58,167 bases of DNA from positions 8,877 through 67,043 of the forward strand of contig NZ_AOJK01000040.1 in NCBI RefSeq assembly GCF_000336875.1, given 5' to 3'. Below, piece after piece: positions 1-58,167 of the stretch (its first letter is position 1; every line of letters begins with the position of its first letter). The notes under the pieces were generated by a model that was given only the letters and a program-made list of their open reading frames with translations, ran no database searches and was not told the origin of the DNA. The position numbers and the translations under genes are program-made. This DNA is from Halorubrum californiense DSM 19288 (GTDB lineage Archaea > Halobacteriota > Halobacteria > Halobacteriales > Haloferacaceae).

Positions 1-1
1 C

Positions 2-124
2 CTCCGGGAGAACCACCTACCGAAGCTGGAACACTACAACCTCGTCGACGTCGAGCAGGACCGCGGATCGAAGCGGTACCACCTCGTCGGCGTCGGTCAC
101 ACTGCGCCGACGCCACAGTCCTGA
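2..124 (+). CDS. C-terminal end of a winged-helix transcriptional regulator (partial)
   Basis: Open reading frame entering from the left edge: 40 codons ending in TGA at 122-124. The visible peptide begins LRENHLPKLEHYNLVDVEQD. The pattern HLPKL followed by a short loop and a V-D strand is the recognition helix and wing found in many haloarchaeal ArsR-like or DUF7344-type regulators, where HLPKLxxxGLVxxD is common. The N-terminus, and so any ligand domain, lies outside the window. The closing residues are Thr, Pro, Gln and Ser with no further domain. Family assignment rests on this short motif only; a different small winged-helix family is possible. Confidence 0.55.
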   Translation, partial: LRENHLPKLEHYNLVDVEQDRGSKRYHLVGVGHTAPTPQS

Positions 125-153
125 ATAGGCGCGTTCGTCGCCGCCTCCAACAG

Positions 154-180
154 TAGTGTGTAAGCACACTAGGTTTATTG
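154..180 (+). promoter_or_regulatory. Inverted repeat and TATA-like box upstream of vapB
   Basis: Seven-base arms TAGTGTG (154-160) and CACACTA (165-171) flank a 4-nt spacer and form a perfect inverted repeat. Immediately downstream is GTTTATTG (173-180), a weak TATA-like box about 24-31 nt before the vapB ATG, the usual spacing for a leaderless haloarchaeal transcript. The repeat covers the BRE/TATA entrance, where a bound dimer would block TFB/TBP. AbrB-fold antitoxins commonly bind such repeats to repress their own operon. Operator function is inferred. Confidence 0.45.
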
Positions 181-203
181 ATGGTGATCTCGTACTTCCG
201 AGC

Positions 204-455
204 ATGAGTAGCGAGAGCGTTGATTCCGAAAGCAAGGTCTCGGGAAACCAGGCGAATATTCCCGCGCACATCCGTCGAGAGATGGAGATCGACGACGGTG
301 ACAAGCTCCGCTGGCAGATCGAGGACGACGGGACGCTCCGCGTGCGGGTCGTCCAACAGCGCAGCGGGACGTTCAGCGACTTCGACGGGTACGACGGCGA
401 CCGGGAGACCGACGTCGAGAGCGAACACGACGCGTGGGGCGTCGACCCCGAGTAG
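204..455 (+). CDS. AbrB/SpoVT-type antitoxin (VapB-like)
   Basis: Eighty-three residues. The core (Gly-Asn-Gln-Ala-Asn-Ile-Pro, then IRREMEIDDGDKLRW) matches the swapped-hairpin AbrB DNA-binding fold: an R-x-x-I-P-like strand, a helix RREMEI, the DGD turn, then the beta strand RWQIEDDGTLRVRVV. The acidic C-terminal tail (about residues 50-83) would be the toxin-wrapping segment. ATG at 204 is preferred over an upstream GTG at 156 because the TATA-like box at 173-180 lies between them. The stop codon TAG (453-455) abuts the ATG of the PIN toxin with no gap, so the two are almost certainly co-transcribed and translationally coupled. The VapB role is inferred from fold and partner. Confidence 0.8.
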   Translation: MSSESVDSESKVSGNQANIPAHIRREMEIDDGDKLRWQIEDDGTLRVRVVQQRSGTFSDFDGYDGDRETDVESEHDAWGVDPE

Positions 456-890
456 ATGCCCCGGGCACTCGTCGACACGAGCGTTCTCTTCGCGGCGGCG
501 TACCGTCGAGACAGCGCGCACGAGGACGCACTCCCGATCCTCAGGGGGATCGATACCGCGAACCTCCCGGAAGCGGTGATTCTAGACTACGTACTCGCGG
601 AGACGCTCAACGGCCTGACGACGCACGCGGGCCACGACGCCGCCGTCGACTTCCTCGGCCGAGTAGAGGAGAACACGCGGCTCCACGTCGAGTCGCTGAC
701 GGCGGACGCGTTCGCGACGGCGAAGGGCCTCTTCCGACAGCACGAGCGGTTCTCGTTCGTCGACGCCTGTATCGTCGCGTACATGCAGGTCGAGGGGCTC
801 GGGTACCTCTACGCGTTCGACGACGATTTCGACGCCGCCGAGGACGTGTACCGCCTCGACGTCGCGACCGATCCGTACCAACCGGACTGA
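456..890 (+). CDS. PIN-domain ribonuclease toxin (VapC-like)
   Basis: 144 residues, full length for a VapC toxin. PIN active-site acids are visible: D7 in LVDTSVL, E49 in VLAETLNG, D103 in FSFVDACIVAY, and D122/D124 in FDDDFD near the C-terminus. These four positions bind Mg or Mn in PIN nucleases, which typically cut tRNA or rRNA. The gene begins directly after the antitoxin stop codon. No frameshift or missing catalytic residue is seen, so the toxin looks functional. RNA target is unknown. A stand-alone PIN nuclease with a housekeeping role is less likely given the AbrB partner. Confidence 0.85.
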   Translation: MPRALVDTSVLFAAAYRRDSAHEDALPILRGIDTANLPEAVILDYVLAETLNGLTTHAGHDAAVDFLGRVEENTRLHVESLTADAFATAKGLFRQHERFSFVDACIVAYMQVEGLGYLYAFDDDFDAAEDVYRLDVATDPYQPD

Positions 891-937
891 GCGAGACGCG
901 GCCCGCGTTCGGGGAGATAGTCACGAGGAGCCGGCGA

Positions 938-982
938 GTTCCGGTCCGGACGGGGTGGACCGTTCGGAACACCGTCCGGAAC
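938..982. other. Weak hairpin in the vapC-downstream spacer
   Basis: GTTCCGG (938-944) and CCGGAAC (976-982) are complementary, and inside them GGTCC (943-947) can pair alternatively with GGACC (957-961). No T-run follows on the + strand, so this is not a classical terminator. Nothing else is recognisable between 891 and 1079. Confidence 0.2.
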
Positions 983-1079
983 GGAGCGGTCCTCGCTGCG
1001 TCCCGCGATCGTAGCGCGTCAGGAACCATCCGGAACCCCCCGGGTCAGGCTAAACCACAGCCGACGACCAGCACAGGGT

Positions 1080-1311
1080 ATGGCGTCGAAACAGCCGGCC
1101 CACGACGGTAGCGCACAGACGAAAGAATTCAATGTCGACCTCGTCGCCGAAAGCATCCGCGGCTACCGCAGTCCCCGTCACGCGCTCGCGGCGGTCAGCG
1201 TCGACGCGCCAGTCCGCCGCGCTCGACTTCTACGAGGACCGGGAGTACGAACGGACGGCGACGTCGACGGCGGGTGCGTACGAGCTGGTCCACTTCGAGA
1301 AGGATCTCTGA
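1080..1311 (+). pseudogene. Chimeric relic: unknown N-terminus joined to a GNAT acetyltransferase tail
   Basis: Two reading frames each carry half a gene. From ATG 1080 one frame reads MASKQPAHDGSAQTKEFNVD and continues for about 40 residues before losing protein-like character. In another frame, 1204-1311 encodes RQSAALDFYEDREYERTAT, then AYELVHFEKDL and a TGA stop. That is the typical C-terminus of a GNAT N-acetyltransferase (AL-x-FYE-x-x-x-YER, closing with a strand). The acetyl-CoA binding motif (Q/R-x-x-G-x-G/A) is absent. The simplest reading is a deletion that fused the start of one gene to the end of another, or an old frameshifted gene. An intact 59-residue ORF from ATG 1132 covers the GNAT tail but is unlikely to be functional. 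Confidence 0.5.
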
Positions 1312-1362
1312 GCGCCGGTCGCCCGTAGCCAGCCATTTGTGAGCCGACCGAGAGGGTGGCGT

Positions 1363-2571
1363 ATGGACCGATTGGTCTGCTACGACTGCGGCGAGACGGC
1401 CGCCGGCGGCGCGGCCCGCTGCGCGTGCGGCGAGCCGCTCTGGTTCGACACCGACGGCGGCGCGTTCTCGTGGCCCGACGCGAGCGGCGGCGACAACGAC
1501 GACGCCGACGACGGCGTCCGGCTGGGACGAGACTCCCTCTGGCGCTACGAGTCTGTGCTCCCAGCGTCGGTGCCGACCGGATTCGCCGCCGCCGCCGGCG
1601 GTACGCCGCTGTTTCGTGCGCCGTCGATCGAACCGCCGGATGGCCCGGGGATCCATCTCAAGGTCGAGGGGACCAACCCGACGGGGAGTTTCAAAGACCG
1701 GGGAACGGCCGTCGGGATTGGTCGCCTCGACGGGCCGGTCGGGACCGTCTCGCACGGCAACATGGCGCTGAGCGTCGCCGCGCACGCCGCCGCGGCGGGC
1801 CGGGAAGCGGTCATCCTCGTGGCGGAGGACACCCCGGACTCGCGGCTCGCGATGATCGCCCAACACGACCCCCACCTGTTCCGGGTCCGCGGCGAGTACG
1901 GGAAGCTCTACGAGGACGCGCTCGAACGCGACCTCGGCGTCGCGTTCCTCAACTCCGACGCCCCGCTTCGGGTCGCCGGACAGAAGACGGTCGCGTACGA
2001 GATCTGCGAGGCGTTCGCCCCGGACGCCCCCGACGCGATCCTCTTGCCGGTCAGCAGCGGCGGGCAGGCGAGCGGGGTCTGGAAGGCGCTCCGAGAGCTT
2101 GACGCGGCGGGACTGCTCCCGTCGGTCCCGCGGATCTACCTCGCGCAGGCCGCTCGCTGTGACCCCATCGCGCGGGCGTACCGACGGGGGGACTCGCGCG
2201 TTGAGGCCGTCGAGGGCGAGCCGACGGCGGCCGTCTCGATCAACAACGCCGACCCGCCGAGCGGGAACCGGGCGCTGGCGGCCGCGCGAGCGACGGACGG
2301 CGGCGTCGTCTCCGTCTCGGAGGAGTCGATGCTGGCCGAGACGGACCGGCTCGCGGCCGACGCCGGGGTTTCCGTCGAGCCGTCGTGCGCCGTGGCTACG
2401 GCCGCCGTGCGCGACCTCGCCGCGTCTGGCGAGTTCGGCCCCGAGGACGACGTGGCCGTGATACTCACCGGATCGGGGTACAAGTACGGGCCGAGCGAGG
2501 TCGACGCCTCCTCTGTTCGGGAGGTCGACCGGACCGATGTCCCGGACGCGGTCCGCGAGGTAGTTCCGTGA
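1363..2571 (+). CDS. Threonine synthase-like PLP-dependent enzyme with zinc-ribbon N-terminus
   Basis: 402 residues. The N-terminus has a small zinc ribbon (C6, C9, C20, C22). It is followed by a fold-type II PLP enzyme: GTNPTGSFKDRG with the Schiff-base lysine K111, a GNMALS segment that would hold the substrate/PLP loop, and the glycine-rich phosphate-binding motif PVSSGGQASG. Near the C-terminus ILTGSGYKYG matches the threonine synthase ending. The family converts O-phosphohomoserine to threonine, though haloarchaea carry several paralogues, some of uncertain substrate. ATG 1363 is chosen because a GTG at 1339 would add eight residues before the conserved Cys motif. It stands alone; the next gene is convergent. 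Exact substrate is not certain. Confidence 0.8.
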   Translation: MDRLVCYDCGETAAGGAARCACGEPLWFDTDGGAFSWPDASGGDNDDADDGVRLGRDSLWRYESVLPASVPTGFAAAAGGTPLFRAPSIEPPDGPGIHLKVEGTNPTGSFKDRGTAVGIGRLDGPVGTVSHGNMALSVAAHAAAAGREAVILVAEDTPDSRLAMIAQHDPHLFRVRGEYGKLYEDALERDLGVAFLNSDAPLRVAGQKTVAYEICEAFAPDAPDAILLPVSSGGQASGVWKALRELDAAGLLPSVPRIYLAQAARCDPIARAYRRGDSRVEAVEGEPTAAVSINNADPPSGNRALAAARATDGGVVSVSEESMLAETDRLAADAGVSVEPSCAVATAAVRDLAASGEFGPEDDVAVILTGSGYKYGPSEVDASSVREVDRTDVPDAVREVVP

Positions 2572-2613
2572 TCGGGCGGGCGTTTCGATGCTGCGCGGAA
2601 GGGCGGGTCGCGT

Positions 2614-3063
2614 TCAGTCCGCCTGCCGGTCGGCGGCGTCGTATCGCCGGACCAGCGCGCCGACGTACCAGAACTTCAGTCCCATCGCGAGCGTTCCGGC
2701 GAGGCCGGCCCGGACGGGTCGCCGGCGATACGCGGCGACGAACGCGTACACCGAGACGGGGACGTTGAGCAGATTGAGCCAGTTCGGGTACGAGTGGTCG
2801 AAGACGCCCGCCTTCCGTTCGCGCGTCCACCAGCGTTCGGCCAGTACCACGCGGGTCATCCACGCGTCGTCGTCGTCCGGCGGGGCGAACAGAATCGGGT
2901 TCACCGCGGTGAACAGGAGCGCGACGCCCGCGAGTCGCCACCTCCGGTGATAGACGGCGAAGAGGAGCGCCGGCAGCAGGGCCGTGCGACTCCAACCGCT
3001 CTTCGGATTGGAGTGGCGGCGCCAGAACCGCTCTTCGAAATCGTCCGGCAGGGTGGGGGTCAT
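2614..3063 (-). CDS. Haloarchaeal membrane protein, DUF6653-like
   Basis: 149 residues. The N-terminus has FWRRHSNPKSGWSR, which resembles the conserved FW-x-RH-x-NP-x-S motif I associate with DUF6653 membrane proteins. Hydrophobic stretches follow at about residues 24-37 (LLPALLFAVY), 43-57 (AGVALLFTAVNPILFA), 93-110 and 116-133, consistent with three or four membrane segments. ATG 3063 is used; upstream in-frame ATGs would run through the neighbouring gene. It is convergent with the threonine synthase-like gene, and a TATA-like CTATTTGAT lies on the minus strand near 3084-3092. Function is unknown; the DUF number is from memory. Confidence 0.65.
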   Translation of the reverse strand: MTPTLPDDFEERFWRRHSNPKSGWSRTALLPALLFAVYHRRWRLAGVALLFTAVNPILFAPPDDDDAWMTRVVLAERWWTRERKAGVFDHSYPNWLNLLNVPVSVYAFVAAYRRRPVRAGLAGTLAMGLKFWYVGALVRRYDAADRQAD

Positions 3064-3085
3064 GTCTGAACGTCTATCTGAGTGA

Positions 3086-3319
3086 TCAAATAGCTTCGTT
3101 CGAGTCAGGAGGTGTCGACGCATACTTTTCGGCGGCCGCGTGGACGCCGCGCTCGGCCTCGTGTGCGATCCCGACGAGGTCTCGACCCTCCTCGAATCTG
3201 AATAGATTCTCAGCCATTTTCGCGCTGTGGACACCGGATCGTCGAAGTTGTAGCTCTTCAGCGAGGTTCACGAATACGTCGCGGCGCCGAATCCGCTCAC
3301 CCGAGTCCGTCGTGGCCAT
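3086..3319 (-). CDS. Small hypothetical protein (77 aa)
   Basis: Seventy-seven residues starting MATTDSGERIRRRDVFVNLA. It is charged and helix-prone, with no cysteines, no membrane segment and no recognised domain. An N-terminal helix with alternating R/E, then EELQLRRSG and AENLFRFEEGRDLVGIAHEAE, could form a helical bundle. The start at 3319 is supported by a TATA-like element about 27 nt upstream on the minus strand (3340-3349). Its stop lies 22 nt before the start of the DUF6653-like gene on the same strand, so the two may share a transcript. I do not recognise the family. Confidence 0.45.
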   Translation of the reverse strand: MATTDSGERIRRRDVFVNLAEELQLRRSGVHSAKMAENLFRFEEGRDLVGIAHEAERGVHAAAEKYASTPPDSNEAI

Positions 3320-3339
3320 ATCTGTAGCACTGGCAGCCA

Positions 3340-3352
3340 ACGTTAAGAACGT
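3340..3352 (-). promoter_or_regulatory. Palindromic element on the TATA region of the 77-aa gene
   Basis: ACGTTAAGAACGT is an inverted repeat (ACGTT, 3-nt spacer, AACGT) centred 27 nt upstream of the ATG at 3319. Read on the minus strand the same bases supply the TATA-like TTCTTAACG. An operator overlapping the TATA box is a classical archaeal repressor arrangement. The regulator is unknown. Confidence 0.35.
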
Positions 3353-3644
3353 GAGCCATGGCCATCGAGTGAAACTGGAAGTAAACAGGCAGGCGATTCG
3401 ACAGTTGTGTCCAGACTGAGGGAAATCGAATCTTCGGCGAGAATCTGACCGAATAGTTCCTGTCCGAATTTTATTTTTCTCCGTGGAACCGTTTCGATGT
3501 TGGCTGACTTTCGCGTGATGACCCTCCTCAACGTCGTCCATACTTCACCGCTCACCAAATCGCACTAACCCCGAATCTCTCGTATCGAATTCCCGCAACG
3601 TTCCCGACCACAGCAGTTTACACGCAGGTCGCCGACGGCCGGGT
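3353..3644. other. AT-richer spacer with no convincing gene
   Basis: This 292-bp stretch is noticeably more AT-rich than its surroundings (for example AATTTTATTTTTCTCC near 3463-3478). A 71-codon minus-strand frame (3343-3558) exists but shows no family resemblance and no upstream promoter, so it is not called. A decayed gene is possible. The TATA box of the zinc-ribbon gene is not obvious; CAGTTTACAC (3612-3621) is the nearest candidate. Confidence 0.4.
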
Positions 3645-4007
3645 ATGGATCCCTTCGACAACGGGGGTAGCTGTACGAACGGCCACTACTTCGCGTCGCC
3701 GGAGCAGGCGGGCGACGGGACCTGCTACTGCCCGAAGTGTAACGCCAAGAACGTCGCGCCGGGGACGGACGGCGTCGAGGACGGCGGCCGCTGCCGCAAG
3801 GGTCACTACTTCGAGGCGCCGACGCGGCTGGGCCACGGGGCGTTCGCCTGCCCGGCCTGCGAGTCGACGGACATCGACCCGAGCGACGGCGGGTTCGCGG
3901 ACGGCGGGCGCTGCGACAGCGGCCACGAGTTCCGCGTTCCGGACCGGACCGACGACGGCGTGTTCCGCTGCCGCGAGTGCGGCACCCTCGATCTGGAGCC
4001 GAACTGA
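3645..4007 (+). CDS. Triple CHCC zinc-ribbon repeat protein
   Basis: 120 residues made of three tandem repeats of about 38-42 residues. Each has the pattern G-G-x-C-x-x-G-H-x-F, a loop of 9-12 residues, C-x-x-C, then an acidic spacer. First Cys/His pairs: CTNGHYF, CRKGHYF, CDSGHEF. Second pairs: CPKC, CPAC, CREC. One His and three Cys per unit could bind one zinc each, giving three zinc knuckles. The spacers are acidic and flexible. No catalytic domain is attached. The gene is monocistronic and convergent with the YchF-type gene. Function unknown: a nucleic-acid or protein-binding adaptor is plausible for stacked ribbons. I do not recognise a named family. Confidence 0.75.
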   Translation: MDPFDNGGSCTNGHYFASPEQAGDGTCYCPKCNAKNVAPGTDGVEDGGRCRKGHYFEAPTRLGHGAFACPACESTDIDPSDGGFADGGRCDSGHEFRVPDRTDDGVFRCRECGTLDLEPN

Positions 4008-4034
4008 CCGCACGACGGCGCGAACGGTGCGAGG

Positions 4035-5237
4035 TTACGGGGCCGCCTGCTTCGTCGAGACCAGTTCGATCACGTCGCGGTGGGAGAGTTCTCTGTCGGT
4101 CCCGACCTGCCGGCCGCTCCGGCAGTCGGTGCCGTGGAGGAGCCCCTCGCCGATGTCCGAGTGGATGTGGTACGCGAAGTCCTCCGTGGTCGACCCCTCC
4201 GGGAGGATGAAGCAGTCGCGGAACACGCCCTTCTCGTCTTTGCTCCCGTTCGCGGAGCCGGGGAAGACGGCGATACAGCCCAACACGTCGAAGACTGCGG
4301 CTTCGAGCGCGCCCTGAACGCCGGTTCCCTCATACTCCTCGACGAACTCGCCGATCTGGTCGAGACCGGCCTTCTGCTCGCCGGAGACGTCGCCGACGAC
4401 CTCGAAGTCGCTCTCGCCGGGCGTGTAGTCGACGACGCCCCCTTCGTCGGCGTTCTTCAGCGCCTTCTCCGCGTGAGCGCTCGCGGGCATGAACGAGAGG
4501 CGGTCGTAGTCGGGGTCGGTCGTGATCTCCTCCCAGTTGGCCTGCGCCTCGGGCGTGTCCATCTTGTTCGCGGCGATCACCATCGGCTTCGTCCGCTTCC
4601 GGATCTCGCGGGCTAACTCGATCCGGTCCGTCTCCTCCCACGTCTCCGGGTCGAGTTCGAGGTCCTGCGCGAGGATGGTCCGTTTCATCCGGTCCTTGTC
4701 GATGCCGAACGCCGACATCTGGTCGGCGAGCTCCTCCTCGATGGCCGCGTCGGCGCCGTGGTACCGCGTCTCGAACTTCTCCAGCCCCTTTTCCAGCACG
4801 TCGAGGTACCACGCGTCGAGCTCCTCCTCCAAGAAGTCGATGTCCTCGCGCGGGTCGTGGCCCTCGGTCGCCTCGCCCTCGATGTCCGTCTTCCCCGAGA
4901 AGTCGACGACGTGGATCAGCACGTCGGTCTCGTTGAGGTCGGTGAGGAACTGGTTGCCGAGCCCGCGCCCCTCGTGGGCGCCCGGGACGAGCCCGGCGAC
5001 GTCGACCAGCTTCACGGGGACGAACCGCGTCCCCTCGCGGCAGACGCCGACGCTCGGCGTACACGTCTCGTCGAACTCGGGCGCGGCGCAGTCGACGCGG
5101 ACGTACGCCTCGCCGACGGTCGGGTCGATGGTGGTGAACGGGTACGCGCCCTCCGGCACGTCGTTCATCGTCGCGGCGTTGAAGAACGTCGACTTCCCCA
5201 CGGAGGGCTTGCCGACGAGACCGATCCGGTAGCTCAT
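4035..5237 (-). CDS. YchF/OLA1-type translation-associated GTPase
   Basis: 400 residues, normal for the archaeal branch. Motifs: G1 P-loop GKPSVGKSTF (residues 9-18), G2-like YPFTTIDP, G3 LVDVAGLVPGAHEGRG, and the NKMD motif near residue 222. A helical insertion (about 150-200) and a C-terminal TGS domain ending VIELVSTKQAAP follow; the TGS strand includes FRDCFILPEGST. The family (Obg-related, bacterial YchF, human OLA1) associates with ribosomes and hydrolyses GTP or ATP. It is leaderless or nearly so; CTTTTCACC on the minus strand at 5263-5271 can act as the TATA box. Nothing unusual is seen in the motifs. Confidence 0.93.
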   Translation of the reverse strand: MSYRIGLVGKPSVGKSTFFNAATMNDVPEGAYPFTTIDPTVGEAYVRVDCAAPEFDETCTPSVGVCREGTRFVPVKLVDVAGLVPGAHEGRGLGNQFLTDLNETDVLIHVVDFSGKTDIEGEATEGHDPREDIDFLEEELDAWYLDVLEKGLEKFETRYHGADAAIEEELADQMSAFGIDKDRMKRTILAQDLELDPETWEETDRIELAREIRKRTKPMVIAANKMDTPEAQANWEEITTDPDYDRLSFMPASAHAEKALKNADEGGVVDYTPGESDFEVVGDVSGEQKAGLDQIGEFVEEYEGTGVQGALEAAVFDVLGCIAVFPGSANGSKDEKGVFRDCFILPEGSTTEDFAYHIHSDIGEGLLHGTDCRSGRQVGTDRELSHRDVIELVSTKQAAP

Positions 5238-5361
5238 TACCAGTACTGCGCGATCCGCGGTGAAAAGCGATGCGAGACGCCGCGTGACGTGGGAAGCGGT
5301 GACGAGGGGCGAAAGCTCGGGGGCCGGTCAGGCGTCGCCCTCGGACTACCCGGAGGGCCAG

Positions 5362-5619
5362 TCAGGCGTCGCCGTCGGACTGCCCCGGCTCCCCGAGCGC
5401 CTCGATCGGGAGGACGTTCTGGAGCGCGGCGTGCGCGTCGGCGGCGCTCGCGAACGTCTCTTGGTCGACGTCGGCGAGGAGGTCGCCGAGGTCGGCGTCG
5501 CCGTCGGCGAACAGCACCGTCGTGCCCGCGAACGACTCGGCGAGCGCCTCGCGGTCGGCGGGGTACGCGTGGTCTTCGAGCGTCGGTTCGAGCCGTGAGA
5601 GGTTGATCTCTTCGGACAT
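5362..5619 (-). CDS. Small acidic haloarchaeal protein, DUF5789-like
   Basis: Eighty-five residues, strongly acidic. It begins MSEEINLSRLEPTLEDHAYP and ends LQNVLPIEALGEPGQSDGDA. That ending (NVLPIEA-x-GEPGQSEGDA) is one I associate with the haloarchaeal DUF5789 family, small proteins of unknown role often found near translation or nucleic-acid genes. It has no Cys and no membrane segment. The 3' end is followed by an imperfect copy of its own last codons at 5328-5347, which looks like a short tandem duplication in the spacer. DUF number is from memory. Confidence 0.65.
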   Translation of the reverse strand: MSEEINLSRLEPTLEDHAYPADREALAESFAGTTVLFADGDADLGDLLADVDQETFASAADAHAALQNVLPIEALGEPGQSDGDA

Positions 5620-5738
5620 ACCGTCCTACTGGCGGGACGAAGCATAAACGCGCGCTCGGCCCGGGCGCCGCCGGACGGCGGCGAGAAACCGGCAAGAACA
5701 AAGGGTTATCCGTCCCGAGAGTCATGATACACGTGAAC

Positions 5739-6302
5739 ATGCCCCTATACGACCGGATCCTGGTCCCGACCGACGGCTCCTCGGAGGGGGAGCTGGCGGT
5801 GTGTCACGCGCTCGACCTCGCCGCGGTCCACGGGGCCTCGGTCCGCGCGATCTACGTGGTCGACACCGCGCGGTACGCCGGGATGCCGATGGAGACGACG
5901 TGGGAGGGCGTCGGCGACCTGCTGTACGACGACGCGGAGACGGCGCTCGAAACGGTTGAGAAGCTGGCGGCGGACCGCGACGTCGACGTCGAGACCGCCG
6001 TCGTCGAGGGGTCGCCGAGCCGCGAGATCATCACCCACGCCGAGGAGGCGGACTGCGACCTCGCCGTGATGGGGACCCACGGGCGCGGCGGCATCGACCG
6101 ACTGCTCCTCGGCAGCGTCGCCGAGAAGGTCGTCCGCGGCTCGTCGGTCCCGGTGTTGACGGTCCGGATCGGCGACGAGGAGGCCGCCGCGAGCGCGGCC
6201 GAGTCCGCGAGCGCGAGCGGCGCCGCGGGCGGCGAGGAGTCCGCGACGGCGGGCGGGACCGACGCCGACGGCCCGGTGTCCGACGCGACGGAGACCGGGT
6301 AG
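5739..6302 (+). CDS. Universal stress protein (UspA family)
   Basis: 187 residues. One Usp domain (about 1-145) starts MPLYDRILVPTDGSSE and carries the ATP-binding signature MGTHGRGGIDRLLLGS followed by V-P-V-L-T-V (G-x2-G-x9-GS). A low-complexity Ala/Gly/Glu/Ser tail of about 40 residues follows, rare in the core family and probably disordered. ATG 5739 is preferred over an upstream ATG at 5724; TATA-like GGGTTATCC lies at 5704-5712. The gene is divergent from the DUF5789-like gene. Ligand and trigger are unknown. Confidence 0.9.
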   Translation: MPLYDRILVPTDGSSEGELAVCHALDLAAVHGASVRAIYVVDTARYAGMPMETTWEGVGDLLYDDAETALETVEKLAADRDVDVETAVVEGSPSREIITHAEEADCDLAVMGTHGRGGIDRLLLGSVAEKVVRGSSVPVLTVRIGDEEAAASAAESASASGAAGGEESATAGGTDADGPVSDATETG

Positions 6303-6353
6303 GCGGACGCTGCACTCCGGGCTCGACGGGCGGACTCACTCGGCCGGTCGGAC

Positions 6354-7343
6354 TCACTCCGCGTCGCGGAGGTGTTCGCAGTCGCCCGCGTGGACGCGCC
6401 GCCGTCCCCCGTCGGTATCGATCAGGAGCGCGCCCGGATCCGCGACGTCGACCGCGGTCCCCTCCACCACGCCGTCTCCGGTATCGACGCGGACGCGTCG
6501 CCCGAGCGTGCTCGCCCGCTCGCGCCACGCCGAGAGGACTTCGTCGAGCGCCGCCGGCGACGCCGTCAGTTCCGCGTAGCGTTCGAGCAGCGTCGCGGCG
6601 AAGCGGCGCCGGTCGACCGGTGAGCCGCGCTCGGCCGACAGCGACGTCGCGCCCGCTGGCAGCGTCTCGGGGTCGAGGTTGGCGTTGACCCCGACGCCGA
6701 CGACGAGCCAGCCGACGCGGTCGGCCTCGCCCTCCATCTCCGTGAGGATCCCCGCCAGCTTCCGGCCGCCGCGGCCGGTCGAGTCCGAGTCGTCCGCGCC
6801 CGCGGCGCTCTCCTCCGGCTCGACGAGCACGTCGTTCGGCCACTTGATCTTCGCGTCCACGCCCGCCTCGCGGGCGGCGTCGGTCGTCGCCACCGCGGCC
6901 GCGAGGGTGTACAGCGGCGCCCGCGCGGTCGGCACGTCGGGGCGGGTCAGCACCGACAGCCAGACGCCGCCGCTCGGCGCGACCCACTCGCGGTCGAGGC
7001 GACCTCGACTCCCGGTCTGCTCGTCGGCGACGACGGCGACATCGGTCTTCCCGTCCGCCGCGAGCTCGCGGGCCCGCTCGTTCGTCGAGGCGATCCGGTC
7101 GCGGTACTCCACCGAGTAGGGGGCGTCGAGCCCGAACGCGATCCCCGGTCCGGAGTAGCCCGGGTCGTCGGGGGCGACGTACCCCTCGGGCGTCGATTCG
7201 ACGGCGAACCCCTCTTCGCGGAGCCCCTCGACGGCCTTCCAGACGGCCGCCCGCGAGACCCCGAGCGAGTCGGCGAGGGCGGGGCCGGAGACCGGGCCGT
7301 CGTCGGCAGCGAGGGCGTCCAGCAGCGCGCGCCGCGTGTCCAT
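6354..7343 (-). CDS. birA: Biotin--protein ligase / biotin operon repressor-type
   Basis: 329 residues. Domains: an N-terminal winged helix (about 1-60, ALADSLGVSRAAVWKAVEGL), a central ligase domain with the biotin/ATP motifs STNERARELA, GSRGRLDREW (the GRGRxGRxW loop) and KIKWPNDVLV, and a C-terminal SH3-like domain (about 275-329). The enzyme makes biotinyl-AMP and transfers biotin to a lysine of acyl-CoA carboxylase carrier proteins; the HTH may allow transcriptional control. A Ser/Gly/Asp insertion (about residues 183-195) in the ligase domain is typical haloarchaeal surface padding. No biotin synthesis gene is adjacent. Confidence 0.92.
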   Translation of the reverse strand: MDTRRALLDALAADDGPVSGPALADSLGVSRAAVWKAVEGLREEGFAVESTPEGYVAPDDPGYSGPGIAFGLDAPYSVEYRDRIASTNERARELAADGKTDVAVVADEQTGSRGRLDREWVAPSGGVWLSVLTRPDVPTARAPLYTLAAAVATTDAAREAGVDAKIKWPNDVLVEPEESAAGADDSDSTGRGGRKLAGILTEMEGEADRVGWLVVGVGVNANLDPETLPAGATSLSAERGSPVDRRRFAATLLERYAELTASPAALDEVLSAWRERASTLGRRVRVDTGDGVVEGTAVDVADPGALLIDTDGGRRRVHAGDCEHLRDAE

Positions 7344-7441
7344 ACCGTCCGTTCCGCCGTCCGGGCCGAAAGCCGTTCCGGGTCTCGATCCAGCCGTTCC
7401 CGGTCCCGGACGCTTTGTGTCCGGCGCGCGGAGAACCGCCG

Positions 7442-7891
7442 ATGACAGACGACGGCGCGGGGGGCGGCGACGGCATGGGTGGCGGCGAGCGCGGGGACGA
7501 CAGCGGCGAGCGTCCGAACGGCGACTCCGAGACGGTCCCGCTCGTCGTTATCGACGGCGACGAGCGCGTCGAACTCGACGTCGAACGCGGCCGCAACCTG
7601 CGTCGCGTCCTGCTCGACGCCGGGCTGTCGCCGTACGCGCCCGCGACCCGCCGACTGAACTGCGGCGGACGAGGGATCTGTGCCACCTGCGGCGTCCGCG
7701 TCCGCGAGGGACCGCCAGCGGAACACTGGCACGACCGCCTCGCCGACCGGTTCGGCTACCCGCGGCTCTCCTGTCAAATTCCGGTCGACCGCCCGATGAC
7801 GGTCGGGCTCGTCGACAAGCGCGTGTGGGGCGGGCGTCGGTCCGACACGAGCGATAGCGGGAAGGACGGATGGCCAGATCGGAGTCGCTGA
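7442..7891 (+). CDS. 2Fe-2S ferredoxin-like protein
   Basis: 149 residues. After an acidic and glycine-rich N-terminal 30 residues comes a beta-grasp ferredoxin domain with ligands C74, C80, C83 and C111 (C-x5-C-x2-C-x27-C), the adrenodoxin/putidaredoxin-like spacing. The motif is LNCGGRGICATCGV and the last cysteine sits in RLSCQIPV. It would carry single electrons in the cytoplasm. ATG 7442 is chosen over 7415 because the extra nine residues are not conserved-looking. It is divergent from birA. Partner reductase is not in the window. Confidence 0.88.
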   Translation: MTDDGAGGGDGMGGGERGDDSGERPNGDSETVPLVVIDGDERVELDVERGRNLRRVLLDAGLSPYAPATRRLNCGGRGICATCGVRVREGPPAEHWHDRLADRFGYPRLSCQIPVDRPMTVGLVDKRVWGGRRSDTSDSGKDGWPDRSR

Positions 7892-8032
7892 GCGCCGCGA
7901 ACCGACTGCCCCCACACCTCGTTTCCGGTGAAACGACGAACGATACCGAGTCACACGAGACCGCGGGCCAACGAGCGATTCGGCGGCCGATCGCGGCACA
8001 AAAGCCAAGTCCGCGGGCCCGAACGGTCCGGT

Positions 8033-8605
8033 ATGCAACCCTCCAAGGAGCGCGAGTCGTCCGACGACGACCCGATGGACGACCTCGACGACCTCCTCGA
8101 CGACGACCTCGCGGGCGGCGAGGGGGCGTCAGACGCCGATTCCGGCGGCGCCGCGGCCGCGACGCCGAGCGCGGGGAGCGCCGAGAGCGCGGGCGGCTCC
8201 GGGCGGATCGGCGTCTCCGGTCGGTGGTTCTCCGGGAAGGCGTTCGCCCTCGCGCTCGTCACCGTCGCGGTCGGGGTGTTCGTCGGCGGCCTGATCCCGC
8301 TCATCGGCGGGACGGTCGGGACCGCGGGCGGCGTGTTCCTCGCCGCGTTCCTGCTCGGACTCGTCCTCTCGACGCGCCGGTACGTCGAGACGGGGATCGC
8401 CGGGGGCGCGGCGGGCGCGGTCATTATACTGACCAGTATTCCCGAAATAGCCTACCTTACGTCCGGGATCGACTACCTCCAACAGTGGGGTGGGCCGTTA
8501 CTGGCCGTTGGCGGTGGGGCGGGGGTGGGGCTCGCGCTCGCGCTGCTCGGCCACTACTTCGGTCGTGACCTGCGCGCGGGGCTCAGTCAAGATATCGGCG
8601 AGTGA
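8033..8605 (+). CDS. Multi-pass membrane protein with acidic N-terminal tail
   Basis: 190 residues. The first 65 are acidic and low-complexity (MDDLDDLLDDDL, then an Ala/Gly/Ser stretch). Four hydrophobic segments follow at about 70-90, 92-110, 118-140 and 150-172, with glycine-rich faces (GGLIPLIGGTVGTAGG). This glycine zipper pattern and length recall DUF456-like or DUF5518-like haloarchaeal membrane proteins, but I cannot assign it. ATG 8033 follows a short spacer after ferredoxin. Start and membrane topology are inferred from hydrophobicity only. Confidence 0.7.
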   Translation: MQPSKERESSDDDPMDDLDDLLDDDLAGGEGASDADSGGAAAATPSAGSAESAGGSGRIGVSGRWFSGKAFALALVTVAVGVFVGGLIPLIGGTVGTAGGVFLAAFLLGLVLSTRRYVETGIAGGAAGAVIILTSIPEIAYLTSGIDYLQQWGGPLLAVGGGAGVGLALALLGHYFGRDLRAGLSQDIGE

Positions 8606-8633
8606 GGCGTCGCGGCCGACCGTATCGACCGCT

Positions 8634-9575
8634 TTAGTGCGCCCGGAGCGCGTCTTCGACGCCGACGTAGGCGGCGATCTCGTGGCGTTCGAGAACGAGG
8701 AAGCCGGCGAGGATCGCGACGAAGCCGAGGATCGCCTCCGCCTCGATCAGGCTACCGAGCAGGACCCAGCTCCCGACCGCGGCGACGACCGGCTCCGCGT
8801 AGCCGACGAGGTGGAGTTGGGTCGGTCCGACCTCGTCGAGCAGCGCGAAGTAGATCAGGAACGCGACGACGCCCGACAGCAGCGTGAGATACGACAGCGA
8901 CGCGACCGACGTCGCGTTCCAGACGATCGCCGCGGGCGACTCGCCGAGCAGGGCGGCGCCCACGAACAGGAGCCCGGCGCCGGAGACCATCGCCCACCCC
9001 TGTAACGCGGCGATCGGGAGGTCGGTGCGGAGCGGGCGGAGCAGCACGGCGCCCAGCGAGAAGGCGACCGCGCCGGCGAACGCGAGCGCGACGCCGAAGA
9101 GCGCGGCGCTACCGAGCCCCGCCTCCATCGGGTCGGCGATCACGATCACGCCGAGAACGCCGAGGGCGAACCCGCCGATCTCGAGGGGACCGAGGCGCTC
9201 GTTCGGGAGGAGGACGGCGGCGAACGTCGCGGTCAACACCGGCGCGAGGCTCACGACCACAGCGGCGACCCCGCCCGAGATGCGGAGTTCCGCGACGTAG
9301 AGGAATCCGTGGTACGCGGCGATCACGAAGGCACCGGCGACGGCGACCCCGAGCCACTCGTCGCGGCCCCGGGGGACCGTCCTCCCGGAGGCGACCGCGG
9401 CGAAGCCTAACACGATGGCGCCGGCGACGACGTAGCGCACGCCGGCGAACAGCAGCGGCGGGAAGTAGTGTAACCCGGCCTCGATGGCGACGAAGGAGGT
9501 GCCCCACAGCGTCGCGAGGAGGACGAACGCCGCGAGGATCGATTCGGGAGTAGAGAGTAGGTTTCGCAGCTTCAT
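8634..9575 (-). CDS. EamA-family (DMT) transporter
   Basis: 313 residues with ten hydrophobic segments in two EamA repeats. The first starts LLATLWGTSFVAIEAGLHYF with FAGVRYVVAGAIVL, typical of the repeat; the second begins near residue 150. Family members export amino acids, metabolites or nucleotides in the drug/metabolite transporter superfamily. ATG 9575 is used; an upstream TTG would add five residues. It is divergent from an Lrp-type regulator across 182 bp, a common regulator/exporter arrangement that suggests amino-acid efflux. Substrate is unknown. Confidence 0.9.
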   Translation of the reverse strand: MKLRNLLSTPESILAAFVLLATLWGTSFVAIEAGLHYFPPLLFAGVRYVVAGAIVLGFAAVASGRTVPRGRDEWLGVAVAGAFVIAAYHGFLYVAELRISGGVAAVVVSLAPVLTATFAAVLLPNERLGPLEIGGFALGVLGVIVIADPMEAGLGSAALFGVALAFAGAVAFSLGAVLLRPLRTDLPIAALQGWAMVSGAGLLFVGAALLGESPAAIVWNATSVASLSYLTLLSGVVAFLIYFALLDEVGPTQLHLVGYAEPVVAAVGSWVLLGSLIEAEAILGFVAILAGFLVLERHEIAAYVGVEDALRAH

Positions 9576-9723
9576 TGGCTGTCTGTTCAAAATTATCTGA
9601 GATAGTTAAGCTCGTCTCTCGGATAGGCCGACATCGAAAACGAACAATCACACATACGAATTACGTGCGATACGGTCCCGAAACGAGCGCGAATCTTGAA
9701 CTCGACTCCAACCGTATCGGTCG

Positions 9724-9733
9724 TAATATATAA
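9724..9733 (+). promoter_or_regulatory. TATA box of the Lrp-type gene
   Basis: TAATATATAA lies 25 nt before the ATG at 9758, the expected position for a leaderless transcript. On the minus strand an AT-rich TTAACTAT (around 9602-9609) can serve the divergent transporter. Confidence 0.7.
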
Positions 9734-9757
9734 CAGACTATCACGGGAAGGGGGCGT

Positions 9758-10240
9758 ATGGACGAGCGCGACGTGCGGCTGTTGAAGGCCATCTCCGATC
9801 TGGGCACCGGGAGTCCGGAGCGGCTCCACGAGGAGACGGGGATACCGGTGTCGACGATCCACTACCGACTGAACAACCTCCGCGAGGACGGCGTCATCGA
9901 GAACGACCTGTACGACCTCGACCACGAGGCGCTCGGGCTCGGCGTCACCGTCATCGTCGAGGTGCTCGCGAGCTACGAGGGCCCCTACGAGGAGTTCGCG
10001 GACGAGCTGTTGGCGGTGGAGGGCGTCACGGAGGCGTTCTTCACGATGGGGGAGACGGACTTCGTCGTCCTCGCGCGGCTCTCCTCGTCGGACACCGTCG
10101 AACGCCTCATCAGCGACTTCGAGGCGATCCCCGAGGTCGAGCGCACGAACTCGACGTTCACCATCGCGACGCTGCGCGACGAGCCGCGCGCGCCGGCGAC
10201 GTACGACCTCGACACGCTGATCGAAGAACTGACCGACTGA
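9758..10240 (+). CDS. Lrp/AsnC-family transcriptional regulator
   Basis: 160 residues. The N-terminal HTH (about 1-55) reads MDERDVRLLKAISDLGTGSP then STIHYRLNNLREDGVI. The C-terminal RAM/AsnC ligand-binding domain (about 65-145) has an open beta-alpha-beta-beta-alpha-beta pattern including GVTEAFFTMGETDFVV, where GETD-x-V is the family hallmark. Such regulators respond to amino acids. Its position divergent from the EamA transporter supports local control of that gene. Confidence 0.92.
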   Translation: MDERDVRLLKAISDLGTGSPERLHEETGIPVSTIHYRLNNLREDGVIENDLYDLDHEALGLGVTVIVEVLASYEGPYEEFADELLAVEGVTEAFFTMGETDFVVLARLSSSDTVERLISDFEAIPEVERTNSTFTIATLRDEPRAPATYDLDTLIEELTD

Positions 10241-10247
10241 CCGGAGC

Positions 10248-10772
10248 TCACTCGGGCGTCAGCGAGGCGCCGACCGAGCGCTCGACGTACAACAGCAACA
10301 CGAGCCCGAGTATCACGGTGCCGTAGGCGAGCGCGGCGAACAGCGCGTCCAGCGTCGACGAGTACTCGGTGGTGCGGAAGATGATCACCTTCCGGACCAT
10401 CGCGATGACGCCGGTGTAGATCACCAGCCTGACGATCCGCCGGGTGTCGCTCTGCTCGATGTATGCGACGACCGTCTCGTACACCTCGACGATGATGAGA
10501 AGCAGGAGCCCCGTCTCGATGAACCCGATGACGACGTTCGGGTCCGTGATCTCTCCCGTCGGGACGGATTCCGCGATCTGGATCGCGAGGTCGACGACGC
10601 CGATGCCGAAGAGCAGGGCGAAAAGCGCGGCCGCGGCCAGTTCGACGCCGTGGATGAAGCGGTTCGTCACCTGAGAGACGCGGTCGCTACGCGTCTTCGC
10701 GACTGACGGGTTGGGCGTCCCGTCCGGCGAGGGCGGGTCGTCCGACGAGTCGGCCGGGGGCGAGTCTGCCAT
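10248..10772 (-). CDS. PsiE-like membrane protein
   Basis: 174 residues. A polar, proline-rich N-terminus (1-35) precedes four hydrophobic helices at about 42-66, 80-102, 113-132 and 146-166. Conserved-looking polar residues between helices include VEVYETVVAYIEQSD and RKVIIFRTTEYSS, which fit the phosphate-starvation-inducible PsiE family. Function of the family is poorly known. It converges with the Lrp-type gene, stops separated by 7 nt. Confidence 0.75.
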   Translation of the reverse strand: MADSPPADSSDDPPSPDGTPNPSVAKTRSDRVSQVTNRFIHGVELAAAALFALLFGIGVVDLAIQIAESVPTGEITDPNVVIGFIETGLLLLIIVEVYETVVAYIEQSDTRRIVRLVIYTGVIAMVRKVIIFRTTEYSSTLDALFAALAYGTVILGLVLLLYVERSVGASLTPE

Positions 10773-10841
10773 CTGGAGTCCCTCGTTGGGAGGGAGGGTC
10801 TCCCGACAGGTAAAAAGCGGGCCTAACCGACGCAGCGGTCG

Positions 10842-12725
10842 TTACGACCGCTTCCCGATCTCCTCGCGCAACACGTCTGAGACGACCTCGCCGTCGGCCT
10901 TCCCGCGGAGCGCGCCCATCGCCTCGCCCATCAGCCCGGAGAACGCGCCCATCCCCTCGGCCTCGATCTGATCGGCGTTGCGCTCGACGACCTCGACGAC
11001 CGCCTCGCGCACTTCCGCCTCGCTCACACCCGAGAGCCCCGCCTCTTCGACGGCCTCGGCGGCGGACAGCGAGGGGTCCTCCGCGAGCGTCGTCAGCACC
11101 TCGGGGACGCCCTCCTTCGCGAGGTCGCCGTCCTCCACGAGGTCGAACAGGGCGAGGAAGTGGCCGTCCGTGAGGTTCTCGACGGGGGCGCCGTCGCGCC
11201 GGATCTCCGTCGTCGTCGACTCCAGCGTCGACGCCGCGAACGTGGGGTCGACGCCGCGCTCGACCGCCGCCTCGAACAGCGGGAACCGCTGGCCGAACGC
11301 GACTTGCTCGGCGAGGCCGGCGTCGAGCCCGAACTCGTCGGCGTACCGCGCCGCCTTCTCGTCGATCAGCTCGGGAGTGTCGACGTCGGAGGGGTCCGGT
11401 TCGACCGGCGGCACGTCCGTCTCTGGGTACATGCGCGCCGCGCCCGGGAGCGGCCGGAGGTAGCGCGTGGTCCCGTCGTCGTTCGCGCCGCGGGTCTCCT
11501 CGGGGACGCCCTCGATGGCGGTCTCGGCGCGCTCAGCGGCCGCCTCGATCGCGAGGTCGGCCGTCTCCGGGTCTGCCGCGACGATGGCGACCGCGTCGTC
11601 TTCGCCGACGCCGACCGCGTCGCGGAGGGCGTCGACCTCGGCCTCGGTCACACCGTACGCGGGCAGCTCGTCGGTGTGGAAGATGCCGCCCGCGCCGTGG
11701 CGCTTCGCGTGGTCGGAGAACTCTGTGCCGAGCCGGCGGTCCGCCTGAATTTCGCGGCCGACGAGGCCGTCGAAGCCGAACAGCGGGACCGCGGTCACCT
11801 TCCCGCCCGAGTCGAGCGCGCCGCGGATGACGCCCGACTCGGTGTCGGCGAAGGTGTCGGTCACGTCCGTCACGTCCCCGACGCTCGCGTCGCGCTCGCG
11901 GAGTTCGTCGCGAATCTTCAGGAGCTCGGCCTGTCGGCCGACCTCGCCGCGGACGATGTCCTCGATCCCCTGGAGGTCTTGGACGCCCTTCACCTCGACG
12001 CGCGCGCCGTCGGCGATGGAGACGTTCACGTCCTGCCGGATCGTGCCGAGCCCGCGCTTGACCGCGCCGGTCGAGCGGAGCAGCATCCCGATGCGCTCTG
12101 CGGCCTGCCGCGCGCCCTCGGGGCTGCGGATGTCCGGGCCCGTGCCGATCTCGACGAGGGGGACGCCGAGGCGGTCGAGCGAGTAGACGACGCCCTCGTC
12201 GGTCTCCTCGACGCGCTTCGCGGACTCCTCTTCGAGCATGAGGTCGACGACGGACACCGAGCCCGACTCGGTCTCGATCTCGCCGTCCTGTCCGAGCAGG
12301 ATGGAGCGCTGGAAGCCGGAGGTGTTCGAGCCGTCGATCACGAGCTTCCGCATGACGTGGGCCTGATCGACGACGGAGAGGTCGAGCAGGTCGGCGATCT
12401 GGAGCGCCACCGAGAGCGCCTCGTCGTCGACCCGGCGCGGCGGCTCGTCGTCCTCCTCGACGAGGCAGGTCGTGTCGTACGCGAGGTAGGTGAACTCGCG
12501 GTCGACGCGGCTCTCCTCCATCGCGGCGTCGTCAAGCTCGCCCAACTCGCTCTTCGTCGGGTGGAGCTGCCGGGTGATCGACCGGTCGGACTCGTCCGGG
12601 TCGCGCTCGACGGTCGGGGAGTCGCAGAACAGCTTGGTCTCAGTGTCGAGCTGCTGGTGGATCTCCAGTCCGGCGACGAGCCCCAGCTCCTCGTAGTCGT
12701 ACTCGGGGGTCGCGTCCGTACTCAT
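10842..12725 (-). CDS. gatE: Glutamyl-tRNA(Gln) amidotransferase subunit E
   Basis: 627 residues. It begins with the GatB/E cradle core: YEELGLVAGLEIHQQLDTET, then the Cys-rich LFCDSP. A mid-section AspRS-like insertion domain (about 300-420), the archaeal GatE hallmark that GatB lacks, is followed by helical and YqeY tail domains (ending EGMGAFSGLMGEAMGALRGK). With GatD it converts Glu-tRNA(Gln) to Gln-tRNA(Gln); GatD is not in this window. Start at ATG 12725 follows a TATA-like ACTAAAAGGG (12750-12759, minus). Upstream in-frame codons run into repetitive DNA and are not used. Confidence 0.95.
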   Translation of the reverse strand: MSTDATPEYDYEELGLVAGLEIHQQLDTETKLFCDSPTVERDPDESDRSITRQLHPTKSELGELDDAAMEESRVDREFTYLAYDTTCLVEEDDEPPRRVDDEALSVALQIADLLDLSVVDQAHVMRKLVIDGSNTSGFQRSILLGQDGEIETESGSVSVVDLMLEEESAKRVEETDEGVVYSLDRLGVPLVEIGTGPDIRSPEGARQAAERIGMLLRSTGAVKRGLGTIRQDVNVSIADGARVEVKGVQDLQGIEDIVRGEVGRQAELLKIRDELRERDASVGDVTDVTDTFADTESGVIRGALDSGGKVTAVPLFGFDGLVGREIQADRRLGTEFSDHAKRHGAGGIFHTDELPAYGVTEAEVDALRDAVGVGEDDAVAIVAADPETADLAIEAAAERAETAIEGVPEETRGANDDGTTRYLRPLPGAARMYPETDVPPVEPDPSDVDTPELIDEKAARYADEFGLDAGLAEQVAFGQRFPLFEAAVERGVDPTFAASTLESTTTEIRRDGAPVENLTDGHFLALFDLVEDGDLAKEGVPEVLTTLAEDPSLSAAEAVEEAGLSGVSEAEVREAVVEVVERNADQIEAEGMGAFSGLMGEAMGALRGKADGEVVSDVLREEIGKRS

Positions 12726-12793
12726 TACGCCACACTCCGACGGCGCGCGACTAAAAGGGTGGCAGTTCGCGCGGGTGAGGGGAACGACAAGCA

Positions 12794-12932
12794 CCAAACA
12801 GCCGATGCGGTGGCGCGTGCCTGCGAGCGGCCGCCCTCGGCGGCCGCGAGTCAGCACGCGCGAGGGAGTCGCGAGCGACCGAAGGAAGCGAGCGACGAGG
12901 CTGGGGAGGTGTGAGGCCGCGGTGCTGTTTGG
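12794..12932. repeat. Nested-hairpin intergenic element, unit A
   Basis: Three nested or adjacent stems are visible: CCAAACAGC (12794-12802) with GCTGTTTGG (12924-12932); GCGCGTGC (12813-12820) with GCACGCGC (12854-12861); CGGCCGCC (12828-12835) with GGCGGCCG (12839-12846, 3-nt loop). Between the second stem and the outer arm is a purine-rich run of GCGAGCGA and CGAAGGAAGC type. It has no sensible ORF. This resembles the intergenic, GA-rich repeats seen scattered in Halorubrum-type genomes, but that is from memory. Confidence 0.5.
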
Positions 12933-12949
12933 GGTGGGACTCAAACGGG

Positions 12950-13045
12950 CAGTCGCGAGGCTGTCGCAGGCGACGCAAGCACCGCACGGAGCGAGTGAAA
13001 CGAGCGACCGAGGAGCGCAGCGAGCGTGCGCCCGCCTCGCGACTG
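12950..13045. repeat. Nested-hairpin intergenic element, unit B
   Basis: Eleven-base perfect inverted arms CAGTCGCGAGG (12950-12960) and CCTCGCGACTG (13035-13045) enclose 74 nt. The interior repeats the purine-rich motif of unit A (ACGAGCGACCGAGGAGCG at about 13001-13018), so the two units look like diverged tandem copies. The motif GGGGCTTTGG follows the right arm. No coding potential is evident; an RNA or chromatin role cannot be told from sequence. Confidence 0.5.
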
Positions 13046-13204
13046 GGGCTTTGGAGACGTTTTCCATCGATCCGTGGTTCACGATTTACGAACGAGTAGC
13101 TGTGGCTCCGGAGGCAACCATCGCGCCACCAGGCAGATCTGAACAAAGTAAGTACTCGTCACGTAGTGGTCGAAAGGAATTGTGCGTGGGTGCTGTCGTG
13201 AACT

Positions 13205-13227
13205 GCCTCAGGGCTAACCCCAGAGGC
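13205..13227 (-). ncRNA. Putative right-end hairpin / omega-RNA 3' stem of the TnpB element
   Basis: GCCTC (13205-13209) pairs with GAGGC (13223-13227) and GGG (13211-13213) with CCC (13218-13220), a short stem-loop starting 11 nt past the tnpB stop codon. TnpB proteins use a guide RNA (omegaRNA) made from the tnpB 3' end and right end of the element. The position fits; the full RNA would extend into tnpB. Extent and function are inferred. Confidence 0.4.
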
Positions 13228-13237
13228 TTCCCGTGGT

Positions 13238-14515
13238 TTAATTGGACACTCCCACGATACCATCGGTCTGATGACCTCGCATGGCGTCGTGGGTCACGGT
13301 TGGGGCGTCCACGGCCCCCGATGCCTGCCGTCGCACCTTCCTGACTTGGGGAAGGCTGTTGAGACCAGGCACATTCCAGTCTTGATGTTTCATAATGCCT
13401 TTCACGGCGATGTTGACGCTTGCACTTCGGTCGCTGTGGTCTTGATGTCCGCATGACCGACATTTGAACCGCTTCTTGTTGCGGTTCACTCGTTCGGCGT
13501 GACCACACATTGGGCACCGTTGACTCGTCTTGTACGGGTCAATCCATCCGGTTGGAATCCCCTCAAACGATGCCTTGTACGACGTGTAGTATTGGAGAGT
13601 GCGGAAGGGGAGATGGTGTAAGCGTCGGTTCATCCGCGTTCCGTAGTCGATACTGTCGCGCATCTCTTTGAGGTCTTCAAAGACGATACACGGCTTGTCG
13701 AACTGCCGGCTCCACTCCACAATATACCGAGACACCTTGTGGAGTCTGTCGCGGACGAACCGTTTCTCGCGTCCTTCCAGCGTGGCGTGAATGCTATCTT
13801 TTCCCGCGTTCTGGACACGCTTTCGCATCGTGAAGTAGCGGTGGCGCTCAAACTTGATCTCGGGAAAGTCAATAACCAACGTGTCTTCGACATCATCTTC
13901 GAAGAGCGCAGTGAGAGCCACGTTGTCTTCGTTCACGTCTACGCCAATAACCGTTCGTGAGTCCAGTTTGTCTCGAACGGTCTGCTCGGTGTTGGTGACG
14001 GTAACGTGTAATTCAGGGTTCTCGTTTTGAAACAGGACTTCCGCCGTCCCAATCTTCCAATCGTCGCTCGTGAGCGCGGTTTTAAGGATGTCGTAGTGAG
14101 CACTGTCACCACAGAGGACGCCTTTGACGTGCTTGTAGGGTTTTGCGCTAATGCGGAACGCTACGTCGCCATCCTCGGTGAGCGTCAGGTTGTACCCTTC
14201 CTCGTAGTTTGCTCGGAGCGGGTAGGTGCCATCTTTGGTGTGGCTTGGCCGACCGAAGTCGTCGTACTCGTAGTAGTTCTCCATCGCATCAAGTGCTTTG
14301 GCGACAACACGCTGTGTCGTGTTTCTGACAAGATCGACATCGGCCGCCACGCGGCCGGGAATCGTGTCCCAATCTACGCCTTCTTTGGCGAGTCGAATGG
14401 TTTCGTTGTACGCCGACCGTGCCCTACGGGTAGCGTCTTTGAGCAGACTCTCGTTGTTACTCTGGACATCGAGTTGGAAGTCCAGCGTTTTGACGAGAGC
14501 CTGTGTGTCGGTCAT
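13238..14515 (-). CDS. tnpB: TnpB (IS200/IS605 accessory protein, RNA-guided nuclease family)
   Basis: 425 residues, within family range. RuvC residues are intact: D193 in IGVDVNEDNV, E280 in CIVFEDLKEM, and D362 in DHSDRSASVNIA. The zinc finger (C334, C337 and C352, C355: CPMCG, CRSCG) lies between RuvC-II and RuvC-III as usual. The N-terminal half is the WED/REC-like region (LDFQLDVQ start). TnpB family members cut DNA next to a TAM using an omegaRNA, as established for bacterial TnpBs; activity here is inferred. The C-terminus extends about 45 residues beyond RuvC-III and is basic. The start overlaps the stop of the 47-residue ORF by four bases. Base composition (less GC) differs from the chromosomal neighbours, consistent with transfer. 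Confidence 0.92.
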   Translation of the reverse strand: MTDTQALVKTLDFQLDVQSNNESLLKDATRRARSAYNETIRLAKEGVDWDTIPGRVAADVDLVRNTTQRVVAKALDAMENYYEYDDFGRPSHTKDGTYPLRANYEEGYNLTLTEDGDVAFRISAKPYKHVKGVLCGDSAHYDILKTALTSDDWKIGTAEVLFQNENPELHVTVTNTEQTVRDKLDSRTVIGVDVNEDNVALTALFEDDVEDTLVIDFPEIKFERHRYFTMRKRVQNAGKDSIHATLEGREKRFVRDRLHKVSRYIVEWSRQFDKPCIVFEDLKEMRDSIDYGTRMNRRLHHLPFRTLQYYTSYKASFEGIPTGWIDPYKTSQRCPMCGHAERVNRNKKRFKCRSCGHQDHSDRSASVNIAVKGIMKHQDWNVPGLNSLPQVRKVRRQASGAVDAPTVTHDAMRGHQTDGIVGVSN

Positions 14516-14655
14516 TCTTGATTATTGGGTTGGACATGACGGTAGTGAAGGAGGAGCGTACGGAGTACGCTGTCGAAACTCGTGTGCCCCTCCTCGTCCT
14601 TGAGTTCGTCAAGATCATCGTACACGGTGTTTGATACCTTAAGTTGCTTTGTCAC
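14512..14655 (-). CDS. 47-residue ribbon-helix-helix-like protein overlapping tnpB
   Basis: A GTG-started frame reads MTKQLKVSNTVYDDLDELKD, then an EEGHTSFDSVLRTLLLHYR helix, ending QPNNQE. A short N-terminal strand (KQLKVS), a helix, a turn and a second helix fit a ribbon-helix-helix or VapB-type antitoxin fold common upstream of haloarchaeal IS1341-type tnpB genes. The stop codon TGA (14514-14512) overlaps the tnpB ATG (14515-14513), so tnpB translation is probably coupled to it. TATA-like AGTATACTTT lies at 14681-14690, 26 nt from the GTG, giving a leaderless transcript. It may repress the shared promoter. Family name is uncertain; the reading frame and overlap are directly seen. Confidence 0.75.
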   Translation of the reverse strand: MTKQLKVSNTVYDDLDELKDEEGHTSFDSVLRTLLLHYRHVQPNNQE

Positions 14656-14680
14656 GTCTGTTGATTGTTTTCCATACTCA

Positions 14681-14711
14681 AAAGTATACTGCTAGTAACT
14701 CACAAGTAACT
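14681..14711 (-). promoter_or_regulatory. Promoter with direct repeats between the tnpB operon and tnpA remnant
   Basis: AGTATACTTT (14681-14690) is a good TATA box for leftward transcription of the 47-residue ORF and tnpB. Upstream of it AGTAACT occurs twice, at 14694-14700 and 14705-14711, 11 bp apart, so both face the same side of the helix. Ribbon-helix-helix proteins often bind such spaced direct repeats, and the 47-residue product is a candidate binder. The operator role is inferred. Confidence 0.4.
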
Positions 14712-14749
14712 TCAAAGAAGACATTTGAGTGGTAGCTACTCTGGTAGGT

Positions 14750-14955
14750 ATGGGTGAGAAGCAGTCGAATCACTCGGAATACAGCCTCAAATACCACTTC
14801 GTGTAATGTCGTCAAGCGGAGATTGACTGCTTACAAATCACCGACCTGTAATATACGACGTGTCGTCATGCGACTTTTGCATGATTCGAGAAATTACTGG
14901 AAGCGAGTCTTCGTGGTGTGTATGACGGGTACGGCTATGAGAAGTGGTTCGGATA
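14750..14955 (+). pseudogene. Degenerate TnpA (IS200-type Y1 transposase) remnant
   Basis: ATG 14750 opens MGEKQSNHSEYSLKYHFV and hits TAA at 14804. HSEYSLKYHFV followed by a Cys/Trp-Pro-Lys-Tyr-Arg segment is the usual N-terminus of IS200 TnpA. Beyond the stop the same frame continues as CRHATFA then, after more stops, FEKLLEASLRGVYDGYGYE, which resembles the next conserved helix of TnpA (L-x-x-L-x-E-V-x-D-E-Y-G-Y-E). The gene then runs into the tRNA 3' end without the HUH or Tyr motifs, so it is truncated as well as nonsense-ridden. It is divergent from tnpB, as in IS605 itself. Confidence 0.65.
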
Positions 14956-15040
14956 TGCGTGGGACCGGATTTGAACCGGCGGACCTCTACAGGACAGCGC
15001 CCTCAACGCTGCGCCGTTGGCCTGGCTTGGCTACCCACGC
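14956..15040 (-). tRNA. tRNA-Leu (anticodon GAG)
   Basis: The minus strand folds as a class II tRNA of 85 nt. Acceptor stem GCGTGGG (5', 15040-15034) pairs with CCCACGC near the 3' end, with discriminator A. D arm is GCC...GGC. Anticodon stem CAGCG/CGCTG encloses loop TTGAGGG, giving anticodon GAG for CUC/CUU leucine codons. The variable arm (CCTGTAGAGG) is long, as in Leu tRNAs. T arm: GCCGG, loop TTCAAAT, CCGGT. CCA is not encoded and no intron is seen. Its 3' end touches the truncated insertion element, a frequent integration site. Confidence 0.95.
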
Positions 15041-15077
15041 TCGCGGTGTTCTGTCGCGTCTTCACGTACCCTTCCCC

Positions 15078-15087
15078 TAATTAAAAG
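15078..15087 (-). promoter_or_regulatory. TATA box of the tRNA-Leu gene
   Basis: CTTTTAATTA read on the minus strand (TAATTAAAAG at 15078-15087) is a strong archaeal box A 38-47 nt upstream of the tRNA 5' end, allowing a short leader trimmed by RNase P. Confidence 0.6.
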
Positions 15088-15244
15088 CCCTTCCATTTGG
15101 CGGAACCGTGGCGAGGTTTCCCAGACCGGCGGGCAGGGGAGCGTCCCCGCGACTCGGCGACCGCGAGCGGCACGATTCGACCGCGTCCGGAATGCGTCGA
15201 CCGCAACCGGCACGCGTTTGGGGGTCGCGTCCCATCCCACGGAC

Positions 15245-15805
15245 ATGTCCGACTGGGCCCGCGAGAACGTCTCCGTCCTGACCGCCGTCGCCTCCGGCGT
15301 CGCGCTCGCGCTCGTCTTCGCGGCGGTCGGCGGCGTCGTCCCGAGTTCGCTGCTGCCGCGCGCGAGCGACGCCGTCCTCGCCGCGATCCCGCACTTCAAC
15401 GCCGCCGTCTCCGCGACGGCGATCGCCACGATCGTCCTCGGCTGGCGTGCGATCTCTCGGGGGAACGTCGAGCGCCACCGGAACTTCATGGTGACCTCGT
15501 TCGCGCTGTTCGCCGCGTTCCTCGGCGCGTACCTCTACCGACTGATCCACGTCGGCACCACCGAGTTCCCCGGCCCCGAGGTCGTCTACTCGTACGTCTA
15601 TCTCCCGTTCCTCGCGATCCACATCCTGCTCGCGATCGTCTGCGTCCCCTTCGTCTTCCACGCGCTCTTCCTCGCGGCGACGCACCCGTACGCGGACCTC
15701 TATCAGACGCGGCACTCGCAGGTCGGGTTCGTCGGCGCAGTCCTCTGGCTCATCTCCTTCACGATGGGGATCGGCGTGTACCTCATGCTGTACCACGTGT
15801 ACTGA
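15245..15805 (+). CDS. DUF420 membrane protein
   Basis: 186 residues with five hydrophobic helices (about 10-33, 44-68, 82-102, 117-142, 158-182). Motifs HRNFMVTSFALFAAFLGAYL, YSYVYLPFLAIHILLAI and VGFVGAVLWLISFTMGIGV match DUF420, a family often found near haem-copper oxidase and cytochrome assembly genes, with conserved histidines (H79, H102, H126) that could bind haem or metal. ATG 15245 is preceded by ATTGAC-type sequence; the start is judged by alignment to the first helix. Its neighbour, a blue-copper protein, converges on it and supports a respiratory role. Confidence 0.85.
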   Translation: MSDWARENVSVLTAVASGVALALVFAAVGGVVPSSLLPRASDAVLAAIPHFNAAVSATAIATIVLGWRAISRGNVERHRNFMVTSFALFAAFLGAYLYRLIHVGTTEFPGPEVVYSYVYLPFLAIHILLAIVCVPFVFHALFLAATHPYADLYQTRHSQVGFVGAVLWLISFTMGIGVYLMLYHVY

Positions 15806-15839
15806 GCGAAAAACGCCGACCGCAAAAAGGGGGCGTCGG

Positions 15840-16904
15840 CTACGCGTTCCGCCCCGCCTTCTGGTGGGCCGCGTAGAACAGCGGGACGAGCAGCGCGCCG
15901 GCGAACCCGAAGCCGAGCGCCAGCGTCCCGATGTCGCTCGCGGAGAGCCCGCTACCGCCGCCGGAGCCGCCAGACTCGCCGCCGATGAGGTCGTCGTCGA
16001 CGGAGCCGACCGCGACCGCGCCCTTCATCCCGACGCTCTGGTGCGGCCCGCAGGCGTACCGGAACACGTCGCCGTCGGAGGCGTCCGCGAACGTGTACTC
16101 GAACGTCGTTCCCTCCTCGGCCACGGGCTCCCCGCTGGAGAAAACGTCGTTCTCCTCGACGACGTTGTGGCCGCCACCGGCGCCGGTCCACTCCCAGACC
16201 ACTGTCGTCCCCGGGTCGACGAGGATCGCGGGCGGGTCAAAGAGGAGGCCGTTCTCGCCCGCCCCGACCGAGACGGTAACCTCGCTCTGTCCGCGGAGGT
16301 CGCGCGTCCCCTCGTAGTTGCCGACGTTCTCGAACCAGTCGCCGTAGCCGGCCGGGCCGCCGCTTCCCCCATCGCCGCCGTCGCCGCCCTCCGCCTGCGG
16401 GTCGACGAGGTCGTCGTCGACGGAGCCGACCGCGACGACCCCCTTCATGCCGACCGACTGATGCGGCCCGCAGTAGTAGTTGAACGAGTCGCCGTCGCCC
16501 GCGTCCTCGAAGGTGTGCTCGAAGGTGGTACCCTCCTCCGCGACCGCCGACCCGCTGTCGAAGGTGCCGTCGTCCGCGACGACGTTGTGACCGCCGCCGG
16601 CGCCGGTCCACTCCCAGACCACGGTCGCGCCGGGATCGATGAGGATCGCGGCCGGGCCGAACCGGAGGCCGTTCTCGCCCGCACCGACCTCGACGGTGAC
16701 CTCGTCCTGTCCGCGGTAGTCGTGGGTACCGTCGTAGTTGCTGACGCCCTCCAGCCAGCCGTCGTACTGGGCGACGGCGGTCCCGCTTCCGGCCGCGACT
16801 CCCGCCGCGACCGCCGCTCCGGCGGCCCCGGCGCGGAAGAACCCGCGGCGGCTCATCGACGCGGCTCGGTCGCCGTCGGCTGAAACGTCGGCGTTCCGTG
16901 TCAT
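15840..16904 (-). CDS. Tat-exported tandem halocyanin-domain blue-copper protein
   Basis: 354 residues. A Tat signal with SRRGFFRAG (residues 18-26) precedes a hydrophobic h-region. Two halocyanin/plastocyanin domains follow (about 48-165 and 190-300), about 70 percent identical by eye. Each has the type I copper ligands: His in GGGHNV, then Cys in YYCGPH or YACGPH, His in CGPHQS, and Met in VGMKG. A Gly/Ser linker and a C-terminal membrane helix (about 325-347) anchor it to the outer face. It would shuttle electrons in respiration. DNA identity between the domain ends (for example 15987-16016 with 16407-16436) suggests recent duplication or gene conversion. Confidence 0.92.
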   Translation of the reverse strand: MTRNADVSADGDRAASMSRRGFFRAGAAGAAVAAGVAAGSGTAVAQYDGWLEGVSNYDGTHDYRGQDEVTVEVGAGENGLRFGPAAILIDPGATVVWEWTGAGGGHNVVADDGTFDSGSAVAEEGTTFEHTFEDAGDGDSFNYYCGPHQSVGMKGVVAVGSVDDDLVDPQAEGGDGGDGGSGGPAGYGDWFENVGNYEGTRDLRGQSEVTVSVGAGENGLLFDPPAILVDPGTTVVWEWTGAGGGHNVVEENDVFSSGEPVAEEGTTFEYTFADASDGDVFRYACGPHQSVGMKGAVAVGSVDDDLIGGESGGSGGGSGLSASDIGTLALGFGFAGALLVPLFYAAHQKAGRNA

Positions 16905-16925
16905 GGCTCAACGTCTGACCGTGAG

Positions 16926-16936
16926 CATATTTAAGG
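16926..16936 (-). promoter_or_regulatory. TATA box of the halocyanin gene
   Basis: CCTTAAATATG on the minus strand is 22-32 nt upstream of the start at 16904, ideal for a leaderless transcript. Confidence 0.65.
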
Positions 16937-17022
16937 CCCCGATACGTCCCGAGCGGTCGGACCGGGGTCGAACGTGTGCGGGTCTGCGGGGGATAGCGAA
17001 GGGAGTGCGCTCGACGGCCGCC

Positions 17023-18522
17023 TCAGTCGTCGGCGGGCGCGGGGTCGGAGACGGGCGCGTCGACGTCGCGGTCGGTCGCCTCCCCCTCGACATCGAAGGG
17101 GTACTCGCCGGTGACGCAGCCGAGACACAGGTCCGCGCGGCTCTCGCCGACGGCGTCGGCGACCGCGTCGATGGAGAGGTACGACAGCGAGTCCGCGCCG
17201 ACCTCCTCGCGGATCTCCTCGGTCGAGGCGTCGGCGGCGATCAGCTCCTCGCGCGTCGCCATGTCGATGCCGAAGTAGCAGGGCGCGAGGATCGGCGGCG
17301 CGCCGATCCGGAGGTGGACCTCCTCGGCGCCCGCCTCGCGCACGAGCTCGACGAGCTGGGTCGAGGTCGTCCCGCGGACGATGGAGTCGTCGATAATGGT
17401 CACCGACTTCCCCTCCACCGTCGAGCGGATCGGGTTCAGCTTCAGCCGGACCGCGCGCTCGCGCTCGTCCTGCGTCGGCATGATGAACGTCCGCCCGACG
17501 TACCGGTTCTTCATCAGCCCCTCGGCGAACTCCACGCCGCCGTCGTCGGCCGCCCGCGGCTCGCCGTCGGCGGTGGTCTCGCCCGCGGCGTCCGCGTAGC
17601 CGGAGGCGAACGCGCGCCCCGAGTCGGGGACGGGCATGACCACGTCGGACTCGACGCCGGACTCCTCCCAGAGCTTCCGGCCGAGCGAGCGGCGCACCTC
17701 GTACACGAGGTTCTCGTCGATGACGGAGTCGGGCCGGGCGAAGTAGACGTGTTCGAAGAAGCAGTGGGCGGTCGACTCGCGCTCGACCAGCTGATACGTG
17801 TCGTACCCCGTGCCGTCGGGGTCGAGGACGACGAGTTCTCCGGGGCGGACGTCGCGGATAAGCTCCCCGTCGAGCGTGTCGATGGCGGCCGACTCGCTGG
17901 CGAGGACGTAGCCGCCGTCGATCTTTCCGAGACACAGCGGGCGATTCCCGAGCGGGTCGCGGACGCCCAGCACGGTGTCGTCGTGGGTGATCGCCAGCGA
18001 GTAGGAGCCGTGGATGCGGTTCATCGTGTGTTTGACCGCCCGCACGAGGTCCTCTTCGAGGAGATTGCGGGCGAGGTCGTGGGCGATCACCTCGGTGTCG
18101 CCGTCGGAGGTGAACGCGTGGCCGGCCGCGGCGAGTTCCTCGCGCACCTCGTCGGCGTTGACGAGGTTGCCGTTGTGCGAGAGCCCGAGCGAGCCGGACT
18201 TGAAGGAGACAGAGAACGGCTGCGCGCAGCTCTTGTCGAGGCTGCCGGCCGTCGGGTAGCGCACGTGCCCGATGCCGGTGCCGCCCGACAGCGACGCGAG
18301 GTCCCCCTCCTCGAACGCGTCGCCGACGAGGCCGCGCTCGACGTGGCTGTGCTGCTGGAACCCGTCGTGCGTGACGATCCCGGCCGACTCCTGGCCGCGG
18401 TGTTGGAGCGCGTACAGCGCGTAGTACAGCGGTCGCGCGGCCTCCCGGTCCTCGAGCGAGACGCCGACGACGCCGCACTTCTCTCGCGGTTCGTCGCCGC
18501 CGTAGTCCCCACCGGCGTTCAT
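17023..18522 (-). CDS. purF: Amidophosphoribosyltransferase
   Basis: 499 residues. N-terminal nucleophile Cys is C16 (EKCGVVGVS), so a 15-residue propeptide would be removed. Glutamine amidotransferase residues GTGIGHVRYPTAG and LSHNGNLVN are present, and the PRPP site SVTIIDDSIVRGTTS lies in the C-terminal half. Iron-sulfur ligands typical of the 4Fe-4S class are visible in AHCFFE, APCYFG and CLGCVTGEYP. The enzyme makes phosphoribosylamine from PRPP and glutamine, first step of purine synthesis. The acidic C-terminus is typical of the host. TATA-like GGATTTTTATC lies at 18547-18557 (minus). Confidence 0.95.
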   Translation of the reverse strand: MNAGGDYGGDEPREKCGVVGVSLEDREAARPLYYALYALQHRGQESAGIVTHDGFQQHSHVERGLVGDAFEEGDLASLSGGTGIGHVRYPTAGSLDKSCAQPFSVSFKSGSLGLSHNGNLVNADEVREELAAAGHAFTSDGDTEVIAHDLARNLLEEDLVRAVKHTMNRIHGSYSLAITHDDTVLGVRDPLGNRPLCLGKIDGGYVLASESAAIDTLDGELIRDVRPGELVVLDPDGTGYDTYQLVERESTAHCFFEHVYFARPDSVIDENLVYEVRRSLGRKLWEESGVESDVVMPVPDSGRAFASGYADAAGETTADGEPRAADDGGVEFAEGLMKNRYVGRTFIMPTQDERERAVRLKLNPIRSTVEGKSVTIIDDSIVRGTTSTQLVELVREAGAEEVHLRIGAPPILAPCYFGIDMATREELIAADASTEEIREEVGADSLSYLSIDAVADAVGESRADLCLGCVTGEYPFDVEGEATDRDVDAPVSDPAPADD

Positions 18523-18546
18523 GTACGCGAGGGTCGGGCGGGCGGC

Positions 18547-18557
18547 GATAAAAATCC
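18547..18557 (-). promoter_or_regulatory. TATA box of purF
   Basis: GGATTTTTATC (minus) sits 25-35 nt before the purF ATG at 18522. Confidence 0.6.
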
Positions 18558-18639
18558 TCGTGTTCGTGGCGTATCAGTCCCCTTCTCGCCCCGATTTATG
18601 CGTGATCGTGGATATTAGTCGGTGCGTATCGCCGCGCGG

Positions 18640-19038
18640 TCACGCGGTCTCCTCGCCGCCGACGAACTCGTCCAGCCGCGCGAAGTACTCCTCGCGCGGG
18701 ACCTGATACGCGCCCCGGTAGTCCACCTCGCCCGCCGCGAACCGCTCCGCGACGTCGACCGCGCCGGCCGCGCCCGCCTCGCGGCTCTCGTACGTCTCCG
18801 AGACCGCCTCGATCTCTGGCTCCAAGAAGCAGACGACGTGCCACTCCTCGGTCGCGTACTGGCCCGATCCGGGCCGAGCGTTCCGGGCGCCGTTCGTCAG
18901 GTAGATCGTCGGCAGACACTCGTTCGGGAGGTCGCCGCTCCCGAAGACGTCGGGGCGGTAGACGAGGATGGCCCGCCCGCTGGGCTCCTCGTTCCACACC
19001 CGCCACCCCTCCGGCAGCGATTCGAAGGCCATGCGCAT
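18640..19038 (-). CDS. Haloarchaeal protein of unknown function, DUF5820-like
   Basis: 132 residues (or 130 from the internal ATG at 19032). It starts near ESLPEGWRVWNEEPSGRAIL and contains FGSGDLPNECLPTIYLTNG and EEWHVVCFLEPEIEAVSETY. This matches my memory of DUF5820, a small soluble haloarchaeal family with no known role. No signal, membrane helix or metal motif is visible. Codon use is like its neighbours. It is downstream of rqcH (19142) and upstream of purF (18522), all on the minus strand, so a loose gene series is possible. DUF label is uncertain. Confidence 0.65.
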   Translation of the reverse strand: MRMAFESLPEGWRVWNEEPSGRAILVYRPDVFGSGDLPNECLPTIYLTNGARNARPGSGQYATEEWHVVCFLEPEIEAVSETYESREAGAAGAVDVAERFAAGEVDYRGAYQVPREEYFARLDEFVGGEETA

Positions 19039-19141
19039 CCTCCGTCTCGGAGGCTTGAAAACGTCGCGCTCGGGGGAGGAGAGTCGTTCCGCGGTCGACG
19101 GCGGGCCTCAATTGATGCCGGGTCTCAATCGACGGTGGGCC

Positions 19142-21331
19142 TCAGTCGACGATGTCCGACCCGCCCGGCGGGAGGAACTCCTGTAGCTGGTCGGCGCTCG
19201 CGACCTTGCGCACGAACGACTGGTCCGCGAACCGCTCTTTCAGGTTTCGGTAGGCCATCATCGCGGCGTCGTTCTGCGCGTACATTCCCGGTTCGAAGGT
19301 GATGTGGGCGGCCGCGCGGTCGACGATGGCCGACGGCGGCCCGCCGATGGCGCGGGTGATCGGCTCGCACTGGACGCCGACGGCGATCCGGCAGGGCACG
19401 TCCTCGAAGTAGGTGCGGTCGCCGCGGATCACGAAGCTCCCCTTCTCGATGTACTCGCCGCTCTCGGGGGTCTTCGACACCTGATCGGGCTCGACCATGT
19501 ACGCGTCGCCCGCGCCGCGGCCGTCCTTCCAGTCCGACGAGTACGAGACCGCGAACTGCGCGGCCTCCCGGAGGGTCTCCTCGGAGAAGTCGACCGGGTC
19601 GGCCGACTCGGAGGGGCCCGACGCCTTCAGGATCGTCACCGGTCCCCCGTGCGCCTGCGTGTGGAAGAACCGGTCGTGTTTGCTCATGTACTTCTTCACC
19701 AGCTCCTCGTTCTGGTCGGCGTTGCGCCCGCCGATCACGAGGTAGCCCGTCGAGGTGCGGAACCAGCGGAACCGCTCGAACCAGTCGTCCGGGCTCCGGA
19801 TCGGGATCGAGGACCGCGAGAGCCAGTCCGTCTCGTACTCTTCCTCGTCGTCCTCGCCCCCGTCGTCGCCACCGCTCCCGTCGTCGGCCGCCTGCTGCTC
19901 CTCCCACTCGGCTTTTCGCTCCTTGACGGCCTCCAGCTCCTCGCGGGTCGACTCGATCGCCTCCTTCGCGCCGGCCTTCTTCTCCTCGACGCGTTTGGCC
20001 TCCCGGTAGAGGCGGTCGGCGTTGACCTCCACGCCCTCGCTCGCGTCGAGTTCGACCGTCACCGTCCCCTCGCCGTCGCCCTCCTCGTCGAGTTCGACCG
20101 TCACCGTCCCCTCGCCGCCGTCGACGTCGACGACGGCCGCCGCAGCAGGAATTCCCCGCTCCGCGCCGGCGTCGAGCGTCGCCGCGATCTCGTCCCACGG
20201 CACCTCGTTCTCGCGGGCCTCCCGCACCGTCGAGAGCACCTCGTCGACGAGGTCGTAGTGCGCGTACAGCAGCTCCGCGCGCTCCCGCTCCGCCTGCGCC
20301 TGCTCCTCGAACCCCTCGATCGCGCCCAACTGCTGTTCGATGATCCGCTCCTGTTTGGCGATCTCCTCCTCGAAGTCGGGCCGCGAGGCCCCCGCGTCCG
20401 CGGGCGCTTCGCCCTCGTCGGTCTCCTCGTTCCCGAGCCGGTAGAAGTACTCGTCGACGGCAGCGTTGAACGTATCGAAGCCGACGCTCGGGAGGCCCTC
20501 GTGCTCCGCGAGCGGGAAGGGCGTCACGTCGACCACGCGGGGGTCGCGCTCGTCGGTTTCGTCGCCTCCGTCGCCCTCGACCGACTCCTCGTACACCCGG
20601 GGGTCGACGTCACCAGAGCGGAGCCGCTCGTCGAGTCGGGAGAGCGCGTCGTGGAGCGCGCCGAGCTGGTCGTCGGTCGCCTCCTCGATGGGGGTCTCCT
20701 TCGGCACGCCCGCCCGGGTACACACCTCCTCCGCGTAGAGCCCGCCGAGGTTCAGCTGGGTGGCGAGCGTCCGCACCACGTCGCTGTCCGACTCGCGCAT
20801 GTGGCGGTCGAACCCGCCGCGGCTCACGGTGAGGGGGTTGAGCCGCGAGGCGGGGTACTCGTACTGCGAGCCGGGGGCGACGGTGCGGGACTTGAGCCGG
20901 ACCGTCGACAGCGCGCCGATCACCTCGCCCGTCTCGTCGAGCGCGGCGACGTTCCCCTGCCCGAACAGCTCGGCGACGAGCGTGGTGTTCTGGTCCTCGC
21001 GCTCGAACTCGAAGGTGAGGATGCGGTCGAACTCGTACTGCTCGACGCCTGCGAAGTCGGCGCCCGACAGCCGGTTCCGGAGCATCTTCGCGAAGTTCGG
21101 CGGCCGGCCGGGCGCGTCCGCGACGTTGTCCGGGTCGGCGGCGTGCGCGCGCTTCACGTCGCCCACCTCGATCATCAGCTCGACGCGGCCGCGGTCGAAG
21201 TCGCGCAGCTTCAGCCGGAGCAGGTCGTCGTCGTAGAGGTACGCCTTGTCGACCTTCGCGCCCTCGTACCGATTCAGCTCGGTGACGAGCGCGGCGAGGT
21301 CGATGCTCGACAGCTCCCGCTTCTGGTCCAT
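19142..21331 (-). CDS. rqcH: RqcH/Rqc2-type ribosome quality control protein (NFACT)
   Basis: 729 residues. Order: NFACT-N (1-200, opening MDQKRELSSIDLAALVTELN), helix-hairpin-helix-like middle, coiled coil (about 330-480), then NFACT-R/DUF814 (about 525-650, WFERFRWFRTSTGYLVIGGR, KHDRFFHTQAHGG). The family binds split 60S/50S subunits with peptidyl-tRNA and recruits tRNA-Ala, extending tails for degradation. An unusual 14-residue block is duplicated exactly in tandem in the coiled-coil section (GEGTVTVELD units), coming from a 42-bp repeat at 20045-20117. Minus-strand GCCTTTTCC (21353-21361) may be its TATA box. Confidence 0.93.
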   Translation of the reverse strand: MDQKRELSSIDLAALVTELNRYEGAKVDKAYLYDDDLLRLKLRDFDRGRVELMIEVGDVKRAHAADPDNVADAPGRPPNFAKMLRNRLSGADFAGVEQYEFDRILTFEFEREDQNTTLVAELFGQGNVAALDETGEVIGALSTVRLKSRTVAPGSQYEYPASRLNPLTVSRGGFDRHMRESDSDVVRTLATQLNLGGLYAEEVCTRAGVPKETPIEEATDDQLGALHDALSRLDERLRSGDVDPRVYEESVEGDGGDETDERDPRVVDVTPFPLAEHEGLPSVGFDTFNAAVDEYFYRLGNEETDEGEAPADAGASRPDFEEEIAKQERIIEQQLGAIEGFEEQAQAERERAELLYAHYDLVDEVLSTVREARENEVPWDEIAATLDAGAERGIPAAAAVVDVDGGEGTVTVELDEEGDGEGTVTVELDASEGVEVNADRLYREAKRVEEKKAGAKEAIESTREELEAVKERKAEWEEQQAADDGSGGDDGGEDDEEEYETDWLSRSSIPIRSPDDWFERFRWFRTSTGYLVIGGRNADQNEELVKKYMSKHDRFFHTQAHGGPVTILKASGPSESADPVDFSEETLREAAQFAVSYSSDWKDGRGAGDAYMVEPDQVSKTPESGEYIEKGSFVIRGDRTYFEDVPCRIAVGVQCEPITRAIGGPPSAIVDRAAAHITFEPGMYAQNDAAMMAYRNLKERFADQSFVRKVASADQLQEFLPPGGSDIVD
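20045..20117. repeat. 42-bp in-frame tandem repeat inside rqcH
   Basis: GTCGAGTTCGACCGTCACCG and its next ten bases begin at 20045 and again at 20087, so the unit is 42 bp (14 codons). It encodes two GEGTVTVELD-type blocks separated by acidic residues. Because it stays in frame, protein length changes by 14 residues without breaking the gene. Confidence 0.75.
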
Positions 21332-21408
21332 ACTCGAAAGAGACCGGCGGGCCGGAAAAGGCGTGTCGTTGTGCGGACGGGCGGCCGCGGGACGTCACGC
21401 GGAACCGG

Positions 21409-23148
21409 TCAGATCCGCTTCGACACGTACGGCCCGTCCTGTCGGTAGCCGAGCTTGTTGCGGTAGTACTCGCGAGCGCCGATGCCGGAGATGACCGCGA
21501 CCTTGTCGTAGCCGGCCTCGCGAGACAGTTCCTCCGCGCGTTCGAGGAGCTTCGTCCCGTACCCCTGATGCTGCCAGTCGCCGTCGCCGCCGATGCCGAC
21601 CTCGTTGCCGTACACGTGGAGCTCGCGGACCAGCGCGGCGTCCTCGAGTTCGGGACGGATCGGGTCGCTCTCGGTGCCGGGCGCGCCCGGCTGGTCGGGC
21701 GCGAACGAGGGGAATCGGAGCCGACAGAAGCCGACGAGGAGGTCGCGGACGGGATCCTCGAAGGAGATGAAGTGTTCCGTGCCGCCGCCGGCCTCGTAGG
21801 TGAGGACGTCCATCTCGACGTCGTCCGGGTCCGGGTCGGCGTCGTTGTGCCCGACCTCCCGGGCGCGGATGTCCCGCTGGACGATCCCCTTCTCCTCGGC
21901 GCGCTGGGCCGCGAGCTGGCGGAGGTTCGACTTCTGCACGCCGGCGTCGATGAAGTCCGCGGGGATGTCTCGCTGGACGCGCTGGAGCCGCGTGTACTTC
22001 GGAATGTGGTCCATCACGTCGGCGACGAGGTCGGCCGCCTCCTCGCTGGTGAGCGGGTCGAAGTCGTCGCGCCGCCAGCGGTCGTACACGCGCGTCCCCT
22101 CGACGACGAGCGTGGGATATATCTTCAGGTAGTCGGGCCGCCAGTCGGGGTTCTCGAACAGCTGCCGGAAGTCCTCCAAGCACATCTCGCGGGTCATCCC
22201 CGGCTGCCCCGGCATCATGTGGAAGCCGATCTTGAACGCGGCGTCGCGCAGGCGGCGGTTGGCGTTCCGGCTCGCCTCGTTACCGTGGCCGCGGTGCATC
22301 TCGCGGTTGATCCGCTCGTAGGTGGTCTGGACGCCGACCTCCACCTTCGTCCCGCCCAGATCGAGCATCCGGTCGATCTGCTCGGGGTCGCACCAGTCTG
22401 GCTTCGTCTCGAAGGTGGTGCCGATGTTGCGGATCGGGTTCGTCTCGTTCTCGGCGATCACGTCTTCGAGGTACTCGAACTCGGTTTCTTCGGGGCTCGG
22501 AGCGAACGACTCGCCCTCGGCGGGCTCCGCCTCCTTGTCGAGGTCATAGTCGTTCATCGCCTGGAGCGCGCGCTTCACGAACCACTCCTGGTAGTCGTGC
22601 GAGCGCGCGGTCATCGTCCCGCCCATGAGGATGAGCTCCACCTTGTCGACCGGGTGGCCGATCTTTCGGAGCTGTTCGAGGCGGAGGGTGACCTGCCCGT
22701 ACGGGTCGTAGTCGTTCTGTTCGCCGCGCGCGGCGGCGGGCTCGTGGCCCGTGTACGACTGCGCCGAGGAGAACTCGGAGGCCGGCCCGCCGGGACAGTA
22801 GAGGCACTTCCCGTGCGGGCACAGCTCCGGCGAGGTCATGATCGCCACGGGGGAGACGCCCGAGGCGGTCCGGACCGGTTTGCGCTGGACAACCTCGATC
22901 ACGTCGTCCCGGTGCTCGGTAGGCGCGTGGTCGAGGATCTCGGTGTTCTTCGGCACCTTCGGGGAGCCGAACTCCGAGCAGGCGTCGAGCTTGGCGCGTT
23001 CGAGGTCGTCGCGCTCGATCTCGCCGTCGAGGATGCGCTCGACGAGGTGTTCACAGGTGCGGACGAACGCCTCGGGGAGATCGTCGCCGTCGCCCTCGCT
23101 ACCGGCGGCCTCGTCGGACTCGGCGTCGCCCGCCGCGTCGGTACTCAT
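21409..23148 (-). CDS. elp3: Elp3-type radical SAM/GNAT tRNA-modifying enzyme
   Basis: 579 residues. Radical SAM cluster ligands are C110, C115 and C118 (CPHGKCLYC), matching the Elp3-specific C-x4-C-x2-C spacing. The GNAT domain occupies the C-terminal third (about 430-579), ending VISGIGAREYYRNKLGY, with the acetyl-CoA loop QHQGYGTKLL. The enzyme makes cm5U at the wobble U34 of tRNA from acetyl-CoA. Sequence motifs VEVGVQTTY and GFHMMPGQPG are Elp3 hallmarks. The protein is an ordinary length. It is divergent from the DUF790 gene with 87 bp between starts. Confidence 0.94.
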   Translation of the reverse strand: MSTDAAGDAESDEAAGSEGDGDDLPEAFVRTCEHLVERILDGEIERDDLERAKLDACSEFGSPKVPKNTEILDHAPTEHRDDVIEVVQRKPVRTASGVSPVAIMTSPELCPHGKCLYCPGGPASEFSSAQSYTGHEPAAARGEQNDYDPYGQVTLRLEQLRKIGHPVDKVELILMGGTMTARSHDYQEWFVKRALQAMNDYDLDKEAEPAEGESFAPSPEETEFEYLEDVIAENETNPIRNIGTTFETKPDWCDPEQIDRMLDLGGTKVEVGVQTTYERINREMHRGHGNEASRNANRRLRDAAFKIGFHMMPGQPGMTREMCLEDFRQLFENPDWRPDYLKIYPTLVVEGTRVYDRWRRDDFDPLTSEEAADLVADVMDHIPKYTRLQRVQRDIPADFIDAGVQKSNLRQLAAQRAEEKGIVQRDIRAREVGHNDADPDPDDVEMDVLTYEAGGGTEHFISFEDPVRDLLVGFCRLRFPSFAPDQPGAPGTESDPIRPELEDAALVRELHVYGNEVGIGGDGDWQHQGYGTKLLERAEELSREAGYDKVAVISGIGAREYYRNKLGYRQDGPYVSKRI

Positions 23149-23235
23149 TACGCTCCGATCGACGGGTTTCGGAGTTAAGCGTGTCGCACCCGGGAAACCG
23201 GCCGGTTTTAGGTCGCCACGCGCGTAGCCGCCGCC

Positions 23236-24750
23236 GTGCTACGGAAGGACCTCCTGCGCGTCTCCCGAGCGGGCGGCGGCTACCGCCCGCAGTTCACGGG
23301 GCGGGAACACCGCCCGCTCGCGGCCCGCGTCCTCGGGACGTTCGAGTCGCACGTGGGCGAGCGCCGCGGCGACCTCGACGACGCGCTGGCGGACCTGGAG
23401 GCCGACGCCGCGGGGCGGAACGGGGACTTCAAGCTGGTCCGCGGGCTCGCCGCCCTCGTCGAGCGCGAGTGCGAGTTCGAGACGCGCGCCGCGGTCCCGC
23501 CGCGTCGCGCCCGGCGGGCCGCGTTCGAGGCCGCGGAGGCGGTCGGCGTCGCGAGCGAGGCGGAACGAGAGACCGCGATAGATCGGGCGGCCGACGCGCT
23601 CGGGATCGACTCCGGGGACGTCGAGGCGTCGCTGTACGCCGACCGCGACGTCGAGCAGAGACTCGCCGACGCCGACGTGCGCTGGGACCCGAACGCCCTG
23701 CTGGAGCAGTACGACCTCTCCTTGGCCCAGACCGCTCTCTTCGACGCCACCGAGGTTCGGGTGCGGTCGAACGACCCGAAGCGGCTCGTCTCCGCCGTCA
23801 AGCGCCTCCGGCTGATGTACGAGTTGGAAAAGACGCCGGAGGGCCGCGAACTCGTCGTCACGGGCCCCGACGCGCTCTTCTCGCGCACTCGGCGGTACGG
23901 GACCGCGTTCGCCAGACTGCTCCGGACCGTCGCGGAGTCCGCCGACTGGGAGCTGACAGCGACGATAGACGACCGCGGCCGCGAGCGCACGATGCGCCTC
24001 TCCGACGGCGACGTGGCGGTGCCGGACGTGGAGCCGGTCGCGGAGCCCGACTTCGACAGCGGGGTCGAGGCCGACTTCGCCGGCCGGTTCCACGGGCTCG
24101 ACCTCGACTGGACGCTCGTCCGCGAGCCGGAGCCGCTCGAAACCGGCGCGAGCGTCATGATCCCGGACTTCGCGTTCGACTACGACCACGCAGACTTCCG
24201 ACTCTTCTTCGAGGTGATGGGTTTCTGGACGCCCGAGTACGTCGAAAAGAAGCTCGGACAGCTCGCCGACGTGGAGGACGTGGACCTCCTCGTCGCCGTC
24301 GACGAGAGCCTCGGCGTCGGCGAGGAGATAGCCGCGCGCGACCACCGCGTCGTCACCTACTCGGGGACGGTCCGCGTGAAAGACGTCGTCGACGTACTCC
24401 GCGAGTACGAGGCCGAGTTCGTCGCGGACGCGGCCGCGTCGCTCCCGGACGCCTTCGAACCGGCCGACGACGTGCTCACCCTGCGCGAGCTCGCGGACCG
24501 ACACGGCGTGAGCGAGGCGGCCGTGGAGGACGGGGCGTTCCCCGACCACGAGCTCGTCGGCCGCACGCTCGTCAGGCCGTCGGTGTTGGCGCGGATCGAC
24601 GACGAGGTCGACGACGGGGCGGCGCTGTCCGCGGCCGAGGCGACGCTGGACGAGTACGGCGTCGACGACGCGAGCGCGACCCTCTCGGCGCTCGGCTACC
24701 GGGTCGAGTGGGAGGGGCTCGGCGGCGGGACGGTGCGACGGAAGGAGTAG
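23236..24750 (+). CDS. Bax1-type nuclease (DUF790)
   Basis: 504 residues, GTG start. PD-(D/E)xK-like nuclease motif in the C-terminal half: IPDFAFDYD (D311), FFEVMGFW (E326) and EYVEKKL (K338/339). The N-terminal part (about 1-250) is the DUF790 region which in crenarchaeal Bax1 binds the XPB helicase. Bax1 cuts the DNA bubble opened by XPB in nucleotide excision repair. In many archaea its gene sits beside xpb; here no helicase lies within the window. TTTTAGG (23208-23214) is a suitable TATA box 22 nt before the GTG. The C-terminal tail has an HTH-like LRELADRHGVSEAAV. Confidence 0.85.
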   Translation: MLRKDLLRVSRAGGGYRPQFTGREHRPLAARVLGTFESHVGERRGDLDDALADLEADAAGRNGDFKLVRGLAALVERECEFETRAAVPPRRARRAAFEAAEAVGVASEAERETAIDRAADALGIDSGDVEASLYADRDVEQRLADADVRWDPNALLEQYDLSLAQTALFDATEVRVRSNDPKRLVSAVKRLRLMYELEKTPEGRELVVTGPDALFSRTRRYGTAFARLLRTVAESADWELTATIDDRGRERTMRLSDGDVAVPDVEPVAEPDFDSGVEADFAGRFHGLDLDWTLVREPEPLETGASVMIPDFAFDYDHADFRLFFEVMGFWTPEYVEKKLGQLADVEDVDLLVAVDESLGVGEEIAARDHRVVTYSGTVRVKDVVDVLREYEAEFVADAAASLPDAFEPADDVLTLRELADRHGVSEAAVEDGAFPDHELVGRTLVRPSVLARIDDEVDDGAALSAAEATLDEYGVDDASATLSALGYRVEWEGLGGGTVRRKE

Positions 24751-24792
24751 TCCGCGGTTCGCGAATTACTCGTCGGTGACATTGGAGATGGG

Positions 24793-24802
24793 TATATATA
24801 TT
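24793..24802 (+). promoter_or_regulatory. TATA box of the DoxX operon
   Basis: TATATATATT lies 33-42 nt before the ATG at 24835, suggesting a short 5' leader of roughly 8-10 nt. Confidence 0.65.
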
Positions 24803-24834
24803 GTACCCGAACATTTTCGCAACCGGGGATACCA

Positions 24835-25368
24835 ATGGTCACGAACATCCAAACGCAGCTGTTGGGCAGAGACGTATCGTTCCCGGTCGAGGAGTCGCGC
24901 TTCGGCTATTGGCTCGTCGTCTTGCGCCTGATCGTCGGGTGGTGGTTCCTCCACGCGGGACTCGACAAGTTCCTCGCGTGGCCGTTCGACGCGAGCTGGT
25001 TCGTCGGCGGCGCGGCGGCGCAGACGAGCCTCGGCCCGGTGGTCACGCTGTTCTCCGACGGAATCTTGCTGTCGTTCACCAATATCATGGTTCCCTTGGG
25101 ACAGACGCTGATCGGGCTGGGGCTGATCGTCGGCGCCCTGACGCGGCTGGCCGCGTTCTTCGGCGCGTTCCTGATGACGTTCTTCTACTTCATCAACGGC
25201 GAGACCGGCGGCTGGGCCCACGGCGTGATCACCGGGGACCTGCTCGGGCTGCTGATCTTCGCGATGATCGCGACGCTCGGGGCCGGGCGCGTGCTCGGCG
25301 TCGACGCCTACCTCGCGAAGACGTCGTTCGTCAGGGACCACCCGCGGCTGCGGTACTTCATCGGCTAA
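24835..25368 (+). CDS. DoxX-family membrane protein
   Basis: 177 residues with four main hydrophobic helices (about 27-46, 66-94, 96-117, 125-147). Motifs RLIVGWWFLHAGLDKFLAW and VPLGQTLIGLGLIVGALTRL fit the DoxX/DoxD family, whose Acidianus member is the small subunit of thiosulfate:quinone oxidoreductase; other members protect against oxidants. It forms an operon with the next gene, 14 nt downstream. Which electron donor is used is unknown. Confidence 0.82.
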   Translation: MVTNIQTQLLGRDVSFPVEESRFGYWLVVLRLIVGWWFLHAGLDKFLAWPFDASWFVGGAAAQTSLGPVVTLFSDGILLSFTNIMVPLGQTLIGLGLIVGALTRLAAFFGAFLMTFFYFINGETGGWAHGVITGDLLGLLIFAMIATLGAGRVLGVDAYLAKTSFVRDHPRLRYFIG

Positions 25369-25382
25369 CGAGGTGACAACAC

Positions 25383-25640
25383 ATGAGCCAACCCACTACA
25401 ATGGAACGAGTCGGACTGTACGGCGGCGGCGCGCTCATCCTGATCGGCACGGTCGGGATGGGCCTGCTGGAGATAATCGCAGGAGCGCCGCACCCGGTGT
25501 CGGGAGAGGGACAGGTCGTCCACGAGACGCTGATAAGCCTCAGCGTTCGGTCGTACACCATCCTGTTGGGGCTGCTGCTGCTCGCGGCGTACGGCGTCAC
25601 CAACCTCGTGACGAAACCGCCGGAAGACACGTCGATCTGA
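25383..25640 (+). CDS. Small two-helix membrane protein downstream of DoxX
   Basis: 85 residues: a helix at about 13-35 (GGGALILIGTVGMGLLEIIAG) and another at about 59-78, with a short Cys-free loop between. I do not recognise a family. The 14-nt gap to DoxX and shared orientation mark it as the second gene of an operon, perhaps its partner. A DoxA-like second subunit is conceivable but not shown. Confidence 0.65.
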   Translation: MSQPTTMERVGLYGGGALILIGTVGMGLLEIIAGAPHPVSGEGQVVHETLISLSVRSYTILLGLLLLAAYGVTNLVTKPPEDTSI

Positions 25641-25717
25641 CCCGCAGGGACCGTCGGAGCGCCGCCGGAACGCGGCGCTCCCACGACTGACATTTTACCG
25701 ACCCCCGGGACGGCCGC

Positions 25718-26269
25718 TCACTCCACGACCGGCAGGTCCGCCCGGCTCCCCTTCGGGACCACCGAGCGCAGTTCGTCGTAGAGGTACAGCCCGACCCCGA
25801 TCGGGACCGGCTCGCCGGCGACCTCGTGGGTCGCGATCAGGTAGCCCCAGTCGCCGTCCCACTCGGGGAGGTCCTGGTCTTCCCCCGCCGCGAACCGGGC
25901 CGCCTGCGCCGGGTCCAGTTCGATCACGTTCTCCGTCGCGTGACGGCCGAACCGCGAGGCCGCCCTGCCGGTCGGTTTCCAGTGCTCCTGACGCGTGCGC
26001 AGGAAGGTCATCCCGATCGCCTCCACCTCGCTGGGGTCGGTCGCCTCGCCGTTGAAGATCCAGATCTTCCCCGCGCCCTTCTCCCAGAAGGAGTACTCCG
26101 CGAACACCTCGGAGTCGATCCCGAACCGCTCTTCCCACCAGTCGAGGACTTCCTCGCGGCTCGCGCGCCCCTCCACCCCGCGGTCGGCCGGCGTCTCGGG
26201 GAGCCGGTCGAAGCGCTGGCCGTCGTTCGTGTGGGCCTCGCCCGTCCCCCCGTCGGTGCCGTCGCTCAC
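25718..26269 (-). CDS. PUA-like RNA-binding partner of the NSUN methyltransferase
   Basis: 183 residues, GTG start. Its last 110 residues contain ENVIELDPAQAARFAAGEDQ, GYLIATHE, PIGVGLYLYDELRSVVPKG and SRADL, which line up with the C-terminal PUA-like domain (Methyltranf_PUA) attached to bacterial RsmF. The front half has WIFNGEATDP followed by RFGRHATENV, as in that domain. The GTG start codon overlaps the NSUN stop codon in GTGA (26269-26266), so translation is coupled. RsmF fused this domain to the methyltransferase; here it is a separate protein. Family call by eye, medium confidence. Confidence 0.7.
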   Translation of the reverse strand: MSDGTDGGTGEAHTNDGQRFDRLPETPADRGVEGRASREEVLDWWEERFGIDSEVFAEYSFWEKGAGKIWIFNGEATDPSEVEAIGMTFLRTRQEHWKPTGRAASRFGRHATENVIELDPAQAARFAAGEDQDLPEWDGDWGYLIATHEVAGEPVPIGVGLYLYDELRSVVPKGSRADLPVVE

Positions 26270-27225
26270 GCGCCCCCCCCGCCGTCGGTCGCGGCGTCGC
26301 CGGTCTCGTCGCTCGCCGCGCCGCCGACCCGCAGTTTCGCACAGAAGAACCCGCCCGTGTCGTTGCGGTGCGGGTAGATACGCTTCGCGCGCGTCACCGA
26401 CTCGTCGTACGTCTCCCCCTCCCACTCGGTCACGCCGGGATCGGTGTCGAGCGGCAGGTCGAATTCGACCAGTTCGCAGTCCTCGTTCGCGAGGACGTGG
26501 TCGAGGACCGCCTCGTTCTCCTCGGGCGCGAACGTACAGGTCGAGTAGACGACCACGCCGCCCGGGCGGGTCGCTTGGACGGCTCGCGCCAAGACGCCCT
26601 TCTGGATGCCCGCGACCGCGTGGACGTGGTCGAGCGTCCACTGGTCGAGGACGTCCGGGTTCTTGCGGCACGTGCCCTCACAGGAGCAGGGGGCGTCGAC
26701 CAGCGCGCGGTCGAACTCGTCGAACGCCAGCGGCTTCGTCGAGAAGTTGCGCGCGTCCTGGTTCGTGACGATCGCGTTCGTGATCCCGAGGCGCTCGGCG
26801 TTGTGGCGGAGCGCGGAGAGGCGGCCGAGGTTGTTGTCGTTGGCGACGACCGTCCCCTCGTCGTCCATCGCGTCCGCGATCTGGGTCGTCTTGCTGCCGG
26901 GCGCCGCGCAGGCGTCCCAGACGCGCTCGCCGGGGCGCGGGGCGAGCGCGAGCGTCGGCAGCACGGACACCTCCTCCTGCCCGTGGGTCCAGCCGTGGAC
27001 GTACGGCCAGTTGCCGCCGGGGTTCCCCTCGGGGAGCCGGAAGAGGCCGTCGTGCCAGTCGACGGGGTCGTAGGCGACGCCCCCCTCGTCGAACGCCTCG
27101 CGGACGCGGGCCGGCGTCGCGGCGATGCCGTTCGTGCGCACGACCGAGGGGAGTGGCCGGTCGCACGCCGCCCGGAACGCGTCGACGTCGTCGACGAGCG
27201 ACTCGTATCGGTCGAGCGGATTCAT
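26266..27225 (-). CDS. NSUN/RsmB-family RNA m5C methyltransferase
   Basis: 319 residues. SAM motif DACAAPGSKTTQIAD (104-118), VANDNN and catalytic cysteines C180 in DAPCSCEGTC and C230 in YSTCTFAPEEN are in place for the two-cysteine mechanism of rRNA/tRNA m5C methyltransferases. The N-terminal PUA-like region is short. The next gene supplies a PUA-like domain. The C-terminus is low-complexity (Gly/Asp/Ala). RNA target cannot be read from sequence. The upstream gene is divergent (PAC2). Confidence 0.9.
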   Translation of the reverse strand: MNPLDRYESLVDDVDAFRAACDRPLPSVVRTNGIAATPARVREAFDEGGVAYDPVDWHDGLFRLPEGNPGGNWPYVHGWTHGQEEVSVLPTLALAPRPGERVWDACAAPGSKTTQIADAMDDEGTVVANDNNLGRLSALRHNAERLGITNAIVTNQDARNFSTKPLAFDEFDRALVDAPCSCEGTCRKNPDVLDQWTLDHVHAVAGIQKGVLARAVQATRPGGVVVYSTCTFAPEENEAVLDHVLANEDCELVEFDLPLDTDPGVTEWEGETYDESVTRAKRIYPHRNDTGGFFCAKLRVGGAASDETGDAATDGGGGA

Positions 27226-27321
27226 GGCTCCCCTTTCGGGTCGGCCCGTTAGACCGTTTCGGGACGCGAGCGGCCTCCCGGGCGCCGCACCTTTAGGTCG
27301 GCCCCCGGCGTAGGAGCGCGC

Positions 27322-28062
27322 ATGGCCCGCATCTCCGTCCTCGACGACGACGTCGCGCTGGACGAGCCGACGCTGATCGAGGGGTTCCCCGGCGTCGGCC
27401 TCGTCGGCAAGATCGCGACCGACCACCTGATCGACGCCCACGAGATGACCCACTACGCGAACGTCCACTGCGACGGACTGCCGCCGGTGACCGTCTATCG
27501 GGAGTCCGAGACGGCCGCGACGACGCCCGTGCGGCTGTATGCGGACACCGAGAACGACCTCGTCGCGCTCCGCAGCGACGTGCCCGTGAACCCGGGCGCG
27601 GCGACGGAGGTCGCGGCGTGTCTCGGCTCGTGGTTCGACGAGGCCGACCTGTTCCCGATCTTCCTGTCGGGGATCGGCCGCGAGAAGGACGAGGCGCCCC
27701 CGGAGCTGTACGGGATCGCGACCGGTGACGGCGGCGAGGCGCTCGGGCGCGCCGAAGTGTCCGAGCCGTCCGAGTCGGGCCTCGTCTCGGGTCCGACGGG
27801 AGCGATGCTCGCGGCCGCGCTGGAGGACGGCCGCGACGCGGTCGGGCTCGTCGTCGAGTCCGACCCGCAGTTCCCCGACCCCGAGGCGGCGCGAGTACTC
27901 ATCGCCGACGGCATCGACGCGATCGCCGAGATCGAGACGCCGACCGACGGGCTCGTCGAGCAGGCGACGGAGATCCGGAGCGCGAAGCGGCAGCTCGCCG
28001 AGCAGATGCGACAGGCGACCGAGGAGAGCTCGCAGGCCGAACCGCTGAAGATGTTCCAGTAG
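27322..28062 (+). CDS. PAC2-family proteasome assembly chaperone-like protein
   Basis: 246 residues. The PAC2 fold is suggested by LIEGFPGVGLVGKIATDHLI (residues 18-37), VHCDGLPPVTVYRES and a C-terminal helix EIRSAKRQLAEQMRQA. Archaeal PbaA/PbaB homologues help build the 20S proteasome, though many PAC2 proteins have undefined roles. CCTTTAGG (27290-27297) is a plausible TATA box for a leaderless message with ATG 27322. No motif suggests catalysis. Confidence 0.85.
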   Translation: MARISVLDDDVALDEPTLIEGFPGVGLVGKIATDHLIDAHEMTHYANVHCDGLPPVTVYRESETAATTPVRLYADTENDLVALRSDVPVNPGAATEVAACLGSWFDEADLFPIFLSGIGREKDEAPPELYGIATGDGGEALGRAEVSEPSESGLVSGPTGAMLAAALEDGRDAVGLVVESDPQFPDPEAARVLIADGIDAIAEIETPTDGLVEQATEIRSAKRQLAEQMRQATEESSQAEPLKMFQ

Positions 28063-28098
28063 GCTCGCGGCCCGGTCCGTCGCCCCCGGGCGGGCGCG

Positions 28099-29475
28099 CT
28101 AGCTGTCGGCCGACCCGCCCGCGCCGTCGCGCTCCAGTTCGTCGAGGATCGGCCGGTACTTCAGCTGGACCTCGTCCCACTCGCGGTCGGGGTCGGAGTC
28201 GGAGACGACGCCGACGCCCGCGAACAGCGTCGCGCGCCGGCGGCTCGCGACGGCCGAGCGGATCGCGACCGCGAACGCGCCGTTGCCCGCGGCGTCGATC
28301 CAGCCGACCGGCGCGGCGTACCAGCCGCGGTCGAACGGCTCCGTCTCGCGGATCGTCGCCAGCGCGCGGTCCGGCAGGAGCCCGCCGACCGCTGGGGTGG
28401 GATGGAGCGCCTCGACGAGTTCGAGGACGTGGCGGTCCGCGTCGAGCTCGGCGGTGATCGGCGTGTGGAGGTGTTGGACCGTCGCGAGCCGGCGAACGCG
28501 GCGGTCGGCGGCTGAGATGGAGGCCGCGAACGGTTCCAGCTGATCGCGGACGGTCTCCGCGACGAGCTCGTGTTCGTGGACGTTCTTCTCGTCGTCGAGC
28601 AGTTCCTCCGCGAGCCACTCGTCCTCGGACGGGGTCTCGCCGCGGCCGGTCGTGCCGGCGAGCGCGTCCGTCTCGACGGTCCGACCGCGCAGCGAGACCA
28701 GCCGCTCGGGCGTGGCGCCGAAGAAGGCGCTCTCGCCGGCGGCCGGCTCGAACCAGTAGCGGTGGCAGTCCGGGTATTTCTCGGCGAGGCGTTCGAGCGT
28801 CGGCGCCCGGGGGAAGTCGGCCGCGAGGTCGGCCTCCAGCGCCTGCGCTAACACCACCTTCTGAAGATCGCCGTCGCGGATCCGGTCGACCGCGGCACCG
28901 ACGCTGTCGCGCCACGCCTCGCGGCTCGTCGTCCGGCGGCTCTCGCGGATTCCCGGGCGGGGCGGCCGAGAGCCGGCCGCGTCCCCGGAGTCGTGCCGGT
29001 CGAGTGTGTCGAACCGCTCGACCTCGCGCGCCAGTCGGTCCTCGACGGCGGACGCGTCGGCGTCGGCTCCGACCGCGTTGACGGTGAGCCACGCGCCGTT
29101 GTCCGCGACCGTCAGCTGGACCCGCGGCAACACGAACCGGGCCTCAGGGAACGGCCCCCACGGGTCCCCGTCGCAGGCGCCCTCGTGGAAGGCGAACCCC
29201 CCGAAGACGCGGGGTCGGGCCGCCTCGGTACCCGCGTGGACGTCGCCCGACTCGAACAGCTCCGTCGCCGCGTCGCGGATCGCCGCGAACCGGTCGTCGC
29301 CCTCGGCGGTGAGCGTCGCCGCCGCGCCGCCGCCGACCACCAGGGCGTCGTCGGGCGCACTCCACGTCGTGCGCGGCGACGGGAGCGCGTCGAACACCGC
29401 CGCGAACGCCGGCTCGTCGACCGCCGTGGTCCGGCTGACCAGCGGCGGCGACGACCGAGGGCGCGCCCGTTCCAT
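28099..29475 (-). CDS. menF: Isochorismate synthase
   Basis: 458 residues. The chorismate-binding domain occupies the C-terminal two thirds, with KVVLAQALEADL, FFGATPERLVSLRGR, ALAGTTGRGETPSEDEWL, KNVHEHELVAETV and LHPTPAVGG, all matching MenF/EntC. It converts chorismate to isochorismate, feeding menaquinone. The N-terminal 100 residues are divergent. A related pathway gene, the MenE-like ligase, lies 6.5 kb away on the other strand, so the pathway is only loosely clustered here. Confidence 0.9.
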   Translation of the reverse strand: MERARPRSSPPLVSRTTAVDEPAFAAVFDALPSPRTTWSAPDDALVVGGGAAATLTAEGDDRFAAIRDAATELFESGDVHAGTEAARPRVFGGFAFHEGACDGDPWGPFPEARFVLPRVQLTVADNGAWLTVNAVGADADASAVEDRLAREVERFDTLDRHDSGDAAGSRPPRPGIRESRRTTSREAWRDSVGAAVDRIRDGDLQKVVLAQALEADLAADFPRAPTLERLAEKYPDCHRYWFEPAAGESAFFGATPERLVSLRGRTVETDALAGTTGRGETPSEDEWLAEELLDDEKNVHEHELVAETVRDQLEPFAASISAADRRVRRLATVQHLHTPITAELDADRHVLELVEALHPTPAVGGLLPDRALATIRETEPFDRGWYAAPVGWIDAAGNGAFAVAIRSAVASRRRATLFAGVGVVSDSDPDREWDEVQLKYRPILDELERDGAGGSADS

Positions 29476-29558
29476 GCGTATCGAGTCGGGGCCGTGGACC
29501 CTTTATCCTGACTATCGGGGCGGAGCGGACGGGGAAAATCAGCGCGGCGGTCCGGCGG

Positions 29559-30173
29559 TCAGCTGTAGCGCTCCTCGTTCCACGGGTTCGCCGTGTCGCT
29601 GTACCCCCGCTTCTCCCAGTAGCCGAGCTCGGGCTCGGTGAGGAACTCGACGCCCGAGACCCACTTCGCGCCCTTGTACGCGTACCTGTGCGGCGTGACG
29701 ACCCGGATCGGCCCGCCGTGGTCGGCCGGGAGGTCGTCGCCGTCGAAGCCGTACGCGAGCTGGACGCCCGGCTTCGTACACTCGTCGAACGGGAGATCGG
29801 TGGTGTAGCCGTCGAGCGAGTGGAACATCACGTGTTCCGCGTCGTCCCGGACGCCCGCGAGCTCGGCTAGGTCCGCGAACTCGACGCCGGTGAACTCGCA
29901 GTCGAACTTGCTCCACCCCGTCACGCAGTGGAAGTCCTGCCGTTGGGTGACGGTCGGGAGGTCATGGAACTCGTCGAGCGAGAAGGAGCGCGGCTCATCG
30001 ACGGCACCCCACACCTCGAGTTCGAACGTCTCCGGGTCCCAAGCGGGAGTTCCGCTCTTCGAGAGGACGGGGAACCCGTCGGTCTCGCGCTGCCCCGGCG
30101 GGAGCCGGTCGTCGCCGTACTCGCGGTAGAGGTCGGTGAGGTCCTCGACGGCGTCGACGCCGGATTCGGTCAT
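29559..30173 (-). CDS. Sulfite oxidase/YedY-fold molybdopterin oxidoreductase
   Basis: 204 residues. The molybdopterin ligand cysteine is C83 in DFHCVTGWSKFD, followed by FTGVEFADLAELA, MFHSLDGYTTDLP and GGPIRVVTPHRYAYKGAKWV. This is the compact YedY/MsrP-like catalytic domain without a C-terminal dimerisation domain. No Tat or Sec signal is present, so it looks cytoplasmic, unlike periplasmic MsrP. Substrate (sulfite, methionine sulfoxide or other) is unknown. It is divergent from the small RHH gene. Confidence 0.88.
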   Translation of the reverse strand: MTESGVDAVEDLTDLYREYGDDRLPPGQRETDGFPVLSKSGTPAWDPETFELEVWGAVDEPRSFSLDEFHDLPTVTQRQDFHCVTGWSKFDCEFTGVEFADLAELAGVRDDAEHVMFHSLDGYTTDLPFDECTKPGVQLAYGFDGDDLPADHGGPIRVVTPHRYAYKGAKWVSGVEFLTEPELGYWEKRGYSDTANPWNEERYS

Positions 30174-30397
30174 GCGGCTCGGTTCGTCCCGGACCGACGT
30201 ATGAATGTCGCTCTCGGAGACTGGCGGCCCGGGGCGACCGGAGACCAGCAGGACGGGCCGACTCTCGACGTTGGCGCCGTCGAGAGGAACGTCGATGGCG
30301 ACCGGTTCGCGATTTCCAAATAGCAGCTCGAATCATCGAAAACGAATTTTTGTGTCATCGTTTTGCGTTTTCACATCCGCGGATCTCCGACGCCAAT

Positions 30398-30405
30398 TTT
30401 ATATA
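30398..30405 (+). promoter_or_regulatory. TATA box of the small RHH gene
   Basis: TTTATATA lies 28-35 nt before ATG 30433 in the 259-bp gap after the divergent oxidoreductase. Confidence 0.65.
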
Positions 30406-30432
30406 CGCCATGCCACAAGAGCCGGACAGCAA

Positions 30433-30648
30433 ATGCCCCGAGTGAAGATAACCGTGCCGGAGCATCTGGAGATGCAGATCGCCCAGATGGTCGAGGAGGG
30501 GGAGTTCCTCAACCGCGAGGAGGCGGTCGAGGAGCTGCTATCGACTGGCATCAAGGCGTACAAGACGAGCGGCCCGCGAGACGACGACGACTCCAACGGG
30601 TTCGAAGACGAGGGGATGATGGGCCACGAAGACGAGTACGTCTTCTGA
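30433..30648 (+). CDS. CopG/RHH-like small DNA-binding protein
   Basis: 71 residues. The N-terminal strand and two helices (MPRVKITVPEHLEMQIAQMV, then FLNREEAVEELLSTGIKAYK) have the ribbon-helix-helix arrangement of CopG/NikR-type regulators, dimeric DNA binders. The C-terminal 25 residues are acidic (DDDDSNGFEDEG) and likely flexible. The start is ATG 30433, matched to the TATA box. It could control itself or the UPF0058 gene that follows 92 nt downstream. Targets are unknown. Confidence 0.75.
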   Translation: MPRVKITVPEHLEMQIAQMVEEGEFLNREEAVEELLSTGIKAYKTSGPRDDDDSNGFEDEGMMGHEDEYVF

Positions 30649-30707
30649 GCGAACGACCGTTTTGCTGCGGCTCGGCGGCCCGGAACCGTGCGTACCGCCC
30701 TCAACAA

Positions 30708-30717
30708 CCCTTATAGG
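30708..30717 (+). promoter_or_regulatory. TATA box of the UPF0058 gene
   Basis: CCCTTATAGG is 24-33 nt before ATG 30741, so the gene has its own leaderless promoter. Confidence 0.55.
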
Positions 30718-30740
30718 GCCAACAACCCGTATCCGTGGGT

Positions 30741-31019
30741 ATGCACAAGGACGAGCTGCTCGAACTTCACGAACAGATGGTGACGATCATGGAGCACTTC
30801 CGCGCGCAGGAGACCGTCGACGGCTCGCTGTTCGACCCCTACGACGAGCTCGAGGTCGACCCCTCGCACGTCCACAAGTCGAAGAGCGAGCACAAACACG
30901 CCGTGTTCGTCCTCGGCAACGCCCTCGCGAACGCGATGAGCGAGGACGAGTTCTCCCCCGCCGGCCGCGTCGGCAAGCGGATGGAGGAGCTCGCCGACGA
31001 CGCCGAAAATAAGATCTGA
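30741..31019 (+). CDS. UPF0058 family protein
   Basis: 92 residues: MHKDELLELHEQMVTIMEHF, then VDPSHVHKSKSEHKHAVFVL and an alanine-rich helix. The motif HVHKSKSEHKHAV and the helical length match archaeal UPF0058. The family is common in Euryarchaeota and of unknown function. The His-rich KSKSEHKH stretch could bind metal or nucleic acid. ATG 30741 gives the best match to the family start; two codons upstream another ATG exists. Confidence 0.85.
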   Translation: MHKDELLELHEQMVTIMEHFRAQETVDGSLFDPYDELEVDPSHVHKSKSEHKHAVFVLGNALANAMSEDEFSPAGRVGKRMEELADDAENKI

Positions 31020-31123
31020 GGCGGAGCGCTCCGACCGTCGACCGAGCCGCGCTCTCGCTTTCGCCCCCGACGCGTCGCTCCGGACCCCCGTATTGATGTG
31101 TTCGCGGCCCCGTCGAAGCAGAC

Positions 31124-32998
31124 ATGATCGCGGAGGCGCTGACGTCGGACGCCCTTCACCTCGCCGTCGGCGGCGTCGGTGTCGTCGTCGCGCTCGCCGC
31201 GGTGTACCTCGTGGACCGCCCGAGCGGCGGCTGGACGCGGGCGCTCCGCTCGCGGCTCCTCCTCGGCGTCCCGTGGGGAACGCTCGTCGTGATCGCCGGC
31301 GTGATCGGGGTGTACCTGTTCGTCCAGTCCGGGATCGATAACCCGTACCGACCGGTCGTGATCCCGTTCCGGTCGTGGTCGTACTTCTACCCGGAGGGGC
31401 TCCTCTGGTCCAGCTTCGCGCACTCCAGCCGCGGGCACATCACCGGGAACCTCCTCTCCGCGCTCGTCGCCGGCGGCCTCGCGGAGTACGCGTACGGCCA
31501 CTTCCCCGAGGGACGCGACGTCGACGACGCGGACCGGATCGCCGTCCGCCTCCGGAAGCTGCCCGAGCGGATCAGCGCGCTCCCGAGCCGGGCGGCCGCC
31601 GTCGACTCCCCGGGTGAGAATCCCTACGTGCGGGCGTTCCTGATCGTCCCCGGCGCCGCGGTCGCGTTCGGGCTCTGCTCGGCGTTGTTCGCGCTGGGGC
31701 CGGTGATCGGCTTCTCCGTCGTCGTGTTCGGCTACTGGGGGTTCGCGCTCGTCTCTCGCCCCGTCGCGGCGGTCGTCGCGATGGCCGGGACGAGGTTCGT
31801 CGGCGTCCTCTACGACGCCCTCCGGGTCCCGGTGGCGTTCGCCGAGGCGTCTCCCTCCTACGGGGTGCCGGGATGGGCGAACGTCGCGATCCAGGGGCAC
31901 GCGCTCGGGCTGATCGGCGGCGCGCTCGTCGCGGTCGTCCTCCTTCGCCGTCGCGCCCGGCGATCGAACGGTGAAGGGCCCGACCCGGACGCGGAGCCGG
32001 ACGCGACTGCGGGACGGTGGCGGTACCACCCGGTTGCGACCCGGGCGAGCGAGGGGTCTCGGACGGACGCGACGGAGCGGTCCGCGCTGCTCGTCTTCGG
32101 CGCGCTGCTGCTGTTCGGCGCCTCGCGTCGGCTGTGGGCGGTGTACTGGTACCTCGGGAACGAGCGGTACGAGCTGTACCGCGCGGTCGGCGTCGGGCTG
32201 CTCGCGCTCCTCGCCGCCATCGTCACCGTCGCGGCCGTCTCGCGCGACGACCCCCTGTGGCCGACCCGGGCGGTCCCGGAGCCGGAGACGATCCGAGGGG
32301 GGATCCGGTCGGCGACGCCGGCGGCGGTCGGACTCCTCCTGCTCGTCGCGGCGCTGGCGGTCGTCGCCGGCCCGGGCGTCGTCCCGAACCTCGTCGCGGT
32401 CGACGACGGCGACCTCCCGGGGGACCCGATCGAGGTGGAGGGGTATCAGGTGACCTACGCCGAGAACGTGGAGAACCAGCTCGTGGGCGTCGTCGACGTG
32501 GAGGCGTTCGGGCGCTCGACGTCGGTCAACACCTCGGGGGTGATCGTCAGCGACCCGGACCGCGAGATATGGACGACCGCGGTCTCGAAGGGGAGCCTCG
32601 CGTTCTGGGGGTACCGCGCGGTCGACGTGGGGGGAACGGGCTGGCGCGAGACCGTCTGGGTCCAGCGGGTCGGCTGGGTCGCCGCGAACGGCGGCCCGGC
32701 GTACCGAGTCGACGCGGTCAGAAACGAGACCAGGCGGACGCTGTTCACCAGCGAACCCGCGCGGGCCGAGCCCCGGATCGACGGCCGCAGCGTCGTCGTC
32801 GCGGCCGCGCCCGACGGGTTCGAGCTGACGGTGGTCGGCGGGAGCGGCAACAACGTCACGGCCGCGCTCCCGGCCGCGAACGAGTCGGTGACGGTGCGAG
32901 GGCTCACGTTCGTTCGCGAGGGCGACGCCGTGTTCGCGGAGCGCGGCGAGACGCGGGTGCGGATCGCACAGCGGGAGCGCTACGAGGGGCGGCAGTAG
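31124..32998 (+). CDS. Rhomboid-type membrane protein with altered active site and large C-terminal domain
   Basis: 624 residues. The six-helix rhomboid core (about 1-275) has the TM2 signature H100-x4-H105-x3-N109 (AHSSRGHITGN) and the TM6 histidine in QGHALGLIGG (H259). TM4, where GxSGALF is expected, reads FGLCSALFALG, so the catalytic Ser position is Cys 185 followed by Ser 186. Further hydrophobic segments lie near 316-335, 345-370 and 395-415, then a soluble domain of about 190 residues rich in beta-strand pattern. Either an atypical Cys-protease, a shifted Ser, or a catalytically dead derlin/iRhom-like protein. Family function is inferred. Length is larger than ordinary rhomboids. Confidence 0.8.
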   Translation: MIAEALTSDALHLAVGGVGVVVALAAVYLVDRPSGGWTRALRSRLLLGVPWGTLVVIAGVIGVYLFVQSGIDNPYRPVVIPFRSWSYFYPEGLLWSSFAHSSRGHITGNLLSALVAGGLAEYAYGHFPEGRDVDDADRIAVRLRKLPERISALPSRAAAVDSPGENPYVRAFLIVPGAAVAFGLCSALFALGPVIGFSVVVFGYWGFALVSRPVAAVVAMAGTRFVGVLYDALRVPVAFAEASPSYGVPGWANVAIQGHALGLIGGALVAVVLLRRRARRSNGEGPDPDAEPDATAGRWRYHPVATRASEGSRTDATERSALLVFGALLLFGASRRLWAVYWYLGNERYELYRAVGVGLLALLAAIVTVAAVSRDDPLWPTRAVPEPETIRGGIRSATPAAVGLLLLVAALAVVAGPGVVPNLVAVDDGDLPGDPIEVEGYQVTYAENVENQLVGVVDVEAFGRSTSVNTSGVIVSDPDREIWTTAVSKGSLAFWGYRAVDVGGTGWRETVWVQRVGWVAANGGPAYRVDAVRNETRRTLFTSEPARAEPRIDGRSVVVAAAPDGFELTVVGGSGNNVTAALPAANESVTVRGLTFVREGDAVFAERGETRVRIAQRERYEGRQ

Positions 32999-33035
32999 TC
33001 GGGATCAGTCGGTGGACGAGCGCAGTTACGGCGCG

Positions 33036-33659
33036 TCACTCCCACTCGATCCGGTACACTTCGGTGTCGATCTCACGCGACTCGTCGGTGTGGTGATCGA
33101 ACTGCGCGTCGATCCGGAACTCGGCCGCGAACGCGTGGGTCACCTCGCCGCCCTCGTCGGCGGCGAACGCCTCGACGAACTCCTGACTGCCGGCGTTGTG
33201 GACCGAGTAGGAGACGGCCGCGAGGTCGCTCGCGACGGCGAGGAACGCCCGGTCAGCGTTGCGGTTGCCGTCCTGCGCGCCGAACGGGGGATTCATCACG
33301 ACCGTCGCGGGCTCAGCGACGGCGAGCGGCGGGCGCGTGGCGTCGCCGCGGACCCAGTGGACCGGCGCGCTGGCGGCGACGCGGCGCTCGTTGGCCCGGG
33401 CGGTCGCGAGCGCGCCGCCGTCGAGTTCGAGGCCGACGACGCGAGCGGGACCGCGCAGTGCGGCGGCGAGCGCGAGCATTCCCGTACCTGCCCCGAGGTC
33501 GATCACCGTCCGGCCGTCGACGTCGCCGTGGAGGTCCGCGAGGTGGACGACGTGGGCGGCCAGCTCCGGTGGCGTCGGGTACTGTTCGAGGGCCGCGTCG
33601 GGACGTTCGAAGCCGGCGACGACGCCGAGCTTCGTCGCGAGCGACCGCTTCGTCGCCAT
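33036..33659 (-). CDS. METTL5-like RNA/DNA adenine methyltransferase
   Basis: 207 residues. SAM-binding DLGAGTGMLALAAAL (54-68) and catalytic NPPF (123-126) indicate an amino-methyltransferase on an exocyclic amine (N6-adenine). The start MATKRSLATKLGVVAGF and QYPTPPELAAHVV resemble eukaryotic METTL5 and archaeal orthologues that modify 16S/18S rRNA adenosine. Start is ATG 33659, separated by 3 nt from the stop of the upstream gene, so the two are an operon. Substrate is inferred from family only. Confidence 0.85.
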   Translation of the reverse strand: MATKRSLATKLGVVAGFERPDAALEQYPTPPELAAHVVHLADLHGDVDGRTVIDLGAGTGMLALAAALRGPARVVGLELDGGALATARANERRVAASAPVHWVRGDATRPPLAVAEPATVVMNPPFGAQDGNRNADRAFLAVASDLAAVSYSVHNAGSQEFVEAFAADEGGEVTHAFAAEFRIDAQFDHHTDESREIDTEVYRIEWE

Positions 33660-33662
33660 GGG

Positions 33663-34058
33663 TCAGGCGGTGCCGTCGTCCCCGACGCGCTCGAACTCGA
33701 CCCCCTCGCGGTCGGCGCGCTCGGCGAGCGCCGCGAGCGCGGTACCGACCTCCTCGCACGCCTCGCCGTCGACGCTGACCTCGATCCGACCGGCGCCGAG
33801 GAACGACGCCGCGCGGACGAGGTCGCGCAGCCGGTCGGCCTCGCGCTGGCACGCGAGCGTGCTCTCGGCGTCGAAGTCCGCCTCGGTCGCGACCGCGGCG
33901 GGCTGGTAGCCGCGGGCCGCGAGCCCGCGCTTGAGGTCGCGGAGGTGTTCGGGGGCGGTGCTGTCGAGGTCCGCCGCGTCGATGACGACGGGGTCGACGT
34001 CGGCGGGACGACAGCCGCGCAGCGCGCGTTCGATGCCGGACGAGGCGGTAGTACTCAT
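33663..34058 (-). CDS. 131-residue protein of unknown function, operon with METTL5-like gene
   Basis: 131 residues from ATG 34058. Helix-strand alternation is visible: VIDAADLDSTAPEHLRDLKR, ARGYQPAAVATEADF, CQREADRLRDLVRAASFLGA, RIEVSVDGEACEEV. That pattern hints at an incomplete TIM-barrel-like or Rossmann-like unit, but no catalytic motif is seen. No family name recalled. It ends just before METTL5-like. TATA-like CTTTTGTATAAC (minus, 34077-34088) precedes it. Functional link to methylation is only from position. Confidence 0.6.
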   Translation of the reverse strand: MSTTASSGIERALRGCRPADVDPVVIDAADLDSTAPEHLRDLKRGLAARGYQPAAVATEADFDAESTLACQREADRLRDLVRAASFLGAGRIEVSVDGEACEEVGTALAALAERADREGVEFERVGDDGTA

Positions 34059-34107
34059 ACGAACCCATTGGCAAGAGTTATACAAAAGTCTTTATAGATG
34101 TTTCATA

Positions 34108-34118
34108 GTAATATAAAG
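34108..34118 (+). promoter_or_regulatory. Orphan TATA-like element before the structured spacer
   Basis: GTAATATAAAG on the + strand points right at the hairpin region (34156-34236), not at a protein start. An initiation site near 34140 would fit. On the opposite strand AATATAAG (34287-34294) points left across the same hairpin. Confidence 0.35.
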
Positions 34119-34155
34119 GGCGGTGCGCACGGCACACTCCGGCGGTGAGTCCGAT

Positions 34156-34236
34156 CGCACGTCGGTGTGACTGCTGTCGGGATCGGCGGGTCAAAACGCC
34201 GTATTCCGACCTCGGATCACAGTCACGTTTCGTGCG
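34156..34236. ncRNA. Nested 81-nt hairpin, candidate non-coding RNA
   Basis: Four stems nest around one loop: CGCACG (34156-34161) with CGTGCG (34231-34236); GTGACTG (34167-34173) with CAGTCAC (34220-34226); GTCGGGA (34176-34182) with TTCCGAC (34204-34210, one G-U); GGCG (34185-34188) with CGCC (34197-34200, 8-nt loop). Together 24 base pairs. It lies in the 357-bp space between divergent genes (34059-34415) and has no ORF of note. Strand is undecided. The remainder of the space holds the tfb promoter at 34385-34393. Confidence 0.4.
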
Positions 34237-34384
34237 TCGTGACGGGTAGCGTCGAGGGCGGGTCAAGACCGTCGACGAGCCGGCTTATATTCCCGATTCA
34301 ATCGGTAGAAGGGCCTTGAAGCCCGAAAAACGGATATGAGATCGAAGCGAGAACGATCAGGATCGATGGTAGACGTGGACAAGG

Positions 34385-34393
34385 CTTAAATAC
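34385..34393 (+). promoter_or_regulatory. TATA box of the first TFB gene
   Basis: CTTAAATAC lies 23-31 nt before ATG 34416, consistent with leaderless transcription. A further CCTTTTAATGG spans the start codon itself. Confidence 0.65.
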
Positions 34394-34415
34394 GCAACTG
34401 ACCACAAACCTTTTA

Positions 34416-35369
34416 ATGGAACGTCCGAGCCGCCAGCGGCAACAGGAGCGGGACACGGAGCAGGAAACGGACGAATCGACGGTCTCCTGTCCGGAATGCG
34501 ACTCGGAGAACATCGTCACCGACGCCGATCAAGAGCTCGTCTGCGAGGACTGCGGGCTCGTCTTGGACGAGCGGAACATCGACCGCGGGCCGGAGTGGCG
34601 CGCGTTCAACCACAACGAGCGGCAGTCGAAGTCGCGCGTCGGCGCCCCGATCACGGAGACGATGCACGACAAGGGGCTGACGACGACGATCGACTGGAAG
34701 GACAAGGACGCCTACGGGCGGTCGCTCTCCTCCGAGAAGCGGTCGCAGATGCACCGCCTGCGCAAGTGGCAAGAGCGGATCCGGACCAAGGACGCGGGCG
34801 AGCGCAACCTCCAGTTCGCGCTCTCGGAGATCGACCGCATGGCGTCGGCGCTCGGCGTCCCGCGGTCGGTACGCGAGGTCGCGTCCGTCATCTATCGACG
34901 CGCGCTCAACGAGGACCTGATCCGCGGCCGCTCAATCGAGGGCGTCTCCACCGCGGCCCTGTACGCCGCCTGCCGACAGGAGGGGATCCCCCGCAGCCTC
35001 GACGAGGTCGCGGACGTCTCGCGGGTCCCGCAGAAGGAGATCGGTCGGACCTACCGGTACATCTCCCAAGAGTTGGGGCTGGAGCTGAAGCCGGTCGACC
35101 CCAAGCAGTTCGTCCCGCGGTTCGCGTCCTCCCTCCAGCTCTCCGAAGAGGTCCAGTCGAAGGCGACCGAGATAATCGACGTCTCCGCCGAGCAGGGCCT
35201 CCTCTCCGGGAAGTCACCGACCGGCTTCGCGGCGGCGGCCATCTACGCGGCGTCGCTGCTCTGTAACGAGAAGAAGACCCAGCGCGAGGTCGCCGACGTC
35301 GCGCAGGTCACCGAGGTCACCATCCGGAACCGGTATCAGGAGCAGATCGAAGCGATGGGCTTCCGGTAG
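34416..35369 (+). CDS. tfb: Transcription initiation factor IIB (TFB)
   Basis: 317 residues, full length. Zinc ribbon ligands C25, C28, C43 and C46 (CPEC, CEDC) recruit RNA polymerase; the B-reader/linker segment includes [14 protein letters not shown] and [13 protein letters not shown]; two cyclin repeats follow (about 115-205 and 215-310), the last with the BRE-reading HTH ([20 protein letters not shown]). It bridges TBP and polymerase at promoters. Haloarchaea carry several TFB paralogues for different conditions, and another starts at 57641 here. Confidence 0.96.
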
Positions 35370-35431
35370 GACGAGCAGACGGTCGAGCGGCGGTGTCCGC
35401 TCCGTACCGGAGTTCGAGATAGTTGATCGGG

Positions 35432-35440
35432 TTTTTAATC
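35432..35440 (+). promoter_or_regulatory. TATA box of the second UspA gene
   Basis: TTTTTAATC is 26-34 nt before ATG 35466. Confidence 0.6.
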
Positions 35441-35465
35441 GATACCCGCTGTACTACGGAGTGAG

Positions 35466-35900
35466 ATGTACTCGGAGATCCTCGTTCCAACCGACGGCGG
35501 CCCGGCCTCGGAATCCGCGATCGAACACGCGATCGACCTCGCGGACCAGTACGGCGCTCGTCTCCACGCGCTGTACGTCGTCGACGGCGGGGCGTACTCC
35601 AGCCTGGAGGCGGGCGCGGAGATCGTCGTCGAGGCGCTCGAATCGGAGGGCGAGGAGGCGACGGGCCGCGTGGCGGACGCCGCCGCGGACACCGGCGTCG
35701 AGTGCGTGACCAGCGTGACGTCGGGAACGGCCTACCAGTCGATCCACGACTACGTCGACGAACACGCCATCGACGTCGTGGTGATGGGGACGCACGGCCG
35801 GAAGGGGCTCGACCGCTACCTGCTCGGGAGCGTCACCGAGCGGGTCGTCCGCACCTCGGACGTCCCGGTGTTGACCGTGCGACAGCCGACGGATGAGTAA
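35466..35900 (+). CDS. Universal stress protein (UspA family)
   Basis: 144 residues, a single minimal Usp domain beginning MYSEILVPTDGGPASE and carrying MGTHGRKGLDRYLLGS with the final V-P-V-L-T-V strand, the ATP-binding signature. It lacks the low-complexity tail of the copy at 5739. Alone between TFB and the MenE-like gene, it has its own TATA box. Trigger unknown. Confidence 0.9.
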   Translation: MYSEILVPTDGGPASESAIEHAIDLADQYGARLHALYVVDGGAYSSLEAGAEIVVEALESEGEEATGRVADAAADTGVECVTSVTSGTAYQSIHDYVDEHAIDVVVMGTHGRKGLDRYLLGSVTERVVRTSDVPVLTVRQPTDE

Positions 35901-35933
35901 CCGCACCGTTCCCGGCGGACGCGGGTGACACCG

Positions 35934-38084
35934 ATGCGGGACTGGCTGTCTCACCGCGTGGTCTCGTCGCCGAACGACACCGCCCTCGTCCGCGCCGAGG
36001 ACGGCGAGGCGTGGAGCTACACCGACCTCGACCGACTCGTCGCCGAGACGGCGGGTCGGCTCGTCGCACACGGGCTCGGGGAGGGCGACCGGATCGGCGT
36101 GCTCACGCCCCCGTACGTGGGCACCGTCGGCCTCGTCCACGCGACGATGCGGATCGGGGCGACGTTCGTGCCGCTGAGTCAGGAGCTGACATCGCGCGAG
36201 ATCGCGGCGCGGATCGACCGGACCGACCTCGACGCGGTCGTCTGCGCGGAGCCGACCGAGTCGACGGCGACGGACGCGGCGTCGCAGATCGAGGGCGTCC
36301 CCGTCTACTCCGTCGACGATCCGACGGGCGCGGACGTAACCGGGATCCACGACGTCGACCCGGCGTCGCTCGACCCCCCGGAGTGGGAGTTCGCGGACCC
36401 GCTCTGCGTGCTGTTTACTTCTGGGACCACCGGCGAACCCAAGCCCGTCCCACTGACCGCGGGCAACGTGTACAGCTCCGCGGTCGCCTCCGCGTTCCGC
36501 CTCGGCGTCGAGGCCGACGACCGATGGCTGGTGTCCCTGTCGCTCCACCACATGGGCGGGCTCGCGCCGGTGTACCGGTCGGTGCTGTACGGGACGACGC
36601 TCGTGTTGCGCGAGGGGTTCGACGCGGGCGGTACCGCCGACGACATCGACGCGTACGACGTGACCGGCGTCTCGCTCGTCCCGACGATGCTCCGGCGGAT
36701 GCTCGACCGACGCGGGACGCTGTCGGACTCGCTCCGCGTGGTCCTGCTCGGGGGTGCGCCAGCGCCGGCGGAGCTGATAGAGCGGTGCCGCGACTACTCG
36801 GTCCCCGTCTACCCGACGTACGGGATGACGGAGGCCGCCTCGCAGATCACGACCGCGACGTCGCGACAGACCAGAGACCGGATCGGGACGGTCGGCAGGC
36901 CGCTCTTCGGCACCGACGTGACGGTCGTCGACGACGACGGCGACCCGGTCGAGCCGGGCGACACCGGCGAAATCGTCGTGAGGGGACCGACGATCACGCC
37001 GGGGTACCTCGCCGAGAACGGGAACGACTCCACGGAGGACGTCGACGACGCCCGCGCGTCTTCCTCCGACGCGGTCGACCTGAACGGGATCGATCCCGAG
37101 CGCCTCGATCGGTCCGACTTCGGCCCCCACGGACTCCACACGGGCGACGTCGGACGGTTCGACGAGGACGGCTACCTCCACGTGCTCAACCGCGTCGACG
37201 ACCGAATCATCAGCGGCGGCGAGAACGTCGAGCCCGGGGAGGTGGCTGACGTGCTCCGTGAGTACGCCGAGGTCGACGACGTGGCGGTGGTCGGGCTCGA
37301 CGACGAGGTGTGGGGCGAGCGCGTCGCGGCGCTCGTGGCCGTCGGCGACCGGCTCTCGTCGGTGTCGACCGATACCGCCGGCGACGACGGCCGGTTGGAG
37401 ACGGACCTCTCGGAGACCGATTCCGGAGGGAGAGACCCCGAGGAAGACGGCGCTGAGGGGACCACCCCGGAGGACGAGACCGCGGATTCGGCGGTCGAGG
37501 CCGGCGGCGTCGGTCCCCCGCCGATCGACGAGGCGGCGTTCGTCGACTTCGCCCGCGACCGGCTCGCGCGGTTCAAGATCCCGAAGACGGTCGCCTACGT
37601 CGAGGAACTCCCCCGGACCGTCTCCGGAACGGTCGACAGGGAGGCGACGCGGACACTCCTCCGGGAGCACGGCGCGGACCCGCGGGAGAGCGTCGACGCG
37701 GACCTCGAAACGGCGGGATTCGAGCCAGCCGACCCGGCCGAACCGCCGGCCGAGTCCGAGTCGCAACCGGACGCGGAGATCCCAGACGCCGAGACGACGG
37801 GCGACGGCGGAGGCGGCTCGACCGGGAACGCCGACGCGGCCGACGCCGTTGCCGACGAGGTCACCGACGCAGACACCGACGAAGTCGACATCGTCGACGC
37901 CGACGAGGTGGCCTCGGAGTCGGGCGACGACGACGCGGACGGCGAGGACGGTGGGAGAGACGCGGACGGCGGGGGCGGTGGGGACGATGCGGACGATGGG
38001 GGCGACACGGACGCCTCCGACACCACAGATACCGCTGAGACCGACGATTCCGACGGCGACGGCGACGACGAGGAAGACGCCTGA
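35934..38084 (+). CDS. 2-succinylbenzoate--CoA ligase-like (MenE-like) adenylate-forming enzyme
   Basis: 716 residues from ATG 35934 (a GTG at 35925 is alternative). ANL motifs are present: LFTSGTTGEPKPVPLT, YGMTEAASQ, and the hinge motif TGDVGRFDEDGY...DDRIISGGENV. The final motif that normally holds catalytic lysine (G-K-x-x-R/K) reads TVSGTVDREAT, so Thr 566 stands at the lysine position. Two acidic low-complexity parts (a roughly 50-residue loop at about 475-530 and a tail of 110 residues to 716) are unusual. MenE makes OSB-CoA in menaquinone synthesis, and MenF is in the window; other acyl-CoA ligase roles remain possible. Confidence 0.7.
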   Translation: MRDWLSHRVVSSPNDTALVRAEDGEAWSYTDLDRLVAETAGRLVAHGLGEGDRIGVLTPPYVGTVGLVHATMRIGATFVPLSQELTSREIAARIDRTDLDAVVCAEPTESTATDAASQIEGVPVYSVDDPTGADVTGIHDVDPASLDPPEWEFADPLCVLFTSGTTGEPKPVPLTAGNVYSSAVASAFRLGVEADDRWLVSLSLHHMGGLAPVYRSVLYGTTLVLREGFDAGGTADDIDAYDVTGVSLVPTMLRRMLDRRGTLSDSLRVVLLGGAPAPAELIERCRDYSVPVYPTYGMTEAASQITTATSRQTRDRIGTVGRPLFGTDVTVVDDDGDPVEPGDTGEIVVRGPTITPGYLAENGNDSTEDVDDARASSSDAVDLNGIDPERLDRSDFGPHGLHTGDVGRFDEDGYLHVLNRVDDRIISGGENVEPGEVADVLREYAEVDDVAVVGLDDEVWGERVAALVAVGDRLSSVSTDTAGDDGRLETDLSETDSGGRDPEEDGAEGTTPEDETADSAVEAGGVGPPPIDEAAFVDFARDRLARFKIPKTVAYVEELPRTVSGTVDREATRTLLREHGADPRESVDADLETAGFEPADPAEPPAESESQPDAEIPDAETTGDGGGGSTGNADAADAVADEVTDADTDEVDIVDADEVASESGDDDADGEDGGRDADGGGGGDDADDGGDTDASDTTDTAETDDSDGDGDDEEDA

Positions 38085-38176
38085 GAGCCGATCCGCCGCC
38101 GCGAGCGACAGATAAATTTGCCCGACGTTCTTCGTTGTTCCACCGGAGTTTTGTCGGCAGGGTCCCGACCGTTGTT

Positions 38177-39325
38177 ATGGAGCTGCTAGACGACAGCATC
38201 GTGCCGGAGCGCGCGCGAGACGTCAAACAGGAGGCCCGCGAGTTCGCCGACGAGTACATCGCCCCGAACGCCGAGTCGTACTACGAGACGGGCGACTACC
38301 CGTGGGAGGTGCTCGAAGCGGGGATGGACGCCGGGCTCGTCGCGCAGGACATCGGCGAGGAGTACGGCGGCAAGGGGTTCGACCTCGCGCAGGTGCTCGC
38401 CATCGCGGAGGAGTTCTACCGCGCGGACGCCGGCATCGCGCTCACCCTCCAGCTCGCCAGCTTCGGCGCGGAGATGGTCGAAGACTACGGAACTGACGAA
38501 CAGAAGGAGGAGTACCTCCGCCCGGTCGCCGAGAACGACCAGATCTCCGGGCTCGCGGTCTCCGAGCCGCAGACCGGCTCGGACCTCGCGGGGATGACGA
38601 CGAAGGCCGAGAAGGTGGAAGGGGGCTACGAGCTCACCGGCGAGAAGTACTGGGTCGGCAACGCGGTCGAGGCCGACTGGCTCACGGTGTACGCCAAGAC
38701 CGGCGAGAGCGACGACCGCTACTCTAACTACACGCTATTCATCGTCGAGACGGACTCGGACGGCTACGAGGCCGAACACATCCCCGAGAAGATGGGGATG
38801 CGCGCGTCGAAGCAGGGACACATCGTCTTCGAGGACTGCTTCGTCCCCGAGGAGAACGTCGTCGGCAGCGAGGGCGGCGGCTTCTACGTCCTCGCGGACT
38901 TCTTCAACCACGGCCGGGTCATCGTCGGGGGGCACGGGCTCGGCCTCGCGGCCGCGGCCATCGAGGAGGCGGAGGCGTTCATCGACGAGCGCGAGGCGTT
39001 CGGCCGCACCATCGACGACTTCCAGGCCGTCCAGCACACCATCTCGGACATGCGGATCGGGTTCGAGTCGGCGCGCGCGCTGAACTGGCGCGCCTGCGAG
39101 AAGGTCGCGAACGGGAAAGACGCCGGCTACTGGGCCGCGCTGGCGAAGACGAAGTCGACGGAGGTCGCCACCGACTGCGCCGAGAAGGGGATGAAGCTCC
39201 ACGGCGGCCGCTCGATTCTCACCGACCGCCGGATCGCCCGCGTCTACCGCGACGTGCGCATCCCGGTGATCTACGAGGGCGCGAACGACATCCAGCGCAA
39301 CCTCATCTACCGGCAGTCGCGGTGA
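38177..39325 (+). CDS. Acyl-CoA dehydrogenase
   Basis: 382 residues. The three ACAD domains are visible: an N-terminal helical domain, a central beta domain with FAD/substrate motif LAVSEPQTGSDLAGM, and the C-terminal helical domain with catalytic base E367 in VIYEGANDIQRNLI. The motif QAVQHTISDM and KTKSTEVATDCAEKGMKLHG also fit. It oxidises acyl-CoA to enoyl-CoA with FAD, passing electrons to ETF. ATG 38177 is used; TATA-like GATAAATTTG lies at 38110-38119. It may act with the adjacent ligase in fatty-acid or side-chain metabolism. Confidence 0.92.
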   Translation: MELLDDSIVPERARDVKQEAREFADEYIAPNAESYYETGDYPWEVLEAGMDAGLVAQDIGEEYGGKGFDLAQVLAIAEEFYRADAGIALTLQLASFGAEMVEDYGTDEQKEEYLRPVAENDQISGLAVSEPQTGSDLAGMTTKAEKVEGGYELTGEKYWVGNAVEADWLTVYAKTGESDDRYSNYTLFIVETDSDGYEAEHIPEKMGMRASKQGHIVFEDCFVPEENVVGSEGGGFYVLADFFNHGRVIVGGHGLGLAAAAIEEAEAFIDEREAFGRTIDDFQAVQHTISDMRIGFESARALNWRACEKVANGKDAGYWAALAKTKSTEVATDCAEKGMKLHGGRSILTDRRIARVYRDVRIPVIYEGANDIQRNLIYRQSR

Positions 39326-39364
39326 GCTGTTCCTGCCGGTAGGAGCCGGGGTTCAATTTTTCGA

Positions 39365-40039
39365 TCAGATCCGCCGAGCCAGCGCCGCGAGCGCCTCGCT
39401 CCCGCCGGACGTGATGGGGTCCCCGTGACCGATACACGCGACCTCGAACGGCGGGGCGCGCTCGGCGAGACCCCGAATGCTGTCCAGCACTTCCCCCGTA
39501 TCGTAGCTAATGAGCCACTCCGAGGGGTCGAGGTCGCCGTCGGACTCCGAGACGAGGTCGCCGAGCAGCGCGACGCCCAGCGCCTCGCTGACGTACGCGA
39601 CGTGGCCCGGCGTGTGGCCGGGCGTGTGGTACGCCGTGAACGAGCCGACGGTCTCGCCGTCGCGGACGCCGACCACGTCGAGGTCGGGGCGGTCCGTGAG
39701 GAGCCCGCCGAGCCGCTGGATCAGTCCCTTGTGGTTCCGCAGCGGCGGTGATCGCGCTCCGCAGAGGAGCTGTGCGTCGAAGCCGTACGCGTACACGGGT
39801 GCGTCGAGGTCGGGCGTCAGCGACGCCAGCGTCCCGACGTGGTCGAGGTCGTAGTGGGTGAGGAGGACGCGCCCGACGTCCGCGACCGCGACGCCGGCGT
39901 CCTCGAACTCGCTCCGGATCGCGTCCGCGTCCCACGGCGTCCCGGCGTCGACGAGCGTCGGCACGTCGTCGACGACGAGGTAGGCGTTGGCCGCGCGAAG
40001 CTCGAACCGCCAGACGCCGTCCGCGATTTCGGTCGCCAT
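39365..40039 (-). CDS. Metallo-beta-lactamase-fold hydrolase
   Basis: 224 residues. Metal motif THYDLDHVG (H62, D64, D66, H67), with Asp at the usual second His, then AYHTPGHTPGHVAY, LLGDLVS and CIGHGDP are the five standard motifs. Substitution of H with D in H-x-D-x-D-H is seen in some family branches. Substrate is unknown: glyoxalase-II-like or other thioester/phosphate hydrolases are possible. It converges with the acyl-CoA dehydrogenase. Confidence 0.85.
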   Translation of the reverse strand: MATEIADGVWRFELRAANAYLVVDDVPTLVDAGTPWDADAIRSEFEDAGVAVADVGRVLLTHYDLDHVGTLASLTPDLDAPVYAYGFDAQLLCGARSPPLRNHKGLIQRLGGLLTDRPDLDVVGVRDGETVGSFTAYHTPGHTPGHVAYVSEALGVALLGDLVSESDGDLDPSEWLISYDTGEVLDSIRGLAERAPPFEVACIGHGDPITSGGSEALAALARRI

Positions 40040-40205
40040 GGCCGCGAGTACGGGGTACGGCGGGATGAACGCTGTCGTGGCGGAAACGCGGACGCGGGGA
40101 GGCGAGGACGACCCGCGGGGGCGTCTCGCGCCAGCGCCGCCGACCGACCCCTGTCGGCGACGCGGCCGACGAAAACGCCAAGACGCCAGGGCGACACCTC
40201 GGAGT

Positions 40206-42080
40206 ATGCGACTGGAGGACTACTGGGGAATCGGGCCCAAGACGAGCGAGCGGCTCGTCGAGGCGCTCGGGACCGAGCGGGCGGTCGAGGCGATAGAGTC
40301 GGCCGACGTCCGCGCGCTCGTCGACGCCGGGCTCCACCGCGGCCGCGCGACCCGCATCCTCCGCCGGGCGAACGGGGAGGCCGGGATGGACGTGCTCGCG
40401 ACGGGCGACGCACGGTCGGTGTACGACGACCTCCTCACGCTCGCCGCCGACGCGGCGCTGACCGCGCACGCGGCCGATCGGATCCGGGTGTTGACCCCGC
40501 TCCTCGACCGCGACGCCGTCGAGGCGCGGCTCGACCGAGTGGTCGCCACCCGCGACGCGTGGGCCCGGCTCGACGAGGCAGACCGCGAAGCCGTCGAAGA
40601 GGCGTTCGCCGCGTACGACGAGGCCGACGGCTCCGACCTCGCCGTGGTCGAGACCGCGGTCGCGCTCCGCGAGGCGGGGCTGACGGACGGGCCCTTCGCC
40701 GACATCGGCGCGCTCGACGGCGACCGGCTGCGCGACGCGGCCGACGCGCTCGCCGACGTGCGCGGGTCGATCGACCCCGCCGGCGGACTCGACGGCGACG
40801 ACATCGCGATCGCGTCCGGGGCCGACGCGGAGTTGGACCGACTGCGCGATCGGCTCGCCGCCGCGCGCGACCTCGCCGACTCCGCGTTCGACGTGCTCGA
40901 ATCGGTCCGCGACGGGAGCCTCCGCGACTTCGAGGCGCTGGAGGCGGCGACGATAGAGCACGTCGCGCGCGAGACGGGCGTCGAGCCCGCGACGGTCCGG
41001 TCCGCGGCGCCCGACGAGGCGCTCGACGCCGCCGACTTCGTCTCGGGGACGCTCCGAGACCTCGTGGTCGAACTCGAATCGGCGGTCGAGGAGCGCGAGG
41101 CCGCGGTCGCGGCCGACATCCGCGAGCGGTTGGGCGACGACGCCGTGGCGTCGGAAGGGGCGAACGGCGAAACGGACGAATCCGACGACGGTGAGGACGC
41201 GGCCGGCGGGGGCGAAGAAACGATTGTCGCCCGCGCCGCGTCGGCCGTTTCGGACGCCGCGTTCCTGCTGTCGCTGGGACGGTTCGCGGTCGAGAACGGC
41301 CACGTCCGGCCGACCCTCGTCGACGACGGCATCGCGGTGCGCGGCGCGCGGAACCCCTTCCTCGGCGGCGACGTCCAGCCGGTCTCCTACGGCGTCGGCT
41401 CCCACTCGCTCGCGGACGACCCGGGGGTCGCGAGCGCGGACGCGCCGCCGACCGGCGACCGCGTGAGCGTCCTCACCGGGGCGAACTCCGGCGGGAAGAC
41501 GACGCTCTTGGAGACGCTCTGCGCGGTGGCGCTGCTCGCGTCGATGGGGCTCCCAGTGCCCGCCGACGCGGCCGAGGTCGGGACGTTCGACCGGATCGTC
41601 TTCCACCGCCGGCACGCCTCGTTCAACGCCGGCGTGCTGGAGTCGACGCTGAAGTCGGTGGTCCCGCCGCTCGTCGCGGACGGCCGCACGCTCATGCTCG
41701 TCGACGAGTTCGAGGCGATCACCGAGCCGGGCCGCGCAGCCGACCTCCTGAACGGGCTCGTGACGCTGACGGTCGACCGCGGCGCGCTCGGCGTCTACGT
41801 CACGCACCTCGCCGAGGACCTGAGCCCGCTGCCCGACGCCGCGCGGATCGACGGCATCTTCGCCGAGGGGCTGACGAACGACCTCGAACTCCGCGTCGAC
41901 TACCAGCCGCGGTTCGAGACGGTCGGGAAGTCCACGCCGGAGTTCATCGTCTCGCGGCTGGTGGCGAACGCGGGCGACCGCGGCGTCCGCGCCGGCTTCG
42001 AACACCTCGCGGGCGCGGTCGGGGAAGAGGCGGTCCAGCGAACCCTCTCCGACGCCGAGTGGGCGGGGAACGATGACTGA
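40206..42080 (+). CDS. MutS-like ATPase with N-terminal helix-hairpin-helix
   Basis: 624 residues. An HhH-like start (EDYWGIGPKTSERLVEALGT, residues 4-23) is followed by a long helical, acidic middle domain and a C-terminal MutS ABC ATPase: Walker A LTGANSGGKTTLLETL (about 423-438), Walker B MLVDEFEAITEPGRA, and the signature FNAGVLESTLKSV. It lacks the mismatch-sensing MutS-I domain and a Smr nuclease, so it is more like the archaeal MutS5/MutS2-related group, whose action is unclear. The helical middle part carries an acidic, Gly-rich linker (about 320-340). Its stop overlaps the start of the next gene by 8 nt. Confidence 0.8.
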   Translation: MRLEDYWGIGPKTSERLVEALGTERAVEAIESADVRALVDAGLHRGRATRILRRANGEAGMDVLATGDARSVYDDLLTLAADAALTAHAADRIRVLTPLLDRDAVEARLDRVVATRDAWARLDEADREAVEEAFAAYDEADGSDLAVVETAVALREAGLTDGPFADIGALDGDRLRDAADALADVRGSIDPAGGLDGDDIAIASGADAELDRLRDRLAAARDLADSAFDVLESVRDGSLRDFEALEAATIEHVARETGVEPATVRSAAPDEALDAADFVSGTLRDLVVELESAVEEREAAVAADIRERLGDDAVASEGANGETDESDDGEDAAGGGEETIVARAASAVSDAAFLLSLGRFAVENGHVRPTLVDDGIAVRGARNPFLGGDVQPVSYGVGSHSLADDPGVASADAPPTGDRVSVLTGANSGGKTTLLETLCAVALLASMGLPVPADAAEVGTFDRIVFHRRHASFNAGVLESTLKSVVPPLVADGRTLMLVDEFEAITEPGRAADLLNGLVTLTVDRGALGVYVTHLAEDLSPLPDAARIDGIFAEGLTNDLELRVDYQPRFETVGKSTPEFIVSRLVANAGDRGVRAGFEHLAGAVGEEAVQRTLSDAEWAGNDD

Positions 42081-42534
42081 GGAGTCGACGGACGACGCGG
42101 CCGGGCCCGACCGGATCCGGTCGATCGCGGTCCACCGCGAGGACGTGGCGAACGCGCTCGAAGCCTCGCTCCGGAGCGAGCGCGAAGTCGTCCTCCGCGC
42201 GACGCCGCCCTTCTCGGGGCGGATGCGCGCCCGCCTCCACGCGCTCGACGCGGGCGGAAACGAGAGCGGGGACGGGGACGGCGACGGCGGTTCCGACGAC
42301 GCACCCGCGCCGCTTCACATCGATCCCCGAGACCTCGTCGCAGACGTGCCGCCGTACCCGGAGGTCGACGACACGGCCGCCGAACTTCCCGACGCCGACC
42401 TCGAAACGCGGCGCGAGCGACACGCCGCGAACGTCGAGGCGTGGCGCGAGACCGTTCGCGAGCGCGTCGGCTCGACGGTCGAGGTCGAGGTCGACGGCGA
42501 GATCCGCACCGTCGACGTGAACGCGCTGGGGTAA
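42073..42534 (+). CDS. Acidic protein overlapping the MutS-like gene (unknown function)
   Basis: 153 residues. Begins MTEESTDDAAGPDRIRSIAV, contains EDVANALEASLRSEREVVLR and TPPFSGRMRARLHAL, then a Gly/Asp linker (about 60-78), and a C-terminal half with PRDLVADVPPYPEVDD and TVEVEVDGEIRTV. I recall similar haloarchaeal proteins next to MutS-like genes but cannot name the family. ATG 42073 lies inside the MutS-like gene, an 8-nt overlap indicating translational coupling and a likely joint task. No catalytic motif visible. Confidence 0.65.
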   Translation: MTEESTDDAAGPDRIRSIAVHREDVANALEASLRSEREVVLRATPPFSGRMRARLHALDAGGNESGDGDGDGGSDDAPAPLHIDPRDLVADVPPYPEVDDTAAELPDADLETRRERHAANVEAWRETVRERVGSTVEVEVDGEIRTVDVNALG

Positions 42535-42572
42535 GGGGACCGTTTCTCGGCGGGGACCGCCGATCGGTCGAG

Positions 42573-45500
42573 CTACAGCCGTAGCCGCTCGACCGACGTG
42601 CCGGCGGCCTCGAACGCCTCGTCCGTCGCGGCCGCGACCACGACGGTGTCCGCGTCGGTGGCGGCGTCGAGGTCGACCTCGAACGCGCCGTCGGCGTCGG
42701 GCGTCACGAGCCGCGAGGTCTTTCGGGTGTGGACCGCGACGGACTCGGCGTCCGTCTCGCCCGCGACGACGACCGCGTCCTCGACGAACTCGGCGGTGGC
42801 GGTCAGGTCCGGCCCCTCGGGACGGTCGCGCTCGACGTAGCGGTCGCGGACGACCGTGGGCGTCTCGACGGGTTCGCCCGCGTCGACGCCGTGCGCCAGC
42901 CGGACGAAGCCGGCCATCGACCACGCGAGGGGGGTCGCCCCCCCGGTGCCCTCGCCGAACTCCCAGCCGTACTTCGTCGGGTGTTCGCGGTCCCACACCT
43001 GCTCGGGGAGCATCAGTCCGGAGTTGCCGAACCCGGCCATCGTCTCCAGCAGGGTCTCGGGTTCGAGCGCGTCCTCGTCGGTGCCGCCGAAGGCGTCGGG
43101 GCCGTCGGCGCGGGCGCGGAGCTCGTACTCGCCGCGCTCGCCGGTGAAGATGGGCCAGAGGCGCCCGCGGCCGTCGCCGGTGCCGGCCCACGGCGCGCCG
43201 GGGTCGCCGACGGCTATCTCGCCGTACGCGTCGCCGACGTAGCGGTACCAGGCGGCGCCGTGCGGCGTGTCCACCCGGATCGAGTCGTCGACGACGGAGA
43301 CGGAGTTGCGGACGACCGGGTCGTCGGCCGGCTTGATCCCCAGCCGGACGAGTTCGAGGAAGCCGCCGTCGATTATCTCCCGCTCGTCGTAGGTGGGGCC
43401 GTCGTTGGCGATGGTGCGCGGGCGACCGGACTCGGGGTCGCCGTCGGCCGTGATCCGGAGGTAGTACGGCGTCTCCTCGTGGCGGTCGGTCCCCGTCGCG
43501 GTCGCGCACCACTCCTCGACGCGCGCGGTCCAGTCGTCCGCGAGCGCCAGCCACGCGAGCGCGTCCGCGCGGAGGGAGTCGGGCGACCGAGCGGCGTCAC
43601 TTCCGGATTCGCCGCCGTCGCGCCGGTCGGCCTCCGCGAGCGCGAGCGCCGCGCCACAGACCAGGCCGGCGACCTCGGCCGCGATGCTCGACGGCGAGTA
43701 GCCGGCCTCCTCCTCCCAGCGCTCCTGCGCGGTCTCGGGGCCGTTCTCGGCGATGTAATCGAGCGAGCGGGCGACTTGGTCGTAGGTGTAGCCGGCGTCG
43801 TCGAGGGTCACGCCGCGCTCGTACAGCTGCCACGCCATCACCGAGGGGAACCCGATGTTGTCCATCTGCTCGCCGCCCCACCGGGTCCGCCCGTCGATGT
43901 AGGTGTTCTGCGGGAGGAACCCGTCGTCGTCCTGCTGGGTGTTGTACAGGTACGCGAGAGCGTCCGCGCCGCGTTCGAGCTCGTCCATCTCGATCAGCGC
44001 CGTGAACACCTGATAGAGGTCGCGCGACCAGACGAAGTTGTAGCCGTAGCCGCGGTCCTCAGCGGCGTACTCGGTCTCGCCCCACGGGACAGAGGGGCTC
44101 GCGATCCCGGCGCCGTCGTGGGCCTTGTCCTCGACGGCCGCCAGCGTCATCAGCGCGAAGCGGTACTGCGCCGCGAGGTCGGGGTCGCCGGCGACCGAGT
44201 CCGGAAGCTCGCGGTCCGCGAGCCACGCGCGCCACGTCTCGGCGTACGCCTCCGCGGCGTCGTCGAAGCCGCGCGCGAGCGCCCCCTCCGCCTCGCCGAG
44301 GGCGGCGGCGGTGTCCGACTCCTCGGCGAACCCGAGCGCGACCGTGTCCGCGACGGTCTCGCCGCTGCCGACGAGACCGGCGAGGACGACGTTCCCAGTC
44401 GCCTCCGACGACTCCTCGCCGCGCTCGCCGTCGCCGAACAGGGTGTCGGTGCCGTCGCCGTCGGCCGTGAGCGCGCTCGCCCAGTCGAACCCGTCGCCAC
44501 TCGCCAGCGCGAGCGCGGGGGCGAACGGCTCCCCCTCGTCGTCGACGAGCTTGCCGGGGTCGCGGTCCGGATCGTCCTTGCGCGCGAGGAGGTGCGCCCC
44601 CGCGTCGCCCGAGACCCGCTCGGCGCGGTCGTCGGTTCCGACGTTGGCGATCGTGGCGTCGACGAGCGCGTACACGTCGTACTCGCGGACCCCGTCGAAC
44701 CGGACGTCGGCGAGGATCGCGGTCCCGTCGGTGTCGACCGCGTACTCGACTTCGAGCGTCCAGCTGTGACCGTGCCCGTCGCCGGTCTCGCGGATCGTCT
44801 GGACGTACGCGAGCGCGTCGTCGGCCGCCGGCTCAGTCGTCCGCTCGATCGTCTCCGTCGTCGTGACGTGGCCCGTCTCGTCGAACGTCCGGATCGCGTA
44901 CTCGGAGTCGGGGTCGGCGACGAGGAAGTCGAACGTCCGGACGTTCATCGCGTCGATCCGGGGGAACCGCGCCTCGGTGAGCGCCCCCTCGGTGAGCGTG
45001 AACCACACCGGCACCGGCTCGTCGGCCTCGTAGTCGGCGGGCGTGCCGACGCCGAACTTCCGGCCGGTCGTCCAGTGGGGCGCGGCCTCGGGGCCGGTCT
45101 CCCGGTCGTGCGGGACCGGGAGTTCGCCGTGACTCGCCAGCGTCACCGTCGCGTCGATCCGGAGCGCGTGCGACCACGCGATCGGCGTCGCGCTGTCGAG
45201 GTCGCCGTCGTCGAACGCCTGCTCCGCGAACAGCCCCGCCTCATTGACGAAGGGGCCGTCCGGCTCACAGATCGCGTAGAGGTCGCGCGCGTCGTCGAAC
45301 AGGGGGTCCGCGGTCCCGCCGCGGTCCTCGACGACGCCGGCGAGCGTCGCCGCCGCGGTCGCGCCCCACAGCGTCGCGATCGACCACACCTTCGCGGCGC
45401 CCTGTTCGGCGGTGCGCCAGTCGTCTCCGGTGAACCTGATCAGCCCCTCCACGTCGGCCGTCTCGCGCCGGAGCGCGTCTATCGACCGCCGGACGTGAGT

Positions 45501-47303
45501 GTTGACGCGGTCGAGGAAGCGGTCGAACTCGCTCGTCGCGACGGAGTCGACCGACCCCGTGGAGCCCGAGCCGTCGGTGGCGGCCGCGCCGTCGTCGGTC
45601 TCGCCGTCGCCAGCCGCGGATTCGTCGTCGAGCAGGGCGGCGTACTCGGCGGCCGCGGTCGCGAGCGCGAAGGTGCTCGCGTCGGCGCGGGCGTCCTGCC
45701 CCTCCTCGCTGGCGCGCTGGAGGAACCGCTCCGTCTCGGGGTTCCAGCGGTCGTCGAGCCCCGACAGCGCCGCGTCCGCGGCGTGGGCGGCGTCGGCTCG
45801 AAGCCCTTCGTCGACCGGCGCGCGCGCCACCGCGGCGAACGCCCGGAGGTACTCGGCGCCGGTGTGGGTGAACCGGCCGAGCGCGTTCTCCCAGCAGTTC
45901 TGACAGCGGCGCGGGAGCCCGTCGTCCTCGGTGGTTCCGAGGAGGAAGTCGACGGCGTCGGCGATCGTCTCGTCGATCCGGTCGCGCCACTCGCTCGGGA
46001 GGTCCGCCTCGCGGCGGAGGGTCGCGAGGAACGCGACGACCGTGGCGGGCTGGTCGAGCTGGTCGTTCGGGCCGGGCGTCGCGTTCGCGCCCTCGATGCG
46101 GGCGTTCGCCCAGCCGGGGGCGACCTTCCCGGAGTCGGCCCACACGCGGTGGGGCCACGAGCCGTCGGCGTCCTGCGTCCGGCAGAAGAAGCTCGCGGCC
46201 GCGAGCAGCTCCTCGTCGGCGTCGAGGCCGAGCACGTCGCTCGCGTCGAGCAGCGCGGTCGAGACGGTCGCCTCGTCGCGGAACCACGTGTAGCCGTAGC
46301 CGCCGGAGGTGGAGTAGAACGGGTCGAACTCGGGGGCGGCGATCCGACCGCCGGACTCCGCGGTGAGCAGGTCGAGCGCGCGCAGGTCGCTCGCGATCAC
46401 CGAGCGGCGCGGGGCGTCCTCGGGCACGTCGGGTCCGCGCCCGTCCGCGGCCTCGCGGAGGTCGTCGGCGTCGGGGTAGGCGGTGGCGATGTTCGACACC
46501 GCCTCGATCCGACGCTGGCGGTCGATCCCGTCGGTGAGCGCGTCCTTCGCGTCGTCGCCGGTGTCGCGCGCGGCCCGGCGGTCGACGACGGCGCGGCCGG
46601 CGAGCGTGACGCGCTCCGTGCGCCCGTCGCGCTCGAACGGCGCGCGGACGACGACGTCCGGGGTGAGCCGCGAGTCCTCGCGCCGGTCGATCTCGCCCCG
46701 GTGCGGGAAGCCGTCGTCCTCCTCGCCGAGCAGCTCGGGGATCGTCCGCAGCCGCTGGCCGTGCGCGTTCGAGAGGCCGGTCGAGGCGGTGAGGAAGTCG
46801 TGTTCGGACCGGTGGTACACCTCGACGACGCCGCCGTCGGCGGGGCCGGCGCCGCCGTGGACCATGTTACCGACGCGGCCCTCGACCATGTCCGGCGAGA
46901 ACGCGTAGGCGGCGACGAGTTCGGCGTCGGCCGGCGGCGAGCCGCGGAGCTCGACGTGCGTGAGGTGCGTGTCGCTCACGACGAGGTCGAACTGGTGAAT
47001 GGTGTAGCGGCCGGCGTCGTACTCGGTCTCGACGAGCGGGGTGTCGCCGTCGTAGTGCTGACGGGTCGTCTCGAGGTCGTCGAACCAGCGGACGCCGCGC
47101 CCGGCGGTGATCCCCATCCGGAGGCGGTCGGCGCCGCCGACTTCGGAGAGGGAGTACGAACAGTCGTGGACGGTCCCGTCCGGCCCCACGTGGACCAGTC
47201 GGCCGTCGTCGCCGGTGAACGCGCCGGCGGTCATCGAGTGTTCCGCCGGGTAGCGCTCCCCGCGCCGACGTTCGTGCTCCGTAAGGGCGGTACGCAGTCG
47301 CAT
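42573..47303 (-). CDS. Double GH15 glucoamylase/glucodextranase-like enzyme
   Basis: 1576 residues, about twice the normal size. The first module (about 1-720) is an archaeal-type GH15 with FYSTSGGYGYTWFRDEAT and the catalytic-region motif CQNCWENALGRFTH (Glu near residue 470). The second (about 740-1510) resembles glucodextranase: an N-domain start TTGRKFGVGTPADYEADEPV, then SVPWGETEYAAEDRGYGYNF near 1070 and VWSRDLYQVFTALIE, and FGNSGLMLPEQVWDREHPT with the second acid. A beta domain closes the protein. No signal peptide, so intracellular glycogen or dextrin breakdown is likely. It would release glucose from non-reducing ends. It is divergent from the GH13 gene. Confidence 0.85.
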   Translation of the reverse strand: MRLRTALTEHERRRGERYPAEHSMTAGAFTGDDGRLVHVGPDGTVHDCSYSLSEVGGADRLRMGITAGRGVRWFDDLETTRQHYDGDTPLVETEYDAGRYTIHQFDLVVSDTHLTHVELRGSPPADAELVAAYAFSPDMVEGRVGNMVHGGAGPADGGVVEVYHRSEHDFLTASTGLSNAHGQRLRTIPELLGEEDDGFPHRGEIDRREDSRLTPDVVVRAPFERDGRTERVTLAGRAVVDRRAARDTGDDAKDALTDGIDRQRRIEAVSNIATAYPDADDLREAADGRGPDVPEDAPRRSVIASDLRALDLLTAESGGRIAAPEFDPFYSTSGGYGYTWFRDEATVSTALLDASDVLGLDADEELLAAASFFCRTQDADGSWPHRVWADSGKVAPGWANARIEGANATPGPNDQLDQPATVVAFLATLRREADLPSEWRDRIDETIADAVDFLLGTTEDDGLPRRCQNCWENALGRFTHTGAEYLRAFAAVARAPVDEGLRADAAHAADAALSGLDDRWNPETERFLQRASEEGQDARADASTFALATAAAEYAALLDDESAAGDGETDDGAAATDGSGSTGSVDSVATSEFDRFLDRVNTHVRRSIDALRRETADVEGLIRFTGDDWRTAEQGAAKVWSIATLWGATAAATLAGVVEDRGGTADPLFDDARDLYAICEPDGPFVNEAGLFAEQAFDDGDLDSATPIAWSHALRIDATVTLASHGELPVPHDRETGPEAAPHWTTGRKFGVGTPADYEADEPVPVWFTLTEGALTEARFPRIDAMNVRTFDFLVADPDSEYAIRTFDETGHVTTTETIERTTEPAADDALAYVQTIRETGDGHGHSWTLEVEYAVDTDGTAILADVRFDGVREYDVYALVDATIANVGTDDRAERVSGDAGAHLLARKDDPDRDPGKLVDDEGEPFAPALALASGDGFDWASALTADGDGTDTLFGDGERGEESSEATGNVVLAGLVGSGETVADTVALGFAEESDTAAALGEAEGALARGFDDAAEAYAETWRAWLADRELPDSVAGDPDLAAQYRFALMTLAAVEDKAHDGAGIASPSVPWGETEYAAEDRGYGYNFVWSRDLYQVFTALIEMDELERGADALAYLYNTQQDDDGFLPQNTYIDGRTRWGGEQMDNIGFPSVMAWQLYERGVTLDDAGYTYDQVARSLDYIAENGPETAQERWEEEAGYSPSSIAAEVAGLVCGAALALAEADRRDGGESGSDAARSPDSLRADALAWLALADDWTARVEEWCATATGTDRHEETPYYLRITADGDPESGRPRTIANDGPTYDEREIIDGGFLELVRLGIKPADDPVVRNSVSVVDDSIRVDTPHGAAWYRYVGDAYGEIAVGDPGAPWAGTGDGRGRLWPIFTGERGEYELRARADGPDAFGGTDEDALEPETLLETMAGFGNSGLMLPEQVWDREHPTKYGWEFGEGTGGATPLAWSMAGFVRLAHGVDAGEPVETPTVVRDRYVERDRPEGPDLTATAEFVEDAVVVAGETDAESVAVHTRKTSRLVTPDADGAFEVDLDAATDADTVVVAAATDEAFEAAGTSVERLRL

Positions 47304-47430
47304 ACCCGCCCTGCGCCGGCCGGAGTAAAAGCCTTGACGACCGCGGCCGGTATCCGAGCGCGGGCTTCGCGGCGCAAATACCGCCGAAACAAGAGCAACA
47401 CCGAAGGCCCCGGGCGTCGATGGGCGTCAC

Positions 47431-49524
47431 ATGCACCACCCCGGACCCCCGCGCTTCCTCGCGACCGGCGAGCGGACGGAACTGGCGCCGCGAGACCCGA
47501 ACCCGGACGCGACCTACAACTGGCGCGTCGCCGACGCCCCGCCCGGCAGCGAGGCGACCGTCGGCGACGACCCCGTGACCGAGTTCACGCCCGACGTGCC
47601 GGGGCGGTACCTCCTCGGTCTCGACGCGCCGGACGGCGACCACCTGCTCACGGTCCGCGCGTTCCCCGCGAGCTACGAGGGCGTCGACGTCGCGGGCGGG
47701 AGCGGCACCGCGATCCGCGACCGCGACGCCGACGACGAGCCGATCGACTACGCCGCCCGAGAGCAGCACGAGGGAGTCGGCCGCCCGCGCGTCCGCGTCG
47801 ACGCGAGCGTCGCGTTCGGCGACGACGGCGACAGGAAGGGGGAAAGCGCCGGCGAAGCCGTGTTCACGGCGGTTCCCTCCCCGAACCCGGAGTCCGCGCT
47901 CGACGCCGACGACCTCGCCGTGACGTTCGTCGTCGACGACCGCGACGTCGCCGACGCCGTCGCGGCGGGGCGCGCGAACCCGCGGGACGCGCTCCGCGTG
48001 AGCGAGGACGGCCGCGAACTCCGCGTTCCGCTCGCCGCGGTGCCGGAGCGCCTCCGCGTTCACGCCGTCGCCGTCGCGCACGACCCGGACGGCGACCCCC
48101 GCGTGAGCGTCGCCGACGGGGCCGCCGTCGAGCGCGGGCAGTCCGCAGCCGACGACGCCGGCGGCGAGGCCGCGCTGACGCCGGGCGCGCCAGACTTCGA
48201 GACGGTCCGGCTCAACGAGCCGCCGGCGTGGACCCGCGACGCCTCCGTCTACGAGATATTCGTCCGGACCTTCGCCGACGCCGACGAGGGCGAGGCGTTC
48301 GACGCCATCGCGGAGCGGATCCCGCGCATCGCGGAACTCGGCGTCGACACGCTGTGGCTCACGCCGGTGCTCGGCCACGACGGGAAGCCGCACGGCTACA
48401 ACATCGTCGACTTCTTCGACACCGCCGACGACCTCGGCGACCGCGCCGACTTCGAGGCGCTCGTCGAGACCGCCCACGACCACGGGATGCGCGTCCTGTT
48501 CGACTTCGTCGCCAACCACACCGCGCGCGACCACGAGTGGTTCCAAGACGCCTACCGGAACCCGGAGTCGCCGTACCGCGACCGCTACGAGTGGCAGGAG
48601 TCGGGCGAGCCCGGCACCTACTTCGACTGGGAGCTGATCGCGAACCTCAACCACGCGAACCTCGACGTGCGGCGGTTCCTGCTCGACGTGATCGACGAAT
48701 GGGCGCCGCTCGTCGACGGGTTCCGCTGTGACATGGCGTGGGCGGTCCCCGACTCGTTCTGGCGCGAACTGCGCGACCGCGTGAAGGACATCGACCGGGA
48801 GTTCCTCCTGATGGACGAGACGATCCCGTACATCCCCGGCTTCCACGAGGGGATGTTCGACGTCCACTTCGACGCGACGCTGTACTTCCAGCTCCGGCAG
48901 GTCGGCCGGGGCGCGGAGCCCGCGGAGACCGTCCTCGACGCGGTCGACCAGCGCGCCGAGATCGGGTTCCCCGACCACGCCGAGTTCCTTCAGTACATCG
49001 AGAACCACGACGAGACGCGCTACCGCGTCGAGTGCGGCGACGACGCCGCGGCCGCCGCGGGCGCGGCGATCATGACGCTGCCGGGCGTTCCGATGGTGTA
49101 CGCCGGCCAAGAGATCGGCCAGCGCGGCCGCCGCGACGCGATCGCGTGGGACCACGCGCGCGAGGACGTGCGCGACCGCTACGAGCGCCTGCTCGAAACG
49201 CGGCGCGACCACCCGGCGCTCGGGCCGGCCGGCGACCTCTCCCACGTCGGCTACCACGTCGCCAGCGGCGACCTCTCGGAGCAGCCGATCGTCGCCAGCG
49301 GCGACGTCCACCCGGACGACGTGGTCGCGTTCCGCCGACACGACGGCGAGGAAGAACTCGTCGTCGTCCTCAACTTCGCGCCCGCCGACGCGAGCGTCGC
49401 GGTCGAGGCCGATCACGGCGAGCGCGACCTGGTGGCCGGCGAGCGATGCGTCGTCGAGGACGGCGAGGGGACCGAGCGGATCCGCGTCGACGAGGTGGCG
49501 GTGGTGCCGGTCGACGCCGAGTGA
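47431..49524 (+). CDS. GH13 alpha-amylase family enzyme
   Basis: 697 residues. An N-terminal section of about 260 residues, including beta-sandwich-like parts, leads into the TIM-barrel: SVYEIFVRTFADAD, DTLWLTPVLGHDGKPHGYNI, LFDFVANHTARDHEWF, with catalytic D434 in GFRCDMAW, E463 in LLMDETIP and D527 in YIENHDETR. The C-terminal beta domain is short. Members include cyclomaltodextrinase, neopullulanase and amylase; GHDGKPHGYNIVDFF favours an intracellular maltodextrin enzyme. No signal peptide. It pairs with MalQ downstream in the same orientation. Confidence 0.88.
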   Translation: MHHPGPPRFLATGERTELAPRDPNPDATYNWRVADAPPGSEATVGDDPVTEFTPDVPGRYLLGLDAPDGDHLLTVRAFPASYEGVDVAGGSGTAIRDRDADDEPIDYAAREQHEGVGRPRVRVDASVAFGDDGDRKGESAGEAVFTAVPSPNPESALDADDLAVTFVVDDRDVADAVAAGRANPRDALRVSEDGRELRVPLAAVPERLRVHAVAVAHDPDGDPRVSVADGAAVERGQSAADDAGGEAALTPGAPDFETVRLNEPPAWTRDASVYEIFVRTFADADEGEAFDAIAERIPRIAELGVDTLWLTPVLGHDGKPHGYNIVDFFDTADDLGDRADFEALVETAHDHGMRVLFDFVANHTARDHEWFQDAYRNPESPYRDRYEWQESGEPGTYFDWELIANLNHANLDVRRFLLDVIDEWAPLVDGFRCDMAWAVPDSFWRELRDRVKDIDREFLLMDETIPYIPGFHEGMFDVHFDATLYFQLRQVGRGAEPAETVLDAVDQRAEIGFPDHAEFLQYIENHDETRYRVECGDDAAAAAGAAIMTLPGVPMVYAGQEIGQRGRRDAIAWDHAREDVRDRYERLLETRRDHPALGPAGDLSHVGYHVASGDLSEQPIVASGDVHPDDVVAFRRHDGEEELVVVLNFAPADASVAVEADHGERDLVAGERCVVEDGEGTERIRVDEVAVVPVDAE

Positions 49525-49611
49525 ATCGCCTCGGACGAGGTCGGCCCGGAGGCTCGGATCGACCTCCCTCGCACGGAAACGCTTGAGTCGGTGGGGATCG
49601 CAGGGTGGCGT

Positions 49612-51102
49612 ATGCGATTCGACCGCTCCGACGCCGTCTTCTGTCACGTGACCTCGCTGCCGGGGGCGTATGGGATCGGCGACCTCGGCGAGGGCGCGCG
49701 CGAGTTCCTCTCGTTCCTCGGCGACGCCGACGTCGACCACTGGCAGATCTGTCCGATCGGGCCGACCATCTCCGCCGCCGGGGAGTCGCCGTACCAGTCC
49801 CCGTCGGCGTTCGCCGGCAACCCGCTGTTCGTCGACCCCGAGGGGCTCGTCGACGACGGCTGGCTCGACCGGGGCGACCTGGAGCCGGTTCCCGAGTTCC
49901 CGACGGATCGCGTGGACTACGACGCGGTCCGCGAGTACAAGCTCCCGCTGTTGCGGACCGCGTTCGAGCGGTTCGAGGAGCGGGCGAGCGAGGAGGACCG
50001 CGCGACCGTCGACGCCTTCCGCGAGCGCGAGCCGTGGCTCCCCGACTACGCGCTGTTCCGGGCGCTCTCGGACGCGCGGCCGGAGGACGTCTGGACCGAG
50101 TGGCCCGAGCCGCTACGGACGCGCGACCCCGAGGCGCTGGCCGACGCGCGCGAGGAACACGCCCGGGAGGTCCGGTTCCGCGAGTTCGTCCAGTGGACGT
50201 TCGACCGCCAGTGGCGCGACCTGCGCTCGGTCGCGGCCGAGGAGGGGGTGTCGATCGTCGGCGACGTGCCGATCTACGTCGCGCTCGACTCCGCCGACGT
50301 GTGGGCGAGCCCGGAGGCGTTCCGGCTCGACGAGGGGAACCGCCCGGCCGCGGTCGCGGGCGTCCCGCCGAACGCGGGCGACGACGGGCAGCGGTGGGGG
50401 AACCCGCTGTACGACTGGGAGCGGCTCGCCGAGTCGGGGTACGACTGGTGGCTCGACCGGTTCCGTCGGCTGTTCGAGCTCGCGGACGTGGCGCGGCTCG
50501 ACCACTTCCTCGGGTTCGTAAAGTACTGGGCGATCCCCGCCGACAGCGACGACCCCGCGGACGGCGAGTGGCGCGACGGGCCGGGGCGCGACCTCTTCGA
50601 GACGGTCGAGCGCGAACTCGGCGAGGCCCCCTTCATCGCCGAGGACCTCGGCTTCGAGGAGCCGGCGATGGACGAGCTGATGGCCGAGTTCGGCTTCCCG
50701 GGGATGCGCGTCCCCCAGTACGCCGACTGGTGCGCGGAGGGGAACGAGTCCCAGCCGATGCACTACGGCGAGGGCGTCGTCGGCTACACCTCGACGCACG
50801 ACACGGACACTTGGGGCGGCTACTTCGCGGACCTCCCGGCCGAGCAGCGCGACTGCTTCCGGTACAACGTCGGCTCCGACCCCGACGAGCCGGCCGAGTG
50901 GGCGATCATCGACGCGGTGTGGGGATCGGACGCCATCCTCGCGGTCACCACCGTTCAAGACCTGCTCGGCCTCGGCAGCGACGCGCGGTTCAACGAGCCC
51001 GGCACCCTCGACGGCAACTGGGAGTGGCGGGTCACGCGCGACGCGCTCGACGACGAAATCGCGGACCGGCTGTGGGAGCTAGGCGGGAAACACGTCCGCT
51101 GA
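49612..51102 (+). CDS. malQ: 4-alpha-glucanotransferase
   Basis: 496 residues, GH77. Catalytic D297 in ARLDHFLGFVKYWA, E344 in FIAEDLGFEEPA and D397 in TSTHDTDTWGG. YQSPSAFAGNPLFVDPEGLV, IVGDVPIYVALDSADVW and AGVPPNAGDDGQRWGNPLYD are classic amylomaltase motifs. It moves maltosyl or longer glucan units between chains. ATG 49612 is used; CGCTTGAG (49580-49587) is not a clear TATA. It lies 87 nt after GH13, and the two plus the GH15 enzyme form a maltodextrin or glycogen set. Confidence 0.94.
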   Translation: MRFDRSDAVFCHVTSLPGAYGIGDLGEGAREFLSFLGDADVDHWQICPIGPTISAAGESPYQSPSAFAGNPLFVDPEGLVDDGWLDRGDLEPVPEFPTDRVDYDAVREYKLPLLRTAFERFEERASEEDRATVDAFREREPWLPDYALFRALSDARPEDVWTEWPEPLRTRDPEALADAREEHAREVRFREFVQWTFDRQWRDLRSVAAEEGVSIVGDVPIYVALDSADVWASPEAFRLDEGNRPAAVAGVPPNAGDDGQRWGNPLYDWERLAESGYDWWLDRFRRLFELADVARLDHFLGFVKYWAIPADSDDPADGEWRDGPGRDLFETVERELGEAPFIAEDLGFEEPAMDELMAEFGFPGMRVPQYADWCAEGNESQPMHYGEGVVGYTSTHDTDTWGGYFADLPAEQRDCFRYNVGSDPDEPAEWAIIDAVWGSDAILAVTTVQDLLGLGSDARFNEPGTLDGNWEWRVTRDALDDEIADRLWELGGKHVR

Positions 51103-51106
51103 AGCC

Positions 51107-52135
51107 GTGGCGGGAATCCTCCCCGACTCGCCGCTCGTCCACGTCCTCGTGATCGCTGCGGCGACGGCCGTCATCTGGCTTGGGAGCGGCTGGTTGGAGG
51201 AGGCCGCCGAGACGTTGTCCGGGTACTACGGGCTCCCGGAGGTGGTTCAGGGGTCGGTCGTCGTCGCGGTCGGATCGAGCTTCCCGGAGCTCGTGAGCGT
51301 CCTCGTCACCGCCGTCACCGGCGTCTTCGACATGGGCGTCGGCGCGCTCGTCGGGTCGGCCATCTTCAACGTCCTCGTGATCCCCGCGGCGTCCGGGCTC
51401 GGAGGCGACGAGGAGCTCGGGGCCAGCCGAGCGATCGTGTACAAGGAGGCGCAGTTCTACATGCTCGCCGTCTCCGCGCTGGTCGTGACGTTCGCGCTGG
51501 CGGTCATCTACTTCCCGGTGTCGACCGACCCGATCGTCGGGACGATGCCGCGCTCGCTCGCGGTCATCCCGCTCGCGCTGTACGGCCTGTACCTCTTCAT
51601 TCAGTACCAAGACGTCGGGGACGCGGGCGTCGAGCGCGTGCGCGACGGGGTCGACGTCCGCCGGGAGTGGGCGAAGCTCGGGGGCGGGCTGGCGGTCATC
51701 GTCGTCACCGTCGAGCGGCTCGTGGCGTCGGTCGAGTCGCTCGGCGTCGCCTTCGGGATCCCCGAGTTCCTCGCCGGCGTCACCGTCGTGGCGGCCGCGA
51801 CGAGCCTGCCGGACACCCTCGTGAGCGTTCGGACGGCGCGCGAGAACCGGGGCACGACGAGCCTCGGGAACGTGCTGGGGTCGAACACCTTCGACCTGCT
51901 CGTCGCCATTCCGCTCGGCGTGCTGATCGTCGGCGAGGTCCCCGTCAACTTCTCGACCGCGGTACCGATGCTCGGCGTCCTGACGGGCGCGACCGTCCTC
52001 CTCTTCGTGACGCTCCGGACGAGCCTCGCGCTCGACGCGCGCGAGTCGTACGCGCTGCTCGCGGCCTACGGGCTGTTCGTCGCGTGGGTCGTCGCCGAGA
52101 GCGTCGGGGCGACGAGCGTCCTCAGGGGCGTGTGA
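51107..52135 (+). CDS. CaCA-family (sodium/calcium exchanger-like) transporter
   Basis: 342 residues, GTG start. Ten or so membrane helices in two homologous halves, each with an alpha-repeat: AVGSSFPELVSVLVTAV...GALVGSAIFN and AATSLPDTLVSVRTARENRG...GNVLGSNTFD. The first repeat has the Glu of G-S-x-P-E; the second has Asp in SLPD. The C-terminal helices are present. It may exchange Na+ with Ca2+ or other cations. The start follows the MalQ stop by only 4 nt, so both may share a transcript. Confidence 0.88.
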   Translation: MAGILPDSPLVHVLVIAAATAVIWLGSGWLEEAAETLSGYYGLPEVVQGSVVVAVGSSFPELVSVLVTAVTGVFDMGVGALVGSAIFNVLVIPAASGLGGDEELGASRAIVYKEAQFYMLAVSALVVTFALAVIYFPVSTDPIVGTMPRSLAVIPLALYGLYLFIQYQDVGDAGVERVRDGVDVRREWAKLGGGLAVIVVTVERLVASVESLGVAFGIPEFLAGVTVVAAATSLPDTLVSVRTARENRGTTSLGNVLGSNTFDLLVAIPLGVLIVGEVPVNFSTAVPMLGVLTGATVLLFVTLRTSLALDARESYALLAAYGLFVAWVVAESVGATSVLRGV

Positions 52136-52191
52136 CCGCTTCGTGGGGTGCGGTCACGAGCACCGTCGCCGACGAACCGCGAGACGGCGGT

Positions 52192-52416
52192 TCAGTAGGA
52201 GTCGCGACCGATAATGAGGTACAGCAGGATGCCGAGCAGCGGCGCGAAGAACACGACGAGCGCCCACAGGATCGGCGGGTGCTCGCTGCGGCTCTGCGCG
52301 TCGGAGTACGTCCACACGATCATCGCGAGGTGGACGACGAGGAATCCGAGGCTGATCAGGAGGGCGATGCCGGCCGCCGCGCCTTGGAGGACCAACGGAG
52401 ACATGTCAACTGACAT
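52192..52416 (-). CDS. Small membrane protein with PLDc_N-like domain
   Basis: 74 residues from ATG 52416 (70 from 52404). Two hydrophobic helices (about 12-34 and 51-68) and a central WTYSDAQSRSEHPPILWALV segment, followed by LLGILLYLIIGRDSY. The W-x-x-x-DA...P-x-x-W-x-L-V and GR-x-Y pattern matches PLDc_N (PF13396), a membrane anchor usually preceding a phospholipase D domain that is absent here. Role unknown; the spacing is that of a stand-alone small protein. Confidence 0.75.
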   Translation of the reverse strand: MSVDMSPLVLQGAAAGIALLISLGFLVVHLAMIVWTYSDAQSRSEHPPILWALVVFFAPLLGILLYLIIGRDSY

Positions 52417-52499
52417 CTCCACGCCGCGAGGCAAATGTCTTCGGGATCGGAGCCCCCGCCCGCCGAAACGGCTATTCGAGTCGCCGGCGAACCGTGCGC

Positions 52500-52832
52500 A
52501 TGGTCAACGTGGTGCGCGCGGTCGGCGCCGCGGCCGAGTCGCTCTGGGGCCTCGGGCTGCTCGCGCTGGCGCGGACCGGCGACGGGACGGTTCCGGCGGC
52601 GCCGTTCGCGACCGGGTTCGCGGTCGGCTACCTCTACCGCCACGCGCGGGCGACCGCGGACTGCCGGCGGTTCCGCGGCGGGCCGGGGCGGAGCCTCGGC
52701 ATCGCGTTGGCGTGGTCGGCGCTCGGCGTCGCGGCCGGCCGCTCGATGGACGGGAGGGCAGCGAGCCGCGCGTTCGCGGCCGGACTCGGGCTGGGGTCGG
52801 CCGGCTACTGGCTCGCCCGACGCGGCGAGTGA
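52500..52832 (+). CDS. Small hydrophobic hypothetical protein
   Basis: 110 residues from ATG 52500. Alternating hydrophobic and small residues suggest up to three helices (about 2-25, 31-45 and 64-77) with Arg-rich ends. It has Cys 55 only. No recognisable family. The codon usage resembles its neighbours, and the frame is open across the whole stretch, which supports a real gene. Confidence 0.55.
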   Translation: MVNVVRAVGAAAESLWGLGLLALARTGDGTVPAAPFATGFAVGYLYRHARATADCRRFRGGPGRSLGIALAWSALGVAAGRSMDGRAASRAFAAGLGLGSAGYWLARRGE

Positions 52833-52892
52833 CCGCGCCGACGCGACCGCCGGAGCCCGAACCGTTTTGATCGCGGAGCGCCCGACTCAGGT

Positions 52893-54206
52893 ATGACGCT
52901 CCCAGTCGACGCGGACCGGCTCCGCGCTGACATCGAGGCGAACGCGGCGTTCGGCCGCGTCGAGACGGACGACCCGGACGCGCACGCGCGAACGAATCGA
53001 ACGGGGACCGAAGCCAACCGGCGGGCCAGAGACCGGCTGGTCGAGCGGCTCCGGGACGCCGGACTCGACGTCGCGGTCGACGCCGTCGGGAACGTCCTCG
53101 GGACGTGGACCCCGGCGGGCGCCGACCCCGAGGCGCCTCCGGTCGTCTCGGGCAGCCACCTCGACAGCGTCCCGGAGGGCGGGATATTCGACGGCCCGCT
53201 CGGGGTGTACGCCGCGCTGGAGGGGGTCCGCGCGATGCGGGACGCGGGGGTCGAGCCGGACCGACCGGTCGGCGTCGTCAGCTTCACCGAAGAGGAGGGG
53301 GGAACCTTCGGCAACGGGCTCTTGGGGTCGTCGGTCGCGACCGGCGAACTGGCGTTCGACGACGCGCTCGCGCTGTCGAACGCCGACGGGGAGACGCTCG
53401 GCGAGGCGCTCGATCGGATCGGTTACCGCGGGGGAAGCGCGGTCGACGCCGCCACGCCGACGGACGGCGACGGCGACCCGGCGACGTTCGACCCCGCGTC
53501 GTGGGCGGCGTTCTACGAGCTCCACATCGAGCAGGACACGACGCTGGAGGAGGCGGGCGCGGCGGCCGGCGTCGTGACGACGATCACCGGGATCACGCAC
53601 TGCGAGGCGACGATCGAGGGCGAGGCGAACCACGCGGGCGCGACCCCGATGGGCGAGCGGACCGACGCGCTCGCGGCCGCGAGCGAGTTCGTGTTGGACG
53701 TGGAGACCGCCGCGAACGAGGTCGTGGCGTCGTCCTCGCCGTCGGCCGTGGGCACCGTCGGGTCGCTGTCGGTCGCGCCGAACGCGACCAACGTGGTTCC
53801 CGGTCGCGTCGAGGCCGGCGTCGACGTCCGCGACGTCGAGGCCGCGTCGATGGAGGCGATCGTCGGCGCCGCGCGCGACTCGCTCGCGCGGCTGGAGCGC
53901 GAGCGGGGCGTCGAGACCGCGTTCGAGCGGCCGTTCGACGTCGCGCCGACGCCGATGAGCGACTCCCTCCGCGGGGCCGCGCACGACGCCGCCGACGCGG
54001 CCGGGCGCGAGGCGATCGACCTCCACTCCGGCGCGGCCCACGACGCGATGCGGGTCGCGCGCGTCACGGACGCGTCGCTGCTGTTCGCCCCCTCGCGCGA
54101 CGGCATCTCGCACAACCCCCGCGAGTGGACCGACTGGGCGGACTGCGCCGCCGCGACGGAAGTGCTCGCGGGGGCGCTCGCACGCGTCGCGGGCGAGGAG
54201 CGGTGA
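52893..54206 (+). CDS. M20-family N-carbamoyl amino acid/allantoate amidohydrolase-like enzyme
   Basis: 437 residues. Metal site GSHLDSVPEGGIFDG and EEEGGTFGNGLLGS, with H-IEQ (LHIEQDTTLE), HSGAAHDA and SHNPREW as the rest of the ligand set. The insert domain is the lid/dimer domain (about 225-330, starting GVVTTITGITHCEATI). The closest family members hydrolyse N-carbamoyl-L-amino acids, allantoate or ureidoglycine. TATA-like CGTTTTGAT precedes ATG 52893 at 52861-52869. Exact substrate unknown. Confidence 0.9.
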   Translation: MTLPVDADRLRADIEANAAFGRVETDDPDAHARTNRTGTEANRRARDRLVERLRDAGLDVAVDAVGNVLGTWTPAGADPEAPPVVSGSHLDSVPEGGIFDGPLGVYAALEGVRAMRDAGVEPDRPVGVVSFTEEEGGTFGNGLLGSSVATGELAFDDALALSNADGETLGEALDRIGYRGGSAVDAATPTDGDGDPATFDPASWAAFYELHIEQDTTLEEAGAAAGVVTTITGITHCEATIEGEANHAGATPMGERTDALAAASEFVLDVETAANEVVASSSPSAVGTVGSLSVAPNATNVVPGRVEAGVDVRDVEAASMEAIVGAARDSLARLERERGVETAFERPFDVAPTPMSDSLRGAAHDAADAAGREAIDLHSGAAHDAMRVARVTDASLLFAPSRDGISHNPREWTDWADCAAATEVLAGALARVAGEER

Positions 54207-54279
54207 GGGTCGACGGGGAGGGGAGCGCCCGCGTTCGCGGCGGCACAACCGTTTTGCCGGTCGCCCGCGAGCGACGAGC

Positions 54280-55236
54280 GTGAGACGTCCACTCGGACTC
54301 GCGTCGATCGCGATCGGACTGCTGGCCGGGGTCGCGGGAACGGTCGCCACCACGACCGACGCGCTCGCGAACTGGCCGCCGATCGGCGGGTACCCCGCGT
54401 CGACCGTCGTCGGCCGGACGCTGCTCGTCGTGGCCGTCGCGGGACTGGTGTACGGGACCTATTTCCTCGCGATCCGGGTGTTGACGCGATCGGCCAACAA
54501 GCGCCGCGCGCACAACGTTCGGAACCTGCTCCGGTTGGCGTTCGTGATCGTCGGGACCGTGGCGACGCTCGCGGTGGCGACGGAGAACTGGCTCGGCCTC
54601 CTCTTCTCGCTCGGCGTCATCGGGTTCGCGATCACCTTCGCGCTCCAGCAGCCCCTGCTGTCGCTGATCGCGTGGGTGTACATCGCGGTCAAGCAGCCGT
54701 TCGGCGTCGGCGACCGGGTCAAGATCGACGACGCGAAAGGCGACGTGATCGGCGTCGACGTCCTCGTGACGACGCTGTGGGAGATCAACGGCGACCTGGT
54801 GACGACGAACCAGCCCTCCGGGCGGGTGGTCACCGTCCCGAACAGCGTCGTCCTCTCGTCGAACGTCGTCAACTTCGTCGGCGGCGGGTCGGCGTACGTC
54901 TGGAACGAGGTGTCCGTTCAGGTCGCGTACGAGACCGACCCGGAGTTCGCGCGCTCGGTGATGATCGAGGAGGCGACCGACCTGATCGGCCGAGACATGG
55001 CCGAGGGGATCGCCGCCTACCGCGAGGCGCTCGCGGAGACGCCCGTGGAGCTGGCGGTCCACGACGGCCCGAGCGTCAACGTCCGGCAGGAGGAGTCGTG
55101 GGGGGAACTCCGCGTGCGGTACCTCACCCACCCGCGACGGGGGCAGCGCGTGAAGAACCGGCTGTACGAGCGGATCCTCGAACGGTTCAACGACAACCCG
55201 GACCGCGTCGCGTTCCCGGTGAGCCGGAGTCGGTGA
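54280..55236 (+). CDS. MscS-family mechanosensitive channel
   Basis: 318 residues, GTG start. Three hydrophobic helices (about 5-27, 44-67, 83-105) followed by the pore-lining TM3 GVIGFAITFALQQPLLSLIA, the MscS beta domain (FGVGDRVKID...TVPNSVVLSS) and a C-terminal alpha/beta cap. The glycine/alanine pattern of TM3 is partly degenerate (Gly-Phe-Ala-Ile), as in many archaeal MscS. It would release solutes during osmotic downshock, sensible in a halophile. Confidence 0.88.
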   Translation: MRRPLGLASIAIGLLAGVAGTVATTTDALANWPPIGGYPASTVVGRTLLVVAVAGLVYGTYFLAIRVLTRSANKRRAHNVRNLLRLAFVIVGTVATLAVATENWLGLLFSLGVIGFAITFALQQPLLSLIAWVYIAVKQPFGVGDRVKIDDAKGDVIGVDVLVTTLWEINGDLVTTNQPSGRVVTVPNSVVLSSNVVNFVGGGSAYVWNEVSVQVAYETDPEFARSVMIEEATDLIGRDMAEGIAAYREALAETPVELAVHDGPSVNVRQEESWGELRVRYLTHPRRGQRVKNRLYERILERFNDNPDRVAFPVSRSR

Positions 55237-55268
55237 GTCCGAGTCGATGAGTCGGAGCCCGTGAGTCG
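55221..55268. repeat. Degenerate short tandem repeat spanning the mscS stop
   Basis: The block CGRTGAGTC recurs three or four times with a period of about 14-17 nt (GTGAGTC, ATGAGTC, GTGAGTC). It covers the last codons of the channel and the start of the spacer. Probably slippage-derived. Confidence 0.35.
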
Positions 55269-55354
55269 GGGAGGGCTGGACCGAGTCCGCGCCTCGCGGG
55301 CGGCGGATTGCCTCCGGGGAAACGCTTTCCACGGTAACCGCGCACAGCTACCGT

Positions 55355-56143
55355 ATGGACCTCGAAATAGCGGGGAATTCGGCGCTCGTCACGGCGTCAT
55401 CGAGCGGGCTCGGGAAGGCATCGGCGAAGGCGCTCGCCCGGGAGGGCGTCGACGTCGTGATCAACGGCCGCGACGAGGATCGACTGGCCGAGGCGAAGAC
55501 TGAGGTCGAGGCGGTCGCGACCGGGGACGTCGTCGCCCAACCCGGCGACCTCACCGAGCCGGACGACGTCTCGACGCTCGTCGAGACGACCGTCGACGAG
55601 TTCGGCGGGCTCGACCACCTCGTCACCAGTGCGGGCGGGCCGCCGTCGGGGGCGTTCTTAGAGACCGACGACGAGGACTGGGAGGAGGCGTACGAGCTGC
55701 TGGTGATGAGCGTCGTCCGCCTCGCGCGCGCGGCAGAACCGCACCTCCGCGAGGGCGACGGCGGCACCATCGTGAACGTCACCTCCCGGAGCGTGAAGGA
55801 GGCGCTCGACAGCCTCGTGTTGTCCAACTCGGTCCGGATGGGCGTCATCGGGCTGGAGAAGACGCTCTCGAAGGAGTTCGCACCGGAGATCCGAGCCAAC
55901 GCCGTGTTGCCCGGGCCCCACGAGACGTCCCGTATCCGGGAGCTCGTGAACGACGCCGTCGAGCGCGGCGAGTACGACTCCTACGAGGAGGGGCTCGCGG
56001 AGTGGGCCGGCAACCCCCTCGAACGCATCGGCGACCCGATGGAGCTCGGCGACACCGTCGCGTTCCTCTCCTCGCCGAAGTCCGGGTTCATCAACGGCAC
56101 CGCGCTGCCGATCGACGGCGGCGCAACCGGGTCGAACCTATGA
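55355..56143 (+). CDS. Short-chain dehydrogenase/reductase with altered catalytic tetrad
   Basis: 262 residues. The NAD(P) site TASSSGLGKASAKAL (residues 13-27) is in an SDR frame. LVTSAGG and VNVTSRSV follow. The usual YxxxK reads S157-N-S-V-R161, so both catalytic Tyr and Lys are replaced; a SNxxR motif occurs in a recognised SDR branch. The end NGTALPIDGG is standard. Its stop overlaps the cupin start in ATGA. Substrate unknown; a non-redox or altered activity is possible. Confidence 0.85.
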   Translation: MDLEIAGNSALVTASSSGLGKASAKALAREGVDVVINGRDEDRLAEAKTEVEAVATGDVVAQPGDLTEPDDVSTLVETTVDEFGGLDHLVTSAGGPPSGAFLETDDEDWEEAYELLVMSVVRLARAAEPHLREGDGGTIVNVTSRSVKEALDSLVLSNSVRMGVIGLEKTLSKEFAPEIRANAVLPGPHETSRIRELVNDAVERGEYDSYEEGLAEWAGNPLERIGDPMELGDTVAFLSSPKSGFINGTALPIDGGATGSNL

Positions 56144-56490
56144 AGTCGGTCCGGTTCGACGAGGCCGAGACGTACGAGCCGGAGGCCGGGTGGCGACGGG
56201 TCGCGATGGCGGGTAGCGACCGCTTCTCGTTCGAGTGGTTCGAGAAGCCGCCGGGCCACTCCTCCCCGCTCCACGACCACGAGAACGAGCAGGTGTGCCT
56301 CTGTCTCGAAGGAGAACTGACCGTCGTCACGGACGAGGGGGAATCGGTGACGCTCGGGCCGAACGACTCCGTCTACCTGGAGGCGAACGAACCCCACCGG
56401 GTCGAAAACACCGGTGACGAGCGGTCGGTCGGACTCGACGTGTTCGCGCCCGGGCGCTCGTTCGACTTCTGGACGGACCGGGAGGAGTGA
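56140..56490 (+). CDS. Cupin-domain protein
   Basis: 116 residues, a single beta-barrel. Motif 1 HSSPLHDHENEQVCLCLEGE supplies His-His-Glu-type metal ligands; motif 2 YLEANEPHRVENT gives the last His. Such cupins bind Fe, Zn or Mn and act as dioxygenases, isomerases or sensors. Start ATG overlaps the SDR stop by 4 nt (ATGA), and the FAH gene follows 24 nt later, so the three form an operon. Role in the pathway unknown. Confidence 0.8.
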   Translation: MKSVRFDEAETYEPEAGWRRVAMAGSDRFSFEWFEKPPGHSSPLHDHENEQVCLCLEGELTVVTDEGESVTLGPNDSVYLEANEPHRVENTGDERSVGLDVFAPGRSFDFWTDREE

Positions 56491-56514
56491 GTCGACCGTG
56501 ACGGGGGTGATCGC

Positions 56515-57345
56515 GTGAAGTACCTCGCGCGCACCGCGACCGGCCGAGCGCTGCTCGGCGACGAGGAGGGATACGTGCCGCTTTCGGCGGCGGATCCCAG
56601 AGCCAACAGCGTCCGCGACGCGCTCCCGCTGGCGGCCACGGGCGACCTCCCGGGCGTCGACGACGCGCCCGCCGAGCGCGTGCCGACCGAGGACCTGACG
56701 TTCGGGCCGCCGCTGGAGCGGTTCGGGAAGCTGTGGGGGATCGGCCTCAACTACGCCGACCACGCCGGCGACCTCGACGAGGAGCGTCCCGAGGAGCCGG
56801 CGAGCTTCATGAAGCCGGCGACGGCCCTGACGGGGCCCGGCGGCCCGATCCGGCTGCCGCCGAGCGAGCAGAGCGAGCGCGTGACCGCGGAGGCGGAGCT
56901 GGGTGTCCTGTTGGGTCGCGAGTGTCGGTCAGTCGCGACCGCGGACGTGAGCGACGTCGTCGCCGGCTACCTGCCGGTCATCGACGTGACCGCCGAGGAC
57001 GTGCTCCGGCGGAACCCGCGGTTCCTCACGCGCGCGAAGAGCTACGACACGTTCCTCGTCGTCGGCCCGGCGATAGCGGTGCCCGACGGGCCGGTCGACC
57101 TCGCGGACGCGACGGTGTCGACGCGTGTCAACGGCGCGGTCGCGGCCGAAAACGAGGTGCGGAACATGCTGTTTCCGCCGGCCGACATCGTCTCGTTCCA
57201 CTCGGAGGTATCGACGCTGCGCCCGGGCGACCTGTTCAGCACCGGCACCCCCGGCGCGGCGCCGATCGAACCCGGCGACGAGGTTCGCGGGACCGTCGAG
57301 TCTATCGGCTCCGTGTCGGCGTCGGTGACCGGTCGCCGGTCTTGA
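56515..57345 (+). CDS. Fumarylacetoacetate hydrolase-family protein
   Basis: 276 residues, GTG start. FAH-fold markers: GIGLNYADHAGDL, AEAELGVLLGRECR (metal-binding acids), IDVTAEDVLRRNPRFLTRAK, RNMLFPPADIVSFHSEV, FSTGTPGAAPIEPGDEV. Family members hydrolyse or decarboxylate beta-diketo acids such as in aromatic or sugar-acid breakdown. It ends an operon with SDR and cupin, a mix seen in catabolic clusters. Exact reaction not known. Confidence 0.85.
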   Translation: MKYLARTATGRALLGDEEGYVPLSAADPRANSVRDALPLAATGDLPGVDDAPAERVPTEDLTFGPPLERFGKLWGIGLNYADHAGDLDEERPEEPASFMKPATALTGPGGPIRLPPSEQSERVTAEAELGVLLGRECRSVATADVSDVVAGYLPVIDVTAEDVLRRNPRFLTRAKSYDTFLVVGPAIAVPDGPVDLADATVSTRVNGAVAAENEVRNMLFPPADIVSFHSEVSTLRPGDLFSTGTPGAAPIEPGDEVRGTVESIGSVSASVTGRRS

Positions 57346-57640
57346 ATCGTCGGGCGCCTGCGGTCGCGAATCCGTCGTCGCCTCGGACGGACTCCAAGAG
57401 TGAAGTATATATGCGGTCGTCCGTCTCGGGGTTCACTCGCTTCACCGCGATGGACGGAGGCCGTGAGAAGCTGTTTACTATCCCTCCACGCCGTTGATCG
57501 CCCTTTAGAGCGTCTTCGGTGGGTGGTACCCTTCTCGAAAGATAGACAGATTTATCTGCTTTAGCGACTAACTATACGTTAACAGACTGGCGATTGCGGA
57601 CCTCGCTGTATTTTCGTCGGGGGATCGTCGGAGCAAACCC
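57346..57640. other. Non-coding spacer with an orphan strong TATA box
   Basis: AGTATATATG (57404-57413) is a strong + strand TATA box, but no protein start of normal length follows within 200 nt. The only frames are tiny: 28 codons from 57411 (overlapping the TATA box) and 15 codons from 57450 (MDGGREKLFTIPP). CAGAT (57547-57551) and ATCTG (57554-57558) form a small inverted repeat, then CTATACG (57572-57578) and TGTATTTT (57607-57614), the latter 27-34 nt before the TFB ATG. A small transcript or regulatory leader is possible. Confidence 0.4.
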
Positions 57641-58167
57641 ATGACAGAGACAGACACCTACAGCGACGGCGGAACGGAACGAGAACAGCTCGCGGACCCG
57701 AGTGGCGCATCCGCGAACGGCGAGCGCACGCGAACGAGGGCTGACGAGACCGCAGAGACATCGGCGGACGTCGAGGAGCGCACGGAAAGCGAGCGGGAGC
57801 GGACCACGACCTGTCCCGAATGCGACGGTCGACTCGCGACAGACACGGAACACGGCGAGACCGTCTGTAGCGACTGCGGGCTGGTCGTCGAGGAGGACTC
57901 GGTCGACCGCGGGCCGGAGTGGCGCGCGTTCAACTCCAGCGAGCGGGACAGCAAGTCCCGAGTTGGTGCCCCGACGACGAACATGATGCACGACAAGGGG
58001 CTCTCGACGAACATCGGCTGGCAGGACAAAGACGCCTACGGCAAGTCGCTGTCGGGGCGACAGCGACGCCGGATGCAGCGGCTGCGCACGTGGAACGAGC
58101 GGTTCCGCACCCGCGACTCCAAGGAGCGCAACCTGAAGCAGGCGCTCGGCGAGATCGATCGGATGGC
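57641..58167 (+). CDS. tfb: Transcription initiation factor IIB (TFB), second copy, 3' part outside window
   Basis: 175 codons are visible. A longer N-terminal tail than the first copy (about 55 residues, Glu/Thr/Arg-rich) precedes the zinc ribbon C58, C61, C76 and C79 (CPEC, CSDC). [13 protein letters not shown] and GAPTTNMMHDKGL follow, then KDAYGKSLSGRQRRRMQRLR and the first cyclin repeat begins. It is about 70 percent similar by eye to the copy at 34416 over the shared core. ATG 57641 follows a TATA-like box at 57607-57614. The rest, including the promoter-reading HTH, lies to the right. Confidence 0.93.
   Translation, partial: MTETDTYSDGGTEREQLADPSGASANGERTRTRADETAETSADVEERTESERERTTTCPECDGRLATDTEHGETVCSDCGLVVEEDSVDRGPEWRAFNSSERDSKSRVGAPTTNMMHDKGLSTNIGWQDKDAYGKSLSGRQRRRMQRLRTWNERFRTRDSKERNLKQALGEIDRM

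What the first reader, a model, noticed from the sequence alone, without database searches (positions are those of the whole stretch)
14512..14655. A 47-residue RHH-like protein translationally coupled to TnpB
The GTG-start frame has ribbon-helix-helix character, a TATA box at leaderless distance, and a 4-nt stop/start overlap with tnpB. It is short enough to be skipped by usual gene calling. It could be a repressor of tnpB or a partner of the nuclease.
Basis: partly seen in the sequence, partly recalled or inferred. Interest (0 to 1): 0.6.

Follow-up and report, generated by a model that had tools for sequence, protein, structure and literature searches.

The report
Swappable regulator gene in tnpB transposon
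A 47-residue DNA-binding-type protein really is encoded just before and overlapping a transposon's RNA-guided nuclease gene, and in otherwise near-identical transposons this gene and its promoter are replaced as a block by either of two unrelated small DNA-binding proteins, which suggests an exchangeable repressor cassette controlling both the nuclease and the transposase.

Summary
The gene is real. It lies on the minus strand (14655→14512), overlaps tnpB by 4 nt (ATGA), and is under strong purifying selection (dN/dS about 0.13). All 19 close homologues found in 392 Halobacteriales genomes sit directly before a tnpB. RHH fold is supported but not proven: low-confidence model, with CopG as the nearest solved structure.

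The larger finding lies outside the given coordinates. The element is an IS200/IS605 transposon with divergent tnpA (decayed here) and a sot2652-like ωRNA. In relatives whose TnpBs are about 78-88% identical, the stretch between the tnpA start and the tnpB start is one of three unrelated cassettes: this RHH gene (A), a ParG-like RHH gene (B), or a DUF2080/AbrB-like gene (C). Each brings its own promoter and joins tnpB at the same place. tnpA and tnpB are equally similar within and between types, and types A and C are not clades on the TnpB tree.

Best reading: an autorepressor of the tnpA/tnpB divergent promoter, exchanged as an operator-plus-repressor block. Operator evidence is strong for C (palindrome on the TATA box in 28 of 28), weak for A. 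A nuclease partner or antitoxin is unlikely. No binding data exist, and copies in one genome do not avoid sharing a type.

The parts
14512..14655 (-). Type A small gene, 47 aa, GTG start at 14655, RHH-like
   Evidence: ORF and translation; purifying selection in this frame only; conserved place before tnpB
14512..14515 (-). ATGA stop/start overlap between the small gene and tnpB
   Evidence: Sequence; same 4-nt overlap in 17 of 18 type A, 7 of 9 type B and most type C named loci
13238..14515 (-). tnpB, 425 aa, RNA-guided nuclease; RuvC-type motifs GVDV (191), FEDL (279), DRSAS (362) and two CxxCG present
   Evidence: NCBIfam guided_TnpB 6.6e-41; Pfam Cas12f1-like_TNB 6e-17; motifs
13251..13374 (-). 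sot2652-like sense-overlapping RNA (omegaRNA) at the 3' end of tnpB
   Evidence: Rfam RF02657, 38.2 bits, E 3.4e-6, below the gathering score of 61
14516..14749 (-). Exchangeable cassette (type A): everything between the tnpA start and the tnpB start, 234 bp
   Evidence: Cassette lengths A 231-236, B 181-189, C 203-221 bp; identity within types 0.87-0.94, between types 0.62-0.67, while flanks do not differ by type
14677..14690 (-). TATA-like element AGTATACTTTTGAG, 22-35 nt before GTG
   Evidence: Motif positions; TTTTAA at -28 to -30 in 12 of 21 type A copies
14683..14711 (-). Candidate operator: AGTTACT (14711-14705), AGTTACT (14700-14694), AGTATACT (14690-14683), spaced 10-11 bp
   Evidence: only loosely conserved in other type A cassettes, so weak
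14750..14941 (+). Remnant of divergent tnpA (Y1/HUH transposase, residues 1-49 of 132), with stops
   Evidence: tblastn E 4e-11, 44%; intact 132-aa relatives match Pfam Y1_Tnp 4.5e-39

Best explanation
The 47-aa protein is the element's own transcriptional autorepressor. It probably binds as a dimer to the short control region between the divergent tnpA and its own gene, and so holds down both the transposase and, in the same operon, TnpB and its omegaRNA; the ATGA overlap ties TnpB translation to its own. Regulator, promoter and operator form one cassette that recombines as a block between IS605-type elements through the nearly identical tnpA and tnpB starts, and two unrelated regulators (ParG-like RHH; DUF2080/AbrB-like) fill the same slot in sister elements. 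SHOWN: the gene, its conservation and selection, the constant linkage, the three cassette types, the exchange, the C-type palindrome on the TATA box. INFERRED: DNA binding, repression, translational coupling, effect on tnpA. In the window tnpA is dead, so only the RHH-tnpB operon remains to be regulated.
For: Close homologues always precede tnpB. dN/dS about 0.13. Among 74 named loci with TnpB at least 75% identical, 18 carry A, 9 B, 32 C, 15 none, with no internal stop in A, B or C. B matches Pfam ParG, C matches Pfam DUF2080 and NCBIfam NF033496. tnpA and tnpB flanks are equally similar within and between types; the cassettes are not. Labels need 17-19 changes on the TnpB DNA tree (minimum 2), and single origins of A and C are rejected (AU p 6e-5, 1e-4). 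Regulator genes occur with tnpA: 57 of 62 with, 0 of 15 without (Fisher p 4e-12). GTATAT-N7-ATATAC at -25 to -6 in 28 of 28 type C, overlapping TTAAGTA at -29 and the tnpA-side TACTTWW at about -31; a degenerate version (GTCTATCCAAAGTCTATAC and similar) recurs before DUF2080 genes joined to a distant TnpB family. RHH-like helices; nearest folds CopG, NikR.
Against: No binding, expression or ribosome data. RHH assignment is by a low-confidence model (pLDDT 66) and sub-threshold profiles. Operator conservation for type A itself is weak: no palindrome above shuffled. Copies in the same genome do not avoid sharing a type (5 of 14 genomes all-same, about 5.4-6.1 expected), so the immunity idea gains nothing there. 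B alone is not rejected as one clade (p 0.10). The link between regulator and tnpA could arise from joint deletion.
Confidence: 0.68

Rival explanations
1. The small protein is a protein partner of TnpB, for instance an inhibitor, loader or antitoxin-like guard of the nuclease.
For: Constant overlap with tnpB. All three regulator families resemble antitoxin DNA-binding domains, and a DUF2080 protein was validated as a type II antitoxin (PMC10440598).
Against: Nearly the same TnpB (5' end 84-90% identical at DNA level whatever the type) is joined to three unrelated small proteins, which would all have to contact the same surface. The protein has only about 6-8 residues after its second helix, so no toxin-binding tail is evident. 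15 sister TnpBs have no regulator at all.
Confidence: 0.1
2. The protein is a DNA-binding regulator whose main role is activation, or control of host promoters, rather than repression of its own element.
For: RHH proteins can activate or act on other promoters (general knowledge). The window copy is kept although tnpA is dead.
Against: Regulator and promoter are exchanged as one block, and in type C the palindrome lies on the TATA box, which favours repression. tnpB is still intact in the window, so it remains a sufficient target.
Confidence: 0.12
3. The small gene is a bystander: an old fused antitoxin or coupling leader whose translation merely delivers ribosomes to tnpB.
For: The 4-nt overlap is usual for reinitiation; a leader role would explain why unrelated small genes can replace each other.
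Against: A mere leader would not keep its amino-acid sequence (pN 0.04 against pS 0.41 for the window copy), nor would replacements all be DNA-binding-type families each with a matching promoter.
Confidence: 0.06

Closest known systems
DUF2080 family transposase-associated protein (Pfam PF09853, NCBIfam NF033496)
   Same: Occupies the identical slot between tnpA and tnpB in sister elements, same overlap, similar size; already named by NCBI as transposase-associated
   Different: Unrelated sequence and, by its AbrB-like motif, probably an unrelated fold; type A matches no DUF2080 model
CopG, ParG and other minimal RHH repressors
   Same: About 45-aa strand-helix-helix protein, first gene of a short operon, probable autorepressor; CopG is the best Foldseek hit
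   Different: Similarity is not significant (E 0.4); here the operon is a transposon nuclease, not plasmid copy control or partition
VapB-type antitoxins (Pfam PF02697)
   Same: Weak profile match over 33 residues, 17.7 bits
   Different: Below the curated cut-off; no toxin gene, no toxin-binding tail evident
Immunity-region exchange of lambdoid phages (repressor plus operators swapped as a block; from general knowledge)
   Same: Regulator and its control region replaced together between otherwise homologous elements
   Different: Here in an insertion sequence with an RNA-guided nuclease; cross-immunity is untested, and same-genome copies show no avoidance
TldR, TnpB-derived RNA-guided transcription factors
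   Same: Also a link between TnpB and transcription control
   Different: There a nuclease-dead TnpB relative is itself the regulator; here the TnpB motifs look intact and the regulator is a separate protein

Membership tests
IS200/IS605 transposon | Y1 (HUH) transposase TnpA | tested here: met
   Intact 132-aa tnpA in 25 relatives, Pfam Y1_Tnp 4.5e-39; only a remnant in the window
IS200/IS605 transposon | TnpB with RuvC and zinc-ribbon motifs | tested here: met
IS200/IS605 transposon | omegaRNA overlapping the 3' end of tnpB | tested here: inconclusive
   sot2652 E 3.4e-6 but below the gathering score
IS200/IS605 transposon | Subterminal hairpins and defined ends | not tested
   Element ends were not mapped
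Ribbon-helix-helix superfamily | Strand followed by two helices in about 45 residues | tested here: inconclusive
   Two helices at 9-22 and 27-41, no strand in the monomer model, pLDDT 66; top folds CopG and NikR but E > 0.4
Ribbon-helix-helix superfamily | Dimer binding DNA by a two-strand sheet | not testable with these tools
   Needs purified protein or a dimer model
VapB antitoxin family PF02697 | Profile score above the curated cut-off | tested here: not met
   17.7 against 27.9 bits
Type II toxin-antitoxin system | Adjacent toxin gene neutralised by the antitoxin's tail | tested here: not met
   The only partner is TnpB, shared with two unrelated small proteins; no tail evident beyond helix 2
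DUF2080 transposase-associated protein | NF033496/PF09853 match | tested here: not met
   Not found for the window protein; met by the type C protein

The most novel reading that the evidence does not exclude
IS605-type transposons of haloarchaea carry exchangeable immunity cassettes: a repressor and its operator, of at least three unrelated kinds, control transposase and RNA-guided nuclease together, and swapping the cassette frees a copy from repression by resident sister elements.
Probability: 0.35. Interest if true: 0.78.

Novelty: new variant of a known kind. Interest (0 to 1): 0.62.

Why it matters
How IS200/IS605 elements keep TnpB, the ancestor of Cas12, in check at the transcriptional level is poorly known; published work stresses post-transcriptional control (PMC12558985), and stringent copy-number control of haloarchaeal tnpB elements has been inferred without a mechanism (PMC3119063). 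A dedicated, exchangeable repressor at the joint tnpA/tnpB control region would supply one. It also gives three natural regulator-operator pairs in front of nearly the same nuclease, and a type C copy in Halobacterium salinarum R1 (OE_RS13905-OE_RS11975), where the idea can be tested directly.

Tried and rejected
Viral contigs: 386 pattern matches for the type A alignment, none a confirmed relative. Phage records: no match. Avoidance of same-type copies within a genome, as the immunity idea predicts: not seen (5 of 14 genomes all-same, 5.4-6.1 expected). Palindromic operator for type A: no better than shuffled. PDB sequence search with the type A profile: only weak hits, among them the archaeal-virus RHH protein AvtR at E 0.34. 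NCBIfam: only SAG1252 at E 0.08. Literature: DUF2080 occurs in one held paper, as an antitoxin in a toxin-antitoxin network; no held paper found on RHH or DUF2080 genes as regulators of TnpB. Most subscription papers are not held, so absence is not proof.

Full report
OBSERVATION. The reading frame exists at 14512-14655 on the minus strand: GTG at 14655, 47 codons, stop overlapping the ATG of tnpB in ATGA. tnpB (13238-14515, minus) is a full-length RNA-guided nuclease gene by NCBIfam (6.6e-41) with the RuvC-type motifs and zinc-ribbon cysteines present. An Rfam sot2652-like RNA lies over its 3' end (E 3.4e-6, below the gathering score).

IT IS A GENE. Close homologues in the family and all 19 close homologues in 392 genomes of the order lie directly before a tnpB. 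Substitutions are synonymous in this frame (pS 0.21, pN 0.03) and not in the other two; the window copy has diverged from the rest at synonymous sites (pS 0.41) while keeping its protein (pN 0.04).

WHAT THE PROTEIN LOOKS LIKE. The model has two helices (9-22, 27-41) preceded by eight residues that would be the strand of a ribbon-helix-helix dimer; confidence is low (pLDDT 66). The Foldseek list is headed by CopG and NikR and includes Arc and MazE9, none significant. Pfam VAPB_antitox scores below its cut-off. More distant relatives (about 45-54% identical over 35 residues) overlap a DUF499 gene on haloarchaeal plasmids in the same 4-nt way, so the family also serves as first gene of another operon.

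THE LARGER FINDING. Looking at sister TnpBs showed that most do not carry this gene but another small gene at the same place. Eighty named loci were fetched and classified. Of the 74 with a TnpB at least 75% identical, 18 carry type A, 9 carry type B (MTKRLSVDFEDDVYKEFSKKC..., Pfam ParG 2.8e-5), 32 carry type C (MANRFEIDGEEVLDGEVKPFGNSAHVTVPK..., DUF2080 transposase-associated protein, NCBIfam 3e-19) and 15 carry none. None of the A, B or C copies has an internal stop.

THE ELEMENT HAS A DIVERGENT tnpA. Upstream, on the opposite strand, lies a 132-aa Y1 transposase gene (Pfam Y1_Tnp 4.5e-39), intact in 25 of the loci. In the window only residues 1-49 remain recognisable, with stops (14750-14941, plus). 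Regulator genes go with tnpA: 57 of 62 loci with a regulator have recognisable tnpA, 0 of 15 without (Fisher p 4e-12). Joint deletion of the left half of the element could cause this.

THE CASSETTE IS EXCHANGED WHOLE. Between the tnpA start and the tnpB start there are 231-236 bp (A), 181-189 bp (B) or 203-221 bp (C). Within a type these are 87-94% identical, between types 62-67%, which is about what forced alignment of unrelated DNA gives. On either side, the first 60 bp of tnpB are 90% identical within and 89% between types, and the first 60 bp of tnpA 94% and 93%. On the TnpB DNA tree the three labels need 17-19 changes where 2 would do, and single origins are rejected for A (AU p 6e-5) and C (1e-4) but not B (0.10). 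Homologous recombination through the conserved gene starts is the simplest mechanism (inference).

EACH CASSETTE BRINGS ITS OWN CONTROL REGION. In type C, GTATAT-N7-ATATAC stands at -25 to -6 from the regulator start in 28 of 28 loci (perfect arms of 6-9 bp; shuffled mean 4.0), on a TTAAGTA box at -29 that, read on the other strand, lies about 31 nt before tnpA. So one box may serve both leaderless promoters, and a protein on the palindrome would block both. Before DUF2080 genes joined to a distant TnpB family (about 26-30% identical over part of its length) a degenerate form of the same palindrome recurs at the same place. In type B a TTAAGTA box at -33/-34 overlaps AGTAT repeats. In type A the two TATA-like elements are separate, at about -29 for the RHH gene and -30 for tnpA, facing away from each other. 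The repeats AGTTACT, AGTTACT, AGTATACT at 14711-14683 in the window are the best operator candidate, but relatives keep them only loosely.

MECHANISM. The best-supported explanation is an autorepressor acting on the tnpA/regulator-tnpB divergent promoter. What is shown: gene, selection, linkage, exchange, palindrome in type C. What is inferred: binding, repression, translational coupling, effect on tnpA. A TnpB-partner role is unlikely, since nearly the same TnpB is served by three unrelated proteins. The comparison with phage immunity regions is an analogy: its prediction that copies in one genome should differ in type was tested and not supported.

GENERALITY. In the window's own genome two TnpBs of other subfamilies also have such genes: L131 with another RHH-like ORF in 4-nt overlap, and L132 with a DUF2080 gene 9 nt away. 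Type B relatives (61-64%) on plasmids stand between annotated tnpA and a TnpB 62% identical to the window's. Most of the about 25 full-length TnpBs inspected in this genome have no such gene.

NOVELTY. DUF2080 is already named transposase-associated, and TnpB regulators of another kind (TldR) are known. I found no held paper that describes the RHH genes of types A and B, the shared slot, or the exchange. The library lacks most subscription journals. I file it as a new variant of a known kind: regulator genes of IS200/IS605 elements.

Noticed in passing
L071, L088, L110 (and probably L165): In some type C elements an extra ORF of about 190 aa (MSSSTTTESARTASIVQILCEAEGKDVV...) sits between the DUF2080 gene and tnpB; in L108 a 74-aa zinc-ribbon-like ORF does.
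   Followed up: partly
L005, L058, L068, L092, L096, L126 and others, in tnpA: tnpA is interrupted at a few recurring places by short inserts (SSSENRRFSGSRET..., CRQSEIDCLQISGLQ, CPKSSKAKLCVPRGI) that look like small mobile repeats or PATE-like pieces; the window's tnpA remnant carries the CRQ.EIDCLQI type.
   Followed up: no
L131 and L132 (own genome, C50:72233 and C77:327): Two other TnpB subfamilies in the same genome are preceded by small DNA-binding-type genes (an RHH-like ORF in 4-nt overlap; a DUF2080 gene at +9).
   Followed up: partly
L156 (own genome, C67:64644): A 58-aa ORF (MSVDLTEIEEAEVDLEEWLVEQ...) with no Pfam or NCBIfam match overlaps another tnpB by 4 nt.
   Followed up: partly
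L018, L019, L020 (plasmids): Distant relatives of the type A protein overlap a DUF499 ATPase-like gene by 4 nt in a conserved gene block on haloarchaeal plasmids.
   Followed up: partly
window 14956-15040, minus: A tRNA gene with a long variable part and possibly an extended anticodon arm lies just beyond the tnpA remnant.
   Followed up: no
own genome G000: 48 TnpB-profile matches in one 3.7-Mb genome, many of them fragments.
   Followed up: no
window 14027-14521, plus: A 164-aa open frame antisense to the 5' part of tnpB; probably a codon-bias artefact.
   Followed up: no
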